In this document: piece after piece, positions 1 to 50,807 of the stretch | How the letters are laid out: every line of letters begins with the position of its first letter | Numbering within the stretch: the stretch's first letter is position 1 | Notes under the pieces: model-generated | Databases searched by the model: none | Seen by the model: only the letters and a program-made list of their open reading frames with translations | Told to the model about the DNA's origin: nothing | Position numbers and translations under genes: made by a program | Assembly: GCA_950096615.1 (NCBI GenBank) | Contig: CATNCP010000020.1 | Coordinates: 1-50,807, forward strand | DNA length: 50,807 bases | Direction: 5' to 3' | Origin: an uncultured Kangiella sp. | Lineage (GTDB): Bacteria > Pseudomonadota > Gammaproteobacteria > Enterobacterales > Kangiellaceae

Positions 1-240
1 ACAAAGTTATCCACAGAAAATGGAGTGCTGTGGAAAAAATAATCAAACACAGAAAAGCAAAGATACTGTAAATTATGATAAAGATCCAATGTGTTAGCTA
101 AGATACGACCAGAGGGCATAATATTTGGAATAATATTGGTCAAAGTTCGTTAAGATAAGGAAACTAAATAAATGACTCGTTAGATAAAAGCGAGCATTGG
201 GCATCATCATTGGGCCTCACTGGACTATAAGGGATACATT
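1..240. other. Gene-free stretch with two DnaA-box-like 9-mers
   Basis: No convincing coding sequence is seen. A perfect DnaA-box consensus TTATCCACA lies at 7-15 on the plus strand, and a one-mismatch box TTTTCCACA lies on the minus strand (29-37), so the two face each other. The rest is A+T-rich with an imperfect AATATT repeat around 120-137. In some gammaproteobacteria polA lies not far from oriC, but two boxes alone do not make an origin. They could equally be a titration or regulatory site, or part of a feature that begins before the window. Confidence 0.35.
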
Positions 241-1920
241 ATGAAACATGAGACTGTAGTAGCATCAAAGCTGCTGAAATTCGCGAGAATATTGAGCGTT
301 ACAGCCTTGTCGGCTTTGGCATTGTTAGGACCAAATCTAGCGACTGCAAAGCTTGATAAGGCTAGCAGCGATAAAACTGAAGAAAGTCAGCTAGATCCAT
401 ATTTTAAGGCTCTGGCTGATAATAATCGCTTACTTGGTCACATGGCTTTGTACAAAGGTAATGACAAAGTCTACAGCACGACGCTAGAAGCTGCTGGTGG
501 TGAAACCCTGAAAAATGATAAGCAGTTAAAATACAAAATAGGGTCCATTACGAAAACCTTCACAGCGACTCTAGTCTTCCAGCTTATTGAAGAGGGTAAA
601 TTAAGCCTGGACACAACTTTGGACAGTTACTATCCAAAAGTGGCTAACGCTGACAGGATTACAATCCAACAAATGTTGAATCATCATTCAGGGATCCATA
701 GCTATACCGATGATCCTAACTTCATTAGCTACCATATGTCGCCGCAGGACAAGACCTTTCTGGTCAACAAGATCCAAGGCTTTGATGCTGATTTTGAGCC
801 AGGCGAAAAAGGCGCGTATAGCAACAGTAACTACTTACTTCTGGGCTATATACTTGAGGAGATTGAAGAGAAATCTTATGCAGAGTTATTAGAAAATAAG
901 ATATTCAAGCCATTAGGAATGAAGGACACTTTTATAGGCAAAGCCATTAACCCGAAAAATGCGGAAGCTTATTCGTACCAGTTCAATGGTGAAAAGTGGG
1001 AAGAAGTTCCACAGTGGGATATGTCAGTGGCTTATTCGGCGGGAACTTTAGTCTCGACTGCAGATGATCTAAACCTTTTTATTACGGGATTGTTTGAAGA
1101 AAAACTCATTGAGTCATCGAGCTTAGAGCAAATGATTGAGTTAGAAGATGGTTTTGGTAAAGGTATATTCGGCACTAAATATAAGCTGGGCGACTCTGAG
1201 CTGCAGGGTTATTGGCACAATGGCGGCATTGAGTCATTTATTTCTCACCTTGCTTATTACCCTGAAAAAGATGTTAGCGTGGTGGTGCTAACCAACGGTT
1301 TGAACTATGACGTGCGCACGATCTACGAGAATATGTTGGATGCCTATTTCGGAAAAGACGTACCTGTGCCAGAGTTTGGTCAAGAAATTGAACTGGACGA
1401 AGAGGTTCTAAAGCCCTTAGTTGGTGACTACGAAAGCGAGACTCACCCACTCGATATCAGTATCAGTTTGCTTGAAGGTAAATTATATGCACAGGCTACT
1501 GGTCAAGGCGGCTTTCCTTTAACGGCTTTGAGTGAGAACACATTCGAATTCTCTAGAGCTGGAATCGAAATTGAATTTGATCGAGACAATGATCAGTTTG
1601 CTATTAAGCAGGGTGGTCGTGCAGATGTATTCATCAAAGTGGGCGGTGGCGAATCTACAAAAGCAGTAGAGGTACCGGTTGAAACGCTAGAGAAGTACGT
1701 GGGGACTTACCAAAGTGATGATTTTCCGCTTGATATCGAAGTAATGGTAAAAAACGGCAGCTTGTATGCGCAAGCGACTGGGCAGTCTGCCTTTCCGCTC
1801 ACTCCGGTTAATCAAAAGAAGTTTTCCTTCAAGCTTGCTGATATCGTCATCGAGTTTGACGTGAAAAATAGACAGTTGACTATAACGCAGCGTGGAGTAC
1901 CCAATATTTTGACGAAATAA
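241..1920 (+). CDS. Secreted serine beta-lactamase-like hydrolase with tandem C-terminal domains
   Basis: A 559-residue exported enzyme of the serine beta-lactamase / class C / DD-peptidase-like superfamily (Pfam Beta-lactamase). A signal-peptide-like segment covers residues 10-36. The catalytic SxxK motif is S102-I-T-K105, the second motif is Y193-S-N195, and H326-N-G-G329 stands in for the KTG box, as is common in esterase or peptidase members. Two copies of a beta-rich module of about 75 residues follow (about 388-466 and 482-559). Each carries the shared block LYAQATGQ and the FPLT motif, like lipocalin-type tails of this family. The start has an AGGGA Shine-Dalgarno. A strong hairpin terminator follows the stop. 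The substrate cannot be told from sequence. It is unlikely to be a true beta-lactamase given the long tail. Confidence 0.85.
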   Translation: MKHETVVASKLLKFARILSVTALSALALLGPNLATAKLDKASSDKTEESQLDPYFKALADNNRLLGHMALYKGNDKVYSTTLEAAGGETLKNDKQLKYKIGSITKTFTATLVFQLIEEGKLSLDTTLDSYYPKVANADRITIQQMLNHHSGIHSYTDDPNFISYHMSPQDKTFLVNKIQGFDADFEPGEKGAYSNSNYLLLGYILEEIEEKSYAELLENKIFKPLGMKDTFIGKAINPKNAEAYSYQFNGEKWEEVPQWDMSVAYSAGTLVSTADDLNLFITGLFEEKLIESSSLEQMIELEDGFGKGIFGTKYKLGDSELQGYWHNGGIESFISHLAYYPEKDVSVVVLTNGLNYDVRTIYENMLDAYFGKDVPVPEFGQEIELDEEVLKPLVGDYESETHPLDISISLLEGKLYAQATGQGGFPLTALSENTFEFSRAGIEIEFDRDNDQFAIKQGGRADVFIKVGGGESTKAVEVPVETLEKYVGTYQSDDFPLDIEVMVKNGSLYAQATGQSAFPLTPVNQKKFSFKLADIVIEFDVKNRQLTITQRGVPNILTK

Positions 1921-1941
1921 AGACGCTAAGAAAGTCCTAAA

Positions 1942-1968
1942 AGCCCAGCATTCGCTGGGCTTTTTGTT
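1942..1968 (+). terminator. Rho-independent terminator of the hydrolase gene
   Basis: An 8-bp perfect stem (AGCCCAGC / GCTGGGCT) with a 4-base loop is followed by a T-rich run. It lies 22 bases after the stop of the hydrolase gene and just beyond the convergent minus-strand gene, so it may serve both. Confidence 0.8.
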
Positions 1969-1978
1969 TAAGAACGAT

Positions 1979-2353
1979 TTACCCCAACTGTTTAAGCTCT
2001 TGCTTGAGGCTCTTAGCGGCATGCTCAAATTGCTGCAATAAGTTCTTAGCGACATCATATTGTAGATTAGACTCTTTTAATGCTTTAAGCATGGGTGTTG
2101 GAGTCGGATCTTGCAGTGCATGTGCCAGAAGTTCGGCCGAGACCACGTTGTGGAATGCCTCTAGACTGGGCTGTGGGCTTGGATCGCCAAAGAATGGTGG
2201 TGGGTCAGGAATGGGCCGTGGTATGGGCAACTTCGGAAAAAAACGAGCAATATACATTGCTTCAAACAACTCACGGAAGAATCGTTTCGACTCGCGACAT
2301 TCAGCAGAATCGGGATCAATACTGCATGCAAACGGATTGACTGGAAAAGCCAT
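1979..2353 (-). CDS. Small hypothetical protein with a proline-rich middle
   Basis: A 124-residue protein I do not recognise. The minus strand is favoured because a textbook AGGAGG Shine-Dalgarno lies 7 bases before its ATG, and the gene ends beside a terminator. Residues 43-64 are very proline-rich (repeated P-x-P). The C-terminal third is helical and charged with a likely amphipathic helix. It has no signal peptide or membrane segment and two cysteines near the N terminus (C10, C19). It lies divergent from polA, sharing a 200-bp upstream region. No function is offered. Confidence 0.6.
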   Translation of the reverse strand: MAFPVNPFACSIDPDSAECRESKRFFRELFEAMYIARFFPKLPIPRPIPDPPPFFGDPSPQPSLEAFHNVVSAELLAHALQDPTPTPMLKALKESNLQYDVAKNLLQQFEHAAKSLKQELKQLG

Positions 2354-2465
2354 AATAACCTCCTTTGTTAAATAAGACGCCTCATCATGAAGCGAATTAG
2401 AGTTAGCGCGAATGTTTGGCTAACGTTTAGACTTTAACAAAAACGGTATCATCAATCTTTATCGC

Positions 2466-2482
2466 TGTTCACAAAATGAACA
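2466..2482. promoter_or_regulatory. Inverted repeat between the divergent small gene and polA
   Basis: TGTTCA and TGAACA are separated by 5 bases, a perfect 6-5-6 palindrome in the shared upstream region, about 73 bases before the polA start. It looks like a dimeric operator but does not match the gammaproteobacterial LexA box (CTGT-N8-ACAG). No regulator is assigned. Confidence 0.3.
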
Positions 2483-2554
2483 ATAATGGTTGATAGTAGG
2501 AACCATCAGAAACTTGCGTTACACTTAAACCAATTTCAGAAACTGTAAATCCTC

Positions 2555-5284
2555 ATGTCAGAAAAACAAAGCCCTTTCATCCTTGTTGATGGTTCTTCGT
2601 ATCTATTTCGTGCTTACCATGTGCCGCAGTTACAGCGCATGACCAATTCCGAGGGCATGATGACTGGCGCAGTATTTGGCGTCATCAACATGCTGAAAAG
2701 TCTGATTAATGAATATCAGCCGACACATATGGCGGTGGTGTTTGACGCTAAGGGCAAAACTTTTCGCAATGACTTGTACCCTGAATACAAAGCCAATCGC
2801 CCGCCGATGCCAGAAGACTTACGTCAGCAAATTGAGCCAATCCATCAGATTGTAGAAGCAATGGGCTTGCCTCTCCTCGTAATAGATGGGGTAGAGGCTG
2901 ATGACGTGATTGGCACACTGGCCAAGCAAGCATGTGCCGAAGGCCGTGAAACGGTGATCTCTACCGGCGATAAGGACATGGCGCAGCTAGTCAGTGACAA
3001 TGTGACTTTGATTAATACCATGGATAAAAATAACCCTGTCACGGATTACGACCGAGTGATTGAAAAGTTTGGCGTTAAGCCAGACCAAATTATTGATTTT
3101 CTGGCTTTGGTTGGTGATAAGGTTGATAACATTCCTGGGGTTAATAAATGCGGCCCGAAAACTGCGGTAAAGTGGCTGAATGAATACGGTTCGTTAGAAG
3201 GCGTGATGGAGAATGCGGATAAGATTGGCGGCAAGATTGGTGAGAATTTAAGAGAAGCGCTCGAGCAGCTACCGCTTTCTTATGAGTTAGCAACGATCAA
3301 GCTCGACTGTGATTTAGAGTTTAAACCGAGTGAGCTAAGCCTCAAAGAGCCAGAGCTTGCACAGCTCAAGGACTTGTATGGGAAGATGGAGTTTCGTCGT
3401 TGGTTAACGGAAGTACTAAAAGAGGCGGGCGAAGATCTTGCTGAAGGTGAGGATGAGGCTGAAGAGTCAGCGATTGACCGCAGTAAGTATGAAACCATTC
3501 TTACCCAAGAGGAACTGGATAAGTGGCTAAAAAAATTAGAGCAATCTGAGTTATTTGCCTTCGATACGGAAACCACCAGTTTAAATTATATGGAAGCTGA
3601 TTTGGTTGGCATGTCCTTTGCGCTCGACAATGGTGAAGCAGCTTATTTACCAGTTGCTCATAGTTATATGGGGGCACCGGAACAATTAGACCGTGATGAT
3701 GTTTTAAAGCAAATGAAATCGTTGCTAGAAAGTGAGGACATAAAAAAAGTAGGGCAAAACCTCAAGTATGATATGAGTGTTTTGGCTCGTTACGACATTA
3801 CGCTCGGTGGTATCGAGTTTGATACCATGCTTGAGTCATACTGCTTGAATTCAGTTGCAAGTCGTCACGATATGGACTCCTTGTCTTTAAAATACCTCAA
3901 TCATGCCACCATTAAATTTGAGGAAATTGCTGGTAAGGGCAAGAATCAGCTGACATTTGATCAAATCGAGCTAGAAAAAGCAGCCACTTATGCGGCAGAA
4001 GATGCAGACATTACTATGAAACTGCATCAAAAGATATGGGGAGATTTGGAGGGAGAGGAAGGTCCGGCGCAGGTATTCAGACATATCGAAATGCCATTAT
4101 TGCGGATATTGTCAAAAGTTGAGCGTAATGGTGTGTTGGTTGACGGTAAATTGTTATTAGAAAAAAGCCGCCAATTCGAACAGCGACTTAAAGAAATTGA
4201 ACTAGAAGCGTTCGAGCTTGCGGGTAAAGAATTTAATCTTGGCTCTCCAAAACAGTTACAAGCTATTTTGTTTGAAGAATTAGAACTTCCGGTGATTAAA
4301 AAAACACCGAAAGGACAACCCTCAACGGCAGAAGAGGTGCTACAAGAGCTTGCATTAGATTACCCGCTACCAAAACTAATCTTAGAGAATCGTGGTTTAA
4401 GTAAATTGAAATCGACTTATACCGATAAGTTGCCGAAGATGATTAACCCTGAAACTAAGCGCGTCCATACGTCATATCATCAGGCTATTGCGGCTACAGG
4501 ACGATTATCATCGACTGAGCCAAATTTACAGAATATTCCGATTAAGTCACCAGAAGGGCGGAGTATACGTACCGCGTTTATTGCATCTGAAGGCTGTAAG
4601 GTTTTAGCCGCGGATTACTCGCAAATTGAACTGCGGATTATGGCTCATTTATCTCAGGACAAAGGGCTACTCAAAGCGTTTGAAGAAGGGCTGGATGTTC
4701 ACTCAGCGACGGCTGCAGAAGTATTCGATGTAGACTTAGACGACGTTAGCCCTAATCAACGACGTGATGCCAAAGCGATTAACTTTGGTCTAATTTATGG
4801 CATGTCAGCTTTTGGTCTGGCAAAGCAAATAGATGCGGATAGGAATACTGCGCAGGATTACATTAATACTTATTTTGCACGATACCCTGGCGTAGAAGCC
4901 TATATGGACAGTACTCGAGAAAAGGCGGCTGATAAGGGCTATGTTGAGACTCTGTACGGCCGTCGTTTGTATCTCCCTGAGATCCACTCGAAGAACGGGA
5001 TGCGTCGTAAAGCAGCTGAAAGAACGGCTATTAATGCCCCGATGCAGGGGAGCGCAGCAGACATTATCAAACTAGCGATGATCGAAGTCGATAAGTGGCT
5101 AAAAGATCAGCCGGGTATCAAGATGATTATGCAGGTTCATGATGAATTGGTGTTCGAAGTCGAAGAAAAATATCTGGATCTAGCGAAAGAAAAAATCCCT
5201 GAGTTAATGGAAAGTGTTGCAGAACTATCAGTTCCGCTAATCGCAGAAGTTGATGTGGGCGATAACTGGGAAGAAGCGCACTAA
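2555..5284 (+). CDS. polA: DNA polymerase I
   Basis: A 909-residue, full-length family A polymerase for Okazaki-fragment processing and repair synthesis. The N-terminal 5'-3' exonuclease domain (about 1-290) has the acidic motifs DGSSYLF, EADDVIG and GDKDMAQL. The 3'-5' proofreading domain (about 310-500) keeps its first metal motif D337-x-E339. The polymerase domain shows motif A at D687 (DYSQIELR), motif B ([14 protein letters not shown]) and motif C H862-D863-E864. All three activities should therefore be present, as in the E. coli enzyme of 928 residues. It is monocistronic, with a hairpin terminator after the stop and the putative sRNA gene downstream. Confidence 0.98.
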
Positions 5285-5311
5285 TAGTGCAGCTTTATAG
5301 AACCTAAACTT

Positions 5312-5353
5312 GCGCTATTTATCACTCAACGTGTGATATAGCGCAGGTTTTTA
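5312..5353 (+). terminator. polA terminator
   Basis: A bulged long stem: GCGCTAT pairs with ATAGCGC and ATCAC with GTGAT, followed by a 5-T run. It lies 28 bases after the polA stop. Confidence 0.65.
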
Positions 5354-5446
5354 TCGCGATCATCGCTTAATGTCACACTTTGAAATTTTCTTTACACAAC
5401 CTTACAAAAATCTTGAAACAAACCACCTAAACGCGAGTCTATTTAA

Positions 5447-5569
5447 GTGAGCACAATGAAGTGCTCCCCGCGACTCCCTCCTTACAGCGGGACTTTGCAA
5501 TTCGGCCTCCCCAAGCTGAATTGCGCATTTGGGGTGGTACCTATGTTCCCTCAGGCCACCCCTTTTTTT
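5447..5569 (+). ncRNA. Structured CU-rich small RNA at the Spot 42/ErsA locus
   Basis: No coding gene fits here, but the stretch folds into four consecutive hairpins. H1 is GCAC/GTGC (5451-5464). H2 is CCCGC/GCGGG (5467-5491), with a 15-base loop containing CTCCCTCCTT. H3 is a 10-bp stem with one G-U pair (5497-5524) and a CTCCCCAA loop. H4 is a 7-bp GC-rich stem GGGGTGG/CCACCCC (5531-5562) ending in 7 T, a textbook intrinsic terminator. Unpaired pyrimidine-rich loops complementary to Shine-Dalgarno sequences suggest an Hfq-type trans-acting regulator. E. coli Spot 42 (spf) and Pseudomonas ErsA also lie just after polA, but I see no clear primary-sequence match to Spot 42. The 5' end is estimated; the upstream promoter is weak (TTGAAA at 5413 with long spacing). 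Confidence 0.7.
5531..5569 (+). terminator. Intrinsic terminator of the small RNA
   Basis: Stem GGGGTGG/CCACCCC, extended by CCT/AGG across a small bulge, followed by 7 T residues. It is the fourth hairpin of the sRNA. Confidence 0.8.
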
Positions 5570-5637
5570 ATGCCTGTGTTTTTTAGTCCGTTATCAAGAA
5601 GAGTTGGAAATTTAGGTTCAGTTACAGTTAGAGACAT

Positions 5638-5665
5638 ATAAAAGCCAGCGTTAGCTGGCTTTTAT
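5638..5665 (-). terminator. Terminator after the TPR/coiled-coil membrane protein gene
   Basis: Perfect 9-bp stem AAAGCCAGC/GCTGGCTTT with loop GTTA and T-rich flanks on both sides, so it can work in both directions. The same stem-loop recurs after gcvP (47026-47053). Confidence 0.75.
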
Positions 5666-5686
5666 TATTAAGCGATTAAATTAGGA

Positions 5687-6565
5687 TTAGGCTTGGGTCT
5701 TAAGCGCTTCAAACTCTTCGAGTTTATGCAGGCCTTCGAAAGCTGGTTCACGCTCTAATTCGTCGGCTAGTTTGGGGGCTTTTTCAATGGCAATCTTAAT
5801 GTCGTTAATTGCTTCTTGTGTAGCACCGTTGGCTGCGTTAGCGCAAGCACGTTGCCAGTAAGCTAGGCCGTAATCTTCATCTTGGTCGATGGCGCGATTA
5901 GCGAGACTAAAGGCCCATTCATAATCCCCAAGTTCGTAAGCAGCATCCGCTTTATAAATTAAAGCCTCGATGTCTTCAGGACTGATCGCAAGGATTTCAT
6001 CAAACAGTTTTATCTTTTGGTGCATATTGGTCTCAAGGCCAGCTCGCATCCAAATAGAATGAATTTCGTTGGATTTGGAAATATCTTCCTGTGCATCAAT
6101 GATTTCTTGTGAGCGTTTACGCAGCTTACCTTCTAGTTCGTGTAGCCGGTCTTCATACTCGCTGGTAAGTTCGTTGATTTTAGTTTCAACCACTTCATTG
6201 AGCTTGCTGCGAACGTCCCGCATTGAGCGCCAACCCATCAATACTAAAATTGAAGCAGCGGTGGTAATAATGATGAACATGTTATTCAAGGTATCAGAGG
6301 TATAGCGAATAATTCGATCGGAGGCATCGAGTTTCGCGTGAGCTACCTTTTCTTCCATGTCAGCACGAAGTGTCTGTTGATCTTGGCGTACCGATTTCAG
6401 CTCATCAAGAATATAACGCTCTATCAGCGGTTGATAGCTGCTGGTTTTCTGTGTCTGTTGTGGAGGCGATTCGTTGTCTTGTTCGTTGGTCTCAGCGGCA
6501 AGGGTGGCTGCGCTAAACATTAAAAGAAAAACAAAAGAAATCGTATGGAATAGAGGCTTAAGCAT
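5687..6565 (-). CDS. Exported membrane-anchored coiled-coil/TPR protein
   Basis: A 292-residue protein. It has a signal peptide (1-24), a charged glutamine-rich linker, a membrane segment at about 95-111, a long coiled coil at about 115-168, and TPR-like helices at about 170-268 (pattern A-x-x-x-Y-x-x-G-D-Y-x-x-A). The order suggests a periplasmic N-terminal part and a cytoplasmic coiled-coil/TPR scaffold, or the reverse if the signal peptide is kept as an anchor. It lies 5 bases downstream of engB on the same strand, so the two are probably co-transcribed. No catalytic motif is visible. It is likely a protein-protein interaction scaffold of unknown partner. Confidence 0.75.
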   Translation of the reverse strand: MLKPLFHTISFVFLLMFSAATLAAETNEQDNESPPQQTQKTSSYQPLIERYILDELKSVRQDQQTLRADMEEKVAHAKLDASDRIIRYTSDTLNNMFIIITTAASILVLMGWRSMRDVRSKLNEVVETKINELTSEYEDRLHELEGKLRKRSQEIIDAQEDISKSNEIHSIWMRAGLETNMHQKIKLFDEILAISPEDIEALIYKADAAYELGDYEWAFSLANRAIDQDEDYGLAYWQRACANAANGATQEAINDIKIAIEKAPKLADELEREPAFEGLHKLEEFEALKTQA

Positions 6566-6570
6566 AGCGT

Positions 6571-7188
6571 TTAGTCCTTATCATCTGGCGGTGGCGCATC
6601 GGTAGCGTACCATGCATCAAGTTTAGCGAGAAGCTGATCTAAACCATGCTTCTTGGTAGAAGAAAAAGCTTGTACACTTGCTTCGGGGTGAAGTTCACTG
6701 ACTTGTTTTTTACACTGTAACAGGGCTTTGGATTTTGCACCTTGCTTGAGCTTATCGGATTTGCTTAATAAGCAATGTACTGGCAGCCCAACTTCATGAG
6801 CCCAAACCAGCATTTGCTGGTCAGTGTCTTTGAGGAAGTGACGAATATCCATTAAAAGCACTAAACCGCGTAAGCATTGGCGTTCTTGCAAGTAGCGAGA
6901 CAGCTCTTCCTGCCATAATAGTTTCGTCGCCTCAGGAACTTTAGCATAACCGTAACCGGGTAAATCGATTAAGCGTGCGTCTTCGTCTAGGGTGAAAACG
7001 TTAATAAGCTGTGTCCGCCCAGGAGTTTTACTGGTTCGAGCTAGGCTTTTTTGTTGTGTCAGGGCATTCAAAGCGCTGGATTTTCCAGCATTGGAGCGTC
7101 CTGCAAAGGCAACTTCTATGCCCTCATCGGCTGGGAGTTGGTTGATTTTTGCCGCGCCCAGTAAGTATTTAGCTTTTTGATAATGCAT
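6571..7188 (-). CDS. engB: Ribosome biogenesis GTP-binding protein EngB (YihA/YsxC)
   Basis: A 205-residue Era-like GTPase needed for large ribosomal subunit maturation. G1 is GRSNAGKS (30-37), G3 is DLPG (75-78), G4 is S142-K-S-D145 (a variant of the usual TKxD) and G5 is FSSTKKHG. I chose the ATG at 7188 because [10 protein letters not shown] aligns with the usual N terminus of the family. A GTG at 7248 would add 20 residues, but it overlaps the promoter of the divergent cytochrome gene. A possible Shine-Dalgarno before 7188 is weak, so the start is less certain than the identity. The downstream neighbour is the TPR membrane protein gene. Confidence 0.95.
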
Positions 7189-7214
7189 AAATATAGTTTT
7201 TTTGCCTTTGGATA

Positions 7215-7244
7215 TTGGCATTTTAACGGTTACTTCCCTATAAT
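7215..7244 (+). promoter_or_regulatory. Sigma-70-type promoter for cytochrome c4
   Basis: TTGGCA (7215-7220) and a perfect TATAAT (7239-7244) are separated by 18 bases. The predicted transcript starts near 7251 with a leader of about 70 bases. The site overlaps the 5' region of divergent engB, so the two may influence each other. Confidence 0.6.
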
Positions 7245-7320
7245 TCACCGAGCTTTTCGATTTTATTTTGTTGGCGGCGAGAGTGTCGCGAACAGTTTTT
7301 ATATTTTAGTAGGTAACCTG

Positions 7321-7944
7321 ATGAAAAAGTTAGCTATTTTTGCTTTTGTTTTTGTAGCGTGGAGTGCACCAACTACGGCCCTAGAGGGTGATGTAGCGAA
7401 AGGTGCTGAATTGGCTTCTACTTGTGCCGCTTGTCATGGCAAGGACGGTAACAGTGGTAATCCAATGTGGCCTAAGTTAGCAGGTCAGAATGAAGAATAC
7501 CTTGAGAAGCAGATTAAAGACTTCCAAGCTGGTACAGAAGACCCAACTCAAGGCCGTTATGACGCTTCTATGGCGCCGATGGTTAAAAACTTGAGCGAGC
7601 AAGACATTGCTGATTTGTCAGCATATTTTGCTTCACAAGAAACGCAGATGGGTGCTGTGAAAAAAGAATTCTTGGACTTAGGTAAGAAAATCTACTTCCA
7701 AGGTGATGCTGAGCGTAAAGTTCCTGCCTGTGCCGCCTGCCACGGTGCGACGGGTCAAGGCTTGAATCTAGCGGGCTATCCTGCAGTTTCTGGTCAGCAT
7801 CCTGAATATGCGATTAAGCAGTTGAAAGCATTCTCACATGGTGACCGTGCTAATGATTCGAACGCTATCATGCGTGATATCGCCATTCGCATGTCAGATC
7901 AGCAAATTGAAGCTGTTGCCCACTTCATGTTGGGTTTACACTAA
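7321..7944 (+). CDS. Cytochrome c4 (dihaem c-type cytochrome)
   Basis: A 207-residue periplasmic electron carrier with two tandem class I cytochrome c domains. A signal peptide spans residues 1-20. The haem-binding motifs are C35-AA-C38-H39 and C137-AA-C140-H141. Candidate axial methionines lie in the MAPM segment (84/87) and at M184 or M191. Cytochrome c4 passes electrons from the bc1 complex to terminal oxidases. The ATG at 7321 is chosen because it begins the signal peptide (MKKLAIFAF) with an AGGT-type Shine-Dalgarno; an in-frame extension upstream would run through the promoter. A strong terminator follows. Confidence 0.95.
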   Translation: MKKLAIFAFVFVAWSAPTTALEGDVAKGAELASTCAACHGKDGNSGNPMWPKLAGQNEEYLEKQIKDFQAGTEDPTQGRYDASMAPMVKNLSEQDIADLSAYFASQETQMGAVKKEFLDLGKKIYFQGDAERKVPACAACHGATGQGLNLAGYPAVSGQHPEYAIKQLKAFSHGDRANDSNAIMRDIAIRMSDQQIEAVAHFMLGLH

Positions 7945-7979
7945 TTGACTTGCATTTAGCGCAAGATTCAAGGTAAAAA

Positions 7980-8002
7980 GGCGACTTATAGTCGCCTTTT
8001 TT
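7980..8002 (+). terminator. Terminator after cytochrome c4
   Basis: Stem GGCGAC/GTCGCC with loop TTATA and 6 T residues, 36 bases after the stop. Confidence 0.85.
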
Positions 8003-8066
8003 ATTGGCCGTCTACGTGTAAAGAGCGGTCAGAAATAAAGATTGGTTTAGTAAGCAGGGTAATGGG

Positions 8067-8660
8067 ATGCGTAAATTAATAACAGTGTTAGCGCTATTGA
8101 TACTTCAGACAATGATGGTTCAAGTGGCATCGGCTGAGTTCGAAGAAGGTGAGGATTACTGGCAGATCGCTCAAGTAGAAGACATTTCCGCTGCGACAGG
8201 TGATAACCTGTTTTTTACGTGGTTAGGCTGTGATTCATGCCGCAAGATCGAAGCGGAATTGTCAACGGAGCTCGAAAACTTTGAAATAGTACCCCTGATT
8301 GCTCGCCAAGAATGGCGTCCTGCGGCAAAGGCTTTCTATGTTATTGAGATGCTGGAAGGTGAGCCAGACGCCTTATCAAAGTTGAAGCAACAAATTGATG
8401 CTGGTGAACTTGATCCTAAGGATCAAGAAGCACTGTTTGAGGCAATTTTTGAGCTAGGCTTTGATAAAGAGGCGGTAGCGGAGTTGCTGGAAAATCGCCG
8501 TTTGTATGATCGCATCAACCAAGCTGAGGCATTGGCCAAAAACTATGCCATTCAATATGCACCGACAGTTGTGGTAAAAGGGCAGTTTGCCACGGATGCA
8601 CGTAGCACCATGACTATAAAGAAGTTTCGGGACGTTCTAAATTACCTCAAGTCCTTGTAA
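8067..8660 (+). CDS. DsbA-like thioredoxin-fold protein
   Basis: A 197-residue exported thiol-disulfide protein. The signal peptide is about residues 1-23. The active-site pair is C55-D-S-C58, after a LFFTWLGC strand equivalent to the DsbA FFCPHC region. The cis-proline is A165-P166-T (usually VPA or TPA), and a helical insert lies between. The position after cytochrome c4 matches the cc4-dsbA order of pseudomonads, so this is probably the local DsbA branch. The CDSC dipeptide differs from the strongly oxidising CPHC, so its redox role (oxidant, isomerase-like or other) is uncertain. The start has a GGGTAATGGG purine stretch upstream. Confidence 0.8.
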   Translation: MRKLITVLALLILQTMMVQVASAEFEEGEDYWQIAQVEDISAATGDNLFFTWLGCDSCRKIEAELSTELENFEIVPLIARQEWRPAAKAFYVIEMLEGEPDALSKLKQQIDAGELDPKDQEALFEAIFELGFDKEAVAELLENRRLYDRINQAEALAKNYAIQYAPTVVVKGQFATDARSTMTIKKFRDVLNYLKSL

Positions 8661-8680
8661 GCTCCCGTGCTGATTATCCG

Positions 8681-9403
8681 CTAGTCGGCACTCAATGTTT
8701 TCTCGTTACTGTGATGGCTGGCGTTATACAGAGCCGCCAGCGTTGCAGAACGAAATTCTCGACGATATAAAACGCCAACTACTAGAGTGGCAGCGACCAT
8801 AAATACCACTGGGTTGAAGAACCAGCCGAGCGTTGCTAGCGCGAAAGTGTAGGCGCGTAGGCCATAATTAAAGGAATTAGACGCTCTGCTCAATAGCCAG
8901 TTTGTGTGTCGAATAAATATATCTCTGTCTTCCGCTGGATCCTCGATGTCGGGAGCTGAGCCAAAAAGAACAATTGCAAAATTATACTGACGCATTGACC
9001 AAGTAAACTTAAAAAAGGCGTAAGCAAAAGTCACAACCAAAATAAGGATCTTCAATTCCCAAGTAGCTCTGGAGTCAATTTCAATCCATGGCAAGGCTTG
9101 AAGAAGCACAATAGCTTTTTCCGTCGAGCCCAGAACGGTTAATAAACCGGCAATAATAAAAATGGTGGTGGAAGCAAAAAAGGTCACGTTACGCTGCAAA
9201 ATTCCCAGGCCACTGATATCAGCCATACGCATTTCTCGCTGAATCATTCTTTCCAACCATTCGACACGATTAGCCTCAAGCTGATTGGCGATGGTGGAAC
9301 TATTTCTTTGTTTGATGCGAGCGAAATAGGTGTAGCCGATCCAACACAGCAAAAACCATGTTAGTGCGATCCAGTCCAAAAGTGGCATGAATGAGAAAGT
9401 CAT
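8681..9403 (-). CDS. DUF599 family inner-membrane protein
   Basis: A 240-residue integral membrane protein recognised as DUF599 from its overall pattern. There is a first membrane helix at about 8-27, an R/E-rich cytoplasmic loop with the RMIQREMRMAD segment, a pair of helices at about 73-93 and 117-137, the NWLLSRASNSFNYGLRAYTFALA segment around 167-190 (split here by its own helix), and a last helix near 195-212. No biochemical function is established for the family that I know of. It is a single gene, convergent with the DsbA-like gene and divergent from the DUF255 gene. An alternative start exists 5 codons inside. Confidence 0.8.
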   Translation of the reverse strand: MTFSFMPLLDWIALTWFLLCWIGYTYFARIKQRNSSTIANQLEANRVEWLERMIQREMRMADISGLGILQRNVTFFASTTIFIIAGLLTVLGSTEKAIVLLQALPWIEIDSRATWELKILILVVTFAYAFFKFTWSMRQYNFAIVLFGSAPDIEDPAEDRDIFIRHTNWLLSRASNSFNYGLRAYTFALATLGWFFNPVVFMVAATLVVGVLYRREFRSATLAALYNASHHSNEKTLSAD

Positions 9404-9509
9404 AGGGTTTAATTTTCAGTGGTTACGGTTGCAATCATTAGGCTAAAAGTGCCATGCTTTATACATTAATACAAGCGAATATTAATCATCAGATTCATAA
9501 AGGAAAGTC

Positions 9510-11591
9510 ATGCGAAATACTCTAGAGCAGGCTAACAGCCCTTATCTGTTACAACATAAAGATAACCCCGTTCATTGGCAGCAATGGAGCGATGAGGTCA
9601 TCGCTTTAGCTAAAGAGTCGGATAAACCTATTTTATTATCGGTGGGCTATTCGTCTTGTCATTGGTGTCATGTGATGGCGCATGAATCGTTCGAGGACCA
9701 GTCTGTGGCTGATGTGATGAATGAGCACTTTATTAATATCAAGTTGGATCGCGAGGAGCGGCCTGACTTGGATAAAACGTATCAGCTAGCGCATCAACTG
9801 CTAAATCGCCAAGCGGGCGGCTGGCCATTAACTACAATTTTAGATCCACAGTCTTTAGTTCCTTTTTTTAGCGGTACTTACTTTCCAAAGGAGCCACGCC
9901 ATGGACTGCCTGCTTTTACAGAGTTATTGCAAAAAATTAGTGAAGTTTATCGTGAAAAGAAAGGGGACATCGAGGAGCAAAACCAGCGTCTGACACAAGC
10001 ATTGAAAGTGGTTGCTGGTGGCGAGGCTGGCGGGCAGTCAGATAGCTCGAGCAGCACCGAATCGTTAGCTGAAAATCTGAGTTCGAGCATTATCGAGCGC
10101 CATGACTTTCGATACGGCGGTATGGAAGGGGCGCCTAAGTTTCCTCAGCCAGCTATCTGGCATTCTGCGCTTCACCTATTAAAGTCAAAACAATTAAAGA
10201 GTGAGAGCGTCGAGACGTTGAGTCAGGCAGTAACTCGCTCACTGCAAGGTTTTAGCCGATTCGGTCTATTCGATCATCTAGCCGGTGGTTTCTTCAGGTA
10301 TTGCGTCGACGAGCGCTGGGATATTCCTCATTTTGAGAAAATGTTGTACGACAACGGTCAGCTTCTCAGCCTAATGTCAGAAGCGGGGCACTACTTTGCG
10401 GATGGTGATTTGATGCAATCAGTAGACTTAACTGTCCGTTGGCTCGAAGAGCAAATGTTGTCGTCAGAGGGAGGCTTTTACTCAGCCTTAGACGCCGATA
10501 GTTTGGATGAACAAGGGCAAAGTAAAGAAGGTGCCTATTATTGCTGGAGTCCGCAGCAGTTGGACTTTCTCAATGACGAAGAGCAGCAATTTACCAAAGC
10601 TTACTATGGGTTGAATGAGCCGGCTAACTTCGAAGGGCAATGGCACCTAGTGACGCGTAAAGCTTGGCGGGATATGGCCAAAGAAAAAGATATTCACGAG
10701 AAACAAGCGCCAATTTTAATGGAGTCAGCACGTCAACAACTCAAAATTGTTCGTGATAAGCGACCATTACCGTTTCGAGACGATAAACTGCTGACCAGTT
10801 GGAATGCGTTAACCCTGCAAGGCTTGCTTCAGGCGAAGAAAGCCGGCAGCAAGGCAGTGTCTGATGACTTAATCGTTGGTTGTATAAACTTTTTGCGAGA
10901 GAAAGTGTGGCTGGATAAGCAGCTTTGGGCATGCTTTAAAGATGGTAAGGCTTATCAGCAAGGCTTTTTGGATGACTACGGGTATTTGGCCAAAGCGTTA
11001 CTCTTGTCATTAGCGGATAATTTTTCACAGCAAAACTGGAGTTGGCTCAAGCAACTGTGTGACAGCTTATGGCAAGAGTTTGCTGACCAGAAAAATGGAG
11101 GCTTTTATTTTACTTCTGACAACCAAAAAACGGTCATTACGCGACATAAAAGTTGGAGTGATGATGCAATGCCAAACGGCGCAGCACAAGCGCTAGAGGC
11201 CGTGTGGGTGGTTGCTGAGATGACGAGCGATACAGAAAGATTAGCTTTCATAGAGAAAAGCTTGGTGCAGGCAAGAGCAGAAGCTGAGCAAGCCCCTTTA
11301 CAGTACCCTTCAGTGATACGGCTGTTGGAAGTGTGGCAGCAAGGTTTGGAGTTGTGGGTGCTACGCGGTGATGGTTTTGAGTTGCCGCCTTGGAAAGAAT
11401 ACTTAGCAACAGGTTTGAACCCAGGGCGCTGGGTGTTTGCGCTGGAGAAGGGAATTAATGACGTTTCATTGGAAAAGAAATTCCCAGCAACAGCGCAGTT
11501 GTCTGCTTACTGTTGCCGAGAGTGTCAATGTTTTCCTGCGATTAACGATTATGAAGCGTTGAAAGAATTTGTGGATCGAAGCGTTAATTAA
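9510..11591 (+). CDS. DUF255 thioredoxin-fold / (alpha/alpha)6-barrel protein (YyaL/SPATA20 family)
   Basis: A 693-residue cytoplasmic protein of the family often annotated 'thioredoxin domain-containing protein' (Pfam Thioredox_DsbH). The N-terminal thioredoxin-like domain (about 1-165) has the C50-H-W-C53 redox pair in the family context SSCHWCHVM and the downstream GGWPLT motif. The remainder is a helical-barrel region resembling N-acylglucosamine 2-epimerases, with PHFEKMLYDN and DADS motifs. The length is typical. The physiological role is unknown. Its stop codon overlaps by 4 bases the stop of convergent elbB in the palindrome TTAATTAA. A plausible AAAGGA Shine-Dalgarno precedes the ATG. 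Confidence 0.9.
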   Translation: MRNTLEQANSPYLLQHKDNPVHWQQWSDEVIALAKESDKPILLSVGYSSCHWCHVMAHESFEDQSVADVMNEHFINIKLDREERPDLDKTYQLAHQLLNRQAGGWPLTTILDPQSLVPFFSGTYFPKEPRHGLPAFTELLQKISEVYREKKGDIEEQNQRLTQALKVVAGGEAGGQSDSSSSTESLAENLSSSIIERHDFRYGGMEGAPKFPQPAIWHSALHLLKSKQLKSESVETLSQAVTRSLQGFSRFGLFDHLAGGFFRYCVDERWDIPHFEKMLYDNGQLLSLMSEAGHYFADGDLMQSVDLTVRWLEEQMLSSEGGFYSALDADSLDEQGQSKEGAYYCWSPQQLDFLNDEEQQFTKAYYGLNEPANFEGQWHLVTRKAWRDMAKEKDIHEKQAPILMESARQQLKIVRDKRPLPFRDDKLLTSWNALTLQGLLQAKKAGSKAVSDDLIVGCINFLREKVWLDKQLWACFKDGKAYQQGFLDDYGYLAKALLLSLADNFSQQNWSWLKQLCDSLWQEFADQKNGGFYFTSDNQKTVITRHKSWSDDAMPNGAAQALEAVWVVAEMTSDTERLAFIEKSLVQARAEAEQAPLQYPSVIRLLEVWQQGLELWVLRGDGFELPPWKEYLATGLNPGRWVFALEKGINDVSLEKKFPATAQLSAYCCRECQCFPAINDYEALKEFVDRSVN

Positions 11592-12244
11592 CCGAGCATA
11601 TCAGCAATCTTGTCGACCAACTTATCAATGCCCTTGGCCGCTTCTGACACGCTAGAGGCCAGCATGTAAGCGGGAGTGGTGACTAAGTTATTGTCTGCAT
11701 CAACGACGATATCTTCCACAGGACAGGCTTGATGAATACCGCCCATCGCTTCGATGGCGTCCGCAGTATCTTGGTCATTACCAATGGTTAGCTGAGTACC
11801 TTCTCCGTAAATATGTGGCAACATTGCTGGTGCGATACACATAAACCCAACAGGCTTTTTATTTTGTGCAAAACCTTTGATAAAGCTGACTAAGTCGGGG
11901 TTTACGCTACAGTCGCTGCCTTTTACCGCAAAGTCTGAAAGGTTTTTAGCAGCACCAAACCCGCCGGGCAAAATAGCCGCGTCGAAGTCATCGGCATTGG
12001 CTTCGGCTAAATCTTTAACATTGCCACGAGCGATTCGCGCTGATTCTACTAGGACATTACGGCTCTCGCCTTCAGCGACATCGCCTGTTAAGTGATTAAT
12101 GACGTGCATTTGCTCAATATTAGGAGCAAAGCACTGATAGTCAAAACCATGTCGCTCTAGGGCCAGTAATGTTAATACACTTTCATGAATTTCAGCGCCA
12201 TCAAATACGCCTGAACCGGATAAAACCACTGCAATTTTCGTCAT
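11588..12244 (-). CDS. elbB: Isoprenoid biosynthesis glyoxalase ElbB (class I GATase-like)
   Basis: A 218-residue DJ-1/PfpI-superfamily protein, the same size as E. coli ElbB. The nucleophile-elbow cysteine is C136 in GFMCIAPA, and the family signature SGSGVFDGAEIHE opens the protein, followed by LPGGFGAAKN. E. coli ElbB has weak glyoxalase activity, and its link to isoprenoids is genetic. The ATG at 12244 is preferred over one 4 codons upstream because GGAG lies 6 bases before it and the homologous N terminus is MTKIAVVLSG. It appears monocistronic. Confidence 0.92.
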   Translation of the reverse strand: MTKIAVVLSGSGVFDGAEIHESVLTLLALERHGFDYQCFAPNIEQMHVINHLTGDVAEGESRNVLVESARIARGNVKDLAEANADDFDAAILPGGFGAAKNLSDFAVKGSDCSVNPDLVSFIKGFAQNKKPVGFMCIAPAMLPHIYGEGTQLTIGNDQDTADAIEAMGGIHQACPVEDIVVDADNNLVTTPAYMLASSVSEAAKGIDKLVDKIADMLG

Positions 12245-12386
12245 GGGAAACTCCATGTCATGAATGTTACCTTGATGATAATATAGATAAGCTAATAAAT
12301 TAAGTTACAGAGTTTTGATTTTTAAAGTAATTTAGTTGAAACTAAAGGCTTAAGTAAAAGGTAGCATTTACCTATAAAGGATCTTA

Positions 12387-15300
12387 ATGCCAAAGAAAGC
12401 TTTAATCCTACTGTCTTTGCTCCTCTGGGGATGGTTGTTTACGAGTACTGTTTATTCGACGGCGCGGGCGCAATATGCCGCGGCAGCTTTGCTTGAAGGT
12501 GAATTATCGCAAAGCACCGTGACTTCGATTGTTGAAGACCAGCATGGTTTTCTTTGGATAGGCACTGAGGATGGTCTGAACCGCTTTGATGGTTATAGCG
12601 TTAAGATTTATAACAAACAAAACAGTGAGTTACCCAGCACACGAATTAAAGACTTGGCCATAGATAGCGATGGTGATCTATGGATTGCGACGCAAAATGG
12701 TCTGGCGCTTTTTCAGCAAAATACCGGCAAGATCATCAATTTTTACCATAATGCTCAAGAACCATTTTCTATCGCGGACAACTTTGTATCCAGCTTGGCT
12801 GTCGATGATAGGGGGGGTGTTTGGGTTGGAACTTACGGTGGTCCATCCTATTACGACCCCGCGATTAAAGGTTTTCGAACGCTCCCTATTATGAAAAGTC
12901 GTCGCGTTCCAGCGGCGTTGTCTGAAGTGAAGGATATTATCGTCGATAGTCAGCAGCGAGTATGGCTAGTGACTACGCGTGGCGATTTGGCGCGTTACCT
13001 GCCCACGGCAAACCAGTTTCTTGTGATTGATAACCCCGCGATGCAAAGCTTGGGATTGTTGGAGACAATAGTTGAAACGCCACAAGGTAATTTGTGGTTA
13101 TTATCTCCTCAAGCGGGATTGGTTGAGTTTGATCCTGCTGAGCAAAGTTTTAAAAAATTGCAGCTAGGCGATATTGGGCTTGAGGATAATGAGCTTGAAT
13201 TGAATAGTTTGTATTTTGATAAAGAGCAACGACTGTGGGTGGGGACTCAGAAGAAAGGCCTCTACACCATTAAAGGTGAAAGAGTTGTAGACCATCATAC
13301 TTATGGTAAGCCGGGCGCTGTTGGTAGTAACCGCATTAATGTTTTATACCAAGATAGTAGTGATATTGTTTGGATTGGCTCTTCCTCATACCTTAATAAA
13401 ATTAACCCTAATGCGATCAATTTCCTTCATATTAATCACTCACCAAGCGAGCAGGGTTCGCTAAAGAGTGACGTTACATACTCCTTGCTGGCTACTAGTT
13501 ATGACCATTTGCTGGTTGGAAGTGATGCTAATGGTTTAACGGTACTCAAGCGGACTTATGATGGGGCCGAAGCTGTCGAGATCACGTTGCCGCCAGAGCT
13601 CGAAGGTAAAAGTATTAACAAGTTGATAGAGATTGGCGCAGGGCGGCACTGGCTGATTTCAGAACAGTCAGTATGGAAGTTTGATGAGTTAAAGCTATCG
13701 TTTGAGTTGGTTTATCAAGCGACTAATCCTCAGGATTACTTCTTAACGGCGCACTATGACCAGCAGTATTTATGGTTAGGGACGGCAAAAGGTGTGTGGC
13801 GCCTGGACCCTGATAGTTCTTTGAAGAAATACCGCTTAGTTGATATCAATTACCATAGAAATAATCGCATCAATGTTCTCATGCCTGATAAGTCTGATGA
13901 CTATCTATGGATAGGCTCTGATAGTGGCGTTTATCGGTTTAGTAAGAAAGATGAGAGTTTCATTTCTTTAGACAATTTGTTTAATGATTTGCCACCCCAA
14001 GCTAAAGAAGTCGTGCTGAGCTTAGCGCTGGATCAAGATTCAAGGTTATGGGTTGGCACTTTTGGAAACGGTTTGGTGGTGCTGGATTTAGTGAGCCAGC
14101 AATACACGGTTTTGAATAATGCGGTCAGTAATTTACACGAAACCGTTTACTCATTACTCCAAGACGAATTCGGAACCATTTGGGCGGGAACTGGCGGTGG
14201 CTTGTATCGAATTGATACATCTGATTACAGTATGTCCCAGTTCTCGGTAACGGAAGATCAGCCAATCATAGAGTTTAATACTGGAGCGACCACCAGCGAC
14301 CGGATGGGGAATCTGTATTTTGGTGGGATGAATGGGGTTATTTCGTTTAACCCATCGGCTTATACCGAAGATGATATGCCTCCAAAGCCAGTGATTACCG
14401 ACATCTTGGTCAATAATAACTCGATCATTGTGGGCGAGCAGAGGCGTCAGCGATTAACCAAACCAGCGAACATCGCTGAGCAAGTTAAAATTTATCCAGA
14501 AGATACTGCCGTCAGTTTTGACTTCTCCGGTTTTAATTACACTGATCCTTGGAGCAACCGCTTCCGTTACATGCTAGAAGGGTATGATGCTGACTGGACC
14601 GAGACCGATGCTAAGAGTCGTCGTGTAACCTACACCAACTTAAAGCCCGGAACCTATCACTTCAAAGTCAATGCAGCGAATAAAGATGGTTTCTGGAGCG
14701 AGGAACCTGCAGAAATAGAAGTACAAGTTCAAACCCTGTCTTGGTTATCGCCGCTGGCGTACACTATATATGGCTTTATACTCGGGCTGATTATTCTTGC
14801 CTTCTCTTATTTGATTTGGTCAAGAATGCGTGAGCGTCAATCAGCAGCACAGCAGCTGGCGGAAAGTGAGGAGCGTCTTAAACTATCACTGTGGGGAAGC
14901 GGCGACGAGCTATGGGATTGGCAGGTTAATACTGGCGCTTTGCACCTCTCGAATGAATGGCCTTATGACTTTCCGCGTGACGGTATCCGTAGTGGTTATT
15001 CAATGGCTAATTCGAATATTCACCCCAATGACTTACCTTACGTCAAACAGGCACTTAACGCTCACTTAGGCGGTAAATCGCTGCACTTTGAGAGCACTTA
15101 CCGCATTAGCAACGAGCGTGGTGGCTGGATTTGGGTGCTTGATCGAGGCAAAGTCGTGGCCAGAGATGAGCATAAAAAGCCGCTGAGAATGGCCGGCACC
15201 TTGAAGAATATTAGTGATTTGAAAGACACCGAGCAACAGTTAAGCATGGTGGTAAAGTCGTTCGATAATATTTCAGACGGCGTCTGGATTTTGGATGAAG

Positions 15301-16949
15301 ACTATAACTATATTGCAGTCAATAAGGCTTACACCAAAATCACCGGCTTTGACTCTGAAGAAGTGATTGGTCAACCAATCAGGGAAACGGCTATTGTTAA
15401 TGCACCGGATAACTTCATTGAAGAATTGCGTGAAATATTAGTCTCGGAAGGAAGCTGGAGCGGTGAATTAGAAGCCATCAGGAAGGACGGACAGATTTAT
15501 CCTATAGAGATTAATATCGATGTGGTGCGTGATGGCGATGACAACATTATCAACTATGTCGGGGTGTTCTCCGATATTACTTTCCGTAAGAAAGCAGAAA
15601 AAGAGTTACGTCGCCTGGCCACGGTCGATCAATTAACCGGTTTACGAAACCGCAATAGCTTCAAACAGCGCTTCGAAGAATTGCTGGCCTTGTCTGGTGA
15701 GTCGGATCAGCATGCGTTGCTGTTTATTGATTTGGATAATTTTAAACGTATTAATGATTCACTCGGCCATGGCGTGGGTGATGAGTTACTTACCTCGGTA
15801 GCCAGAGCACTATTGAGTATTGCGGAAGATAATAATGGCATAGTGGCGCGTTTAGGCGGTGATGAGTTTACCGTGGTGTTGAGCGATGTCGATACTTGGA
15901 GTCAGCCGGCAAAGTATGCACAAGCGATTCTCGACCACTTCTCAAAGCCGTTACCTTTATCGAGCGCTGAGGTTGTGGTTTCACCGAGTATTGGCATCGT
16001 TATGTATCCCGAGAATGGTGAAAGCGCAGAAGAATTGCTGAAAAACGCCGATATGGCGATGTACTACGCTAAGAAGAAAGGAAAGAATACTTACCAGTTC
16101 TATACTCGGCAGATGAACGAACAGGCTCAGCTGCGGATTAACCTAGAGAGTGAGCTGCGCCAAGCGATTGAAAAAGATGAGTTTGTGGTCTTCTATCAGC
16201 CGAAGGTGAGCTTAGAGACGGGCAAAATCACCAGTATGGAGGCGTTAGTTCGTTGGCGTAATCCAAATCGTGGCTTGGTGATGCCTGGCGAGTTCATTCC
16301 ATTGGCAGAAGAAGCGGGCTTTATTATCCCAATAAGCCAGAAGGTTATTGAGAAGACCTGCTTACAGCTTCGTGATTGGAAGAATCGTGGCATTTATGAT
16401 GGCAAGATCGCGGTCAACCTGTCTGCGGTGCAGTTTTATCATGAAAATTTGTGGGAAACGGTTAAGACGGCGCTACACATCGCTAAAGTTGAAGCAACGT
16501 CGCTGGAGTTCGAAATTACCGAAGGTATGGTGATGGAGGACTTGGCTCACTCGATTCAACAGATGAAAACTCTGAAAGAAATGGGGATCAGTTTGGCGTT
16601 GGATGATTTTGGCGTGGGTTACTCTTCTCTAGGGAACTTAAAAGACTTCCCGATTGATACCCTAAAGATTGATCGATCTTTTGTGTGGGATCTGGAAGAT
16701 TCTGAGCGCGACCAAAAGCTGGTGGCTTCTATCGTGACTTTGGCTCATAACCTTGGTATTAAAGTTGTGGCCGAGGGTGTGGAAACGATATTACAGGTGG
16801 AGGCTCTGCGGGAAATGGACTGCGAAGAAATCCAGGGCTATATCTTTAGTAAGCCAGTTCCTCCATGGGAAATTGAAGCGATGTTGACCAATCCGGATTA
16901 TAGTCTGTTCAATATTTTGCAAGAGATGGAAGAGGATGAAGAGGGCTAG
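12387..16949 (+). CDS. Periplasmic propeller - PAS - GGDEF - EAL signalling protein
   Basis: A 1520-residue transmembrane cyclic-di-GMP protein. A signal peptide (1-30) is followed by many Reg_prop blades (about 35-650), seen as repeated 'LWIGT.GGL.R' units that form two beta-propellers. Then come a Y_Y_Y domain (about 705-775), one membrane helix (about 790-812), two PAS domains (about 830-950 and 955-1070), GGDEF (about 1075-1235, motif at 1157-1161) and EAL (about 1250-1500, motif at 1285-1287). The GGDEF active site is intact, but no RxxD inhibitory site is present upstream. The EAL domain keeps ALVRW, the NLS segment, EFEITE, DDFGVGYSSL, LKID and AEGVET, so phosphodiesterase activity is likely. 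AAGGAT precedes the ATG. The ligand of the sensor is unknown. Confidence 0.92.
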   Translation: MPKKALILLSLLLWGWLFTSTVYSTARAQYAAAALLEGELSQSTVTSIVEDQHGFLWIGTEDGLNRFDGYSVKIYNKQNSELPSTRIKDLAIDSDGDLWIATQNGLALFQQNTGKIINFYHNAQEPFSIADNFVSSLAVDDRGGVWVGTYGGPSYYDPAIKGFRTLPIMKSRRVPAALSEVKDIIVDSQQRVWLVTTRGDLARYLPTANQFLVIDNPAMQSLGLLETIVETPQGNLWLLSPQAGLVEFDPAEQSFKKLQLGDIGLEDNELELNSLYFDKEQRLWVGTQKKGLYTIKGERVVDHHTYGKPGAVGSNRINVLYQDSSDIVWIGSSSYLNKINPNAINFLHINHSPSEQGSLKSDVTYSLLATSYDHLLVGSDANGLTVLKRTYDGAEAVEITLPPELEGKSINKLIEIGAGRHWLISEQSVWKFDELKLSFELVYQATNPQDYFLTAHYDQQYLWLGTAKGVWRLDPDSSLKKYRLVDINYHRNNRINVLMPDKSDDYLWIGSDSGVYRFSKKDESFISLDNLFNDLPPQAKEVVLSLALDQDSRLWVGTFGNGLVVLDLVSQQYTVLNNAVSNLHETVYSLLQDEFGTIWAGTGGGLYRIDTSDYSMSQFSVTEDQPIIEFNTGATTSDRMGNLYFGGMNGVISFNPSAYTEDDMPPKPVITDILVNNNSIIVGEQRRQRLTKPANIAEQVKIYPEDTAVSFDFSGFNYTDPWSNRFRYMLEGYDADWTETDAKSRRVTYTNLKPGTYHFKVNAANKDGFWSEEPAEIEVQVQTLSWLSPLAYTIYGFILGLIILAFSYLIWSRMRERQSAAQQLAESEERLKLSLWGSGDELWDWQVNTGALHLSNEWPYDFPRDGIRSGYSMANSNIHPNDLPYVKQALNAHLGGKSLHFESTYRISNERGGWIWVLDRGKVVARDEHKKPLRMAGTLKNISDLKDTEQQLSMVVKSFDNISDGVWILDEDYNYIAVNKAYTKITGFDSEEVIGQPIRETAIVNAPDNFIEELREILVSEGSWSGELEAIRKDGQIYPIEINIDVVRDGDDNIINYVGVFSDITFRKKAEKELRRLATVDQLTGLRNRNSFKQRFEELLALSGESDQHALLFIDLDNFKRINDSLGHGVGDELLTSVARALLSIAEDNNGIVARLGGDEFTVVLSDVDTWSQPAKYAQAILDHFSKPLPLSSAEVVVSPSIGIVMYPENGESAEELLKNADMAMYYAKKKGKNTYQFYTRQMNEQAQLRINLESELRQAIEKDEFVVFYQPKVSLETGKITSMEALVRWRNPNRGLVMPGEFIPLAEEAGFIIPISQKVIEKTCLQLRDWKNRGIYDGKIAVNLSAVQFYHENLWETVKTALHIAKVEATSLEFEITEGMVMEDLAHSIQQMKTLKEMGISLALDDFGVGYSSLGNLKDFPIDTLKIDRSFVWDLEDSERDQKLVASIVTLAHNLGIKVVAEGVETILQVEALREMDCEEIQGYIFSKPVPPWEIEAMLTNPDYSLFNILQEMEEDEEG

Positions 16950-17025
16950 ATGTCGGTGAAAAGTGGTTTTCCGCCGCTAACGCCAGCAAAAGATCGTTAA
17001 TTTGAGCAAAAAACGCCCAATTCAT

Positions 17026-17054
17026 TTGATTGGCTGACCGCGGTTTGAGACAAT
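17026..17054 (+). promoter_or_regulatory. Probable promoter of the tkt-gap-pgk-fba operon
   Basis: TTGATT (17026-17031) and GACAAT (17049-17054) are separated by exactly 17 bases, about 50 bases before the transketolase start. The -10 box is two mismatches from consensus. Confidence 0.45.
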
Positions 17055-17103
17055 AAGCGCCCTAAAAATTGCTGGCCTTACTCATATCTATTTAGGAGAT
17101 TCG

Positions 17104-19140
17104 ATGCCCACTTCTGGTAATGACACGCCGAGTCGTTTTCAATTAGCCAATGCCATCCGCGCACTTAGTATGGATGCCGTTCAAAAAGCCAAGTCGGGTC
17201 ACCCTGGCGCCCCTATGGGGATGGCGGATATCGCTCAAGTTCTTTGGAGTGACTTCTTAAACCACAATCCAAGCAATCCTAACTGGGTAAATCGTGACCG
17301 ATTCGTGATGTCGAATGGCCATGGTTCTATGTTGGTTTATTCGCTTTTACACCTAACGGGTTACGATGTCAGCATTGAAGACATCAAGAATTTCAGACAG
17401 TTACATTCGAAAACACCGGGTCACCCTGAGTATGGTTATACGCCAGGCGTTGAAACCACCACAGGTCCTTTGGGCCAAGGCATTGCAAATGCGATAGGTT
17501 TCGCCATCGCAGAAAAAACATTAGCCGCGCAATTTAATCGTCCTGACCATGATATTGTCGATCACTTCACTTATGTATTTATGGGTGACGGCTGCATGAT
17601 GGAGGGCATCTCGCATGAAGTCTGCTCGTTAGCGGGCACTTTAGGCTTGGGTAAGCTGGTTGCGTTCTGGGATGACAACGGAATCTCGATTGATGGCGAA
17701 GTCGACGGTTGGTTCTCAGATGACACGCCAAAACGCTTTGAATCGTATGGCTGGCAAGTGATTGCAGACGTTGATGGCCACGATCCTGAAGCGGTAAAGA
17801 AAGCAATCGAAGAAGCGCAAGCCGATAGCGACCGTCCAACGCTGATCTGCTGCCGAACAGTAATTGGTTTTGGTTCGCCAAACAAACAGGGTAAGGAATC
17901 TTGCCACGGTGCGCCTCTAGGCGATGATGAAATTAAGTTAGCACGTAAAGAATTAAATTGGCCGCATGCGTCGTTTGAGATCCCACAAGATATCGCTGAC
18001 GCATGGAACAAGCGTGACGCGGGTCAGCAGCTAGAAAGCGACTGGGATCAGAAGTTTGTCGCTTACCGTGAAGCGCACCCGGAACTTGCTGATGAGTTAA
18101 AACGTCGTTTAGACAAGCGCCTACCGAGCAATTTTGCAGAAGAAGCTGATAAGTACATTAAGCAGCTGCAAGAAGAAGGTCAAACGGTAGCAAGCCGAAA
18201 AGCATCACAAATGGCGTTGAACGCTTACGCACCATTATTGCCTGAAATGTTAGGTGGTTCTGCGGATTTAGCCGGTTCTAACTTGACGATTAACGAGCAA
18301 TCTAAAGGCATTACGGCGAAAGATGCCAGCGGTAACTATTTATATTACGGCGTTCGTGAGTTCGGTATGTGCGCCATCATGAATGGTATGGCGTTACATG
18401 GTGGCTTAATGCCTTATGGTGGTACTTTCCTAATCTTTATGGAATACGCGCGTAACGCTGTTCGTATGGCGTCACTCATGAAGCAGCAAGCGATTTATGT
18501 GTTTACACATGATTCGATTGGTCTCGGCGAAGACGGGCCAACGCACCAACCGATTGAGCAATTGGCGAATTTGCGTACGACACCAAACTGCTCGGTATGG
18601 CGTCCATGTGATGCGGTTGAAACCGCGGTGGCTTGGAAATCAGCAATCGAGCGTCAAGACGGACCTACGGCCTTGAGTTTAAGTCGCCAAGGCTTACCGC
18701 ATCAAGAGCGTAATGAACAGCAACTCGCAGATGTTGCTAAAGGTGCTTATGTTCTTGTCGATAGCGAAGAAAAACCTGAGTTGATTTTGATTGCTACAGG
18801 TTCTGAAGTGGACTTAGCAGTTGAAGTTGCAGAGAAGTTAACAGCGAAGGGCAAGCAGGTGCGAGTGGTTTCTATGCCGTCGACTGATACCTTCGATGCA
18901 CAAGATGCGAGTTATAAAGAAAGCGTATTACCAGCGGACGTTCCAGCGCGAATTGCGATTGAAGCTGCGATTGCAGATTATTGGTACAAGTATGTTGGCC
19001 TTGAAGGTCAAATCGTTGGCATGACAAGCTTTGGTGAGTCAGCGCCAGCAGGTGATTTATTTGAGCATTTCGGTTTTACAGTAGAGAATATTTTAGCTGT
19101 AGCTGAAGACATGTTAGATGAAGGTGGCTTACTGGATTAA
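17104..19140 (+). CDS. tkt: Transketolase
   Basis: A 678-residue thiamine-diphosphate enzyme moving two-carbon units between ketoses and aldoses in the non-oxidative pentose phosphate pathway. The sequence shows SGHPGAPMG (His33), NGHGSML (His73), the diphosphate/Mg motif G161-D-G with the following WDDN, the [10 protein letters not shown] active-site segment and the C-terminal GSEVDLAVE region. The length is typical (E. coli TktA has 663). AGGAG lies 6 bases before the ATG. It heads the operon tkt-gap-pgk-fba, an order also found in pseudomonads (with epd in second place). Confidence 0.97.
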
Positions 19141-19161
19141 TCGTAACGAGTTGGGAAGCAC

Positions 19162-19185
19162 CCATGAAAGCCAAGGTTTTCATGG
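19162..19185 (+). repeat. Hairpin in the tkt-gap intergenic region
   Basis: A perfect 8-bp inverted repeat CCATGAAA/TTTCATGG around an 8-base loop, followed by a smaller AGCT-GACC-AGCT hairpin (19186-19197). There is no T tract, so it is more likely an RNA stability or processing element than a terminator. Confidence 0.4.
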
Positions 19186-19246
19186 AGCTGACCAGCTTAG
19201 CATGGTTACAAAATAAGCCCTAAACGAAAAAGATTTGGAGAATCAA

Positions 19247-20248
19247 ATGACAGTTAAAGTAGCAATTAATGGTTATGGTCGTATCGGTCGTACAGCGTTA
19301 CGCGCAATTTATGAGCACGGTTACCGTGACCGCATCGAAGTTGTGGCGATCAACTCTTCACACCCAGCTGAAACAACGAAGCACTTAACAAAATATGACA
19401 CGACACACGGTCGTTTCAATGCTGACGTTTCAACGGATGGCGATCACCTCATCGTTAACGGCGACAAAATTAAATTGTATGCTGAGCGTAACCCAGAGTT
19501 AATCCCTTGGGGCGAGCAAGACGTCGACGTCGTTTTCGAATGTACTGGCGTATTCAAAGACCAAGCAGGTGCATCAAAGCACTTCAAAGGTGGCGCGAAA
19601 AAAGTTCTTATTTCAGCACCTGGCGCAGCAGACGTAGACGCAACGGTAGTATTCGGCGTTAACGATGATATCTTAAAGCCAGAGCATAAAGTTGTTTCAA
19701 ACGCTTCGTGCACCACAAACTGTCTAGCGCCATTAGCGAAAGTATTAAACGACACTGTTGGTATCAAATCAGGTCTAGTGAACACGATTCACGCTTACAC
19801 TAACGATCAGAAATTGATCGATAACCAACACTCTGACTTACGTCGTGCACGTGCCGCAGCACAAAGCATTATCCCAACAAAAACAGGCGCAGCTAAAGCG
19901 GTAGGTTTAGTGCTTCCTGAGTTGAACGGTAAGATGGACGGATTCGCCATGCGAGTACCAACGATCAATGTTTCTTGTGTTGACTTAACGTTCACAGCAG
20001 GTCGCGATACAACGGCTGAAGAAATTAACGAAATCGTTAAAAACGCAGCTGACGGTCACGTACTGGATTATAATGACGAGCCACTAGTGTCTATCGACTT
20101 CAACCACAGCCCAGCGTCTTCAAGTTTCGACGCAGGCCAAACTCGTGTGATGGACGGTAACTTGGTTAAAGTGGTTACTTGGTATGATAATGAGTGGGGT
20201 TTCTCGAACAGAATGTTAGACGTCGCCATCAAAATGATGAGTGTTTAA
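19247..20248 (+). CDS. gap: Type I glyceraldehyde-3-phosphate dehydrogenase (GapB-like cofactor site)
   Basis: A 333-residue GAPDH with INGYGRIGR (7-15), the catalytic cysteine in [19 protein letters not shown] segment, [10 protein letters not shown] and [11 protein letters not shown]. The true GAPDH motifs argue against erythrose-4-phosphate dehydrogenase (epd), which occupies this operon position in some relatives. The residue that usually selects NAD (Asp after AIN) is Ser37 (VVAINSSHP), resembling B. subtilis GapB and plastid-type enzymes, so NADP use or dual cofactor use in gluconeogenesis is plausible. The ATG at 19247 is chosen because TTGGAG ends 6 bases before it; the upstream in-frame TTG is part of that ribosome-binding site. 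Epd activity remains possible. Confidence 0.9.
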
Positions 20249-20252
20249 CTGC

Positions 20253-20358
20253 CTATTATTGGTTGATACTTTGTTGCAATCATTTTAGTCGTCGCTCATG
20301 TACTTTTGTACTATTCGCTAACCTAAAATGATTGCGCCGCGTCTAAACACAATAATAG
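20253..20358. repeat. Long nested palindromic element between gap and pgk
   Basis: Outer arms CTATTATTG (20253-20261) and CAATAATAG (20350-20358) enclose a perfect 13-bp inverted repeat GCAATCATTTTAG / CTAAAATGATTGC (20276-20288 and 20323-20335). At the centre is GTAC-TTTT-GTAC (20299-20310). The stretch of about 106 bp therefore folds as one long imperfect hairpin without a terminal T run. A similarly built element follows gcvH (43817-43930). It could be a REP/MITE-like extragenic palindrome or an mRNA-processing structure inside the operon. Confidence 0.6.
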
Positions 20359-20455
20359 TTTGTTAAATTATTGACTGGATTTATAAAGGCTTTTTTCGGA
20401 AAGTCTTTTGCGTTTTATTAGATTATAGAAATACTTTAAGTAAAGGTTCTAAAAC

Positions 20456-21631
20456 ATGAATGTTTTGAGAATGTCAGATTTAGATCTTGAGGGTAAGCGC
20501 GTACTTATTCGTGAAGATTTAAATGTACCGGTAAAAGATGGCAAAATTTCAAGCGATGTTCGAATTCAGGCATCGTTACCGACCATTAAGTTAGCGCTGG
20601 AGAAAGGCGCGAAGGTCATGGTGATGTCGCACCGTGGTCGTCCGACGGAAGGCGTATTAACAGAAAAAGATTCGATGGCTTTAATCGCTGATTACTTAAA
20701 TGATTTACTGGACGTTCCAGTACGTTTGGTCAGTGAGTATCTTGAAGGCGTAGACGTTGAGCAAGGTGAAGTCGTTGTATTTGAGAACGTTCGTTGCAAC
20801 GTTGGCGAAAAAGCCAATGACGAGCGTCTATCGAAAATGTATGCGGAACTGTGCGATGTGTTTGTTAATGATGCATTCGGTACAGCGCACCGTGCTCAAG
20901 CGTCGACTCATGGCGTAGCTAGATTTGCACCAGTTGCCTGTGCAGGACCATTATTGGCCGGTGAGTTGGAAGCGTTGGGCAAAGCTTTGGATAATCCAGC
21001 GCGACCCATGGTGGCGATTGTGGGCGGATCGAAAGTATCGACGAAGTTAACGGTATTAGAATCGCTTTCAACGGTAGTCGATCAGTTAATCGTCGGTGGC
21101 GGAATTGCTAATACATTTATTGCTGCGACGGATAAGCCTGTGGGCAAGTCATTGTGCGAAGAGGATTTAATTCCTGAAGCGAAGCGCTTGATCGAACAAG
21201 CGCAAGCAAAAGGTGGCGAGATTCCAGTCCCTGTCGATGTTGTTACAGGCAAAGAGTTTGCGGAAGATGCAGCGGCTGAGACTAAATCGGTAGACGATGT
21301 AGCAGAAGACGATATGATTTTTGATATTGGTCCAAAGTCAGCGGAGCATCTAGCCGAAGTATTGAAAGATGCGAAAACCATCGTATGGAATGGTCCAGTT
21401 GGTGTATTTGAGTTTGATCAATTTGGCGCTGGAACAGAGGCGATTTCAAAAGCGATTGCGCAAAGCGATGCATTTTCAATTGCAGGCGGTGGCGATACGT
21501 TAGCTGCGGTTGATAAATATGGAATTAAAGATAAAGTGTCGTACATTTCGACAGGCGGCGGTGCTTTCTTGGAATTTTTAGAAGGCAAAGAATTACCTGC
21601 AGTAGCAATTTTAGAAGAGCGTGCGAAATAG
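20456..21631 (+). CDS. pgk: Phosphoglycerate kinase
   Basis: A 391-residue monomeric kinase interconverting 1,3-bisphosphoglycerate + ADP and 3-phosphoglycerate + ATP. The conserved segments are [11 protein letters not shown] near the N terminus, SHRGRP (about 59-64), [33 protein letters not shown], the WNGPVGVFE segment and the C-terminal GGGDT...[13 protein letters not shown]. The length is standard. It begins about 100 bp after the palindromic element that separates it from gap, so its mRNA may be processed separately. It is followed by fba after 62 bases; no pyruvate kinase gene lies between. Confidence 0.97.
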
Positions 21632-21693
21632 CTGACTGGCAGAGCGTGAAGAATTTAAATATTAAACAGTTAAGAGTTTAAGAGGATAACAAG

Positions 21694-22758
21694 ATGGCAT
21701 TAATTACATTACGCCAATTACTGGATCATGCAGCAGAAAATGATTACGGTATTCCGGCATTTAACGTGAATAACCTTGAGCAAATGCGTGCGGTAATGCA
21801 GGCTGCGGATGAAACTGATAGTCCTGTTATCGTTCAAGCGTCAGCAGGCGCGCGTAAATACGCAGGTTCAAACTTCCTGCGTCATTTGATTTTAGCGGCG
21901 ACAGAAGAGTTCCCGCATATTCCAGTGTGTATGCACCAAGACCACGGTGCTTCTCCTGCGATTTGTCAGCAGTCGATTCAACTAGGCTTTTCATCAGTTA
22001 TGATGGACGGCTCGCTTGAAGAAGACATGAAAACGCCAGCAAGCTACGAGTATAACGCTCGTGTGACTAAGCTAGCAGTGGACATGGCGCACGCGTGCGG
22101 TGTGTCAGTTGAAGGCGAGTTAGGTTGCCTTGGTTCACTAGAAACGGGCATGGCTGGCGAAGAAGACGGTTCTGGCGCTGAAGGTGTTTTAAGCAAAGAA
22201 CAACTACTGACTGATCCAGAAGAAGCGGCACAGTTTGTTAAAGATACAGGCGTTGATGCGTTAGCAATTGCTATCGGTACCTCACACGGTGCTTATAAGT
22301 TTACGCGTCCACCAACAGGTGATGTGCTTTCTTTGAAACGTGTTAAAGAAATTCACGAGCGTATTCCTGATACACACTTAGTGATGCACGGTTCTTCATC
22401 TGTACCGCAGGATTGGTTATCAATCGTTAATGAGTACGGTGGTGACTTAGGTGAAACTTACGGTGTGCCAGTAGAAGAAATTCAAGAAGGTATCAAGCAT
22501 GGTGTGCGTAAAGTAAACATCGATACTGACTTACGTTTGGCCGCGACAGGCGCGGTGCGTAAATTCTTAAAGCACAATCCAAAAGAATTTGACCCACGTA
22601 AATATAACCGTGCAGCACAAGACGCGATGCAAGCGATCTGTAAAGCTCGTTACGAAGCGTTTGGCACAGCTGGTAACGCGGCTAAGATTAAGCCAATCAA
22701 CATGGAACAGATGGCGATTGACTATAAAGCAGGAAAACTTGATCCTCGCGTTAAGTAA
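21694..22758 (+). CDS. fba: Class II fructose-1,6-bisphosphate aldolase
   Basis: A 354-residue zinc-dependent aldolase that splits or forms fructose-1,6-bisphosphate. Zinc and catalytic residues lie in H81-Q-D83-H84-G. Further motifs are the [12 protein letters not shown] segment, [11 protein letters not shown] (zinc His), VMHGSSSVP and the phosphate/K-binding [11 protein letters not shown]. This is the longer subtype of about 350 residues typical of proteobacterial operons with pgk. An AGAGGAT Shine-Dalgarno precedes the ATG. It is the last gene of the tkt operon and is closed by a strong terminator. Confidence 0.97.
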
Positions 22759-22778
22759 TCGTATTGTCGATGTTTTAA

Positions 22779-22806
22779 AAAGGCCAGCAATTTGCTGGCC
22801 TTTTTA
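22779..22806 (+). terminator. Terminator of the tkt-gap-pgk-fba operon
   Basis: A 9-bp stem AGGCCAGCA/TGCTGGCCT with a short loop, flanked by A4 and T5 runs, 22 bases after fba. Confidence 0.85.
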
Positions 22807-22880
22807 TTATCTGGATTAAGCAAAACATAACAATAAAGAATAACAACTAGTATTTATCGCTTTTTACGTGACCCACACCA

Positions 22881-22922
22881 TATAATGCAGAAATAACTCT
22901 GGTGAATATTTAACCAGCTGGT
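22881..22922 (+). promoter_or_regulatory. Perfect -10 box and palindrome upstream of the membrane receiver gene
   Basis: TATAAT (22881-22886) has no good -35 box, with T-rich sequence in its place. It is followed by the perfect 10-bp palindrome ACCAGCTGGT (22913-22922), a possible operator within the leader. Confidence 0.35.
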
Positions 22923-22967
22923 ATCTTACTTAGCGCTCCGGAGGGCGTATTGAGAAGGGTTATATCT

Positions 22968-24293
22968 ATGGGGGTAGATATGTCTAAGAAAGCATTGATT
23001 GTGGATGATTCTAGAACGGCGTTTATGGTTCTAGCGCGCGTTTTATCAAACTATAGTATTGAAAGTATTCATGCCAAGTCTGGCGACGAAGCTATAGATT
23101 ACCTTAATGATAACGTCGTCGACGTCATCTTTTTGGATCAGGCAATGCCAGGTAAAGATGGATTTGAAACTATCAAGGAGTTAAAGGAAAGCTCCAAAAC
23201 CGATGATATTCCAGTCATGATGTTTACCGCAAGATGTGGTGAGGAATATCACCAAGAGGTAAAAGCACTGGGTGCGGTAGGAGTTTTACCGAAAGAGTTA
23301 TCTTCCGAAGAAGTGGAAGAAGCATTGTTAAAGCTCAACCTCTGGGGTGCTATTTCAGGGAATGTCCCCGCGGAACAAGTCGAGGACGATATTCTCCAGC
23401 CAACTGCTGATGAAAAATTACGGGTGTGGTTGGAGTCTTTCCTGGAAAATGAATTTTCACCACAGCTGTCGAATAAAGTGCGTAAAGCCACCGATGATTT
23501 GCGTAGAGACACCATTCATTACGGCAAGCGAATGCTGGATGAAATTGCAAAAAGCGATAAACAGCAGCAGGTGTTGCAAGAAGTGAAAGGTCAAACTGAC
23601 TATCTAAAGCAGCTGTTCACCACATCGTTTAAGCAGTACCGCTTCATCAGTTCGGTTTTCATTGTGCTACTGTTCGTTCTGACGGCAGGGATTATTTGGC
23701 TGTTATATCAAACGTCATCTTTAGCAGCTGAGCAGCTGAGTTTGCAGCAAAAAATTGCAGAGCTATCAGTAGAAAGTGCAGCTGGTGAAAAGCGTTTGAG
23801 TAACAAAATTGAACAACAGTCAGTAGCGGTGGAAAGCTTGGTGGCGGAGCAAGTCAATGCCGGCGATGGAGATACTACTGAACAGCACAACAGTGGTATT
23901 TATAGTGAGCAGGGAATGGTGGGGAAACTGATTGGTGTTGAGAAGGAAGGCAATCGTTTAACCGCTAAGAGTGCCCACGGCTATTTGTTTATGATCACGC
24001 CGCAGGGAAGAATAGCTGATAATAATATTAAGCGTTACTACATTGAGCCAGGCTGTAATGGTTCAGTCTATGCCAATGCCGTTCCTGGAATGGTGCTAAA
24101 AGTGGATCAAAATACCCTGGGTTATACTGAGTTACAGGGATATGCCTTAGTTCAGAGGCCAGTAAGCTGGATGGATAATACAAGCCAATGCCACGAGTAT
24201 AATAACGAAAAAGAGATAGTGCTAAGACAATTGGTTGAAAATGACGAAAGAATCACCGGCGTTACTGATACGGTCTACTTTGAGTTAAATTAA
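22968..24293 (+). CDS. Receiver-domain protein fused to a membrane helix and extracytoplasmic domain
   Basis: A protein of 441 residues. The N-terminal CheY-like receiver (about 5-125) has the DD pair in ALIVDDSR, the phosphoacceptor in VIFLDQAMPGKDG, MMFTA and the switch lysine in VLPKE. A helical linker (about 150-220) follows, then one membrane helix (about 226-248), a coiled coil (about 252-300) and a beta-rich C-terminal domain of about 130 residues with two cysteines. A receiver placed before a membrane anchor, with the output part apparently outside the membrane, is unusual. The ATG at 22968 has AAGGG 8 bases upstream. TTG at 22950, after GGAGGG, and ATG at 22980 are also possible starts. 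The C-terminal domain is not recognised. Confidence 0.75.
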   Translation: MGVDMSKKALIVDDSRTAFMVLARVLSNYSIESIHAKSGDEAIDYLNDNVVDVIFLDQAMPGKDGFETIKELKESSKTDDIPVMMFTARCGEEYHQEVKALGAVGVLPKELSSEEVEEALLKLNLWGAISGNVPAEQVEDDILQPTADEKLRVWLESFLENEFSPQLSNKVRKATDDLRRDTIHYGKRMLDEIAKSDKQQQVLQEVKGQTDYLKQLFTTSFKQYRFISSVFIVLLFVLTAGIIWLLYQTSSLAAEQLSLQQKIAELSVESAAGEKRLSNKIEQQSVAVESLVAEQVNAGDGDTTEQHNSGIYSEQGMVGKLIGVEKEGNRLTAKSAHGYLFMITPQGRIADNNIKRYYIEPGCNGSVYANAVPGMVLKVDQNTLGYTELQGYALVQRPVSWMDNTSQCHEYNNEKEIVLRQLVENDERITGVTDTVYFELN

Positions 24294-24304
24294 AGCGCGA
24301 CTCA

Positions 24305-24337
24305 ATAAAGATGCCGCTACCTAAACCGTAGCGGCAA
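24305..24337 (-). terminator. serA terminator
   Basis: Perfect 8-bp stem GCCGCTAC/GTAGCGGC (24313-24335). Read on the minus strand it is followed by ATCTTTATT. It lies between the two convergent genes. Confidence 0.6.
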
Positions 24338-24343
24338 AGATGA

Positions 24344-25576
24344 TTAGTATAAAATTCTTGCTCGAATAGTGCCGTCGATCTGACGCATTTTATCCAGCGC
24401 CGTTTGGCTTGAGCCATTTTCAATATCCGTCACTACATAACCCAGTTCACCTTGAGTTTGAAGGTACTGTCCTGAAATATTGACGTTATTCTCTGAAAGA
24501 ATTTGGTTAATTTGAGTCAGTACACCGGGCCTATTATGGTGGATATGCAGAATACGGTGACGGTTGTCGTGTTCTGGCAGCGACACTTGTGGGAAGTTTA
24601 CGGCTGACATGGTCGAGCCGTTGTTACTGTACTTAATCAACTTATCAGCAACTTCAATCGCAATATTTTCTTGGGCTTCTTGAGTGCTGCCACCAATGTG
24701 TGGTGTCAGAATGACATTATCGAACTGGCGCAGTGGGGAGACGAACTCTTCGGTATTCGACTTTGGCTCTGTCGGGAATACGTCAATCGCGGCACCGGCT
24801 AAACGATTGTCTTCAAGCGCTTGAGCTAAAGCGTCGATGTCAACTACCGTTCCTCTTGAGGCATTAATAAGAATGCTGTCTTGCTTCATTTGAGCAATTT
24901 GAGCTTGGCCCATCATGCCCTTCGTTTCAGGGGTTTCGGGGACATGTAAGCTAACGACATCGGATTCAGCTAATAATGTATTGAGCTCTACAACTTGCTC
25001 AGCGTTGCCAAGGGTCAACTTGTTCTCGATATCGAAGAACCTAACTTTCATGCCGATACCTTCAGCCAAGATACCGAGCTGAGTACCGATGTGACCATAA
25101 CCGATTATGCCCAAAGTTTTACCGCGCGCTTCGTTAGATTGAGCGGCGCTTTTGTGCCATTCACCGCGGTGAGCTGCAGCATTTTTAGCAGGAATTCCGC
25201 GTAATAGCATGATCATTTCACCTAAAACCAGCTCGGCAACACTTCGAGTGTTGGAATAGGGCGCGTTGAAAACTGGTATACCCTTATGCTGTGCAGCTTC
25301 AAGGTTCACTTGGTTGGTGCCAATACAGAAACAACCCACGCCGACAAGCTTGTTGGCAGCGGCGAGTACTTTTTCATTCAGTTGGCTTCGTGAGCGGATG
25401 CCGATGAAATGATACTCTCCAATCGTGTCTAACAGCTCTGCCTCGGATAAGGCCGTTTTGTGGTAAGTCACGTTGTCATAGCCGTCACGGCGAAATATGG
25501 CTTCCGCAACAGGGTGAACTCCTTCAAGTAGCAATACTTTTAAATCTTGTTTGTTATAAGACGTATTTGTAGGCAT
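24344..25576 (-). CDS. serA: D-3-phosphoglycerate dehydrogenase
   Basis: A 410-residue NAD-dependent first enzyme of serine synthesis, the same length as E. coli SerA. The NAD-binding motif is G159-Y-G-H-I-G-T (approximately 159-165). The catalytic triad is R241 in INASRGTVVD, E270 in VFPTEP and H293 in TPHIGGST. A C-terminal ACT domain (about 335-410, HIHHNRPGVLTQ) is of the serine-feedback type. The start at 25576 gives the E. coli-like N terminus. The Shine-Dalgarno is poor, and AGAAGGAA lies 18 bases upstream, so a start a few codons earlier is not excluded. It appears monocistronic and supplies serine for the glycine cleavage system encoded further on. Confidence 0.96.
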   Translation of the reverse strand: MPTNTSYNKQDLKVLLLEGVHPVAEAIFRRDGYDNVTYHKTALSEAELLDTIGEYHFIGIRSRSQLNEKVLAAANKLVGVGCFCIGTNQVNLEAAQHKGIPVFNAPYSNTRSVAELVLGEMIMLLRGIPAKNAAAHRGEWHKSAAQSNEARGKTLGIIGYGHIGTQLGILAEGIGMKVRFFDIENKLTLGNAEQVVELNTLLAESDVVSLHVPETPETKGMMGQAQIAQMKQDSILINASRGTVVDIDALAQALEDNRLAGAAIDVFPTEPKSNTEEFVSPLRQFDNVILTPHIGGSTQEAQENIAIEVADKLIKYSNNGSTMSAVNFPQVSLPEHDNRHRILHIHHNRPGVLTQINQILSENNVNISGQYLQTQGELGYVVTDIENGSSQTALDKMRQIDGTIRARILY

Positions 25577-25738
25577 GGCAATTCGCGACTGCGTTCCTTC
25601 TCGGTTGACTGTAGTAATTGGTCTAATGAGTTCATTTAAGCAAAACAAAAAAGCGATAGAAAGTGTTTCTGTAAATTATTGCGTTTGAATGACAAAAAAG
25701 GTGTTTGTGCTGGTTGTTTTTGCTACAATTTGCCGCCA

Positions 25739-25775
25739 CTTAGCCCCTAAAGGCTAAGTTTTGTTGTTTTTAAGG
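25739..25775 (+). promoter_or_regulatory. Leader hairpin with U-rich tail before the acyl carrier gene
   Basis: Stem CTTAGCC/GGCTAAG with a 6-base loop, followed by TTTTGTTGTTTTT. It resembles an intrinsic terminator or attenuator. It lies 10 bases after a possible -10 box TACAAT (25724-25729) and about 35 bases before the start codon. If that -10 box is used, most transcripts would meet this structure at once. Confidence 0.4.
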
Positions 25776-25810
25776 TTCTATGATTGCCTTGCCTTGAGGA
25801 GAGTTGCCGT

Positions 25811-26074
25811 ATGGCATACGAAGTGAATATCAATAAAATGATTGAGTTATTAAGCGATACATTATCGCTATCTGCTGATGAGTTGTCCGCAGATACTCAG
25901 CTTATTGGCAACTTACCTGAGTTTGATTCCATGGCGATCGTGTCAATTTTAATGCAAATCGAAGAAGACTTCGGCATCGAGATTCCTGATGATGAATTGT
26001 CAGGGGAAGTTTTCGAGTCGGTCCAGTCCCTCACTGAGTTTGTGGAAATACAACAAGCAGCGACAGCAATCTAG
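25811..26074 (+). CDS. Acyl carrier protein-like phosphopantetheine protein
   Basis: An 87-residue acidic four-helix carrier. The phosphopantetheine serine is S40 in the EFDSMAI motif (DSL in housekeeping AcpP), and helix III contains FGIEIPDDEL. It is not the fatty-acid AcpP, which would sit in a fab cluster. Carriers of this type occur in exopolysaccharide/exosortase-type loci and other modification systems. The start at 25811 follows GAGGAG by 9 bases. It is followed after 113 bases by a PrsK-like kinase and PrsR-like regulator on the same strand. No acyl-AMP ligase or other partner enzyme lies in the window. Confidence 0.85.
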   Translation: MAYEVNINKMIELLSDTLSLSADELSADTQLIGNLPEFDSMAIVSILMQIEEDFGIEIPDDELSGEVFESVQSLTEFVEIQQAATAI

Positions 26075-26187
26075 CCTTTTCAAGCCCCTCGCAAAAAATA
26101 CTATATTATTGATTTTTAAGGCTTAAAGAGTGGATCTTTGGGGCTAATTCTTTTATAACAAAGACTCATTCAAATCAATAGTTTGTC

Positions 26188-28194
26188 ATGGCGGGATTCA
26201 TTGCCAGTATCGTTCTGGCTATATATCTTCTAGTAATGACGTTAGTGCGCTGGCGGCGCATTGCGCTTTTCTGGCCACTCATTGTTGTGGCGCTCACTCT
26301 AGCTATTTGGAGCGGGGCTAAATTACTTGAGGATGCTTACCACTTACCTTTTTGGTTGCTCGAATGGGTGCGCCTATTTGGGTTTTTCTGCACGCTTGCG
26401 CTATTTATGTGGAAGTTCGCTCGGCCCAACTTATGGGTCAATGGTGCTGTTTGCGTGGTCCTTTCCTTATGGCTGTTTATTCAGTTCCAAGATCTTGGTG
26501 CTTTATCCGTATTAATTAACCCTGGATTTGCAGGGCTTATACTGCTGCTGTTGCTGCATTTAGTTGAAATTGCCGGCAATCAATTCGCCGAAACTTATCG
26601 TCGAGAAATCGCAACTTTAGCGGGAGCCATCGGTTTTATTTTGGTATGGGATCTATTTTGCATGTTAGTTTTCATGCTAGATGAGTCCGGTACTCCCGAA
26701 GTATTGGATATTTCTCGCTCTATCGTCACCTCTCTAGCCATCAGTTTTAGCATTATTCACTTGCAAGGTATTGAGCATAGCCGATTCCAACTTAATGAAG
26801 CCTTGCCCCGGTATCGTCCAGAAAGTGGGCTTAATATTTTTGCGATTTACTGCTGGATAGCGGTGGTAGGCTACATCCTGATAGATGTGATGACGCGTAA
26901 TACCGAGTTAGCACTGGCCTTTTTGCTGACATCGGGCGTCGGTTTTATGGTTTTGTCCTATAAGAAGCGTTTCTTCGGGCAGTTGACCATTCTCTACCGG
27001 AAACTGTTTTCAGCTTATAAGTATGACTATCGAGAAAGTTGGATTCGTTTCAATCGTGCGCTGGATGAAGCCAACGTCACCGGTAATTATTATCAGCTAT
27101 CGATCAAGGCTATTGGTAATATTATTGATAGTCCAGCAGGAAAGCTATGGAGCTTACGAAACGACAGTTTTGCTTATGTGGACCACTGGGAGTCGCCATT
27201 ATCCGATGATATGAGCTATCAATTGCCACGCTCGTTAAGCGACTTCATGGATAAGACAAACTGGGTCATCGACATTCAGGAGTACCAAAAGGACTCGGAT
27301 ATATACAGAGGCTTAAATATTGACTTGAGCGAGGGGCTTTTTAGAAATCATCGAATTTTCATCCCATTGCGAAGAAATGATGAATTAATCGGGATTGTTG
27401 GGTTAGCTGCTAGTTACAGTAAGCCAATTTTAAATTGGGAAGATCATGACTTACTTAAAGCGGCTGGCTTACAAATGGCGAGTTATCTAGCCATGTTCGA
27501 GGCAACTACCCAGATTTATGAGCAACAACATTTTGATGCTTTTAATCGCTTATCGGCTTTCGTGGTGCATGACATCAAGAATGTCACAGCTCAGTTGGAG
27601 TTGATCACCCATAACGCAGAGCGTTACCGTCAAAACCAAGAGTTTGTGGATGATGCTTTCGAGACCGTAGCGAGTGCAACCAGTCGCTTGAATAAGATGT
27701 TAGCTCAATTGAAACGAGGGCGCTCAGCATCTGATTTAAAGAAAGTGTGTGACTTAAAGGCCATTGTAGACAAGTTCAAGAAGAGCACTGAGAGGTTGAA
27801 CTGGACAGGCAAAGTGCCAGAAGTAAAGGTCATTGCTGAAAAAGATGCATTGCTTAATGTCATTCAGCATCTGCATCAGAACGGAATCGAGGCAAGTGAT
27901 AAGGATAGTTTAGTTACCCATCATGTTGAGCTTAAAGGCGATCAAGTTCATTGGCATATTTATGACCAAGGGACCGGAATGGATAGCGAGTTTATGCGAA
28001 AGCAATTATTCAAGCCATTCGCAACGACTAAGGGAAATGCGGGTATTGGAATTGGGGTTTACCAATGCCGCTATTTGCTACAAAGCTTCGGTGGTGATTT
28101 AATTATTCATAGTGAAGTTAATCAAGGTACACATTGTATCGCGATTTTAGCCTCTCCAGAGGGAGAGAGGGATGGGGAATATGGCACAAAATAA
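26188..28194 (+). CDS. prsK: PrsK-like membrane histidine kinase
   Basis: A 668-residue sensor kinase resembling the PEP-CTERM-system kinase PrsK. The N-terminal half has about eight hydrophobic helices (residues 1-275), the middle a GAF-like domain (about 300-445), and the C terminus a kinase core. The phosphoacceptor is H461 in FVVHDIKNV. The ATP-binding domain shows N565 in the HQNGIEASD box, DQGTGMD and GIGIGVYQCR. The order 7-8 TM, GAF, HATPase is characteristic of PrsK. It overlaps the next gene by 23 bases, so the two are translationally coupled. Usually an exosortase and PEP-CTERM targets accompany the pair; none are in this window. The ATG has a weak Shine-Dalgarno. Confidence 0.8.
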   Translation: MAGFIASIVLAIYLLVMTLVRWRRIALFWPLIVVALTLAIWSGAKLLEDAYHLPFWLLEWVRLFGFFCTLALFMWKFARPNLWVNGAVCVVLSLWLFIQFQDLGALSVLINPGFAGLILLLLLHLVEIAGNQFAETYRREIATLAGAIGFILVWDLFCMLVFMLDESGTPEVLDISRSIVTSLAISFSIIHLQGIEHSRFQLNEALPRYRPESGLNIFAIYCWIAVVGYILIDVMTRNTELALAFLLTSGVGFMVLSYKKRFFGQLTILYRKLFSAYKYDYRESWIRFNRALDEANVTGNYYQLSIKAIGNIIDSPAGKLWSLRNDSFAYVDHWESPLSDDMSYQLPRSLSDFMDKTNWVIDIQEYQKDSDIYRGLNIDLSEGLFRNHRIFIPLRRNDELIGIVGLAASYSKPILNWEDHDLLKAAGLQMASYLAMFEATTQIYEQQHFDAFNRLSAFVVHDIKNVTAQLELITHNAERYRQNQEFVDDAFETVASATSRLNKMLAQLKRGRSASDLKKVCDLKAIVDKFKKSTERLNWTGKVPEVKVIAEKDALLNVIQHLHQNGIEASDKDSLVTHHVELKGDQVHWHIYDQGTGMDSEFMRKQLFKPFATTKGNAGIGIGVYQCRYLLQSFGGDLIIHSEVNQGTHCIAILASPEGERDGEYGTK

Positions 28195-29533
28195 ACCAGA
28201 ATTATTAGTCATTGAAGATGACAAGGGCTTGCAGAAACAGCTCAAATGGTCGCTAGATGAGTACCATGTGGTGCTGGCGGAAGATAAAGACTCATCGTTA
28301 GTTGAGTTAAGGCGGTTCCAGCCGAAAGTAGTAACGCTTGATTTAGGCTTGCCGCCAGATCCTGCGAATGCTAGTGCGGGACTTGAACTCTTGGAAGAAA
28401 TTTTAAAGCTTTCGCCATCCAGCAAAATCATTGTGGTTACAGGTAATGATGAGCGAGAAGTCGCCATGAAAGCTGTGGAGCTTGGTGCCTATGATTATTA
28501 CCATAAGCCAATACAGCCGGAAGAGTTAAAGCTAATTATTAATCGAGCTTTTGAGTTGGCGAATTTAGAAGAAGAAAGCCGCGTCCATCGCCGTAACGAA
28601 AATATGCGCTTTCATGGCATTGTAGCTACGAGTCCAAAAATGTTAGCGGTGTGTCAGAAGATAGAAAAAGTCGCGCCGACAGATCTTAACGTCATGCTAG
28701 AGGGCGATAGCGGAACGGGTAAGGAAGTCCTTGGCCGTGCAGTTCATAGCTTGAGTAAAAAAGGATCAAAACCATTTGCGTATCTAAACTGTGCGGCGAT
28801 TCCAGAGAATTTACTGGAAACTGAGTTGTTTGGATATGATGCTACTGGATTTAATCAAGGGCAATCAAGCAGCTTAGGTAAGATAGAAGAAGCTAATGGC
28901 GGTACTTTGTTTTTGGATGAAGTGGGAATGATGCCCATGTCATTACAGGCAAAGTTTATGCGGGTTTTAACGGATGGTGTGGTTGAGCGCGTTGGGAGTA
29001 GAGAGGCAACTTCTGTCACGCTTCGGGTCATTTGTTCAGCCAATAGCCAGTTAGAGCAGCAAGTTCAAGAAGGCAAGTTTCGTGAAGACTTATTTTATAA
29101 GTTGAATGAGATCAACATCAGTATCCCTCCATTATCCGAGCGTGATGGCGACGTGGTATTGATTGCTCGAACCATGCTCAATAAATTTAATCAGCAGTTT
29201 GGTCGCAACATTAAAGGCTTTACCAAGGCCGCGGTACAAGCCATGGAGGCCTATGCATGGCCGGGTAACGTGCGAGAATTGGAGAATAAAATTAAAAGCG
29301 CGGTGGTGATGTCTGAAAATACACAGATCTCACCAGAAGACTTGCAGATAGATGAGTCGCAATTGCGTGAGATGCCTTTGAATCTAAGGCAAGTTCGTGA
29401 AGCTGCCGAAACTCGAGCCATTCAGCGTGCGATTGTATTAGCCGACGGCAATATTTCTCAAGCGGCTAAGCTGTTAGGGTTAACGCGACCGACGCTTTAT
29501 AGTTTGATGGATAAGTACAGTATTCATAGCTAG
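28172..29533 (+). CDS. prsR: PrsR-like response regulator, AAA+ enhancer-binding type with degenerate GAFTGA
   Basis: A 453-residue NtrC-type regulator. The receiver has phosphoacceptor D57 (TLDLGLPP). The AAA+ domain has Walker A at 178-185 (GDSGTGKE) and Walker B with D249 (LFLDEVG). A Fis-type helix-turn-helix at about 425-448 (NISQAAKLLGL) ends the protein. The loop that normally reads GAFTGA and contacts sigma-54 is replaced by ATGFNQ at 224-229, followed by a serine-rich stretch. Regulators without GAFTGA generally cannot activate sigma-54 polymerase, so this one may act differently. The start at 28172 or 28181 cannot be separated, since both lie within purine-rich GAGAGG sequence. Confidence 0.82.
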   Translation: MGNMAQNKPELLVIEDDKGLQKQLKWSLDEYHVVLAEDKDSSLVELRRFQPKVVTLDLGLPPDPANASAGLELLEEILKLSPSSKIIVVTGNDEREVAMKAVELGAYDYYHKPIQPEELKLIINRAFELANLEEESRVHRRNENMRFHGIVATSPKMLAVCQKIEKVAPTDLNVMLEGDSGTGKEVLGRAVHSLSKKGSKPFAYLNCAAIPENLLETELFGYDATGFNQGQSSSLGKIEEANGGTLFLDEVGMMPMSLQAKFMRVLTDGVVERVGSREATSVTLRVICSANSQLEQQVQEGKFREDLFYKLNEINISIPPLSERDGDVVLIARTMLNKFNQQFGRNIKGFTKAAVQAMEAYAWPGNVRELENKIKSAVVMSENTQISPEDLQIDESQLREMPLNLRQVREAAETRAIQRAIVLADGNISQAAKLLGLTRPTLYSLMDKYSIHS

Positions 29534-29564
29534 AAAAAGTAGCTAGTAGAAGAAAGGTAAGAAC

Positions 29565-29596
29565 AAAAAAGTCCCACTATAATGGTGGGACTTTAG
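29565..29596. terminator. Bidirectional terminator between prsR and rpiA
   Basis: A 9-bp stem AAGTCCCAC/GTGGGACTT with A6 before it and TTTAG after it, between convergent genes. The A run gives the U tract for the minus strand. Confidence 0.8.
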
Positions 29597-29611
29597 TCGC
29601 TTGCTTTAGCT

Positions 29612-30271
29612 TTATCGTGTCAGAGTTTCGACAGAGTCTTGCTTGCCAAGCAACAATACATCAGCAGCTCTTTCTGCAAATAAACCATTAGTAACGACAC
29701 CAACGATATTATTCAGAATACGCTCTAATTTGATCGGCTCGTTAATTTCTAAGCTATGGACATCTAAGATGACGTTACCATTATCGGTGGTGAAACCTGC
29801 TCTGTAGACCGGATCGCCGCCAAGCTTAACAATTTCACGAGCAACATAGCTTCGCGCCATTGGAATCACTTCTACAGGTAGCGGAAACTCTCCCAACCTA
29901 CGCACCAACTTTGACTCATCAGCGATACAAACGAACTTCTCCGCCACAGCGGCAATAATCTTTTCGCGCGTTAACGCACCGCCACCGCCTTTAATGAGCT
30001 CAAGTAGATGGTTAGATTCGTCGGCGCCATCAACATAAACGGGGATACGGTCAACGTCGTTAAGTTCAAAGACTTCAATACCATGAGCCTTTAAGCGCTC
30101 GGTAGATGCTTCAGAGCTAGAGACGGCACCTTCAATTTTGTGCTTAATCTTTGCTAATTCATCAATAAAGTAATTAACGGTTGAGCCAGTACCTACGCCA
30201 ACAATACTGCCTTCGACCACATAGTCGACGGCGGCTTGGCCAACGAGTGCCTTTAATTCGTCCTGAGTCAT
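29612..30271 (-). CDS. rpiA: Ribose-5-phosphate isomerase A
   Basis: A 219-residue isomerase of ribose-5-phosphate and ribulose-5-phosphate, the E. coli length. The conserved motifs are [12 protein letters not shown] (phosphate loop), VDGADESN and [12 protein letters not shown] with the catalytic glutamate. Its ATG overlaps the stop of the upstream EVE-domain gene by 4 bases (ATGA type), so the two are translationally coupled. With tkt in the same window it completes part of the non-oxidative pentose phosphate branch. Confidence 0.97.
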
Positions 30272-30738
30272 GCTTTGTCATCCTCAATACTTAAAATAAA
30301 GTCCCACTCGTCCTTTTCAATCGGCATGATGGATAGTCGGTTGCCCTTCTGCACCAAGCGCATATCAGAAAGCTCTGGGTAGGTTTTAAGTTCATCCAGT
30401 GGAATTTCTCGCTTTAAGTCGCGCACGTGAGTGACGTCGACCATGTACCAGCGAGGCTTATCTGGGTTACTTTTAGGGTCATAGTACTTTTCATCAGGAT
30501 CAAAAGCCGTGTGATCAACGTAACCTTCTTTCGTCACTTCCATAATGCCAACAATCGCGGGTGGCTTGCAGTTTGAGTGATAGAAAAATACTTGATCGCC
30601 AACCTTCATATCATCACGCATCATATTTCTTGCCTGATAATTACGAACGCCGTCCCAATGATCGGTTTTTTTAGGAAGGGCTTTAAGGTGTTCAATGCCG
30701 AAAACATCCGGCTCAGATTTCATTAACCAATAGGCCAT
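30268..30738 (-). CDS. EVE domain-containing protein
   Basis: A 156-residue PUA-like EVE-domain protein. The family pattern is clear: [13 protein letters not shown] at the start, [11 protein letters not shown], a [19 protein letters not shown] core and WYMVDV. EVE domains bind modified bases, probably modified cytosines in DNA or modified RNA. The bacterial single-domain form is widely conserved and its ligand is unsettled. It is coupled to rpiA by a 4-base overlap. Nothing in the neighbourhood points to restriction. Confidence 0.93.
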
Positions 30739-30826
30739 AATACTTCTGTGTTAGAAAGTTGATGGTGCAAGTATAAAACAAGCTAGAAAAAATTGTTAGG
30801 GCGTAAGCTGCTGGATTAGTGTTAGG

Positions 30827-31426
30827 TTACTCTTCGGTAAAACGATGATAGTGATTAGGTGTGATCACACCATCCATTTTTAAGTCCCATTTCTCAGCGG
30901 GTACTTGCGGGACTTTCTGTAAATTATATGCCAGACCGATAAGTTGTGGGCGTTTTTGCGGACTTAAATTGCCAAATACAGTGTCATAGTAGCCACCACC
31001 CATACCAAGGCGGTTGCCAGAATTGTCAAAGGCCACGAGAGGCATAAAGACTAACTCTAACTCACTGGTGGCAATGGCTCGGCTAGCACTGGCTGTAGGC
31101 TCTGATATGCCAAACCGGCCTTTCTCGACTGATTCCCGCCCTTCGTAAGGTAGGAACCACATAGACCGCTTACGACCAGCGCGAATTTTAGGGACATAAC
31201 ACTTCTTGCCTAAGGATAGAGCGTATTCAATGATAGGCATACAACTAATTTCTCCTCTGACAGGGAGATAAAAAGCTATATTGTTGTGGTTTTCAATCAG
31301 TTGAGATTGTGAGACATGACCGAGTAGGGCAATAGCAGAACGCTGCATAAAAGGCGATGTGAGACTTTGCCGTTCATGCTTGATTCGAGTACGAATATAG
31401 TTTTTTTGTGTAACAAATTCGTTCAT
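30827..31426 (-). CDS. fau: 5-formyltetrahydrofolate cyclo-ligase
   Basis: A 199-residue enzyme converting 5-formyl-THF to 5,10-methenyl-THF with ATP. It shows the family motifs FYLPVRGEI, YVPKIRA and the phosphate-binding GNRLGMGGGYYD. In E. coli the gene (ygfA, also fau) lies directly downstream of 6S RNA, exactly as here. The ATG at 31426 is chosen because earlier in-frame codons run through the 6S RNA. It recycles the folate by-product formed by the glycine cleavage and serine hydroxymethyltransferase reactions. Confidence 0.95.
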   Translation of the reverse strand: MNEFVTQKNYIRTRIKHERQSLTSPFMQRSAIALLGHVSQSQLIENHNNIAFYLPVRGEISCMPIIEYALSLGKKCYVPKIRAGRKRSMWFLPYEGRESVEKGRFGISEPTASASRAIATSELELVFMPLVAFDNSGNRLGMGGGYYDTVFGNLSPQKRPQLIGLAYNLQKVPQVPAEKWDLKMDGVITPNHYHRFTEE

Positions 31427-31429
31427 AGA

Positions 31430-31605
31430 AACCCAGACTGCCGTTGTAGGTGATGCCCTGAAACCCGGAGTTTCAAGGGGGGAGTCCATGTACAGGATCA
31501 GGCTTTCCGATCTGAGCGGACTTGCGCAACACCTGCATTGAGGAATCCCTAAATAACAATTATCGGCTCGAGGACGCTCGCTACTGACGAACAGCCCAGG
31601 CCAAG
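31430..31605 (-). ncRNA. ssrS: 6S RNA
   Basis: It lies between zapA and fau on the same strand, the standard proteobacterial location. The minus-strand sequence contains blocks shared with E. coli 6S RNA, in order: CGAGCCGATA near the 5' side, GAAAGCCT in the middle, and CCTTGAA...GGGTTTCAGGG in the 3' arm. The ends close as an 11-bp stem with G-U pairs (CCTGGGCTGTT near 31590-31600 with GGCAGTCTGGG near 31432-31442). The RNA mimics an open promoter and sequesters sigma-70 RNA polymerase in stationary phase. The length of about 176 fits; the exact ends are estimated. Confidence 0.9.
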
Positions 31606-31619
31606 CCATTGTAACAAAA

Positions 31620-31961
31620 TCAGGGGTTGTTCGTCAGCCCTATTTGCTCGCTTTCTTTGAGCGCGTCGTCAATTTTAGTTTGTATGAGCTGGATGCGCTG
31701 CTCCACTTCAGACGCTTCTTCGGAGCTAGGATTTGGAGAGTTGAGAAGTTCGTAGCTGATATTCAAGGCAGCCATGACAGCAATGCGCTCCAAGCCAAGC
31801 ACCTTGCCAGAAGAGCGTATTTCACGCATACGCTGATCTAGGAAATTCGCTGCTTGAAGCAAAGTTTGATGCTCGTCCTCTGGACTCGCAACCTGGAATT
31901 CTTTCCCCAGTATGGTGATATTCACCGGAGTAGCTTTGGATTTAGCCATGGTTTCAGCCAT
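31620..31961 (-). CDS. zapA: Cell division protein ZapA
   Basis: A 113-residue FtsZ-ring stabiliser. The N-terminal head has the family pattern VNITILGKEFQVASPEDE, followed by AANFLDQRMREIR and LERIAVMAALNISYELL, then a C-terminal coiled coil for tetramerisation. A second ATG four codons in is also possible. It lies directly upstream of 6S RNA and just downstream of the small coiled-coil gene of TIGR02449 type, the usual arrangement. It may share the transcript that is processed to 6S RNA. Confidence 0.95.
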   Translation of the reverse strand: MAETMAKSKATPVNITILGKEFQVASPEDEHQTLLQAANFLDQRMREIRSSGKVLGLERIAVMAALNISYELLNSPNPSSEEASEVEQRIQLIQTKIDDALKESEQIGLTNNP

Positions 31962-32058
31962 CTCTTTTGATTTTCCTGTGTGTTAAACGGTTTACAGGAT
32001 GTCCCCAATCATTGTGTGTTGCTTGTCGCTGAACTTATTGTTTGAGCCTTAGCAGTAA

Positions 32059-32256
32059 CTATATTGATTTCAAACGCGAAATCATTAAGTCAATTTGCTT
32101 GCGCGCAGATTCGTTACGACTGTGAAGCCGATCTTTTTCAACACGAAGTTCACTGACCTGCTGCCGAAGCTGCTTGTTTTCAGTATCGATCGTATTAAAC
32201 CGCGCCAGCAAGGCATCAATTTTTTCTTCTAACTGTTCAAATTGACTGTTTGTCAT
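32059..32256 (-). CDS. Small coiled-coil protein, TIGR02449 type (ZapB-like)
   Basis: A 65-residue, almost entirely helical protein with heptad leucines (LEEKIDALLARF, LRQQVSELRVEKDRL). It matches the small family found upstream of zapA in gammaproteobacteria, which is thought to be related to cell division by its resemblance to ZapB. An ATG 9 codons upstream (32283) would make 74 residues; neither start has a good Shine-Dalgarno. It is divergent from ygfB. The role in division is inference from the neighbour zapA and the fold. Confidence 0.8.
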   Translation of the reverse strand: MTNSQFEQLEEKIDALLARFNTIDTENKQLRQQVSELRVEKDRLHSRNESARKQIDLMISRLKSI

Positions 32257-32466
32257 AGTACCAGTGTTATAGTCAGCCGACATAGCAAGTTACCCAATTT
32301 TGTTAAAGTATACTATAAAGTTCTGAATGTGGCTGGTCAATCAATAATCAACGCCAAAGCCAACTGTTTCCTAGTAGATCACGGAACTTTTCTTGATAAA
32401 CTGGGTTTTAGTGCTTACAAGGGTTACACTAACGCCAAAATGTTATAGATGTATTGCACGATTATT

Positions 32467-33027
32467 ATGAATTACACACAAGCATCAGAGCTGTGCCAAG
32501 ACTTTTTCCCTGACTTAACGCCATCCGAGCTTGCTGGCATGATTCATGGCCTTTTTGGCCACGGCTTCGTGATTGAAAGCGGCCGCTGGCAACAGCACAT
32601 GAGCGAGTTCCTAGCATCAGGCGAGCCACTTCCTGAGCCAGCTCTAGAAGGGCTGGAGCAGTTGATTGCATTTTGCCAAAAAGATTACCAGGCTGACTCG
32701 TTTTCAGTTGATTTGATGAGACCTGAAGATGATTTACCGCTAGAGCAGCGAGCTAAGGCTGTCGGTGAGTGGTGCCAAGGGTATTTGACGGGCTACGGGC
32801 TAGTACCTAAAAAAGATGACAAAGAGCTTGAGGGTGAGTCGAAGGAAGCCCTTGAGGATATTGGTGAGATTGCCAAGATCGACTTCGAGATGTCAGAGCC
32901 TGATGAAGAGATGGAAAAAGCATTTATGACCGTCTGTGAACACATCAAAATGTCTGCTTTATTGTTGTTCCAAGCGAACCAAGCAGAGCCAATACCTGAT
33001 CCTGAACAGCAGCAACAAATACATTAA
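32467..33027 (+). CDS. ygfB: YgfB/YecA (UPF0149) family protein
   Basis: A 186-residue acidic helical protein of the UPF0149 family. It has the SELAGMIHGLFGHGF motif near the N terminus, GEWCQGYLTGYGL in the middle, and a conserved acidic C-terminal half. The gene is the usual first member of the ygfB-pepP-ubiH-ubiI operon. The ATG at 32467 gives the family N terminus MNYTQA; another ATG lies 6 codons upstream. The function is largely unknown. In Pseudomonas a YgfB homologue affects beta-lactamase regulation, but transfer of that role is not warranted. Confidence 0.92.
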   Translation: MNYTQASELCQDFFPDLTPSELAGMIHGLFGHGFVIESGRWQQHMSEFLASGEPLPEPALEGLEQLIAFCQKDYQADSFSVDLMRPEDDLPLEQRAKAVGEWCQGYLTGYGLVPKKDDKELEGESKEALEDIGEIAKIDFEMSEPDEEMEKAFMTVCEHIKMSALLLFQANQAEPIPDPEQQQQIH

Positions 33028-33042
33028 AGACACAAGGATTCT

Positions 33043-34365
33043 ATGAGAGCCATTAATTTTGCAGCCCGACGCAAGAAGTTAATGCAATGGATGGGGCCAA
33101 ACTCCATCGCCATTTTGCCCGCCGCCGAAGAAAAAGTACGCAGCCATGACGTAAACTTTCCATTTCGTCAGGACAATAACTTTTGGTATTTGACCGGTTT
33201 TAATGAACCTGAGGCGGTGATGGTTCTCATCCCAGGAAGAAAGCAGGCCGAATTCATCCTGTTTAACCGTGAAAAAGATACGACCCAAGAGCGCTGGCAT
33301 GGCAAGCGCTTAGGCCAGGACGGCGCGATTGAGCAGCTGGGAGCTGACGATGCTTTCCCTATCGAAGATATTGATGATATTTTGCCGGGCTTAATGGAAG
33401 GACGTGATCGTATCTATTTTGCCTTAGGGGCTCACTCTGAGTTTGACCATAAAGTCATGGAATGGCGTAGCGAGCTGATGACTTCTCCAGCTAAGCGCAC
33501 GGATTCTCCTGGCGAGCTGATTGATATTGGTCATCACCTTCACGATATGCGCCTCGTTAAATCAGCCCCAGAAGTGCAACGTATTCGCCACGCTGCTAAG
33601 GCGTCGGCAAAAGCGCATATAGAGCTGATGAAGGCCTGCGCACCCGGAAAGAGTGAACGCGATTTAGAAACCGAGTTACATTATCACTTCGCCAAAGGGG
33701 GGTGTCGCTACCCAGCCTATCCATCGATTATCGCTTCTGGAGAAAACGCCAATATCCTGCATTACATTGAAAATGCTGATGAGCTGAAAGACGGCGACTT
33801 GTTATTGATCGATGCCGGTGGTGAGTTTGAGCATTATGCGTCGGATATTAGTCGAACGATTCCTGTGAACGGTACATACAGTGATGCACAAGCAGTTTTA
33901 TATGACGTGGTTCTAGAGGCTCAGTTGGCTGCTATTGAGATGGTCAAACCGGGCAATCATTGGGATCATATTCATAACAAAGCGGTCGAAGTGTTGGTCA
34001 AAGGTTTGGTCGACCTGAACATTCTGAAAGGCGATCCAGATGATTTAGTTAAGCGTGGTGTATATAGAGAGTTTTACATGCACAAAACGGGCCATTGGCT
34101 CGGGTTGGATGTGCATGATGTCGGCGATTATCATCTACACGGCGAGCCTAGAGTGTTGGAGCCAGGCATGGTGCTGACCGTTGAGCCAGCGCTTTATATC
34201 CCGCACAACCTCACCCGGGTGAATGGTAGCAATATCGCGAAAAAATGGCGTGGCATTGGTATTCGGATTGAAGATGATGTTTTAGTCACCAACAAAGGCT
34301 ATGACATTCTTTCGAAAGACGTCCCGAAAACTCGGGATGAAATTGAACGCCTGATGGCAGGTTAA
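33043..34365 (+). CDS. pepP: Xaa-Pro aminopeptidase P
   Basis: A 440-residue dinuclear-metal peptidase of the pita-bread (M24) family that removes N-terminal residues before proline. The N-terminal creatinase-like domain contains FPFRQDNNFWYLTGF. Metal ligands are in LIDAGGEFEHYASDISRT (two Asp), HKTGHWLGLDVHD (His), LTVEPALY (Glu) and IRIEDD (Glu). The length equals that of E. coli PepP. It starts 15 bases after ygfB and ends 8 bases before ubiH, in a tight operon. Confidence 0.97.
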   Translation: MRAINFAARRKKLMQWMGPNSIAILPAAEEKVRSHDVNFPFRQDNNFWYLTGFNEPEAVMVLIPGRKQAEFILFNREKDTTQERWHGKRLGQDGAIEQLGADDAFPIEDIDDILPGLMEGRDRIYFALGAHSEFDHKVMEWRSELMTSPAKRTDSPGELIDIGHHLHDMRLVKSAPEVQRIRHAAKASAKAHIELMKACAPGKSERDLETELHYHFAKGGCRYPAYPSIIASGENANILHYIENADELKDGDLLLIDAGGEFEHYASDISRTIPVNGTYSDAQAVLYDVVLEAQLAAIEMVKPGNHWDHIHNKAVEVLVKGLVDLNILKGDPDDLVKRGVYREFYMHKTGHWLGLDVHDVGDYHLHGEPRVLEPGMVLTVEPALYIPHNLTRVNGSNIAKKWRGIGIRIEDDVLVTNKGYDILSKDVPKTRDEIERLMAG

Positions 34366-34373
34366 TCCTAACG

Positions 34374-35597
34374 ATGACAGCAAAGCCTAAGCATACATAT
34401 CCCGTAGTCATTGTCGGTGGCGGTATGGCCGGTGCGAGTCTTTCTTTGGCGTTAACGCGACAAGGCATTGCCTGTGCGGTGTTTGAAGCCTTTGCAACTG
34501 ACATGCCTAGTCAGCCGAGTTTTGATGACCGCACCGTCGCTCTTTCAGCATCATCATTAAATATCTTGCGTAACCTTGGGGTCAGTGACGACTTTATGTC
34601 AGTCGCAGAGCCGATTGAGCAAATCCATGTTTCAGAACAAGGACATATTGGTTTTACCCGCCTCAATGCCAAAGATCAAGGTATGCAGCAGCTAGGTGCT
34701 GTGGTCGAAAATTGGCAGTTGGGTAAAGTACTGCATAAAAACATTAAGCAGCAGGAATTGATTGATTGGTTTGCACCGACCAAAGTACTTAAACTTGAGC
34801 AGCAAAGTGATAAAGCCCAGTTGACAGTCGAAACTGCGGATGGCGAATCAAAAGTTGAAGCATCGCTGGTGGTATTGGCTGATGGCGCTCGCTCACCCTT
34901 ACGAAAAAGTCTTTATATTGATAGCCGTACTCGTGATTTTGGAACCTCTGCTATTGTTTGTAATGTTGCTACACAGCAGCCCCATCATGGCTGTGCCTAC
35001 GAACGCTTTACTGCAGATGGCCCATTGGCGATGCTGCCTCTCACACAGAATCGGATGGCTTTGGTTTGGTCAAAACCGAATGATGAAGTAGAGAACTACC
35101 TTGCTTTATCCGAGCAAGATTTTGCGGCAGCCTTAGAAAGAGACTTTGGAGCACGTTTAGGACGCATCACTAAAGTCGGTAAACGCGCTGCTTTCCCACT
35201 GATTCAACAGCAGGCGGAAACTCTGTTCCGAGGGCGCTGTGTTTTGGTCGGCAATGCTGCTCAGTCATTGCACCCGATAGCGGGTCAAGGCTTCAATCTT
35301 GGCTTGCGTGATGTTGCTTACTTAAGCCAGTGCTTGGGCGGCCTTGAGGGTGATGATTATGGAGCTTATCAGGTATTAAGAAATTATGAGCATAAGCGAC
35401 ATGCTGACAGGAATAAAACCGTGTGGATGACAGAATCCCTTGCGCGGCTGTTCTCTAACGCTTGGTCGCCGATGTCGGTATCAAGAAACCTGATGCTGAA
35501 AGCGCTTGATATTACGCCAATAGCAAAAGACTTGTTTGCACAGCAAGCCATGGGCTTTAACTTTGAAAACAGCGAGTTAGCGGCAAATGACGAATAA
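34374..35597 (+). CDS. ubiH: 2-octaprenyl-6-methoxyphenol hydroxylase UbiH
   Basis: A 407-residue FAD monooxygenase that hydroxylates the ubiquinone ring at C1. The FAD Rossmann motif is in VVIVGGGMAGASL (11-23). The second FAD motif is in LVGNAAQSLHPIAGQGFNLG, where GN-x-A and the FNLGLRDV tail favour UbiH over UbiI or UbiF. DGARSPLR is the DG motif. The stop overlaps the next gene, the unknown X1, by 11 bases. In most relatives the next gene is ubiI, which here is displaced by two unknown genes. Confidence 0.95.
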   Translation: MTAKPKHTYPVVIVGGGMAGASLSLALTRQGIACAVFEAFATDMPSQPSFDDRTVALSASSLNILRNLGVSDDFMSVAEPIEQIHVSEQGHIGFTRLNAKDQGMQQLGAVVENWQLGKVLHKNIKQQELIDWFAPTKVLKLEQQSDKAQLTVETADGESKVEASLVVLADGARSPLRKSLYIDSRTRDFGTSAIVCNVATQQPHHGCAYERFTADGPLAMLPLTQNRMALVWSKPNDEVENYLALSEQDFAAALERDFGARLGRITKVGKRAAFPLIQQQAETLFRGRCVLVGNAAQSLHPIAGQGFNLGLRDVAYLSQCLGGLEGDDYGAYQVLRNYEHKRHADRNKTVWMTESLARLFSNAWSPMSVSRNLMLKALDITPIAKDLFAQQAMGFNFENSELAANDE

Positions 35598-36555
35598 AAT
35601 TATCGCTATTTTAGTGGCTATTGTCATTGCACTGTCTATTGTGGCTTATCAGTTATGGCGCGCAGATGAGCATCGCCCCGTACAGGCAGTTGTGCAAGAG
35701 CACAATGAGCCTACAGAACAAGTTGCGGTTGCAGAGGGGCCCCAAGAAGCAAAGCGCGCTGAACAACAAGAGCAACCAAACGACGTTGTGGTTGACGAAG
35801 ACGTCAGCCAAGATACTATCGAAGTTGTTGAAGATGACTCAAAGGCCGATGCGAAGCTGTGTCAGTTAATTGATGAATATGACGACTGGTACCCGAAAGG
35901 AGATTCATACGAGTCGGATAAGTTTATGACTGAGGTCAAAGCCTGGGCTTTTTCCCGTGGTTATTTTGAAACTGAATATTCTCAGGGAAGTTTGGGCATC
36001 AAAAAGCGATCAGATTACGATTACTACGAAATTGATGATTTAGAAGAAATGGCTAAAGCCGGTGATTCTATGGCCAATGTTCGCTTAGCCTATCGTTTGT
36101 ATCTTAAAAGCGACTTAGAAAGTATGGAGCGGGCGCAGCCTTATTGTGACCGGGCGATTGCTGATGGTTATACTGCGATGGTGATGTGCAAATCATCTTA
36201 TGTAACAGCCCAGATTCACCAAGAAAAACATAAAGACGGTGATAGCGACAGGACAGACCCTGAAAGACTCAAGGCATTGGAGCTGGAATATTCCGCGTGG
36301 CAACATGTTTCTGAGAGGCTGGGCGATGAGCTGGGCAGCAAATTAGCCATAAATATGTTGCCGGATTTAGAGAATGAGTTTGATCAAGAGACTATAGAGA
36401 AAACCACTCAATCTCTGATTGAAAATATTGAAATGCAAAGGCAACAATTAGGCATTAATGAACGACAACATCCTCCAATTCCAAAATTGTTAACGTACGT
36501 GTTAGAAAAGAATGGTGACCCTATGAACGCTTTTAAAGCATGTTTTGAGGAGTAA
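35587..36555 (+). CDS. Membrane-anchored unknown protein X1 (paralogue of X2)
   Basis: A 322-residue protein. An N-terminal membrane anchor (about 5-23) is followed by an acidic, glutamine-rich spacer (about 25-90) and a conserved helical domain. Shared with the next gene are CQLIDEYDDWYPKGD, WAFSRGYF and a Sel1-like repeat, MAKAGDSMANVRLAYRL, followed by AQPYCDRAIADGYTA. These suggest a periplasmic helical-repeat domain with paired cysteines. It overlaps ubiH by 11 bases and lies 5 bases from X2, so it is translated with the ubiquinone genes. I do not recognise a named family. Confidence 0.75.
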   Translation: MTNKIIAILVAIVIALSIVAYQLWRADEHRPVQAVVQEHNEPTEQVAVAEGPQEAKRAEQQEQPNDVVVDEDVSQDTIEVVEDDSKADAKLCQLIDEYDDWYPKGDSYESDKFMTEVKAWAFSRGYFETEYSQGSLGIKKRSDYDYYEIDDLEEMAKAGDSMANVRLAYRLYLKSDLESMERAQPYCDRAIADGYTAMVMCKSSYVTAQIHQEKHKDGDSDRTDPERLKALELEYSAWQHVSERLGDELGSKLAINMLPDLENEFDQETIEKTTQSLIENIEMQRQQLGINERQHPPIPKLLTYVLEKNGDPMNAFKACFEE

Positions 36556-36560
36556 TTATA

Positions 36561-37487
36561 ATGAATAAAAAAGGAATAGCCGTACTATTTCTGAGCGCTT
36601 TAACAGTCGTTGTATTGTTCTACTTTTTTTTCGACATTAACCAGATTAGGGACTCAGAGCAATTACCTGAGAGTATTGAGAGTAGAGAGACGAATCAAGT
36701 TGGCAACGAAGACGATCTACGAGATACCGTAAAAGTCTCTTCAGATAAAAGAGATTCTGAAGATCAACACTTAGCAAAAAGCACAACAACTTTAGAGGTA
36801 GAAGAAGTTTGCCAGCTAGTAGAAAAATATAATGACTGGTATCCAGAAGGAGAGCACTACACATCAATAAAGTTGATGGAAGAGTCAAATCGTTGGGCTT
36901 TTGCCAGAGGCTACTACAACACGGCTTACGGCGATGAGCGTTCTACATACGGTAGCTCAAATGATTACAGCTATCAGTCACTTGATAACTTGGAGGTGAT
37001 GGCAAAGTCTGGTGATGCTGAAGCTAATGCGAGATTAGCATACCGTTTAGCAAACTCTAGTCATCAAGAAGCTATAAAAAAGGCACAACCATACTGTCAG
37101 CAAGCATTGATTGATGGATATACAGCCAGTATTCATTGTTTAGCGGCGCCATTGGCAAGTCAAATAAATGCTTTGCAGGGGAATTTTTCTGACAAAGAAG
37201 AGCTGAAAAAACTAGAAACACGTTATGAAGCCTGGAAACTTGTGGCTGTAGAGTTGGACGATCCTCTGGCAAAACAGATGCTGGAGTGGGCTGTAGCTGG
37301 GTATGTAACAGAGATAAATTCCGGGAATGCAAAAAGGGAGGCCCAAAGAATGATCGTAGAAATAAAGCAAAAACGTGATTACAGTGAGGTAATCCAGCGA
37401 GAATATCCTGAATTACCAGAGTTAGCGGCTTATATGTTTAATAAAGGTTCTGCTAGCTATGAGAGAATCAATGCCTGTTTCAAATAA
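36561..37487 (+). CDS. Membrane-anchored unknown protein X2 (paralogue of X1)
   Basis: A 308-residue protein with the same plan as X1: membrane anchor (about 7-25), charged spacer, then CQLVEKYNDWYPEGE, WAFARGYY, MAKSGDAEANARLAYRL and AQPYCQQALIDGYTA. It is more A+T-rich than X1 and than the flanking ubi genes, with many AAA/GAA/ATA codons, suggesting later divergence or acquisition. Its 3' end overlaps the start of ubiI by 17-29 bases depending on the start used there. The pair is a tandem duplication inside a conserved operon. Function unknown. Confidence 0.75.
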   Translation: MNKKGIAVLFLSALTVVVLFYFFFDINQIRDSEQLPESIESRETNQVGNEDDLRDTVKVSSDKRDSEDQHLAKSTTTLEVEEVCQLVEKYNDWYPEGEHYTSIKLMEESNRWAFARGYYNTAYGDERSTYGSSNDYSYQSLDNLEVMAKSGDAEANARLAYRLANSSHQEAIKKAQPYCQQALIDGYTASIHCLAAPLASQINALQGNFSDKEELKKLETRYEAWKLVAVELDDPLAKQMLEWAVAGYVTEINSGNAKREAQRMIVEIKQKRDYSEVIQREYPELPELAAYMFNKGSASYERINACFK

Positions 37488-38679
37488 CCGACAGCCAAAA
37501 TTGGATTATGACGTCATCGTCGTTGGTGGCGGTATGGTGGGACTGGCGTTAATTGCGAAGTTATCGCAGCTCGATCTTCGTGTGGCAGTGATTGACCCCA
37601 AACCTGTAGAGCTTGAATGGGAAGAGGGCACGATTGACCCACGTGTTAGTGCGATTACCCGAGCCAGCCAACAGCTATTCCAGGATATCGATGCATGGCA
37701 GCTTATCAATGATCAAGATAAGTCTGCGTATCAACGAATGTTTGTGTGGGATGGTGAGTCGTCACGCGGCAAGATTGAGTTCGATGCGAACTTAATTGCT
37801 GAGCCGAATTTAGGGCATATCATTGAAAATCGAGTGTTAAGGCGCGCGCTGTTTCAGTCGATTGAAAGAGAGCGCCATGTTGACTGGTTGTGTCCAGAGA
37901 AGTGCCAAGCGGTCGACTATCAAGACAATCATGCAGAGCTTACGCTCGTGTCAGGTAAACGAATAAAATCGTCGTTGCTGGTAGCGGCCGATGGTGCCTT
38001 TTCATGGCTGCGTAAAGCCAGCGACGTCGGGCAGGAGCAGCAAGCGTATGGCCATAAAGCTATCGTCTGCACTGTTAAAACAGAAAAGGCGCACCAGCAA
38101 ACCGCTTGGCAACGATTCGATCATCATGGCCCCTTAGCTTTTTTACCGTTGAATGATTCATCATTATGTTCGATAGTTTGGTCGGTGGATGAGTCTTTTG
38201 CCGAAGAATTGCTATCTTTAGAGCCCCAAGATTTTGAGAAGCGGCTGACACAAACCTTCGAGTCGACTTTAGGTGCCGTTAGCGTAGAAAGCTCGCCTGT
38301 TGCTTTCCCACTGTTTGAGCGAACCGCAGACACCATGGCGCAGCATAGGTTGGCGTTAATCGGTGATGCTGCACACACGATCCATCCGTTGGCAGGTCAG
38401 GGTGTAAATCTTGGTTTTGCGGATGCTTTGGAGTTAGCTAACGCCATTGAAGTATCGTTGAAAAAAGGCGCTGATATTGGCTTAAAACATCGATTAAGAC
38501 CTTTTGAGCGGGCTCGCAAGTCTGAAACGAAGACGATGCAGTTGGCGATGCAGGGCTTTAAGCGATTGTTTGAGCAAGAAATTCCAGCCTTACAGATGGC
38601 GCGGAGTTATGGTTTAGCGTTGACAGATAAGCACCCTATCCTTAAACAAAAGCTTATCCGCAAAGCGATGGGACTTTAA
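37471..38679 (+). CDS. ubiI: UbiI/VisC-family ubiquinone biosynthesis hydroxylase
   Basis: A 402-residue FAD monooxygenase of the UbiH/UbiI/UbiF family, responsible for a ring hydroxylation (C5 for UbiI). Motifs are VIVVGGGMVGLAL near the N terminus, DGAFSWLRK, and LIGDAAHTIHPLAGQGVNLGFADALEL. The GD-x-A-H form is shared by UbiI and UbiF; the location after ubiH favours UbiI. An ATG four codons upstream (37459) is equally placed. It overlaps the end of X2. It ends the operon and is followed by the Fur-controlled iron transport promoter. Confidence 0.9.
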   Translation: MPVSNNRQPKLDYDVIVVGGGMVGLALIAKLSQLDLRVAVIDPKPVELEWEEGTIDPRVSAITRASQQLFQDIDAWQLINDQDKSAYQRMFVWDGESSRGKIEFDANLIAEPNLGHIIENRVLRRALFQSIERERHVDWLCPEKCQAVDYQDNHAELTLVSGKRIKSSLLVAADGAFSWLRKASDVGQEQQAYGHKAIVCTVKTEKAHQQTAWQRFDHHGPLAFLPLNDSSLCSIVWSVDESFAEELLSLEPQDFEKRLTQTFESTLGAVSVESSPVAFPLFERTADTMAQHRLALIGDAAHTIHPLAGQGVNLGFADALELANAIEVSLKKGADIGLKHRLRPFERARKSETKTMQLAMQGFKRLFEQEIPALQMARSYGLALTDKHPILKQKLIRKAMGL

Positions 38680-38708
38680 GTTAAAACGTCATTGTCATAA
38701 AACTCTAC

Positions 38709-38737
38709 TTGAAATGATAAATGATAATAATTATCAT
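38709..38737 (+). promoter_or_regulatory. Promoter of the iron-transport genes
   Basis: TTGAAA (38709-38714) and TATCAT (38732-38737) with 17-base spacing. The -10 box lies inside the Fur box, as expected for iron repression. Confidence 0.7.
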
Positions 38738-38739
38738 TT
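38719..38739. promoter_or_regulatory. Fur box
   Basis: A perfect palindrome with arms AAATGATAA and TTATCATTT around three bases. It contains the Fur hexamer pair GATAAT-A-ATTATC without mismatch. It covers the -10 box of the promoter for the iron-binding protein gene, so Fe2+-Fur should repress transcription. Confidence 0.9.
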
Positions 38740-38779
38740 GTGCATTGCAATTCTACGGGATACTCCCAGGATATTTTAA

Positions 38780-39871
38780 ATGAAAACAATGAATAAATGG
38801 CTTGTGGCGCTAGCAGTTGGTTCTGCTTTATCGCTGAGTGCTTGTGGTGATACTGAGCAAGAGAAACAAACTGCTAGTGAGCAGAAAAACGTTGCTGAAA
38901 CAAAGTCTCCAGCAGCTGAAAAGCCAGCTGATGAGAAAAAAGAGATCGTGGTCTATTCATCGCGCAAAGAGCACCTGATTAAACCGTTCTTCGAGCAGTT
39001 CACGAAAGAAACTGGAGTTCCAGTGGTTTACATCACAGATGGCGCGGCACCGCTTATCAGCCGTCTAAAAGCTGAGGGTGAGCGTTCGCCAGCGGATATC
39101 TTGATGACGGTTGATGCCGGTAACTTATGGCAGGCGACTCAAGAAGACATTTTACAGCCGATAGAATCAGATGTTCTCGAAAGCAATATCCCAGAAAGTC
39201 TGCAAGATCCGAATAATGAGTGGTATGGCTTAACGGTTCGTGCACGTACTATTGTTTACAGCAAAGAGCGTGTTAACCCTGAAGAATTAACGACTTATGA
39301 AGCGCTGGGCGATGAGCAGTGGAAAGGTCGCCTGTGTTTGAGAACGTCTAAGAAGGTTTACAATCAGTCGCTCGTAGCCATGCTAATCGCCCGTCATGGC
39401 GAAGAAAAGGCGCAACAAATTGTCGAAGGCTGGGTCGGTAACTTAGCAACGGATCCGTTTTCGAATGATACTAAAGTGATGAATGCTATCGAGGCTGGTG
39501 CCTGTGACGTAGGTGTTGTGAATACTTATTACTTTGGTCGTTTGGAGAAGGAAAACCCAGAAATACCACTAGCCTTATTCTGGCCTAACCAAGAGACGTC
39601 AGGTGTACACGTCAATATCTCTGGCGCGGGAATTACCAAGCACTCTTCTAATGTCGCAAATGCGATAAAGCTGTTAGAATGGCTATCGAGCGCAGAAGCG
39701 CAACAAATGTACGCGGGCCATAATATGGAATACCCAGCGAACCCAGAGATTAAGCCTGTTCCAGAGGTGGAAGCTTGGGGAAGTTTCAAAGCGGATGATA
39801 TGAACTTATCAAAAGCAGGTGAGCTTCAACCACAAGCGGTTAAAGTGATGGACAGAGCAGGTTATAAATAA
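38780..39871 (+). CDS. Fe(3+) ABC transporter substrate-binding lipoprotein
   Basis: A 363-residue iron-binding protein of the FbpA/FutA type. The N terminus is a lipoprotein signal with lipobox L19-S-A-C22, followed by a charged linker. The binding domain begins with EIVVYSSRKEH and contains VYITDGAAPL, the TVDAGNLWQA segment and VVNTYYFGRL, whose adjacent tyrosines coordinate ferric iron in the family. GVHVNISGAGI is also typical. It is preceded by a promoter with an overlapping Fur box and followed by the permease gene. A second ATG at codon 4 is possible. Confidence 0.93.
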   Translation: MKTMNKWLVALAVGSALSLSACGDTEQEKQTASEQKNVAETKSPAAEKPADEKKEIVVYSSRKEHLIKPFFEQFTKETGVPVVYITDGAAPLISRLKAEGERSPADILMTVDAGNLWQATQEDILQPIESDVLESNIPESLQDPNNEWYGLTVRARTIVYSKERVNPEELTTYEALGDEQWKGRLCLRTSKKVYNQSLVAMLIARHGEEKAQQIVEGWVGNLATDPFSNDTKVMNAIEAGACDVGVVNTYYFGRLEKENPEIPLALFWPNQETSGVHVNISGAGITKHSSNVANAIKLLEWLSSAEAQQMYAGHNMEYPANPEIKPVPEVEAWGSFKADDMNLSKAGELQPQAVKVMDRAGYK

Positions 39872-39897
39872 ACATTATTGACCCTGATAAAGAACAC

Positions 39898-41547
39898 TTG
39901 CAGAACAAAACATCATTAAACTCAACTGTAACTGACGCCAGCGATCATCGCTGGCGTCAGCGTATGGGCGCTTGGTTACCGGCTGTACTATTATCGGCAG
40001 TGTTTGCAATTTGCATCATGCCGCTGGTACCACTGCTAGCATCTTGGGGGCAAGTTGAGTCAGAATTGTGGTCACACTTGTGGCAGACAGAACTCCCTGA
40101 ACTATTTTCTAATACGCTGATTCTTATCGCGCTGGTTGGTATTGCGAGCTTTTTGTTAGGCGTGAGTTTGGCCTGGCTGGTGGTGATGTACGACTTCCCC
40201 GGAAGAAGTATCTTGCAGTGGGGGTTGATGTTACCCCTAGCGATACCGCCTTATATTTTAGCCTTTGTGCTATTGGGCTTTACCGATTTTGGTGGCCCAT
40301 TACAGCAGTTTCTATTCTCAATAGGCCTTGGTATTGAATGGCTACCGGATATGCGTAACCCGTTGGGAGTGGGGCTGGTCTTTACCTTGTCGCTATATCC
40401 GTACGTCTATCTTCTGATGCGCAGTGCTTTACAGCGTAAAGGGCGCTCCAGTTATGAGAGTGCGCGTACTCTGGGCTACAGCAAGGCCGGTGCGTTTTGG
40501 CGACTGGTCATTCCGTTAACGCGTCCAGCCTGGGTCGCCGGTTTGGCTTTGGTCTTGATGGAAACCTTGGCTGACTTTGGCGCGGTCAGTATTTTTAATT
40601 ACAACACCTTTACCACCGCCGTGTATAAATCCTGGTACGGATTTTACAGCCATGGCACAGCGGCACAGCTTGCCTGCTTGTTGCTACTGTTTGTTAGTAT
40701 GGCGGTCATCGCAGAAAAGTGGGGGCGAGGTAAAGGGCGCTACGAACAATCGGGTGCGGCATTAAAGCAATATCGCCAGCGGTTAACGGGCCTTTGGGGA
40801 TTTTTGGCGCAAGTCGGAGCATGGTCTGTGTTCGCTCTAGGCTTTATTTTACCCGTGACTCAGCTGATGTACTGGGTCGTTAGCAGTTTTGAACAGCACA
40901 CAGAAGGAACTATCGATCTGCTACTAAACACGGTTTTGTTGGCGGTTTTGGCAGCAGCGATTACATTGCTCGTCGCTGGTATTATGGTGTGGGCACAACG
41001 CCAAAAGCAGACTAAAGCGAGAAGTGTTATGACCGAATTCTCGCAGCTGGGTTATGCCATGCCGGGAACCGTTTTAGCGGTCGGGATCATGATGGCGCTA
41101 AATGGTATTGATAGTTGGATCGCGGACATTATGGATGATCAGAGCCAATGGTTGGCGACAGGGTTGTTTGCGCTGCTACTTGCTTACGTGATTCGCTTCT
41201 TAAGAATCGGTTATGGGCCACTGTCGAGTTCGATGGGGCAAATCAAGCCGAGTGTCGTCGAAACGGCGGGTATTCTCGGCGCTGGAAAGCGCGAGAGACT
41301 ATTCCGAGTGTATATCCCATTATTGCGACCAGGCGTCTTTACCGCATTGTTATTGGTATTTGTTGAAGTCATGAAAGAGATGCCAGCGACATTAATCCTG
41401 CGTACCTACGGCTGGGACACCTTGGCGGTGAGGATCTACGAACTGAGCGCCGAAGGCCAGTGGGAGCTGACCTCGTTACCGGCGATCATGTTAGTCGCCG
41501 TGGGTATTATTCCAGTCATTCTGTTGATCAAGAAGAGTGAGCTTTAG
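39898..41547 (+). CDS. Iron ABC transporter permease (FbpB type)
   Basis: A 549-residue inner-membrane permease with two fused BPD_transp_1 halves, about twelve helices. The two EAA loops that contact the ATPase are SARTLGYSKAGAFWRLVIP and TAGILGAGKRERLFRVYIP. The best long start is a TTG at 39898 with a weak Shine-Dalgarno. The first ATG (39964) would shorten it by 22 residues and would place the palindrome 39932-39960 outside the coding region. The ATPase gene is not downstream, so the transporter needs a subunit encoded elsewhere. The 3' end overlaps the convergent lipoprotein gene by 20 bases. Confidence 0.9.
   Translation: MQNKTSLNSTVTDASDHRWRQRMGAWLPAVLLSAVFAICIMPLVPLLASWGQVESELWSHLWQTELPELFSNTLILIALVGIASFLLGVSLAWLVVMYDFPGRSILQWGLMLPLAIPPYILAFVLLGFTDFGGPLQQFLFSIGLGIEWLPDMRNPLGVGLVFTLSLYPYVYLLMRSALQRKGRSSYESARTLGYSKAGAFWRLVIPLTRPAWVAGLALVLMETLADFGAVSIFNYNTFTTAVYKSWYGFYSHGTAAQLACLLLLFVSMAVIAEKWGRGKGRYEQSGAALKQYRQRLTGLWGFLAQVGAWSVFALGFILPVTQLMYWVVSSFEQHTEGTIDLLLNTVLLAVLAAAITLLVAGIMVWAQRQKQTKARSVMTEFSQLGYAMPGTVLAVGIMMALNGIDSWIADIMDDQSQWLATGLFALLLAYVIRFLRIGYGPLSSSMGQIKPSVVETAGILGAGKRERLFRVYIPLLRPGVFTALLLVFVEVMKEMPATLILRTYGWDTLAVRIYELSAEGQWELTSLPAIMLVAVGIIPVILLIKKSEL
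39932..39960. repeat. Perfect 14-bp-arm palindrome at the start of the permease gene
   Basis: The arms CTGACGCCAGCGAT and ATCGCTGGCGTCAG flank a single base. It lies 60 bases after the stop of the binding-protein gene and 3 bases before the first ATG of the permease. No T run follows. It may be an RNA hairpin that protects the 3' end of the binding-protein mRNA and lowers permease expression, as intergenic hairpins do in other ABC operons. Confidence 0.65.
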
Positions 41548-42001
41548 GAAGGTAGCCGGAACAGTTTTCTAAAAAGTCTACAGCCGGTTGTTTGTCGTCA
41601 GAGTATGAGTAAGTTTTAATTTCAACTACAGCTGCTGATTTTGTTGGGTTGTGTTTTGTTGGATTCCACTTCATTGAACGATACTTCTTGGCTGTAGAGA
41701 ATAATTGCTGTTTATCCCCGAAGTGATGAGAAATGGCCACTTCTTCGGTTTCACCGTTCTGGTTGATTCCAACTAGCACTGTGGAACATGACGGTTTGAA
41801 TTTGAAGCCAGATGAAACTATTTTCAGCTTAACTTTGCCACTTTCTTGGGTAACTTGCTCCCACATAGGCTTAGACTTTGTGAGTTTCCCATCTTGATAG
41901 TTAATGTATTGAATTTCTGAGCTAAGTTGTTTTTTTTCTACAAATGAACTGCAAGAAGCGATTGATACGAGTGTTGCTACACCTAAAACTATAATTTTCA
42001 T
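41528..42001 (-). CDS. Small lipoprotein, possibly with a TonB C-terminal-like fold
   Basis: A 157-residue protein starting at the ATG at 42001, which has AAAGGA 9 bases upstream and opens a lipoprotein signal (lipobox S-I-A-S-C at about 13-17). The middle and C terminus (KPSCSTVLVGINQNGETEEVA split by family-like spacing, then YRSMKWNP, and a VVEIKTYSY end strand) resemble the TonB C-terminal domain in order: strand, helix with K-x-x-R-x-x-x-W, last strand. That fold call is inference. It overlaps the iron permease gene tail to tail by 20 bases, a position that could give antisense effects. Confidence 0.65.
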   Translation of the reverse strand: MKIIVLGVATLVSIASCSSFVEKKQLSSEIQYINYQDGKLTKSKPMWEQVTQESGKVKLKIVSSGFKFKPSCSTVLVGINQNGETEEVAISHHFGDKQQLFSTAKKYRSMKWNPTKHNPTKSAAVVEIKTYSYSDDKQPAVDFLENCSGYLPKAHSS

Positions 42002-42131
42002 GATTATTATTCCTTTGAGATTTCGACTGTAGAAAGTAAACATTGGCAAAACAAAAGTCAATCTAGAGGGGGGGTTATACAGTTAGGTAATAAGCGAGGC
42101 GTTTTTACTGGTCTGACACTCGCCTTTTGGG

Positions 42132-42160
42132 TTCTTTTGTCGCTAGAACCCCTGTATAAT
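42132..42160 (+). promoter_or_regulatory. Probable gcvT promoter
   Basis: A perfect TATAAT (42155-42160) lies 46 bases before the start codon, with a poor -35 box (TTCTTT, 17-base spacing). No glycine riboswitch signature is present in the short leader. Confidence 0.5.
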
Positions 42161-42205
42161 CATGCGCCATTATTCCCATTAAATTCGTAAAGGAACGGTC
42201 TCGTT

Positions 42206-43294
42206 ATGGGTAGCAAAACACCTTTATATCAAGCTCATGTTGATGCTGAGGCTCGCATTGTAGATTTCGGTGGCTGGGATATGCCGCTAAATTATGGTTC
42301 ACAGATTGATGAACATGCCGCAGTACGTGGAACAGCCGGCATGTTTGACGTATCTCACATGACCATTGTTGAGATTAAAGGCAGTGAAGCAAAGCCTTAT
42401 CTGCAATATTTATTGGCAAATGACGTCGCCAAGCTGCAAGAGTCTGGCAAAGCGCTTTATACCGGCATGTTGAACGAAGATGGTGGCGTAATTGACGATC
42501 TTATCGTTTATTACTTAAATGATGCCCACTATCGGGTTGTGGTGAATGCCGCCACTCGGGAGAAAGATTTGGCTTGGTTGGAGAATGTTGCGCAGCAGTT
42601 TGATGTGTCCGTTGAAGAACGTTCTGATCTAGCGATTATTGCCGTGCAAGGCCCAGAAGCGATTGAGAAAGCTCAGTCAGTGATGACTGATGAGCAGAAA
42701 GAAGCAGTGGCTGGTCTAAAACCTTTCGTTGCAGCTTATGCTGGCGACTTGTTCGTAGCGCGTACCGGTTACACGGGCGAAGACGGCTATGAGATTTTGG
42801 TTCCAGACAATAAAGCTATTGAGTTATGGAGTGCCTTGGTCGAAGCTGGTGTTAAACCGTGCGGTTTAGCAGCACGCGATACCTTGCGTCTCGAAGCGGG
42901 CATGAACCTGTACGGCCACGATATGGATGAAACGGTATCACCGCTTGAAGCTAATATGGGCTGGACTATTGCATGGGAGCCAGAAGGCCGCGACTTTGTC
43001 GGGCGTAAAGCGCTAACAGAGCAGAAGGCTAACGGTATTCCGCGCAAGTTGATTGGTCTGGTACTTGATGGCAAAGGCATTATGCGCGAAGGGCAAGAGG
43101 TTGTTGTTAATGATGAAGTGGTTGGCGTCGTCACGTCTGGCACTATGTCGCCGACAACCGGCAAAAGCATCGCGATGGCACGAGTTCAACGTTCAGTCGA
43201 CGCTGAAGAAGTCTTAGTGCAGGTTCGCAAGAAGCAAATTCCAGCAAAAGTCGTTAAGCCTAGCTTCGTGCGTAAAGGTAAGTCATTGATTTAG
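42206..43294 (+). CDS. gcvT: Glycine cleavage system T protein (aminomethyltransferase)
   Basis: A 362-residue THF-dependent enzyme that releases ammonia from the aminomethyl-lipoyl H protein and forms 5,10-methylene-THF. Recognised from [33 protein letters not shown], the catalytic Asp segment, [13 protein letters not shown] and [16 protein letters not shown]. The length is like E. coli GcvT (364). It is preceded by AAAGGAA and a good -10 box, and followed by gcvH after 137 bases with its own promoter-like sequence. Confidence 0.97.
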
Positions 43295-43338
43295 TGTAGG
43301 CTAAATACGACTCCTAAAAGAGCTTAGCCGCCCGAGTA

Positions 43339-43374
43339 TAAACGCTTGGGCAGCGTTTAACTTTGATATACAAT
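43339..43374 (+). promoter_or_regulatory. gcvH promoter with an overlapping palindrome
   Basis: TTGGGC (43346-43351) and TACAAT (43369-43374) have a 17-base spacer. An 8-bp perfect inverted repeat, TAAACGCT (43339-43346) and AGCGTTTA (43352-43359), covers the -35 box and looks like an operator. Confidence 0.5.
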
Positions 43375-43431
43375 ACGATTAATTTTTGAACTGATAGATT
43401 GCCCTGGCGGGTGGCTATAGAGGAAGAGACA

Positions 43432-43818
43432 ATGAGCCAAATTCCAGCAGAATTAAAATATGTATCAAGCCACGAGTGGATCCGTGACGAAGGTGACGGC
43501 ATTGTAACCGTTGGTATTACTGAGCACGCGCAAGAGTTGCTTGGTGATGTGGTGTTTGTAGAAGCGCCAGAAGTGGATAGCGAAGTTGATGTAGAAGACG
43601 AAATCGCAGTGGTTGAGTCGGTAAAAGCTGCGTCAGATATCTATGCGCCATTAGCGGGCACAATCACTGAAGTGAATGAAGAGCTGGAAGATTCGCCAGA
43701 ATTGATTAACAGCGACCCTTACGGTGACGGCTGGATGTTCAAAATGAAGATTGATTCGGGTGATTTGGATTCGTTAATGTCGGCAGAGGATTATGCCGAG
43801 GAAATCGCTGACGAATAA
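43432..43818 (+). CDS. gcvH: Glycine cleavage system H protein
   Basis: A 128-residue lipoyl carrier that shuttles the aminomethyl group between P, T and L proteins. The lipoylated lysine is in [14 protein letters not shown], and the typical opening is [10 protein letters not shown]. The start at 43432 is supported by GAGGAAGAG just upstream; an in-frame ATG 11 codons earlier has no such site. It lies between gcvT and gcvP, but 314 bases separate it from gcvP. The L protein (dihydrolipoamide dehydrogenase) is encoded elsewhere. Confidence 0.97.
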
Positions 43819-43930
43819 ATTATTGGCTCATAGCTTCGTTAAATGCATCAATAACTCAGTTCGTTTAACCTAAAGTAAACGTCGCCTCGTTATTAATACA
43901 TTTGCCTTGCTCTGAACGCAATAATCATTT
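43817..43930. repeat. Nested palindromic element after gcvH
   Basis: The outer arms AAATTATTG (43817-43825) and CAATAATCATTT (43919-43930) enclose a 15-base inverted repeat with 13 matches (43841-43855 with 43889-43903). Innermost are CGTTTA/TAAACG (43862-43867 and 43876-43881). The plan is the same as that of the element between gap and pgk, including outer arms ending in ATTATTG/CAATAAT. No open reading frame of note is inside. Confidence 0.5.
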
Positions 43931-44053
43931 GGTTGGTGGGTTTTCTAAATTTTTCAGAGTTGGAGCTAAATGCTTCAATTCTTTTGATTATAAGATGGGT
44001 TAGCCGTGAGGTATAACTCATTGATCACCAAGCGTAGGTGATAACTTTTAAGG

Positions 44054-44077
44054 GCCTCGAGTTGTTCGAGGCTTTTT
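44054..44077 (+). terminator. Intrinsic terminator 55 bases upstream of gcvP
   Basis: Stem GCCTCGA/TCGAGGC with loop GTTGT and 5 T. It ends the gcvH transcript or acts as an attenuator for gcvP, since little room remains for a promoter between it and the gcvP start. Confidence 0.7.
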
Positions 44078-44132
44078 CGATTAAACAGTTTATGCAGATC
44101 GGCATAATTGAAATTGATAGGTCGCGACCAGT

Positions 44133-46997
44133 ATGACTGATAAAACTAGCTTGCAAGATTTACAACAGTCGGATGATTTTATCCGCCGTCATTTAGGCCC
44201 TCGTGAGAACGAGATTCAGGAAATGCTCAGTGAGTTGGGCTTGTCTTCGTTAGATGACTTAGTGGAAAAGGCTGTTCCGCATAAGATTCAAGTGAAAGAA
44301 CCGATTGCTGTGGAAGCGTCGCGTTCTGAACGTGAAACTTTGAATTACTTGCAGTCGCTTGCAGACGAAAATATCGTTGCTAAGTCATACATTGGTATGG
44401 GTTATTACGACACGGTAACGCCAGCAATTATTCAGCGTAACGTACTTGAGAACCCAGCATGGTACACGGCTTATACGCCATACCAACCTGAAATCGCGCA
44501 AGGTCGTTTGGAAGCTATCTTAAACTTCCAGCAAATGACGATGGATTTGACGGGTATGGAATTAGCCAGCGCGTCATTGTTAGATGAAGCGACCGCCGCT
44601 GCCGAAGCTATGGGTTTAGCCAAGCGCTCGTCTAAAAACAAAAAATGTAATACCTTCTTTGTTGACGAGAAAACATTTCCACAGACAATTGATGTGGTCA
44701 AAACCCGTGCTGAGCATTATGGCTGGGATTTAATCATTGGTCCGATTGAAGAAGCTGCCGATCACGATGTGTTTGGTGCTTTATTGTCATACACCAATGT
44801 TCACGGTGATATTACCGATCTAGAAAGTATCATTGAAAAACTGCACGAAAAGAAAGCCATTGCTTGTGTCGCCGCAGATATTATGAGTTTGGTGCTAATG
44901 AAGTCTCCAGGTGAGATGGGTGCCGATGTGGTGTTCGGTTCAGCCCAGCGTTTTGGTGTTCCGATGGGCTTTGGTGGTCCGCACGCAGCCTTCTTTGCGA
45001 CACGTGATTCATTTAAGCGTTCGTTACCAGGTCGTATTATAGGTGTTTCAAAAGATACCCGTGATAATAATGCATTGCGTATGGCGATGCAGACTCGTGA
45101 ACAACATATTCGCCGCGAAAAAGCGACTTCGAATATTTGTACTGCGCAGGTGTTGTTAGCCAATATCGCTAGTTTCTACGCGGTTTACCACGGTAAGAAA
45201 GGTCTAACAACGATTGCTAGTCGTATCAATCGTTATGCTTCGATTGTTGCATCAGCAGTTGTTAACTCTGGCATGGAAGTAGTGAATGAGCACTGGTTTG
45301 ATACCGTGACATTCCGCGCTTCAGATGTTGAGGCTATTCAAGACCGTGCGAAAGAAGCACTCGTAAACTTACATTACAGTGACGACTTAGTGAGCTTCTC
45401 CATCGATGAAGCGAAAAGCCAAGCGGACATTGAGCAATTAATCGAAGTAATTACTGGAGCTGAGTCTGATATTTTTGAATTAGACAGTGAGGCTCAATCT
45501 TCTATCCCAGAGCAATTAGTTCGTCAATCCGACTTCTTAACGCACCCAACCTTTAACGACTACTATTCTGAAACGGATATGCTGCGTTATATCAAGCGTT
45601 TAGAAACCAAAGACTTCTCACTGGTACACGGCATGATCCCGCTAGGTTCATGTACGATGAAGTTGAATGCGACCAGCGAAATGATGCCGGTTACTTGGCC
45701 AAAGTTTGCAACTATTCACCCGTTCGCTCCTGAAGATCAGACTTATGGCTACATCAAAATGATCAAGGAGTTAGAAGCAGACTTAGTCGAGATTACAGGT
45801 TATGACTTTGTCTCGATGCAGCCAAACTCTGGCGCACAAGGCGAGTATGCGGGCCTGATTGCTATTAAGAAATACCATGAAAGTCAGGGCGAAGGTCACC
45901 GTAACATTTGCTTGATTCCAAGCTCAGCGCACGGCACGAATCCAGCATCAGCACAGATGGCTGGTATGAAAGTGGTTATTACTAAGTGTGATGACAACGG
46001 TAACGTTGATGTTGACGATCTGAAAGCTAAAGCTGAAGAGATGAAAGACAACTTAGCGGCACTGATGGTGACCTATCCTTCGACGCACGGCGTTTACGAA
46101 GAAGAAATTAAAGATATCTGCGACATCATTCATGACAACGGCGGGCAGGTTTATATGGATGGCGCCAACATGAATGCGCAGGTGGGTATTTCTCGCCCAG
46201 GTGATATCGGTTCAGACGTATCACACTTAAACTTACACAAAACATTCGCTATTCCACATGGTGGTGGCGGTCCGGGCATGGGGCCTATTGGCGTTAAGTC
46301 GCACTTGGCACCTTTTGTGTCGGGTCACTCAGTACGTAAAGTGTATAGTGTTGAAGCGCGCGACAACGCTGTGTCAGCGGCTCCTTATGGCAGCGGTATG
46401 ATCCTTCCGATTTCATGGGCTTACATCAAAATGTTAGGCCAAGTTGGTTTACGTCGCTCGACAGAAGTTGCGTTATTAAACGCTAACTATCTGAAAAACA
46501 AGCTATCTGCACACTACCCAGTGTTGTATGTGGGCCGTAACGACAAGGTGGCGCATGAGTGCATCATTGATTTGCGTGATATTAAAAATGAAACGGGCAT
46601 CAGTGAAGTCGACTTTGCTAAGCGCTTGATGGACTATGGCTTCCACGCGCCAACTATGAGTTTCCCAGTAGCTGGGACTTTCATGATTGAACCAACAGAA
46701 AGTGAATCTAAGTACGAATTGGATCGCTTTGTCGATGCCATGATCCGCATCCGTCAGGAAGTAGAGAAAGTCGCTAGTGGCGAATGGGATAAAGAGAATA
46801 ATCCTCTAACCAACGCTCCGCATACACAGGCTGACCTTCGTGACTGGGATAAACCTTACTCAATTGCAGAAGCCGTTTACCCATCAGAAGCAACAGTTCT
46901 AAGCAAGTTCTGGCCTACGACGAACCGTATTGACGATGTGTTTGGTGACAGAAACTTAATGTGTAGTTGCCCTGCAACAGAGACTTACGCAGACTAA
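44133..46997 (+). CDS. gcvP: Glycine dehydrogenase (decarboxylating), P protein
   Basis: A 954-residue fused alpha-beta PLP enzyme that decarboxylates glycine and loads the aminomethyl group on GcvH. Recognised from IRRHLGP at the N terminus, SYIGMGYY, the [19 protein letters not shown] segment, [26 protein letters not shown], and the PLP lysine in [17 protein letters not shown]. The length matches E. coli GcvP (957). The Shine-Dalgarno is weak (ATAGGT). An intrinsic terminator sits just upstream, and another closes the gene. Confidence 0.98.
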
Positions 46998-47025
46998 CGG
47001 TTCTGTGAACTGAGTACTTGACTCG

Positions 47026-47053
47026 AAAAGCCAGCGTTAGCTGGCTTTTTTTA
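47026..47053 (+). terminator. gcvP terminator
   Basis: Stem AAAGCCAGC/GCTGGCTTT with loop GTTA and a T7-like run, identical in stem and loop to the one at 5638-5665. It marks the left edge of the accessory borosin segment. Confidence 0.85.
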
Positions 47054-47122
47054 TATTGCTAGGGTATAAATGGAGCGTTTGGCTTGATACGCATGTATTA
47101 CAGGGAATATTAAGGAACTACT

Positions 47123-47344
47123 ATGTCTAAAAAGAAATTTGAAGAATTCGTCATTAAATTATCGGAAGACCCAAAACTAAACCAATCGTATGTAGAAAAT
47201 CCAGAAGCAGTAATGAAGGATTTTGGCTTAGAAGATAATGAAATAAAAGCTGTAATGAGTGGAGAAACAGAAGAGATTGAAAAGTTAACAGGCACTAAGG
47301 CGGTTTGTATTAATATCGTTATGCTAATGAAAGATGATAAATAA
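47123..47344 (+). CDS. Putative split-borosin precursor peptide
   Basis: A 73-residue peptide with AAGGA 7 bases before its ATG. Residues 1-56 look like the small helical binding domain of split-borosin precursors (related in pattern to Nif11/LigA-type leaders): FEEFVIKLSEDPKL, then ENPEAVMKDFGL, then EIKAVMSGE. The C-terminal 15 residues change to a hydrophobic beta-prone tail, V61-C-I-N-I-V-M-L-M69, ending KDDK. That tail is the likely region of backbone N-methylation. The gene overlaps the methyltransferase gene by 11 bases. By analogy with the SonA/SonM pair of Shewanella, the precursor binds the enzyme through its helical domain. Which residues are methylated, and whether the tail is cleaved off, is not visible. 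Confidence 0.85.
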   Translation: MSKKKFEEFVIKLSEDPKLNQSYVENPEAVMKDFGLEDNEIKAVMSGETEEIEKLTGTKAVCINIVMLMKDDK

Positions 47345-48116
47345 AAAAAAAGGCTCGTATATTGCGGTTAGTACCGGGATATTACTTGCAGGCCACATCT
47401 CTGTTCGAGCAAAAAAGGTTATCGAGGAGGCTGATGTAGTGTTATCGCTGATGCCTCACCCTATAGCTGAAAACTGGTTGGATAGTATCAGCAGGGAGCA
47501 TATTAGTCTGCAATCCTATTATTCGGAAGGAAAACATAGAAAACAATCTTACAGCGAGATGTGTGAGCGTATACTAGAAGAAATTCGTAAGGGTAAACGT
47601 GTCTGTGGAGCATTTTATGGACATGCTGGTGTTTTCGCTTGTGTACCACATGATTCAATCAAGTTAGCTCAAGAAGAAGGATTCTCAGCCTATATGGAGC
47701 CGGGAATTTCTGCAGAAGCTTGTCTATATTCAGACCTAGGCATCGACCCAGGAAGTTTTGGTGTTCAAAGCTATGAAGCTTCTCAATTTCTGTTCTATGG
47801 GCATCAACCGAATGTCGTCAGCTATCTGCTATTATGGCAAGTTGCATTGGCAGGAGAGCTAACGGCAAAAACATTTAAAACTAGCGAGAAAAATATAGAA
47901 GCTTTAGTGAAGTACCTCTTAAATTGGTACCCACCTGAGCATGAAATTATACTGTATGAAGCAGCATTTTTACCGTTAGATTCGGTTAGAAAAGAGAAAA
48001 TTAAGATTGTAGACTTACCAAGTACAGACTTAAATCTTCATACTACATTGGTTGTTCCTCCAGCTAGAAAAATGAATATTAACAAAGAGTTAGTGGAGAG
48101 ATTAGAAGTGGGTTGA
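47334..48116 (+). CDS. Borosin-type peptide alpha-N-methyltransferase (TP-methylase fold)
   Basis: A 260-residue SAM-dependent methyltransferase of the tetrapyrrole-methylase superfamily. It carries borosin signatures: GSYIAVSTGILLAGH (SAM loop), Y63-x5-R69-x3-Y73 in YSEGKHRKQSY, FYGHAGVF with Y95, and MEPGISAEACLYSDLGIDPG followed by SYEASQFL. The spacing of Y63, R69, Y73 and Y95 equals that of the catalytic Y66, R72, Y76 and Y98 of fungal OphMA, shifted by 3. It lacks the fused core peptide of fungal enzymes, so it is the split bacterial type. The proline of the usual YGHPG is alanine. It starts inside the precursor gene, so translation is coupled. A run of 9 A lies in its first codons. Confidence 0.92.
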   Translation: MINKKKGSYIAVSTGILLAGHISVRAKKVIEEADVVLSLMPHPIAENWLDSISREHISLQSYYSEGKHRKQSYSEMCERILEEIRKGKRVCGAFYGHAGVFACVPHDSIKLAQEEGFSAYMEPGISAEACLYSDLGIDPGSFGVQSYEASQFLFYGHQPNVVSYLLLWQVALAGELTAKTFKTSEKNIEALVKYLLNWYPPEHEIILYEAAFLPLDSVRKEKIKIVDLPSTDLNLHTTLVVPPARKMNINKELVERLEVG

Positions 48117-48180
48117 GTTCAATCAATTGATGGACAAATACAGGTTTGTAAAAGTGCAGTTTTAGAAGGATAATTAAACT

Positions 48181-49263
48181 ATGATAGAAAGCCAGGGATT
48201 ATCAATGCTTAAACTAGTGTTAATACTGATGATGTTGCTTTGTGTAACTACGGTGGAAGGGGTGGAAAATAAAGATTACACAACGGAATTAGTGGAAATA
48301 GAAAAAAAACTTCTGAATGACTTGCCTGCGTCACGTGAACGTTTAAACCTCATCGGGCAGCACAAAGATGACTTGTCTGTTAAAGAAAGACAGCATCACA
48401 AGCTATTGAGTGCCCACCTACTTTTCATGATGAATGATGTTGATAAAGCTAAGCTATACTTAGAAGAGCTTCCAAGTGATCAGTTAAGCCCCGATCATGA
48501 TGCAAGAAAGCAAATGCTATTATCAGCAATTTATCACCATAAAGGCGAAAGCGTTAAGGCCTTCATCGCTGTTGACCGTTCATTAAGTTTAATGGAGAAG
48601 TTAAATAGCGAACGTTATAAGTCAAAAATATTAATAGGTGCGGTGGGGATATATAAAGATGCGGACTTAATCGAGTTTGCTTTAGAGTATGGGCGCAGAG
48701 CTATAACCCTTGCTAACGAAAGTAAAAATGGTGAAACCATGTGTCTGGCTTCATACGAAATGGGAACTATTGAGTTATTGACTAAAAATTATAAGATGGC
48801 AGAAAACCGTCTATTAACAGCAAAAGAGTATTGTGGGAAAGAGAAAATTGTAGTCGCTTCGTTCGCAATTGAATACAGCCTGATGCAGTTAAAGATAGAA
48901 ACTGGCAAGATTGAAAGTGCTGAAGCCATTGCTAAGGATTTACATGCTAAAGTAGAAGACTATGGGTGGGATGTCTTAAGATCTGCAACTAAAACTTTAT
49001 ATGGAAGATTGCTCCTAAAAAAAGGCGAATTCGAATTAGCTAAAAACTTTGGTGAAGCAGGTTATAAACTAGCAAAAAAAGTTGAAGATAAAAAAAGAAC
49101 AGAAAAAGCCGCCGCACTTTTAGCAGAGGTTTACACTGAGCTTGGCGACAATGATGAAGCAGTAAACTATTATAAAGAGTATATGGAATTAAATGTTCAG
49201 GGGAAAGTTAGGACAAGGCAGAGAAAGCTAGCATTTGATATCGCAAGACGAGGACAGCTTTAA
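48181..49263 (+). CDS. Exported TPR protein 1 of the borosin segment
   Basis: A 360-residue protein with a signal peptide (hydrophobic core about 11-22) and then a solenoid of about seven TPR-like helix pairs. It includes EFALEYGRRAITLANES, YEMGTIELLTKNYKMAENRL and LAEVYTELGDNDEAVNYYKEY. It ends with VRTRQRKLAFDIARRGQL. That ending resembles the junction between periplasmic TPR sensor domains and the following membrane helix in GGDEF or histidine-kinase proteins, but the protein stops there, so it looks like a free-standing sensor domain. AAGGA lies 10 bases before the ATG; an ATG 8 codons inside is an alternative start. It follows the methyltransferase by 64 bases. Confidence 0.7.
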   Translation: MIESQGLSMLKLVLILMMLLCVTTVEGVENKDYTTELVEIEKKLLNDLPASRERLNLIGQHKDDLSVKERQHHKLLSAHLLFMMNDVDKAKLYLEELPSDQLSPDHDARKQMLLSAIYHHKGESVKAFIAVDRSLSLMEKLNSERYKSKILIGAVGIYKDADLIEFALEYGRRAITLANESKNGETMCLASYEMGTIELLTKNYKMAENRLLTAKEYCGKEKIVVASFAIEYSLMQLKIETGKIESAEAIAKDLHAKVEDYGWDVLRSATKTLYGRLLLKKGEFELAKNFGEAGYKLAKKVEDKKRTEKAAALLAEVYTELGDNDEAVNYYKEYMELNVQGKVRTRQRKLAFDIARRGQL

Positions 49264-49265
49264 GA

Positions 49266-50333
49266 GTGATAGTGAAGGTAAGTAAAATTATATCTGCGCT
49301 TGTATTAATAATAGCTGCTGTGACAGTTAGTGCTGAAAAGGGTGACTACTATGAAGAGCTTGTTAGTATTGAGAGGAACATGCTCAACGGAAATAGCTAT
49401 GTTGAGAAGCGGCTAAAAGAGATATCACATCAACAAGTTAAATTCACACGACTAGAAAAAGATTTTTATAAGCTCCTACAAGCTCATCACGATTACCTGT
49501 CATCAAACTTAGATTCTTGTAAAGAGATTGCTAGAGAATTAATAAAAGAAACTAAAAGCATTGATATTAAAGCGAAAGCAAATATTCTATTAGCAACTGC
49601 AGAGCACGTTTTAGGTAATCATGTAGACAGCTTCATCGCTCTTGATAAAGCAGTTTCAGCTGTTCCAAATCTAACAAGAGAAAGGTACAAAGCCAGTATT
49701 CTTCAAACAGCAGTTGGTATATATCAGCAGGCTGAACTATTTGAGTTTGCGCTTGAATTAGCTCGAAACTTACAAGTTGAAGCGAGAAAGTTAAAACACG
49801 GTGAGTACCTCTGTATTGCTAATTATGAATTAGGAGCTATAGAGCGAAGAGTTGGGCAAATTAAAATGGCTAGACAGCGTCTTATGCTGGCGGTTGAGTA
49901 TTGTAAAAATAACGAAAGTAAGATCTTTGAGTATATCTCAATAATAACCCTAAACGAGATAAACGCAGACTTAGGGAAGGTGGAAAAAAGCAATCAAGAA
50001 CTAAAGAAAATTATTAAGCCAGTAAATACTATAGGTTGGAAAAATTTAATTGCACAGTTGAATATAGCTATTTCAAAAAATTATTTCAAATTGGAAAACT
50101 ATAGTCAAGCAGAGCAATACGCGTTGAATGCATATAGCAAAGCAAAAGAAGGAAAAGATAGACGTAGATTACAAATAGCGGCAGAAGTCTTAGCTCAAAT
50201 ATACTCAAAAATCGATAATAAAAAAGAAGCATTGAAGTATTACAATGAATATAGGGAGTTAAATTCTGAAAATAAAATAAAGGTAAGACAAAGGAAACTT
50301 GCTTTTGATATCGCACAAAGAAAAGAGCGTTAA
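49266..50333 (+). CDS. Exported TPR protein 2 of the borosin segment (paralogue of 1)
   Basis: A 355-residue paralogue of the preceding gene, aligned throughout. Shared are the signal peptide, an E-L-V-x-I-E opening, FIALDKAVS / FIAVDRSLS, the SERYKSKIL / RERYKASIL segment, EFALE, YELGAIERRVGQIKMARQRL and the same end VRQRKLAFDIAQR. It starts with GTG 3 bases after the stop of copy 1; the poor Shine-Dalgarno suggests translational coupling. The sequence is strongly A+T-rich. No catalytic motif is present. It could sense or bind a secreted product of the borosin genes, or be unrelated cargo. Confidence 0.7.
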   Translation: MIVKVSKIISALVLIIAAVTVSAEKGDYYEELVSIERNMLNGNSYVEKRLKEISHQQVKFTRLEKDFYKLLQAHHDYLSSNLDSCKEIARELIKETKSIDIKAKANILLATAEHVLGNHVDSFIALDKAVSAVPNLTRERYKASILQTAVGIYQQAELFEFALELARNLQVEARKLKHGEYLCIANYELGAIERRVGQIKMARQRLMLAVEYCKNNESKIFEYISIITLNEINADLGKVEKSNQELKKIIKPVNTIGWKNLIAQLNIAISKNYFKLENYSQAEQYALNAYSKAKEGKDRRRLQIAAEVLAQIYSKIDNKKEALKYYNEYRELNSENKIKVRQRKLAFDIAQRKER

Positions 50334-50337
50334 GTTT

Positions 50338-50478
50338 ATGTATATTAAAACGATATTATTAATAGGTACTCTGTACTGTCTAACTCATGGTTTAGCTAGC
50401 GCGGACTATTTTTCTCAGTTAAAGGGGATAGAAAAGCAAAGGCTAAATGACTTAGTAGGCACTAAACTGCCTCAGTAA
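50338..50478 (+). pseudogene. Truncated third TPR paralogue joined to the mutH 3' end
   Basis: A 46-codon open frame begins 5 bases after copy 2: a signal-peptide-like N terminus (KTILLIGTLYCLTHGLASA), then DYFSQLKGIEKQRLNDL, which aligns with the beginning of mature TPR protein 1 (IEKKLLNDL). Homology then stops abruptly near 50451. The last codons (VGTKLPQ and stop) are simply the reverse complement of the end of mutH. The remaining 300 or so codons are missing. This is a broken copy left by deletion or insertion at the mutH boundary. Confidence 0.75.
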
Positions 50479-50807
50479 ACACTGCTTAGTGAATTGCGGT
50501 CGTAAATAGAAGCCGCGGGGCAAGGTTTTAATTGTTGTCCCTTCTGGCCCGATAGCATCAGTTAGCGCTTTTGAGTTCGCGGCCTTAGGTCTTACTTGTA
50601 GAATATCTCCTAGTCTGGCATCGACTTGTTCAATTCTCCCCATCGATACTTGATCGAGCACGTCTTCAAAGTCTTTCTTCAACACCTGCTCTTCTTCCGC
50701 TGTCGGTTGCCACAGGAACGGCATCGCGATTTGGCGATCTTCTATAGCGATTTTTCGACTTGCGACTATAGGAATCCACAGCACATGCATCAGTTTATGG
50801 CGAACCA
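50452..50807 (-). CDS. mutH: DNA mismatch repair endonuclease MutH (C-terminal part; gene continues past the window)
   Basis: The last 118 codons of mutH, open to the right edge. The frame reads VRHKLMHVLWIP at the edge, then EEEQVLKKDFEDVLDQV, RIEQVDARLGDILQVRPKAANSKALT split over the conserved core, and LPRGFYLRPQFT near the end, all matching E. coli MutH. MutH nicks the unmethylated strand at hemimethylated GATC after MutS/MutL activation. The catalytic Asp-Glu-Lys lies in the missing N-terminal part. An internal ATG at 50790 should not be taken as the start. Its stop marks the right edge of the accessory segment. Confidence 0.93.
   Translation of the reverse strand, partial: VRHKLMHVLWIPIVASRKIAIEDRQIAMPFLWQPTAEEEQVLKKDFEDVLDQVSMGRIEQVDARLGDILQVRPKAANSKALTDAIGPEGTTIKTLPRGFYLRPQFTKQCLLRQFSAY

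What the first reader, a model, noticed from the sequence alone, without database searches (positions are those of the whole stretch)
47123..48116. Split borosin RiPP pair between gcvP and mutH
A 73-residue helical-leader peptide with a hydrophobic C-terminal tail overlaps a TP-methylase-fold enzyme whose Y63/R69/Y73/Y95 and PGISAE...DLGIDP motifs match borosin backbone N-methyltransferases. Backbone alpha-N-methylation of ribosomal peptides is rare. The split form is known from Shewanella (SonA/SonM), but the tail here (VCINIVMLM with a cysteine and two methionines), the Pro-to-Ala change in YGHPG and the TPR neighbours make this a distinct cluster.
Basis: partly seen in the sequence, partly recalled or inferred. 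Interest (0 to 1): 0.85.

Follow-up and report, generated by a model that had tools for sequence, protein, structure and literature searches.

The report
Borosin peptide signal and receptor genes
A marine bacterium carries genes for a small peptide and the enzyme that should methylate its backbone, and the neighbouring genes look like the peptide's own sensors, which suggests that this family of modified peptides, whose purpose is unknown, serves as chemical signals.

Summary
The enzyme matches crystallised SonM (E 4e-78) and keeps Y63/R69/Y73/Y95 (SonM Y58/R67/Y71/Y93); the 73-aa peptide has the SonA leader (E 7e-10). As a pair it is a new member of a known kind, in Kangiella. The larger finding is next door. 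The "TPR neighbours" are the rule: of 159 dereplicated SonM genes (mostly close relatives), 147 have a TPR gene within 3.2 kb on the same strand, with diguanylate cyclase (103), histidine kinase (25) or no recognised output (19, this locus included). The sensors probably face the periplasm. In 17 Shewanella loci, including the one encoding exactly the crystallised SonA/SonM, core peptide and TPR sensor co-segregate (r 0.80) while enzyme, leader and cyclase do not; in a close pair DNA identity drops to about 50% over just core plus TPR. In Kangiella, core+SonM+TPR1 was swapped as a block. I infer that the N-methylated core is the TPR sensor's ligand: a pheromone-receptor system with pherotypes. 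Core and sensor are adjacent in Shewanella, so linkage alone is not excluded. Nothing was tested at the bench.

The parts
47025..47050 (+). terminator-like hairpin after gcvP, so the borosin genes probably form their own transcription unit
   Evidence: 11-pair stem, T tail; consensus match only
47084..47111 (+). weak promoter-like site TTGATA-16-AATATT
   Evidence: 9 of 12; 14 such sites in the region against 10 +/- 3.6 in shuffles, so not significant
47123..47344 (+). split borosin precursor, 73 aa; helical leader (borosin binding domain), then core about residues 61-73 (VCINIVMLMKDDK, nt 47303-47341); predicted N-methylation at I65 and M67 by alignment with SonA L63/I65
   Evidence: core limits and sites inferred by alignment
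47334..48116 (+). peptide backbone alpha-N-methyltransferase, SonM homologue, 260 aa
48181..49263 (+). TPR1: predicted periplasmic TPR sensor without output domain, 360 aa, N-terminal signal, Cys188/Cys218 pair
49266..50333 (+). TPR2: paralogue of TPR1 (34-35% identical), 355 aa, N-terminal signal
50338..50478 (+). remnant of a third TPR gene: signal peptide and about 25 further residues, next to the end of mutH
   Evidence: (best matches are the starts of later TPR genes, second to fourth, in L037, L039, L040, L041 and L043)
47250..49200 (+). block that differs between this genome and G001 (L043): end of precursor with core, SonM, TPR1

Best explanation
The locus makes a split-borosin peptide signal and its sensor. 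(1) The SonM homologue binds the helical leader and N-methylates the hydrophobic core of the precursor, probably at I65 then M67 (inferred from SonA). (2) The core is released by a protease not encoded between gcvP and mutH and reaches the periplasm; backbone methylation may give it protease resistance and membrane passage without an exporter (inferred). (3) It binds a periplasmic TPR superhelix (inferred from core-sensor co-segregation). (4) In most close relatives and at this genome's second locus the TPR domain is joined through one membrane helix to a GGDEF diguanylate cyclase, elsewhere to a histidine kinase, so binding would change c-di-GMP or phosphorylation. In the window locus the sensors are free periplasmic proteins (TPR1, TPR2), so the output must lie elsewhere, or they sequester the peptide.
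For: Pair identity. Association: TPR gene within 2.5 kb on the same strand in 96 of 105 SonM genes of relatives, 100 of 105 within 3.2 kb; 147 of 159 after 90% dereplication of all sets; 60 of 60 Shewanella loci fetched. Position control: TPR ORFs 96 within 2.5 kb, 15 at 2.5-4.5 kb, 1 at 4.5-8 kb around 88 SonM genes. Reverse control: in 20 Kangiella genomes the 21 best of 394 matches to the locus-2 receptor all lie beside SonM, the next ten do not. In this genome TPR1's only relatives at E 1e-5 are TPR2 and the receptor beside the second SonM. Outputs: GGDEF, HisKA/HATPase, receiver. Topology: an internal membrane segment in 54 of 55 GGDEF and 23 of 23 kinase receptors of relatives, an N-terminal hydrophobic segment in 39 of 55 and 21 of 23; Cys pair present in 44, absent in 5, split in 0 of 49. 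Specificity: in 17 Shewanella loci core-TPR r 0.80 against core-SonM -0.04, core-leader 0.06, core-GGDEF -0.02; TPR identity 57-99% within and 44-53% between core types; in a close pair the identity breaks lie at the leader/core and TPR/membrane borders. Kangiella block swap; SonM-first TPR partial correlation given gcvP 0.83, 0 of 2000 permutations as high. Foldseek matches for TPR1 include Rap pheromone receptors.
Against: No binding, methylation or c-di-GMP data. In Shewanella core and TPR are contiguous in DNA, so one recombination block could explain their co-segregation without binding; in Kangiella SonM lies inside the block and moved with it. Over 52 Shewanella loci core also correlates with leader (0.78), GGDEF (0.68) and SonM (0.54), and the partial core-GGDEF value, 0.27, is as improbable under permutation (0 of 1000) as the core-TPR one, 0.53. 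No protease or exporter ORF lies between gcvP and mutH. The window's TPR proteins have no output domain. TPR folds resemble each other and eukaryotic LGN ranks above Rap. Distant split borosins lack the TPR gene (0 of 6 SonM ORFs in 5 of the 13 plasmid records found; 3 of 13 ORFs of the phylum sample lack it), so the link is not general to borosins. 16 of 55 GGDEF receptors show no N-terminal segment and 5 of 22 stand-alone TPRs show an internal one by my simple rule. Receptor coupling is not a cleanly supported clade. Subscription papers on split borosins could not be read.
Confidence: 0.62

Rival explanations
1. Peptide weapon with immunity: the methylated peptide is antimicrobial and the periplasmic TPR proteins bind it to protect the producer; the receptor forms report its presence.
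For: Stand-alone periplasmic TPRs in one to four tandem copies, fast divergence and block replacement at a fixed site also fit toxin-immunity pairs.
Against: Most TPR partners carry GGDEF or histidine kinase outputs (128 of 147), as expected of sensors; no exporter ORF lies between gcvP and mutH, and I recognised none by eye among the 14 most frequent neighbour families of other genera, not all of which were identified.
Confidence: 0.14
2. Ordinary secondary metabolite whose synthesis is linked to c-di-GMP: the TPR receptor senses something else and only controls the operon or lifestyle in which the peptide is useful.
For: Lower-scoring GGDEF proteins with partial sensor coverage exist away from SonM; a TPR domain can regulate a cyclase through a protein partner (RcbAB, PMC12282931, passages read).
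Against: In 17 close Shewanella loci core type goes with the sensor sequence but not with output, leader or enzyme sequence; outputs are exchanged while the TPR is kept.
Confidence: 0.13
3. Linkage only: core and TPR diverge together because one recombining block covers both, without a ligand relation.
For: Core end and TPR gene start are a few bases apart in Shewanella.
Against: The identity breaks coincide with the functional borders of core and sensor; the gene association holds across several gene orders (precursor-receptor-SonM, SonM-precursor-receptor, precursor-SonM-TPR).
Confidence: 0.07
4. The enzyme is not a peptide methyltransferase here (inactive or another substrate).
For: No biochemical data; YGHPG is YGHAG.
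Against: Key residues kept, SonM clade, adjacent SonA-like precursor; the Ala form is common in relatives (28 of 205 ORFs).
Confidence: 0.04

Closest known systems
SonM/SonA type IV split borosin of Shewanella oneidensis (PMC8429565; PDB 7LTC and others)
   Same: Separate SonM-type enzyme and SonA-type precursor, same key residues, same precursor length after alignment, hydrophobic C-terminal core. The locus encoding exactly these two proteins (L261) also has a TPR-GGDEF gene next to the precursor.
   Different: Enzyme 47% identical to that of Shewanella sp. ANA-3, itself 261 of 263 identical to SonM; gene order precursor-enzyme-TPR-TPR instead of enzyme-precursor-TPR-GGDEF; TPR sensors have no output domain; core VCINIVMLMKDDK.
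RRNPP family (Rap, NprR, PlcR) peptide pheromone receptors of Gram-positive bacteria (family recalled; Rap and NprR among Foldseek matches)
   Same: TPR superhelix of similar size beside a gene for a small precursor peptide.
   Different: Predicted periplasmic or membrane-spanning instead of cytoplasmic, backbone-methylated peptide proposed, outputs GGDEF or histidine kinase.
comQXP and agr signalling loci with pherotypes (recalled)
   Same: Modifying enzyme, short peptide and sensor in one operon, with a polymorphic block covering the peptide and the sensor's ligand domain.
   Different: Different chemistry, different receptor fold, Gram-negative hosts.
RcbAB TPR/diguanylate cyclase operon of Vibrio vulnificus (PMC12282931, passages read)
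   Same: A TPR domain controls a GGDEF domain.
   Different: Predicted cytoplasmic, partner is a TPR protein, no methyltransferase mentioned in the main text (0 occurrences).

Membership tests
Split borosin (type IV-like) | methyltransferase and precursor encoded by separate adjacent genes | tested here: met
   overlap of 11 nt
Split borosin (type IV-like) | enzyme homologous to SonM/OphMA with the Tyr/Arg substrate-binding residues | tested here: met
Split borosin (type IV-like) | enzyme separates from other TP-methylases | tested here: met
   99/99 against this genome's CysG and RsmI; long outgroup branches, bootstrap not fully settled
Split borosin (type IV-like) | precursor leader is a SonA-type borosin binding domain | tested here: met
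   Pfam LigA E 0.0013 but below its cut-off
Split borosin (type IV-like) | alpha-N-methylation installed on the core | not testable with these tools
   needs co-expression and mass spectrometry
RRNPP peptide-pheromone receptors | TPR peptide-binding fold | tested here: inconclusive
   Rap E 9e-7, but TPR similarity is generic
RRNPP peptide-pheromone receptors | cytoplasmic receptor of re-imported peptide | tested here: not met
   N-terminal signal or membrane segment and Cys pair, by prediction; so it may work like one but is not filed as a member
Polymorphic signal-receptor locus (comQXP/agr-like) | peptide core and ligand domain of the sensor vary together against conserved flanks | tested here: met
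   Shewanella; Kangiella block, which includes SonM
Polymorphic signal-receptor locus (comQXP/agr-like) | peptide activates its own receptor and not that of the other type | not testable with these tools
   needs peptides and a reporter

The most novel reading that the evidence does not exclude
Split borosins of gammaproteobacteria are peptide pheromones: ribosomal peptides with methylated backbones, sensed by periplasmic TPR receptors that drive c-di-GMP synthesis or phosphorelays, with pherotypes kept across species by replacement of the core-plus-sensor block. The best-studied split borosin, SonA of S. oneidensis, would be one of them, and the window locus a form in which the sensors are free periplasmic proteins.
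Probability: 0.55. Interest if true: 0.93.

Novelty: new variant of a known kind. Interest (0 to 1): 0.84.

Why it matters
The 2021 SonM/SonA paper states that no split borosin pathway is yet tied to a final natural product (PMC8429565, Discussion). A conserved sensor whose sequence follows the core peptide gives a testable role, names the ligand to synthesise and the receptor to assay, and can be tried at once in the model S. oneidensis system with solved structures. It would add backbone-methylated ribosomal peptides to the known kinds of bacterial signals and give candidate ligands for a class of TPR diguanylate cyclases.

Tried and rejected
Rejected: siroheme/cobalamin or rRNA methylase. 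Rejected as marks of novelty: YGHAG and TPR neighbours. The idea that TPR neighbours arise by chance was tested with the position and reverse controls and dropped. Promoter scan uninformative. A VIA structural second look was not available. The plasmid search gave only distant relatives, of which 5 of 13 records were opened as a contrast.

Technical limits: one search gave zero hits because of a script fault and was replaced. The tree contained one wrong outgroup row (a neighbouring gene taken for RsmI); its outgroup part is not used and was redone. The 3.2 kb distance was chosen after seeing three cases at 2.56 kb; the 2.5 kb count is given too. TPR and BBD profiles were trained on loci in which they were counted. 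The named set is the best 80 of 581 confirmed matches, so it leans to close relatives and overlaps the relatives set. 'No recognised output' includes a few split or short receptor ORFs. The two core types, and the clades tested, were chosen after looking at the sequences.

Full report
What is there. The window is contig C20 of an unnamed 2.57 Mb genome; the eight nearest named loci are Kangiella or Kangiellaceae. ORF 47123-47344 (73 aa) overlaps ORF 47334-48116 (260 aa) by 11 nt. The enzyme matches the crystallised Shewanella SonM at E 4e-78 and the fungal borosin enzymes at 9e-43 to 3e-38, while the best cobalamin enzyme is at 0.018. The peptide matches SonA at 7e-10. Residues Y63, R69, Y73 and Y95 correspond to SonM Y58, R67, Y71 and Y93, whose mutation lowers activity (PMC8429565; Introduction, Results parts 1-2 of 4 and Discussion read). 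They are kept in 185, 185, 185 and 184 of 185 aligned distinct sequences. In a tree with this genome's own CysG and RsmI the SonM-like proteins form one side of a branch (99/99; very long outgroup branches, bootstrap not fully settled). Aligned without gaps, SonA L63 and I65 (methylated, PMC8429565) fall on I65 and M67 of the window peptide; this is a prediction.

A second pair in the same genome. Contig C23 holds another precursor, SonM (46% identical to the first) and, between them, a 572-aa protein with TPR repeats, one internal membrane segment and a GGDEF domain. In the whole genome, TPR1 of the window has only two relatives at E 1e-5 or better: TPR2 next to it and the sensor part of this second-locus protein. 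So all three sensors of this family found at that threshold sit at the two borosin loci.

TPR genes are the rule. SonM homologues occur in 64 of 149 related genomes at E 1e-3 (the weakest, G056, is a short match and was not followed) and in 20 of 20 genomes of the genus, this one included. I took 97 stretches around the matches of relatives; with the window and L003 they hold 105 SonM ORFs. Of these, 96 have a TPR gene within 2.5 kb on the same strand and 100 within 3.2 kb. The five others: nearest TPR-GGDEF gene on the opposite strand (L073, L089), short contig or contig end (L058, L125), and one true absence (L120). A BBD precursor is recognised near 90 of 105. Of 81 SonM ORFs in 80 named loci (the best 80 of 581, partly the same species) 80 have the TPR gene. 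Of 13 ORFs from the stretches not held before, out of 20 positive among 397 genomes of the phylum, 10 of 13. Of six distant SonM ORFs in five of the 13 plasmid records found (Streptomyces, Bradyrhizobium, Sinorhizobium, Burkholderia, Azospirillum), 0 of 6. Putting all sets together, 200 full-length ORFs dereplicate at 90% identity to 159: 103 beside TPR-GGDEF, 25 beside TPR-histidine kinase, 19 beside a TPR without a recognised output (a few of them split or short ORFs), 12 with none.

Controls. Around 88 SonM genes in long loci there are 96 TPR ORFs within 2.5 kb, 15 at 2.5-4.5 kb and 1 at 4.5-8 kb (the profile was trained on these loci, and loci with two SonM genes count twice). In the reverse direction, the locus-2 receptor has 394 matches in 20 Kangiella genomes, mostly through GGDEF; the 21 best all lie beside SonM and the next ten do not (against the places). 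Pfam, independent of my profiles, finds TPR_12 in 33, HATPase_c in 21, HisKA in 20 and receiver domains in 4 of 36 neighbours scanned, a set chosen to be rich in proteins without GGDEF.

Where the sensors face. By a simple hydropathy rule, among relatives an internal membrane segment is seen in 54 of 55 GGDEF and 23 of 23 kinase receptors, and an N-terminal hydrophobic segment in 39 of 55 and 21 of 23; of 22 stand-alone TPRs 19 have the N-terminal segment and 5 an internal one. The two window TPRs have only the N-terminal one. Two cysteines (188 and 218 of TPR1) are both present in 44 and both absent in 5 of 49 sensors, never one alone; the five are the histidine-kinase types in that alignment. 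This fits a disulfide and therefore the periplasm. AlphaFold2 gives TPR1 as a TPR superhelix (pLDDT 93) and the locus-2 receptor as TPR superhelix, one 100-residue helix holding the membrane segment, and GGDEF (pLDDT 89, pTM 0.59). That receptor keeps an intact GGEEF motif and an RPVD stretch before it (reading the latter as an I-site is recalled). Foldseek's best PDB matches to TPR1 are LGN complexes, then Rap receptors, several with pheromone peptides; TPR folds resemble each other, so this is only a hint.

The core follows the sensor. I fetched 60 of the 62 best-matching loci, one per genome (G124 was held already, G614 skipped): 60 of 60 have precursor and TPR gene, 58 of 60 with GGDEF in the same ORF. 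L261 encodes exactly the crystallised SonA and SonM, so the model system itself has this receptor next door. For 52 of the 60 (8 dropped because the GGDEF stretch could not be cut out) I compared distances. In the 17 closest (SonM 78-99% identical; 3 of 20 dropped) core and TPR distances correlate at 0.80, whereas core does not correlate with SonM (-0.04), leader (0.06) or GGDEF (-0.02); the partial correlation is 0.83 (0 of 1000 permutations as high). Two core types (10 and 7 loci) have TPR identities of 57-99% within and 44-53% between types, with equal SonM (medians 89 and 89), GGDEF (84 and 85) and leader (86 and 88). Over all 52 the picture is less clean: core correlates with TPR 0.85, leader 0.78, GGDEF 0.68 and SonM 0.54; partial core-TPR is 0.53 and core-GGDEF 0.27, both 0 of 1000. 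Along the DNA, L261 and L259 are 91-100% identical over enzyme and leader, fall to 42-61% from the core through the TPR domain, return to 81-96% over the membrane helix and most of GGDEF (nt 2521-3240), and drop again to 74% in the last stretch of the gene.

The same in Kangiella. gcvP lies beside the SonM locus in 15 of the 19 other genus genomes and mutH in 14 of these 15 (the other contig is short). A SonM tree with window and G001 held together is rejected (AU p 5e-7), and so is a gcvP tree with the SonM grouping (8e-10); both groups were chosen after seeing the identities. DNA identity falls at about 47250, just before the core, and recovers at about 49200, the end of TPR1. TPR2 (79% identical) and the first part of the leader do not show the drop. 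Across 15 genus loci SonM and the first TPR covary beyond gcvP (partial 0.83, 0 of 2000). Copy number of the stand-alone TPR genes ranges from one to four among close species.

Interpretation. Shown by sequence: a split borosin pair; a conserved partnership with a TPR sensor of changeable output; a predicted periplasmic sensor; co-segregation of core and sensor. Inferred: methylation sites, release, transport, binding and signalling. I read the whole as a peptide signal with its receptor, with pherotype-like variants. The main weakness is that core and TPR are contiguous in Shewanella, so a single recombining block could move both without binding; the breaks at the borders of core and sensor, and the association across different gene orders, speak for selection on the pair. 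For the window locus itself the output is missing, and sequestration or immunity remains possible.

Known or new. Split borosins are known to be widespread in bacteria, with types IV-X defined (PMC11285071, passages; PMC11395268, abstract and introduction). No paper of the open library holds 'borosin' together with 'diguanylate', 'tetratricopeptide' or 'c-di-GMP'; five hold it with 'quorum sensing' (seen only as a listing, none on split borosins by title). SO_1480, a likely name of the receptor gene (guessed from gene order), appears in no paper there. The subscription papers on split borosin clusters were not readable, so an earlier remark on the neighbours cannot be excluded.

Noticed in passing
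L196 5242-5886, L208 3478-5313 and similar loci: Precursors with a long acidic tail (core such as IVCMLVPAE followed by D/E runs) go with a GNAT acetyltransferase gene within 4.5 kb, some also with a pepsin-like aspartic protease: relatives 23 of 27 acid-tailed with GNAT (9 with the protease) against 4 of 63 others (0), and 9 of 15 without a recognised precursor (5); named set 29 of 33 (14) against 2 of 42 (1), and 6 of 6 without precursor (2); phylum sample 1 of 5 (0) against 0 of 4, 0 of 4 without precursor; plasmids 1 of 4 others and 0 of 2. These look like release and capping enzymes of a second subtype.
   Followed up: partly
window 50338-50478: Truncated start of a third TPR gene next to mutH; some close species keep a whole third or fourth copy.
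   Followed up: partly
L042 (G003), L056, L057, L059: Some Kangiella loci carry two SonM genes and two precursors in a row, with different cores.
   Followed up: no
L037 against the window: Precursor and SonM are closer at synonymous sites (dS 0.29 and 0.38) than gcvP (0.99), suggesting recent exchange of this part between species.
   Followed up: no
L218 (Bradyrhizobium plasmid p155_2): Split borosin cluster of another style: two methyltransferases, TauD-type dioxygenase, small protein and prolyl oligopeptidase, no TPR gene found.
   Followed up: no
L261 compared with L259, L260, L270, L275, about nt 181-450: The region upstream of SonM is also highly variable between Shewanella species, and not by core type alone.
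   Followed up: no
L190 7136-7351, L261 1337-1549: SonA-type precursors give phmmer hits to TAL effector repeats in the PDB; no single stretch passes on its own, so it is probably summed weak helix similarity.
   Followed up: no
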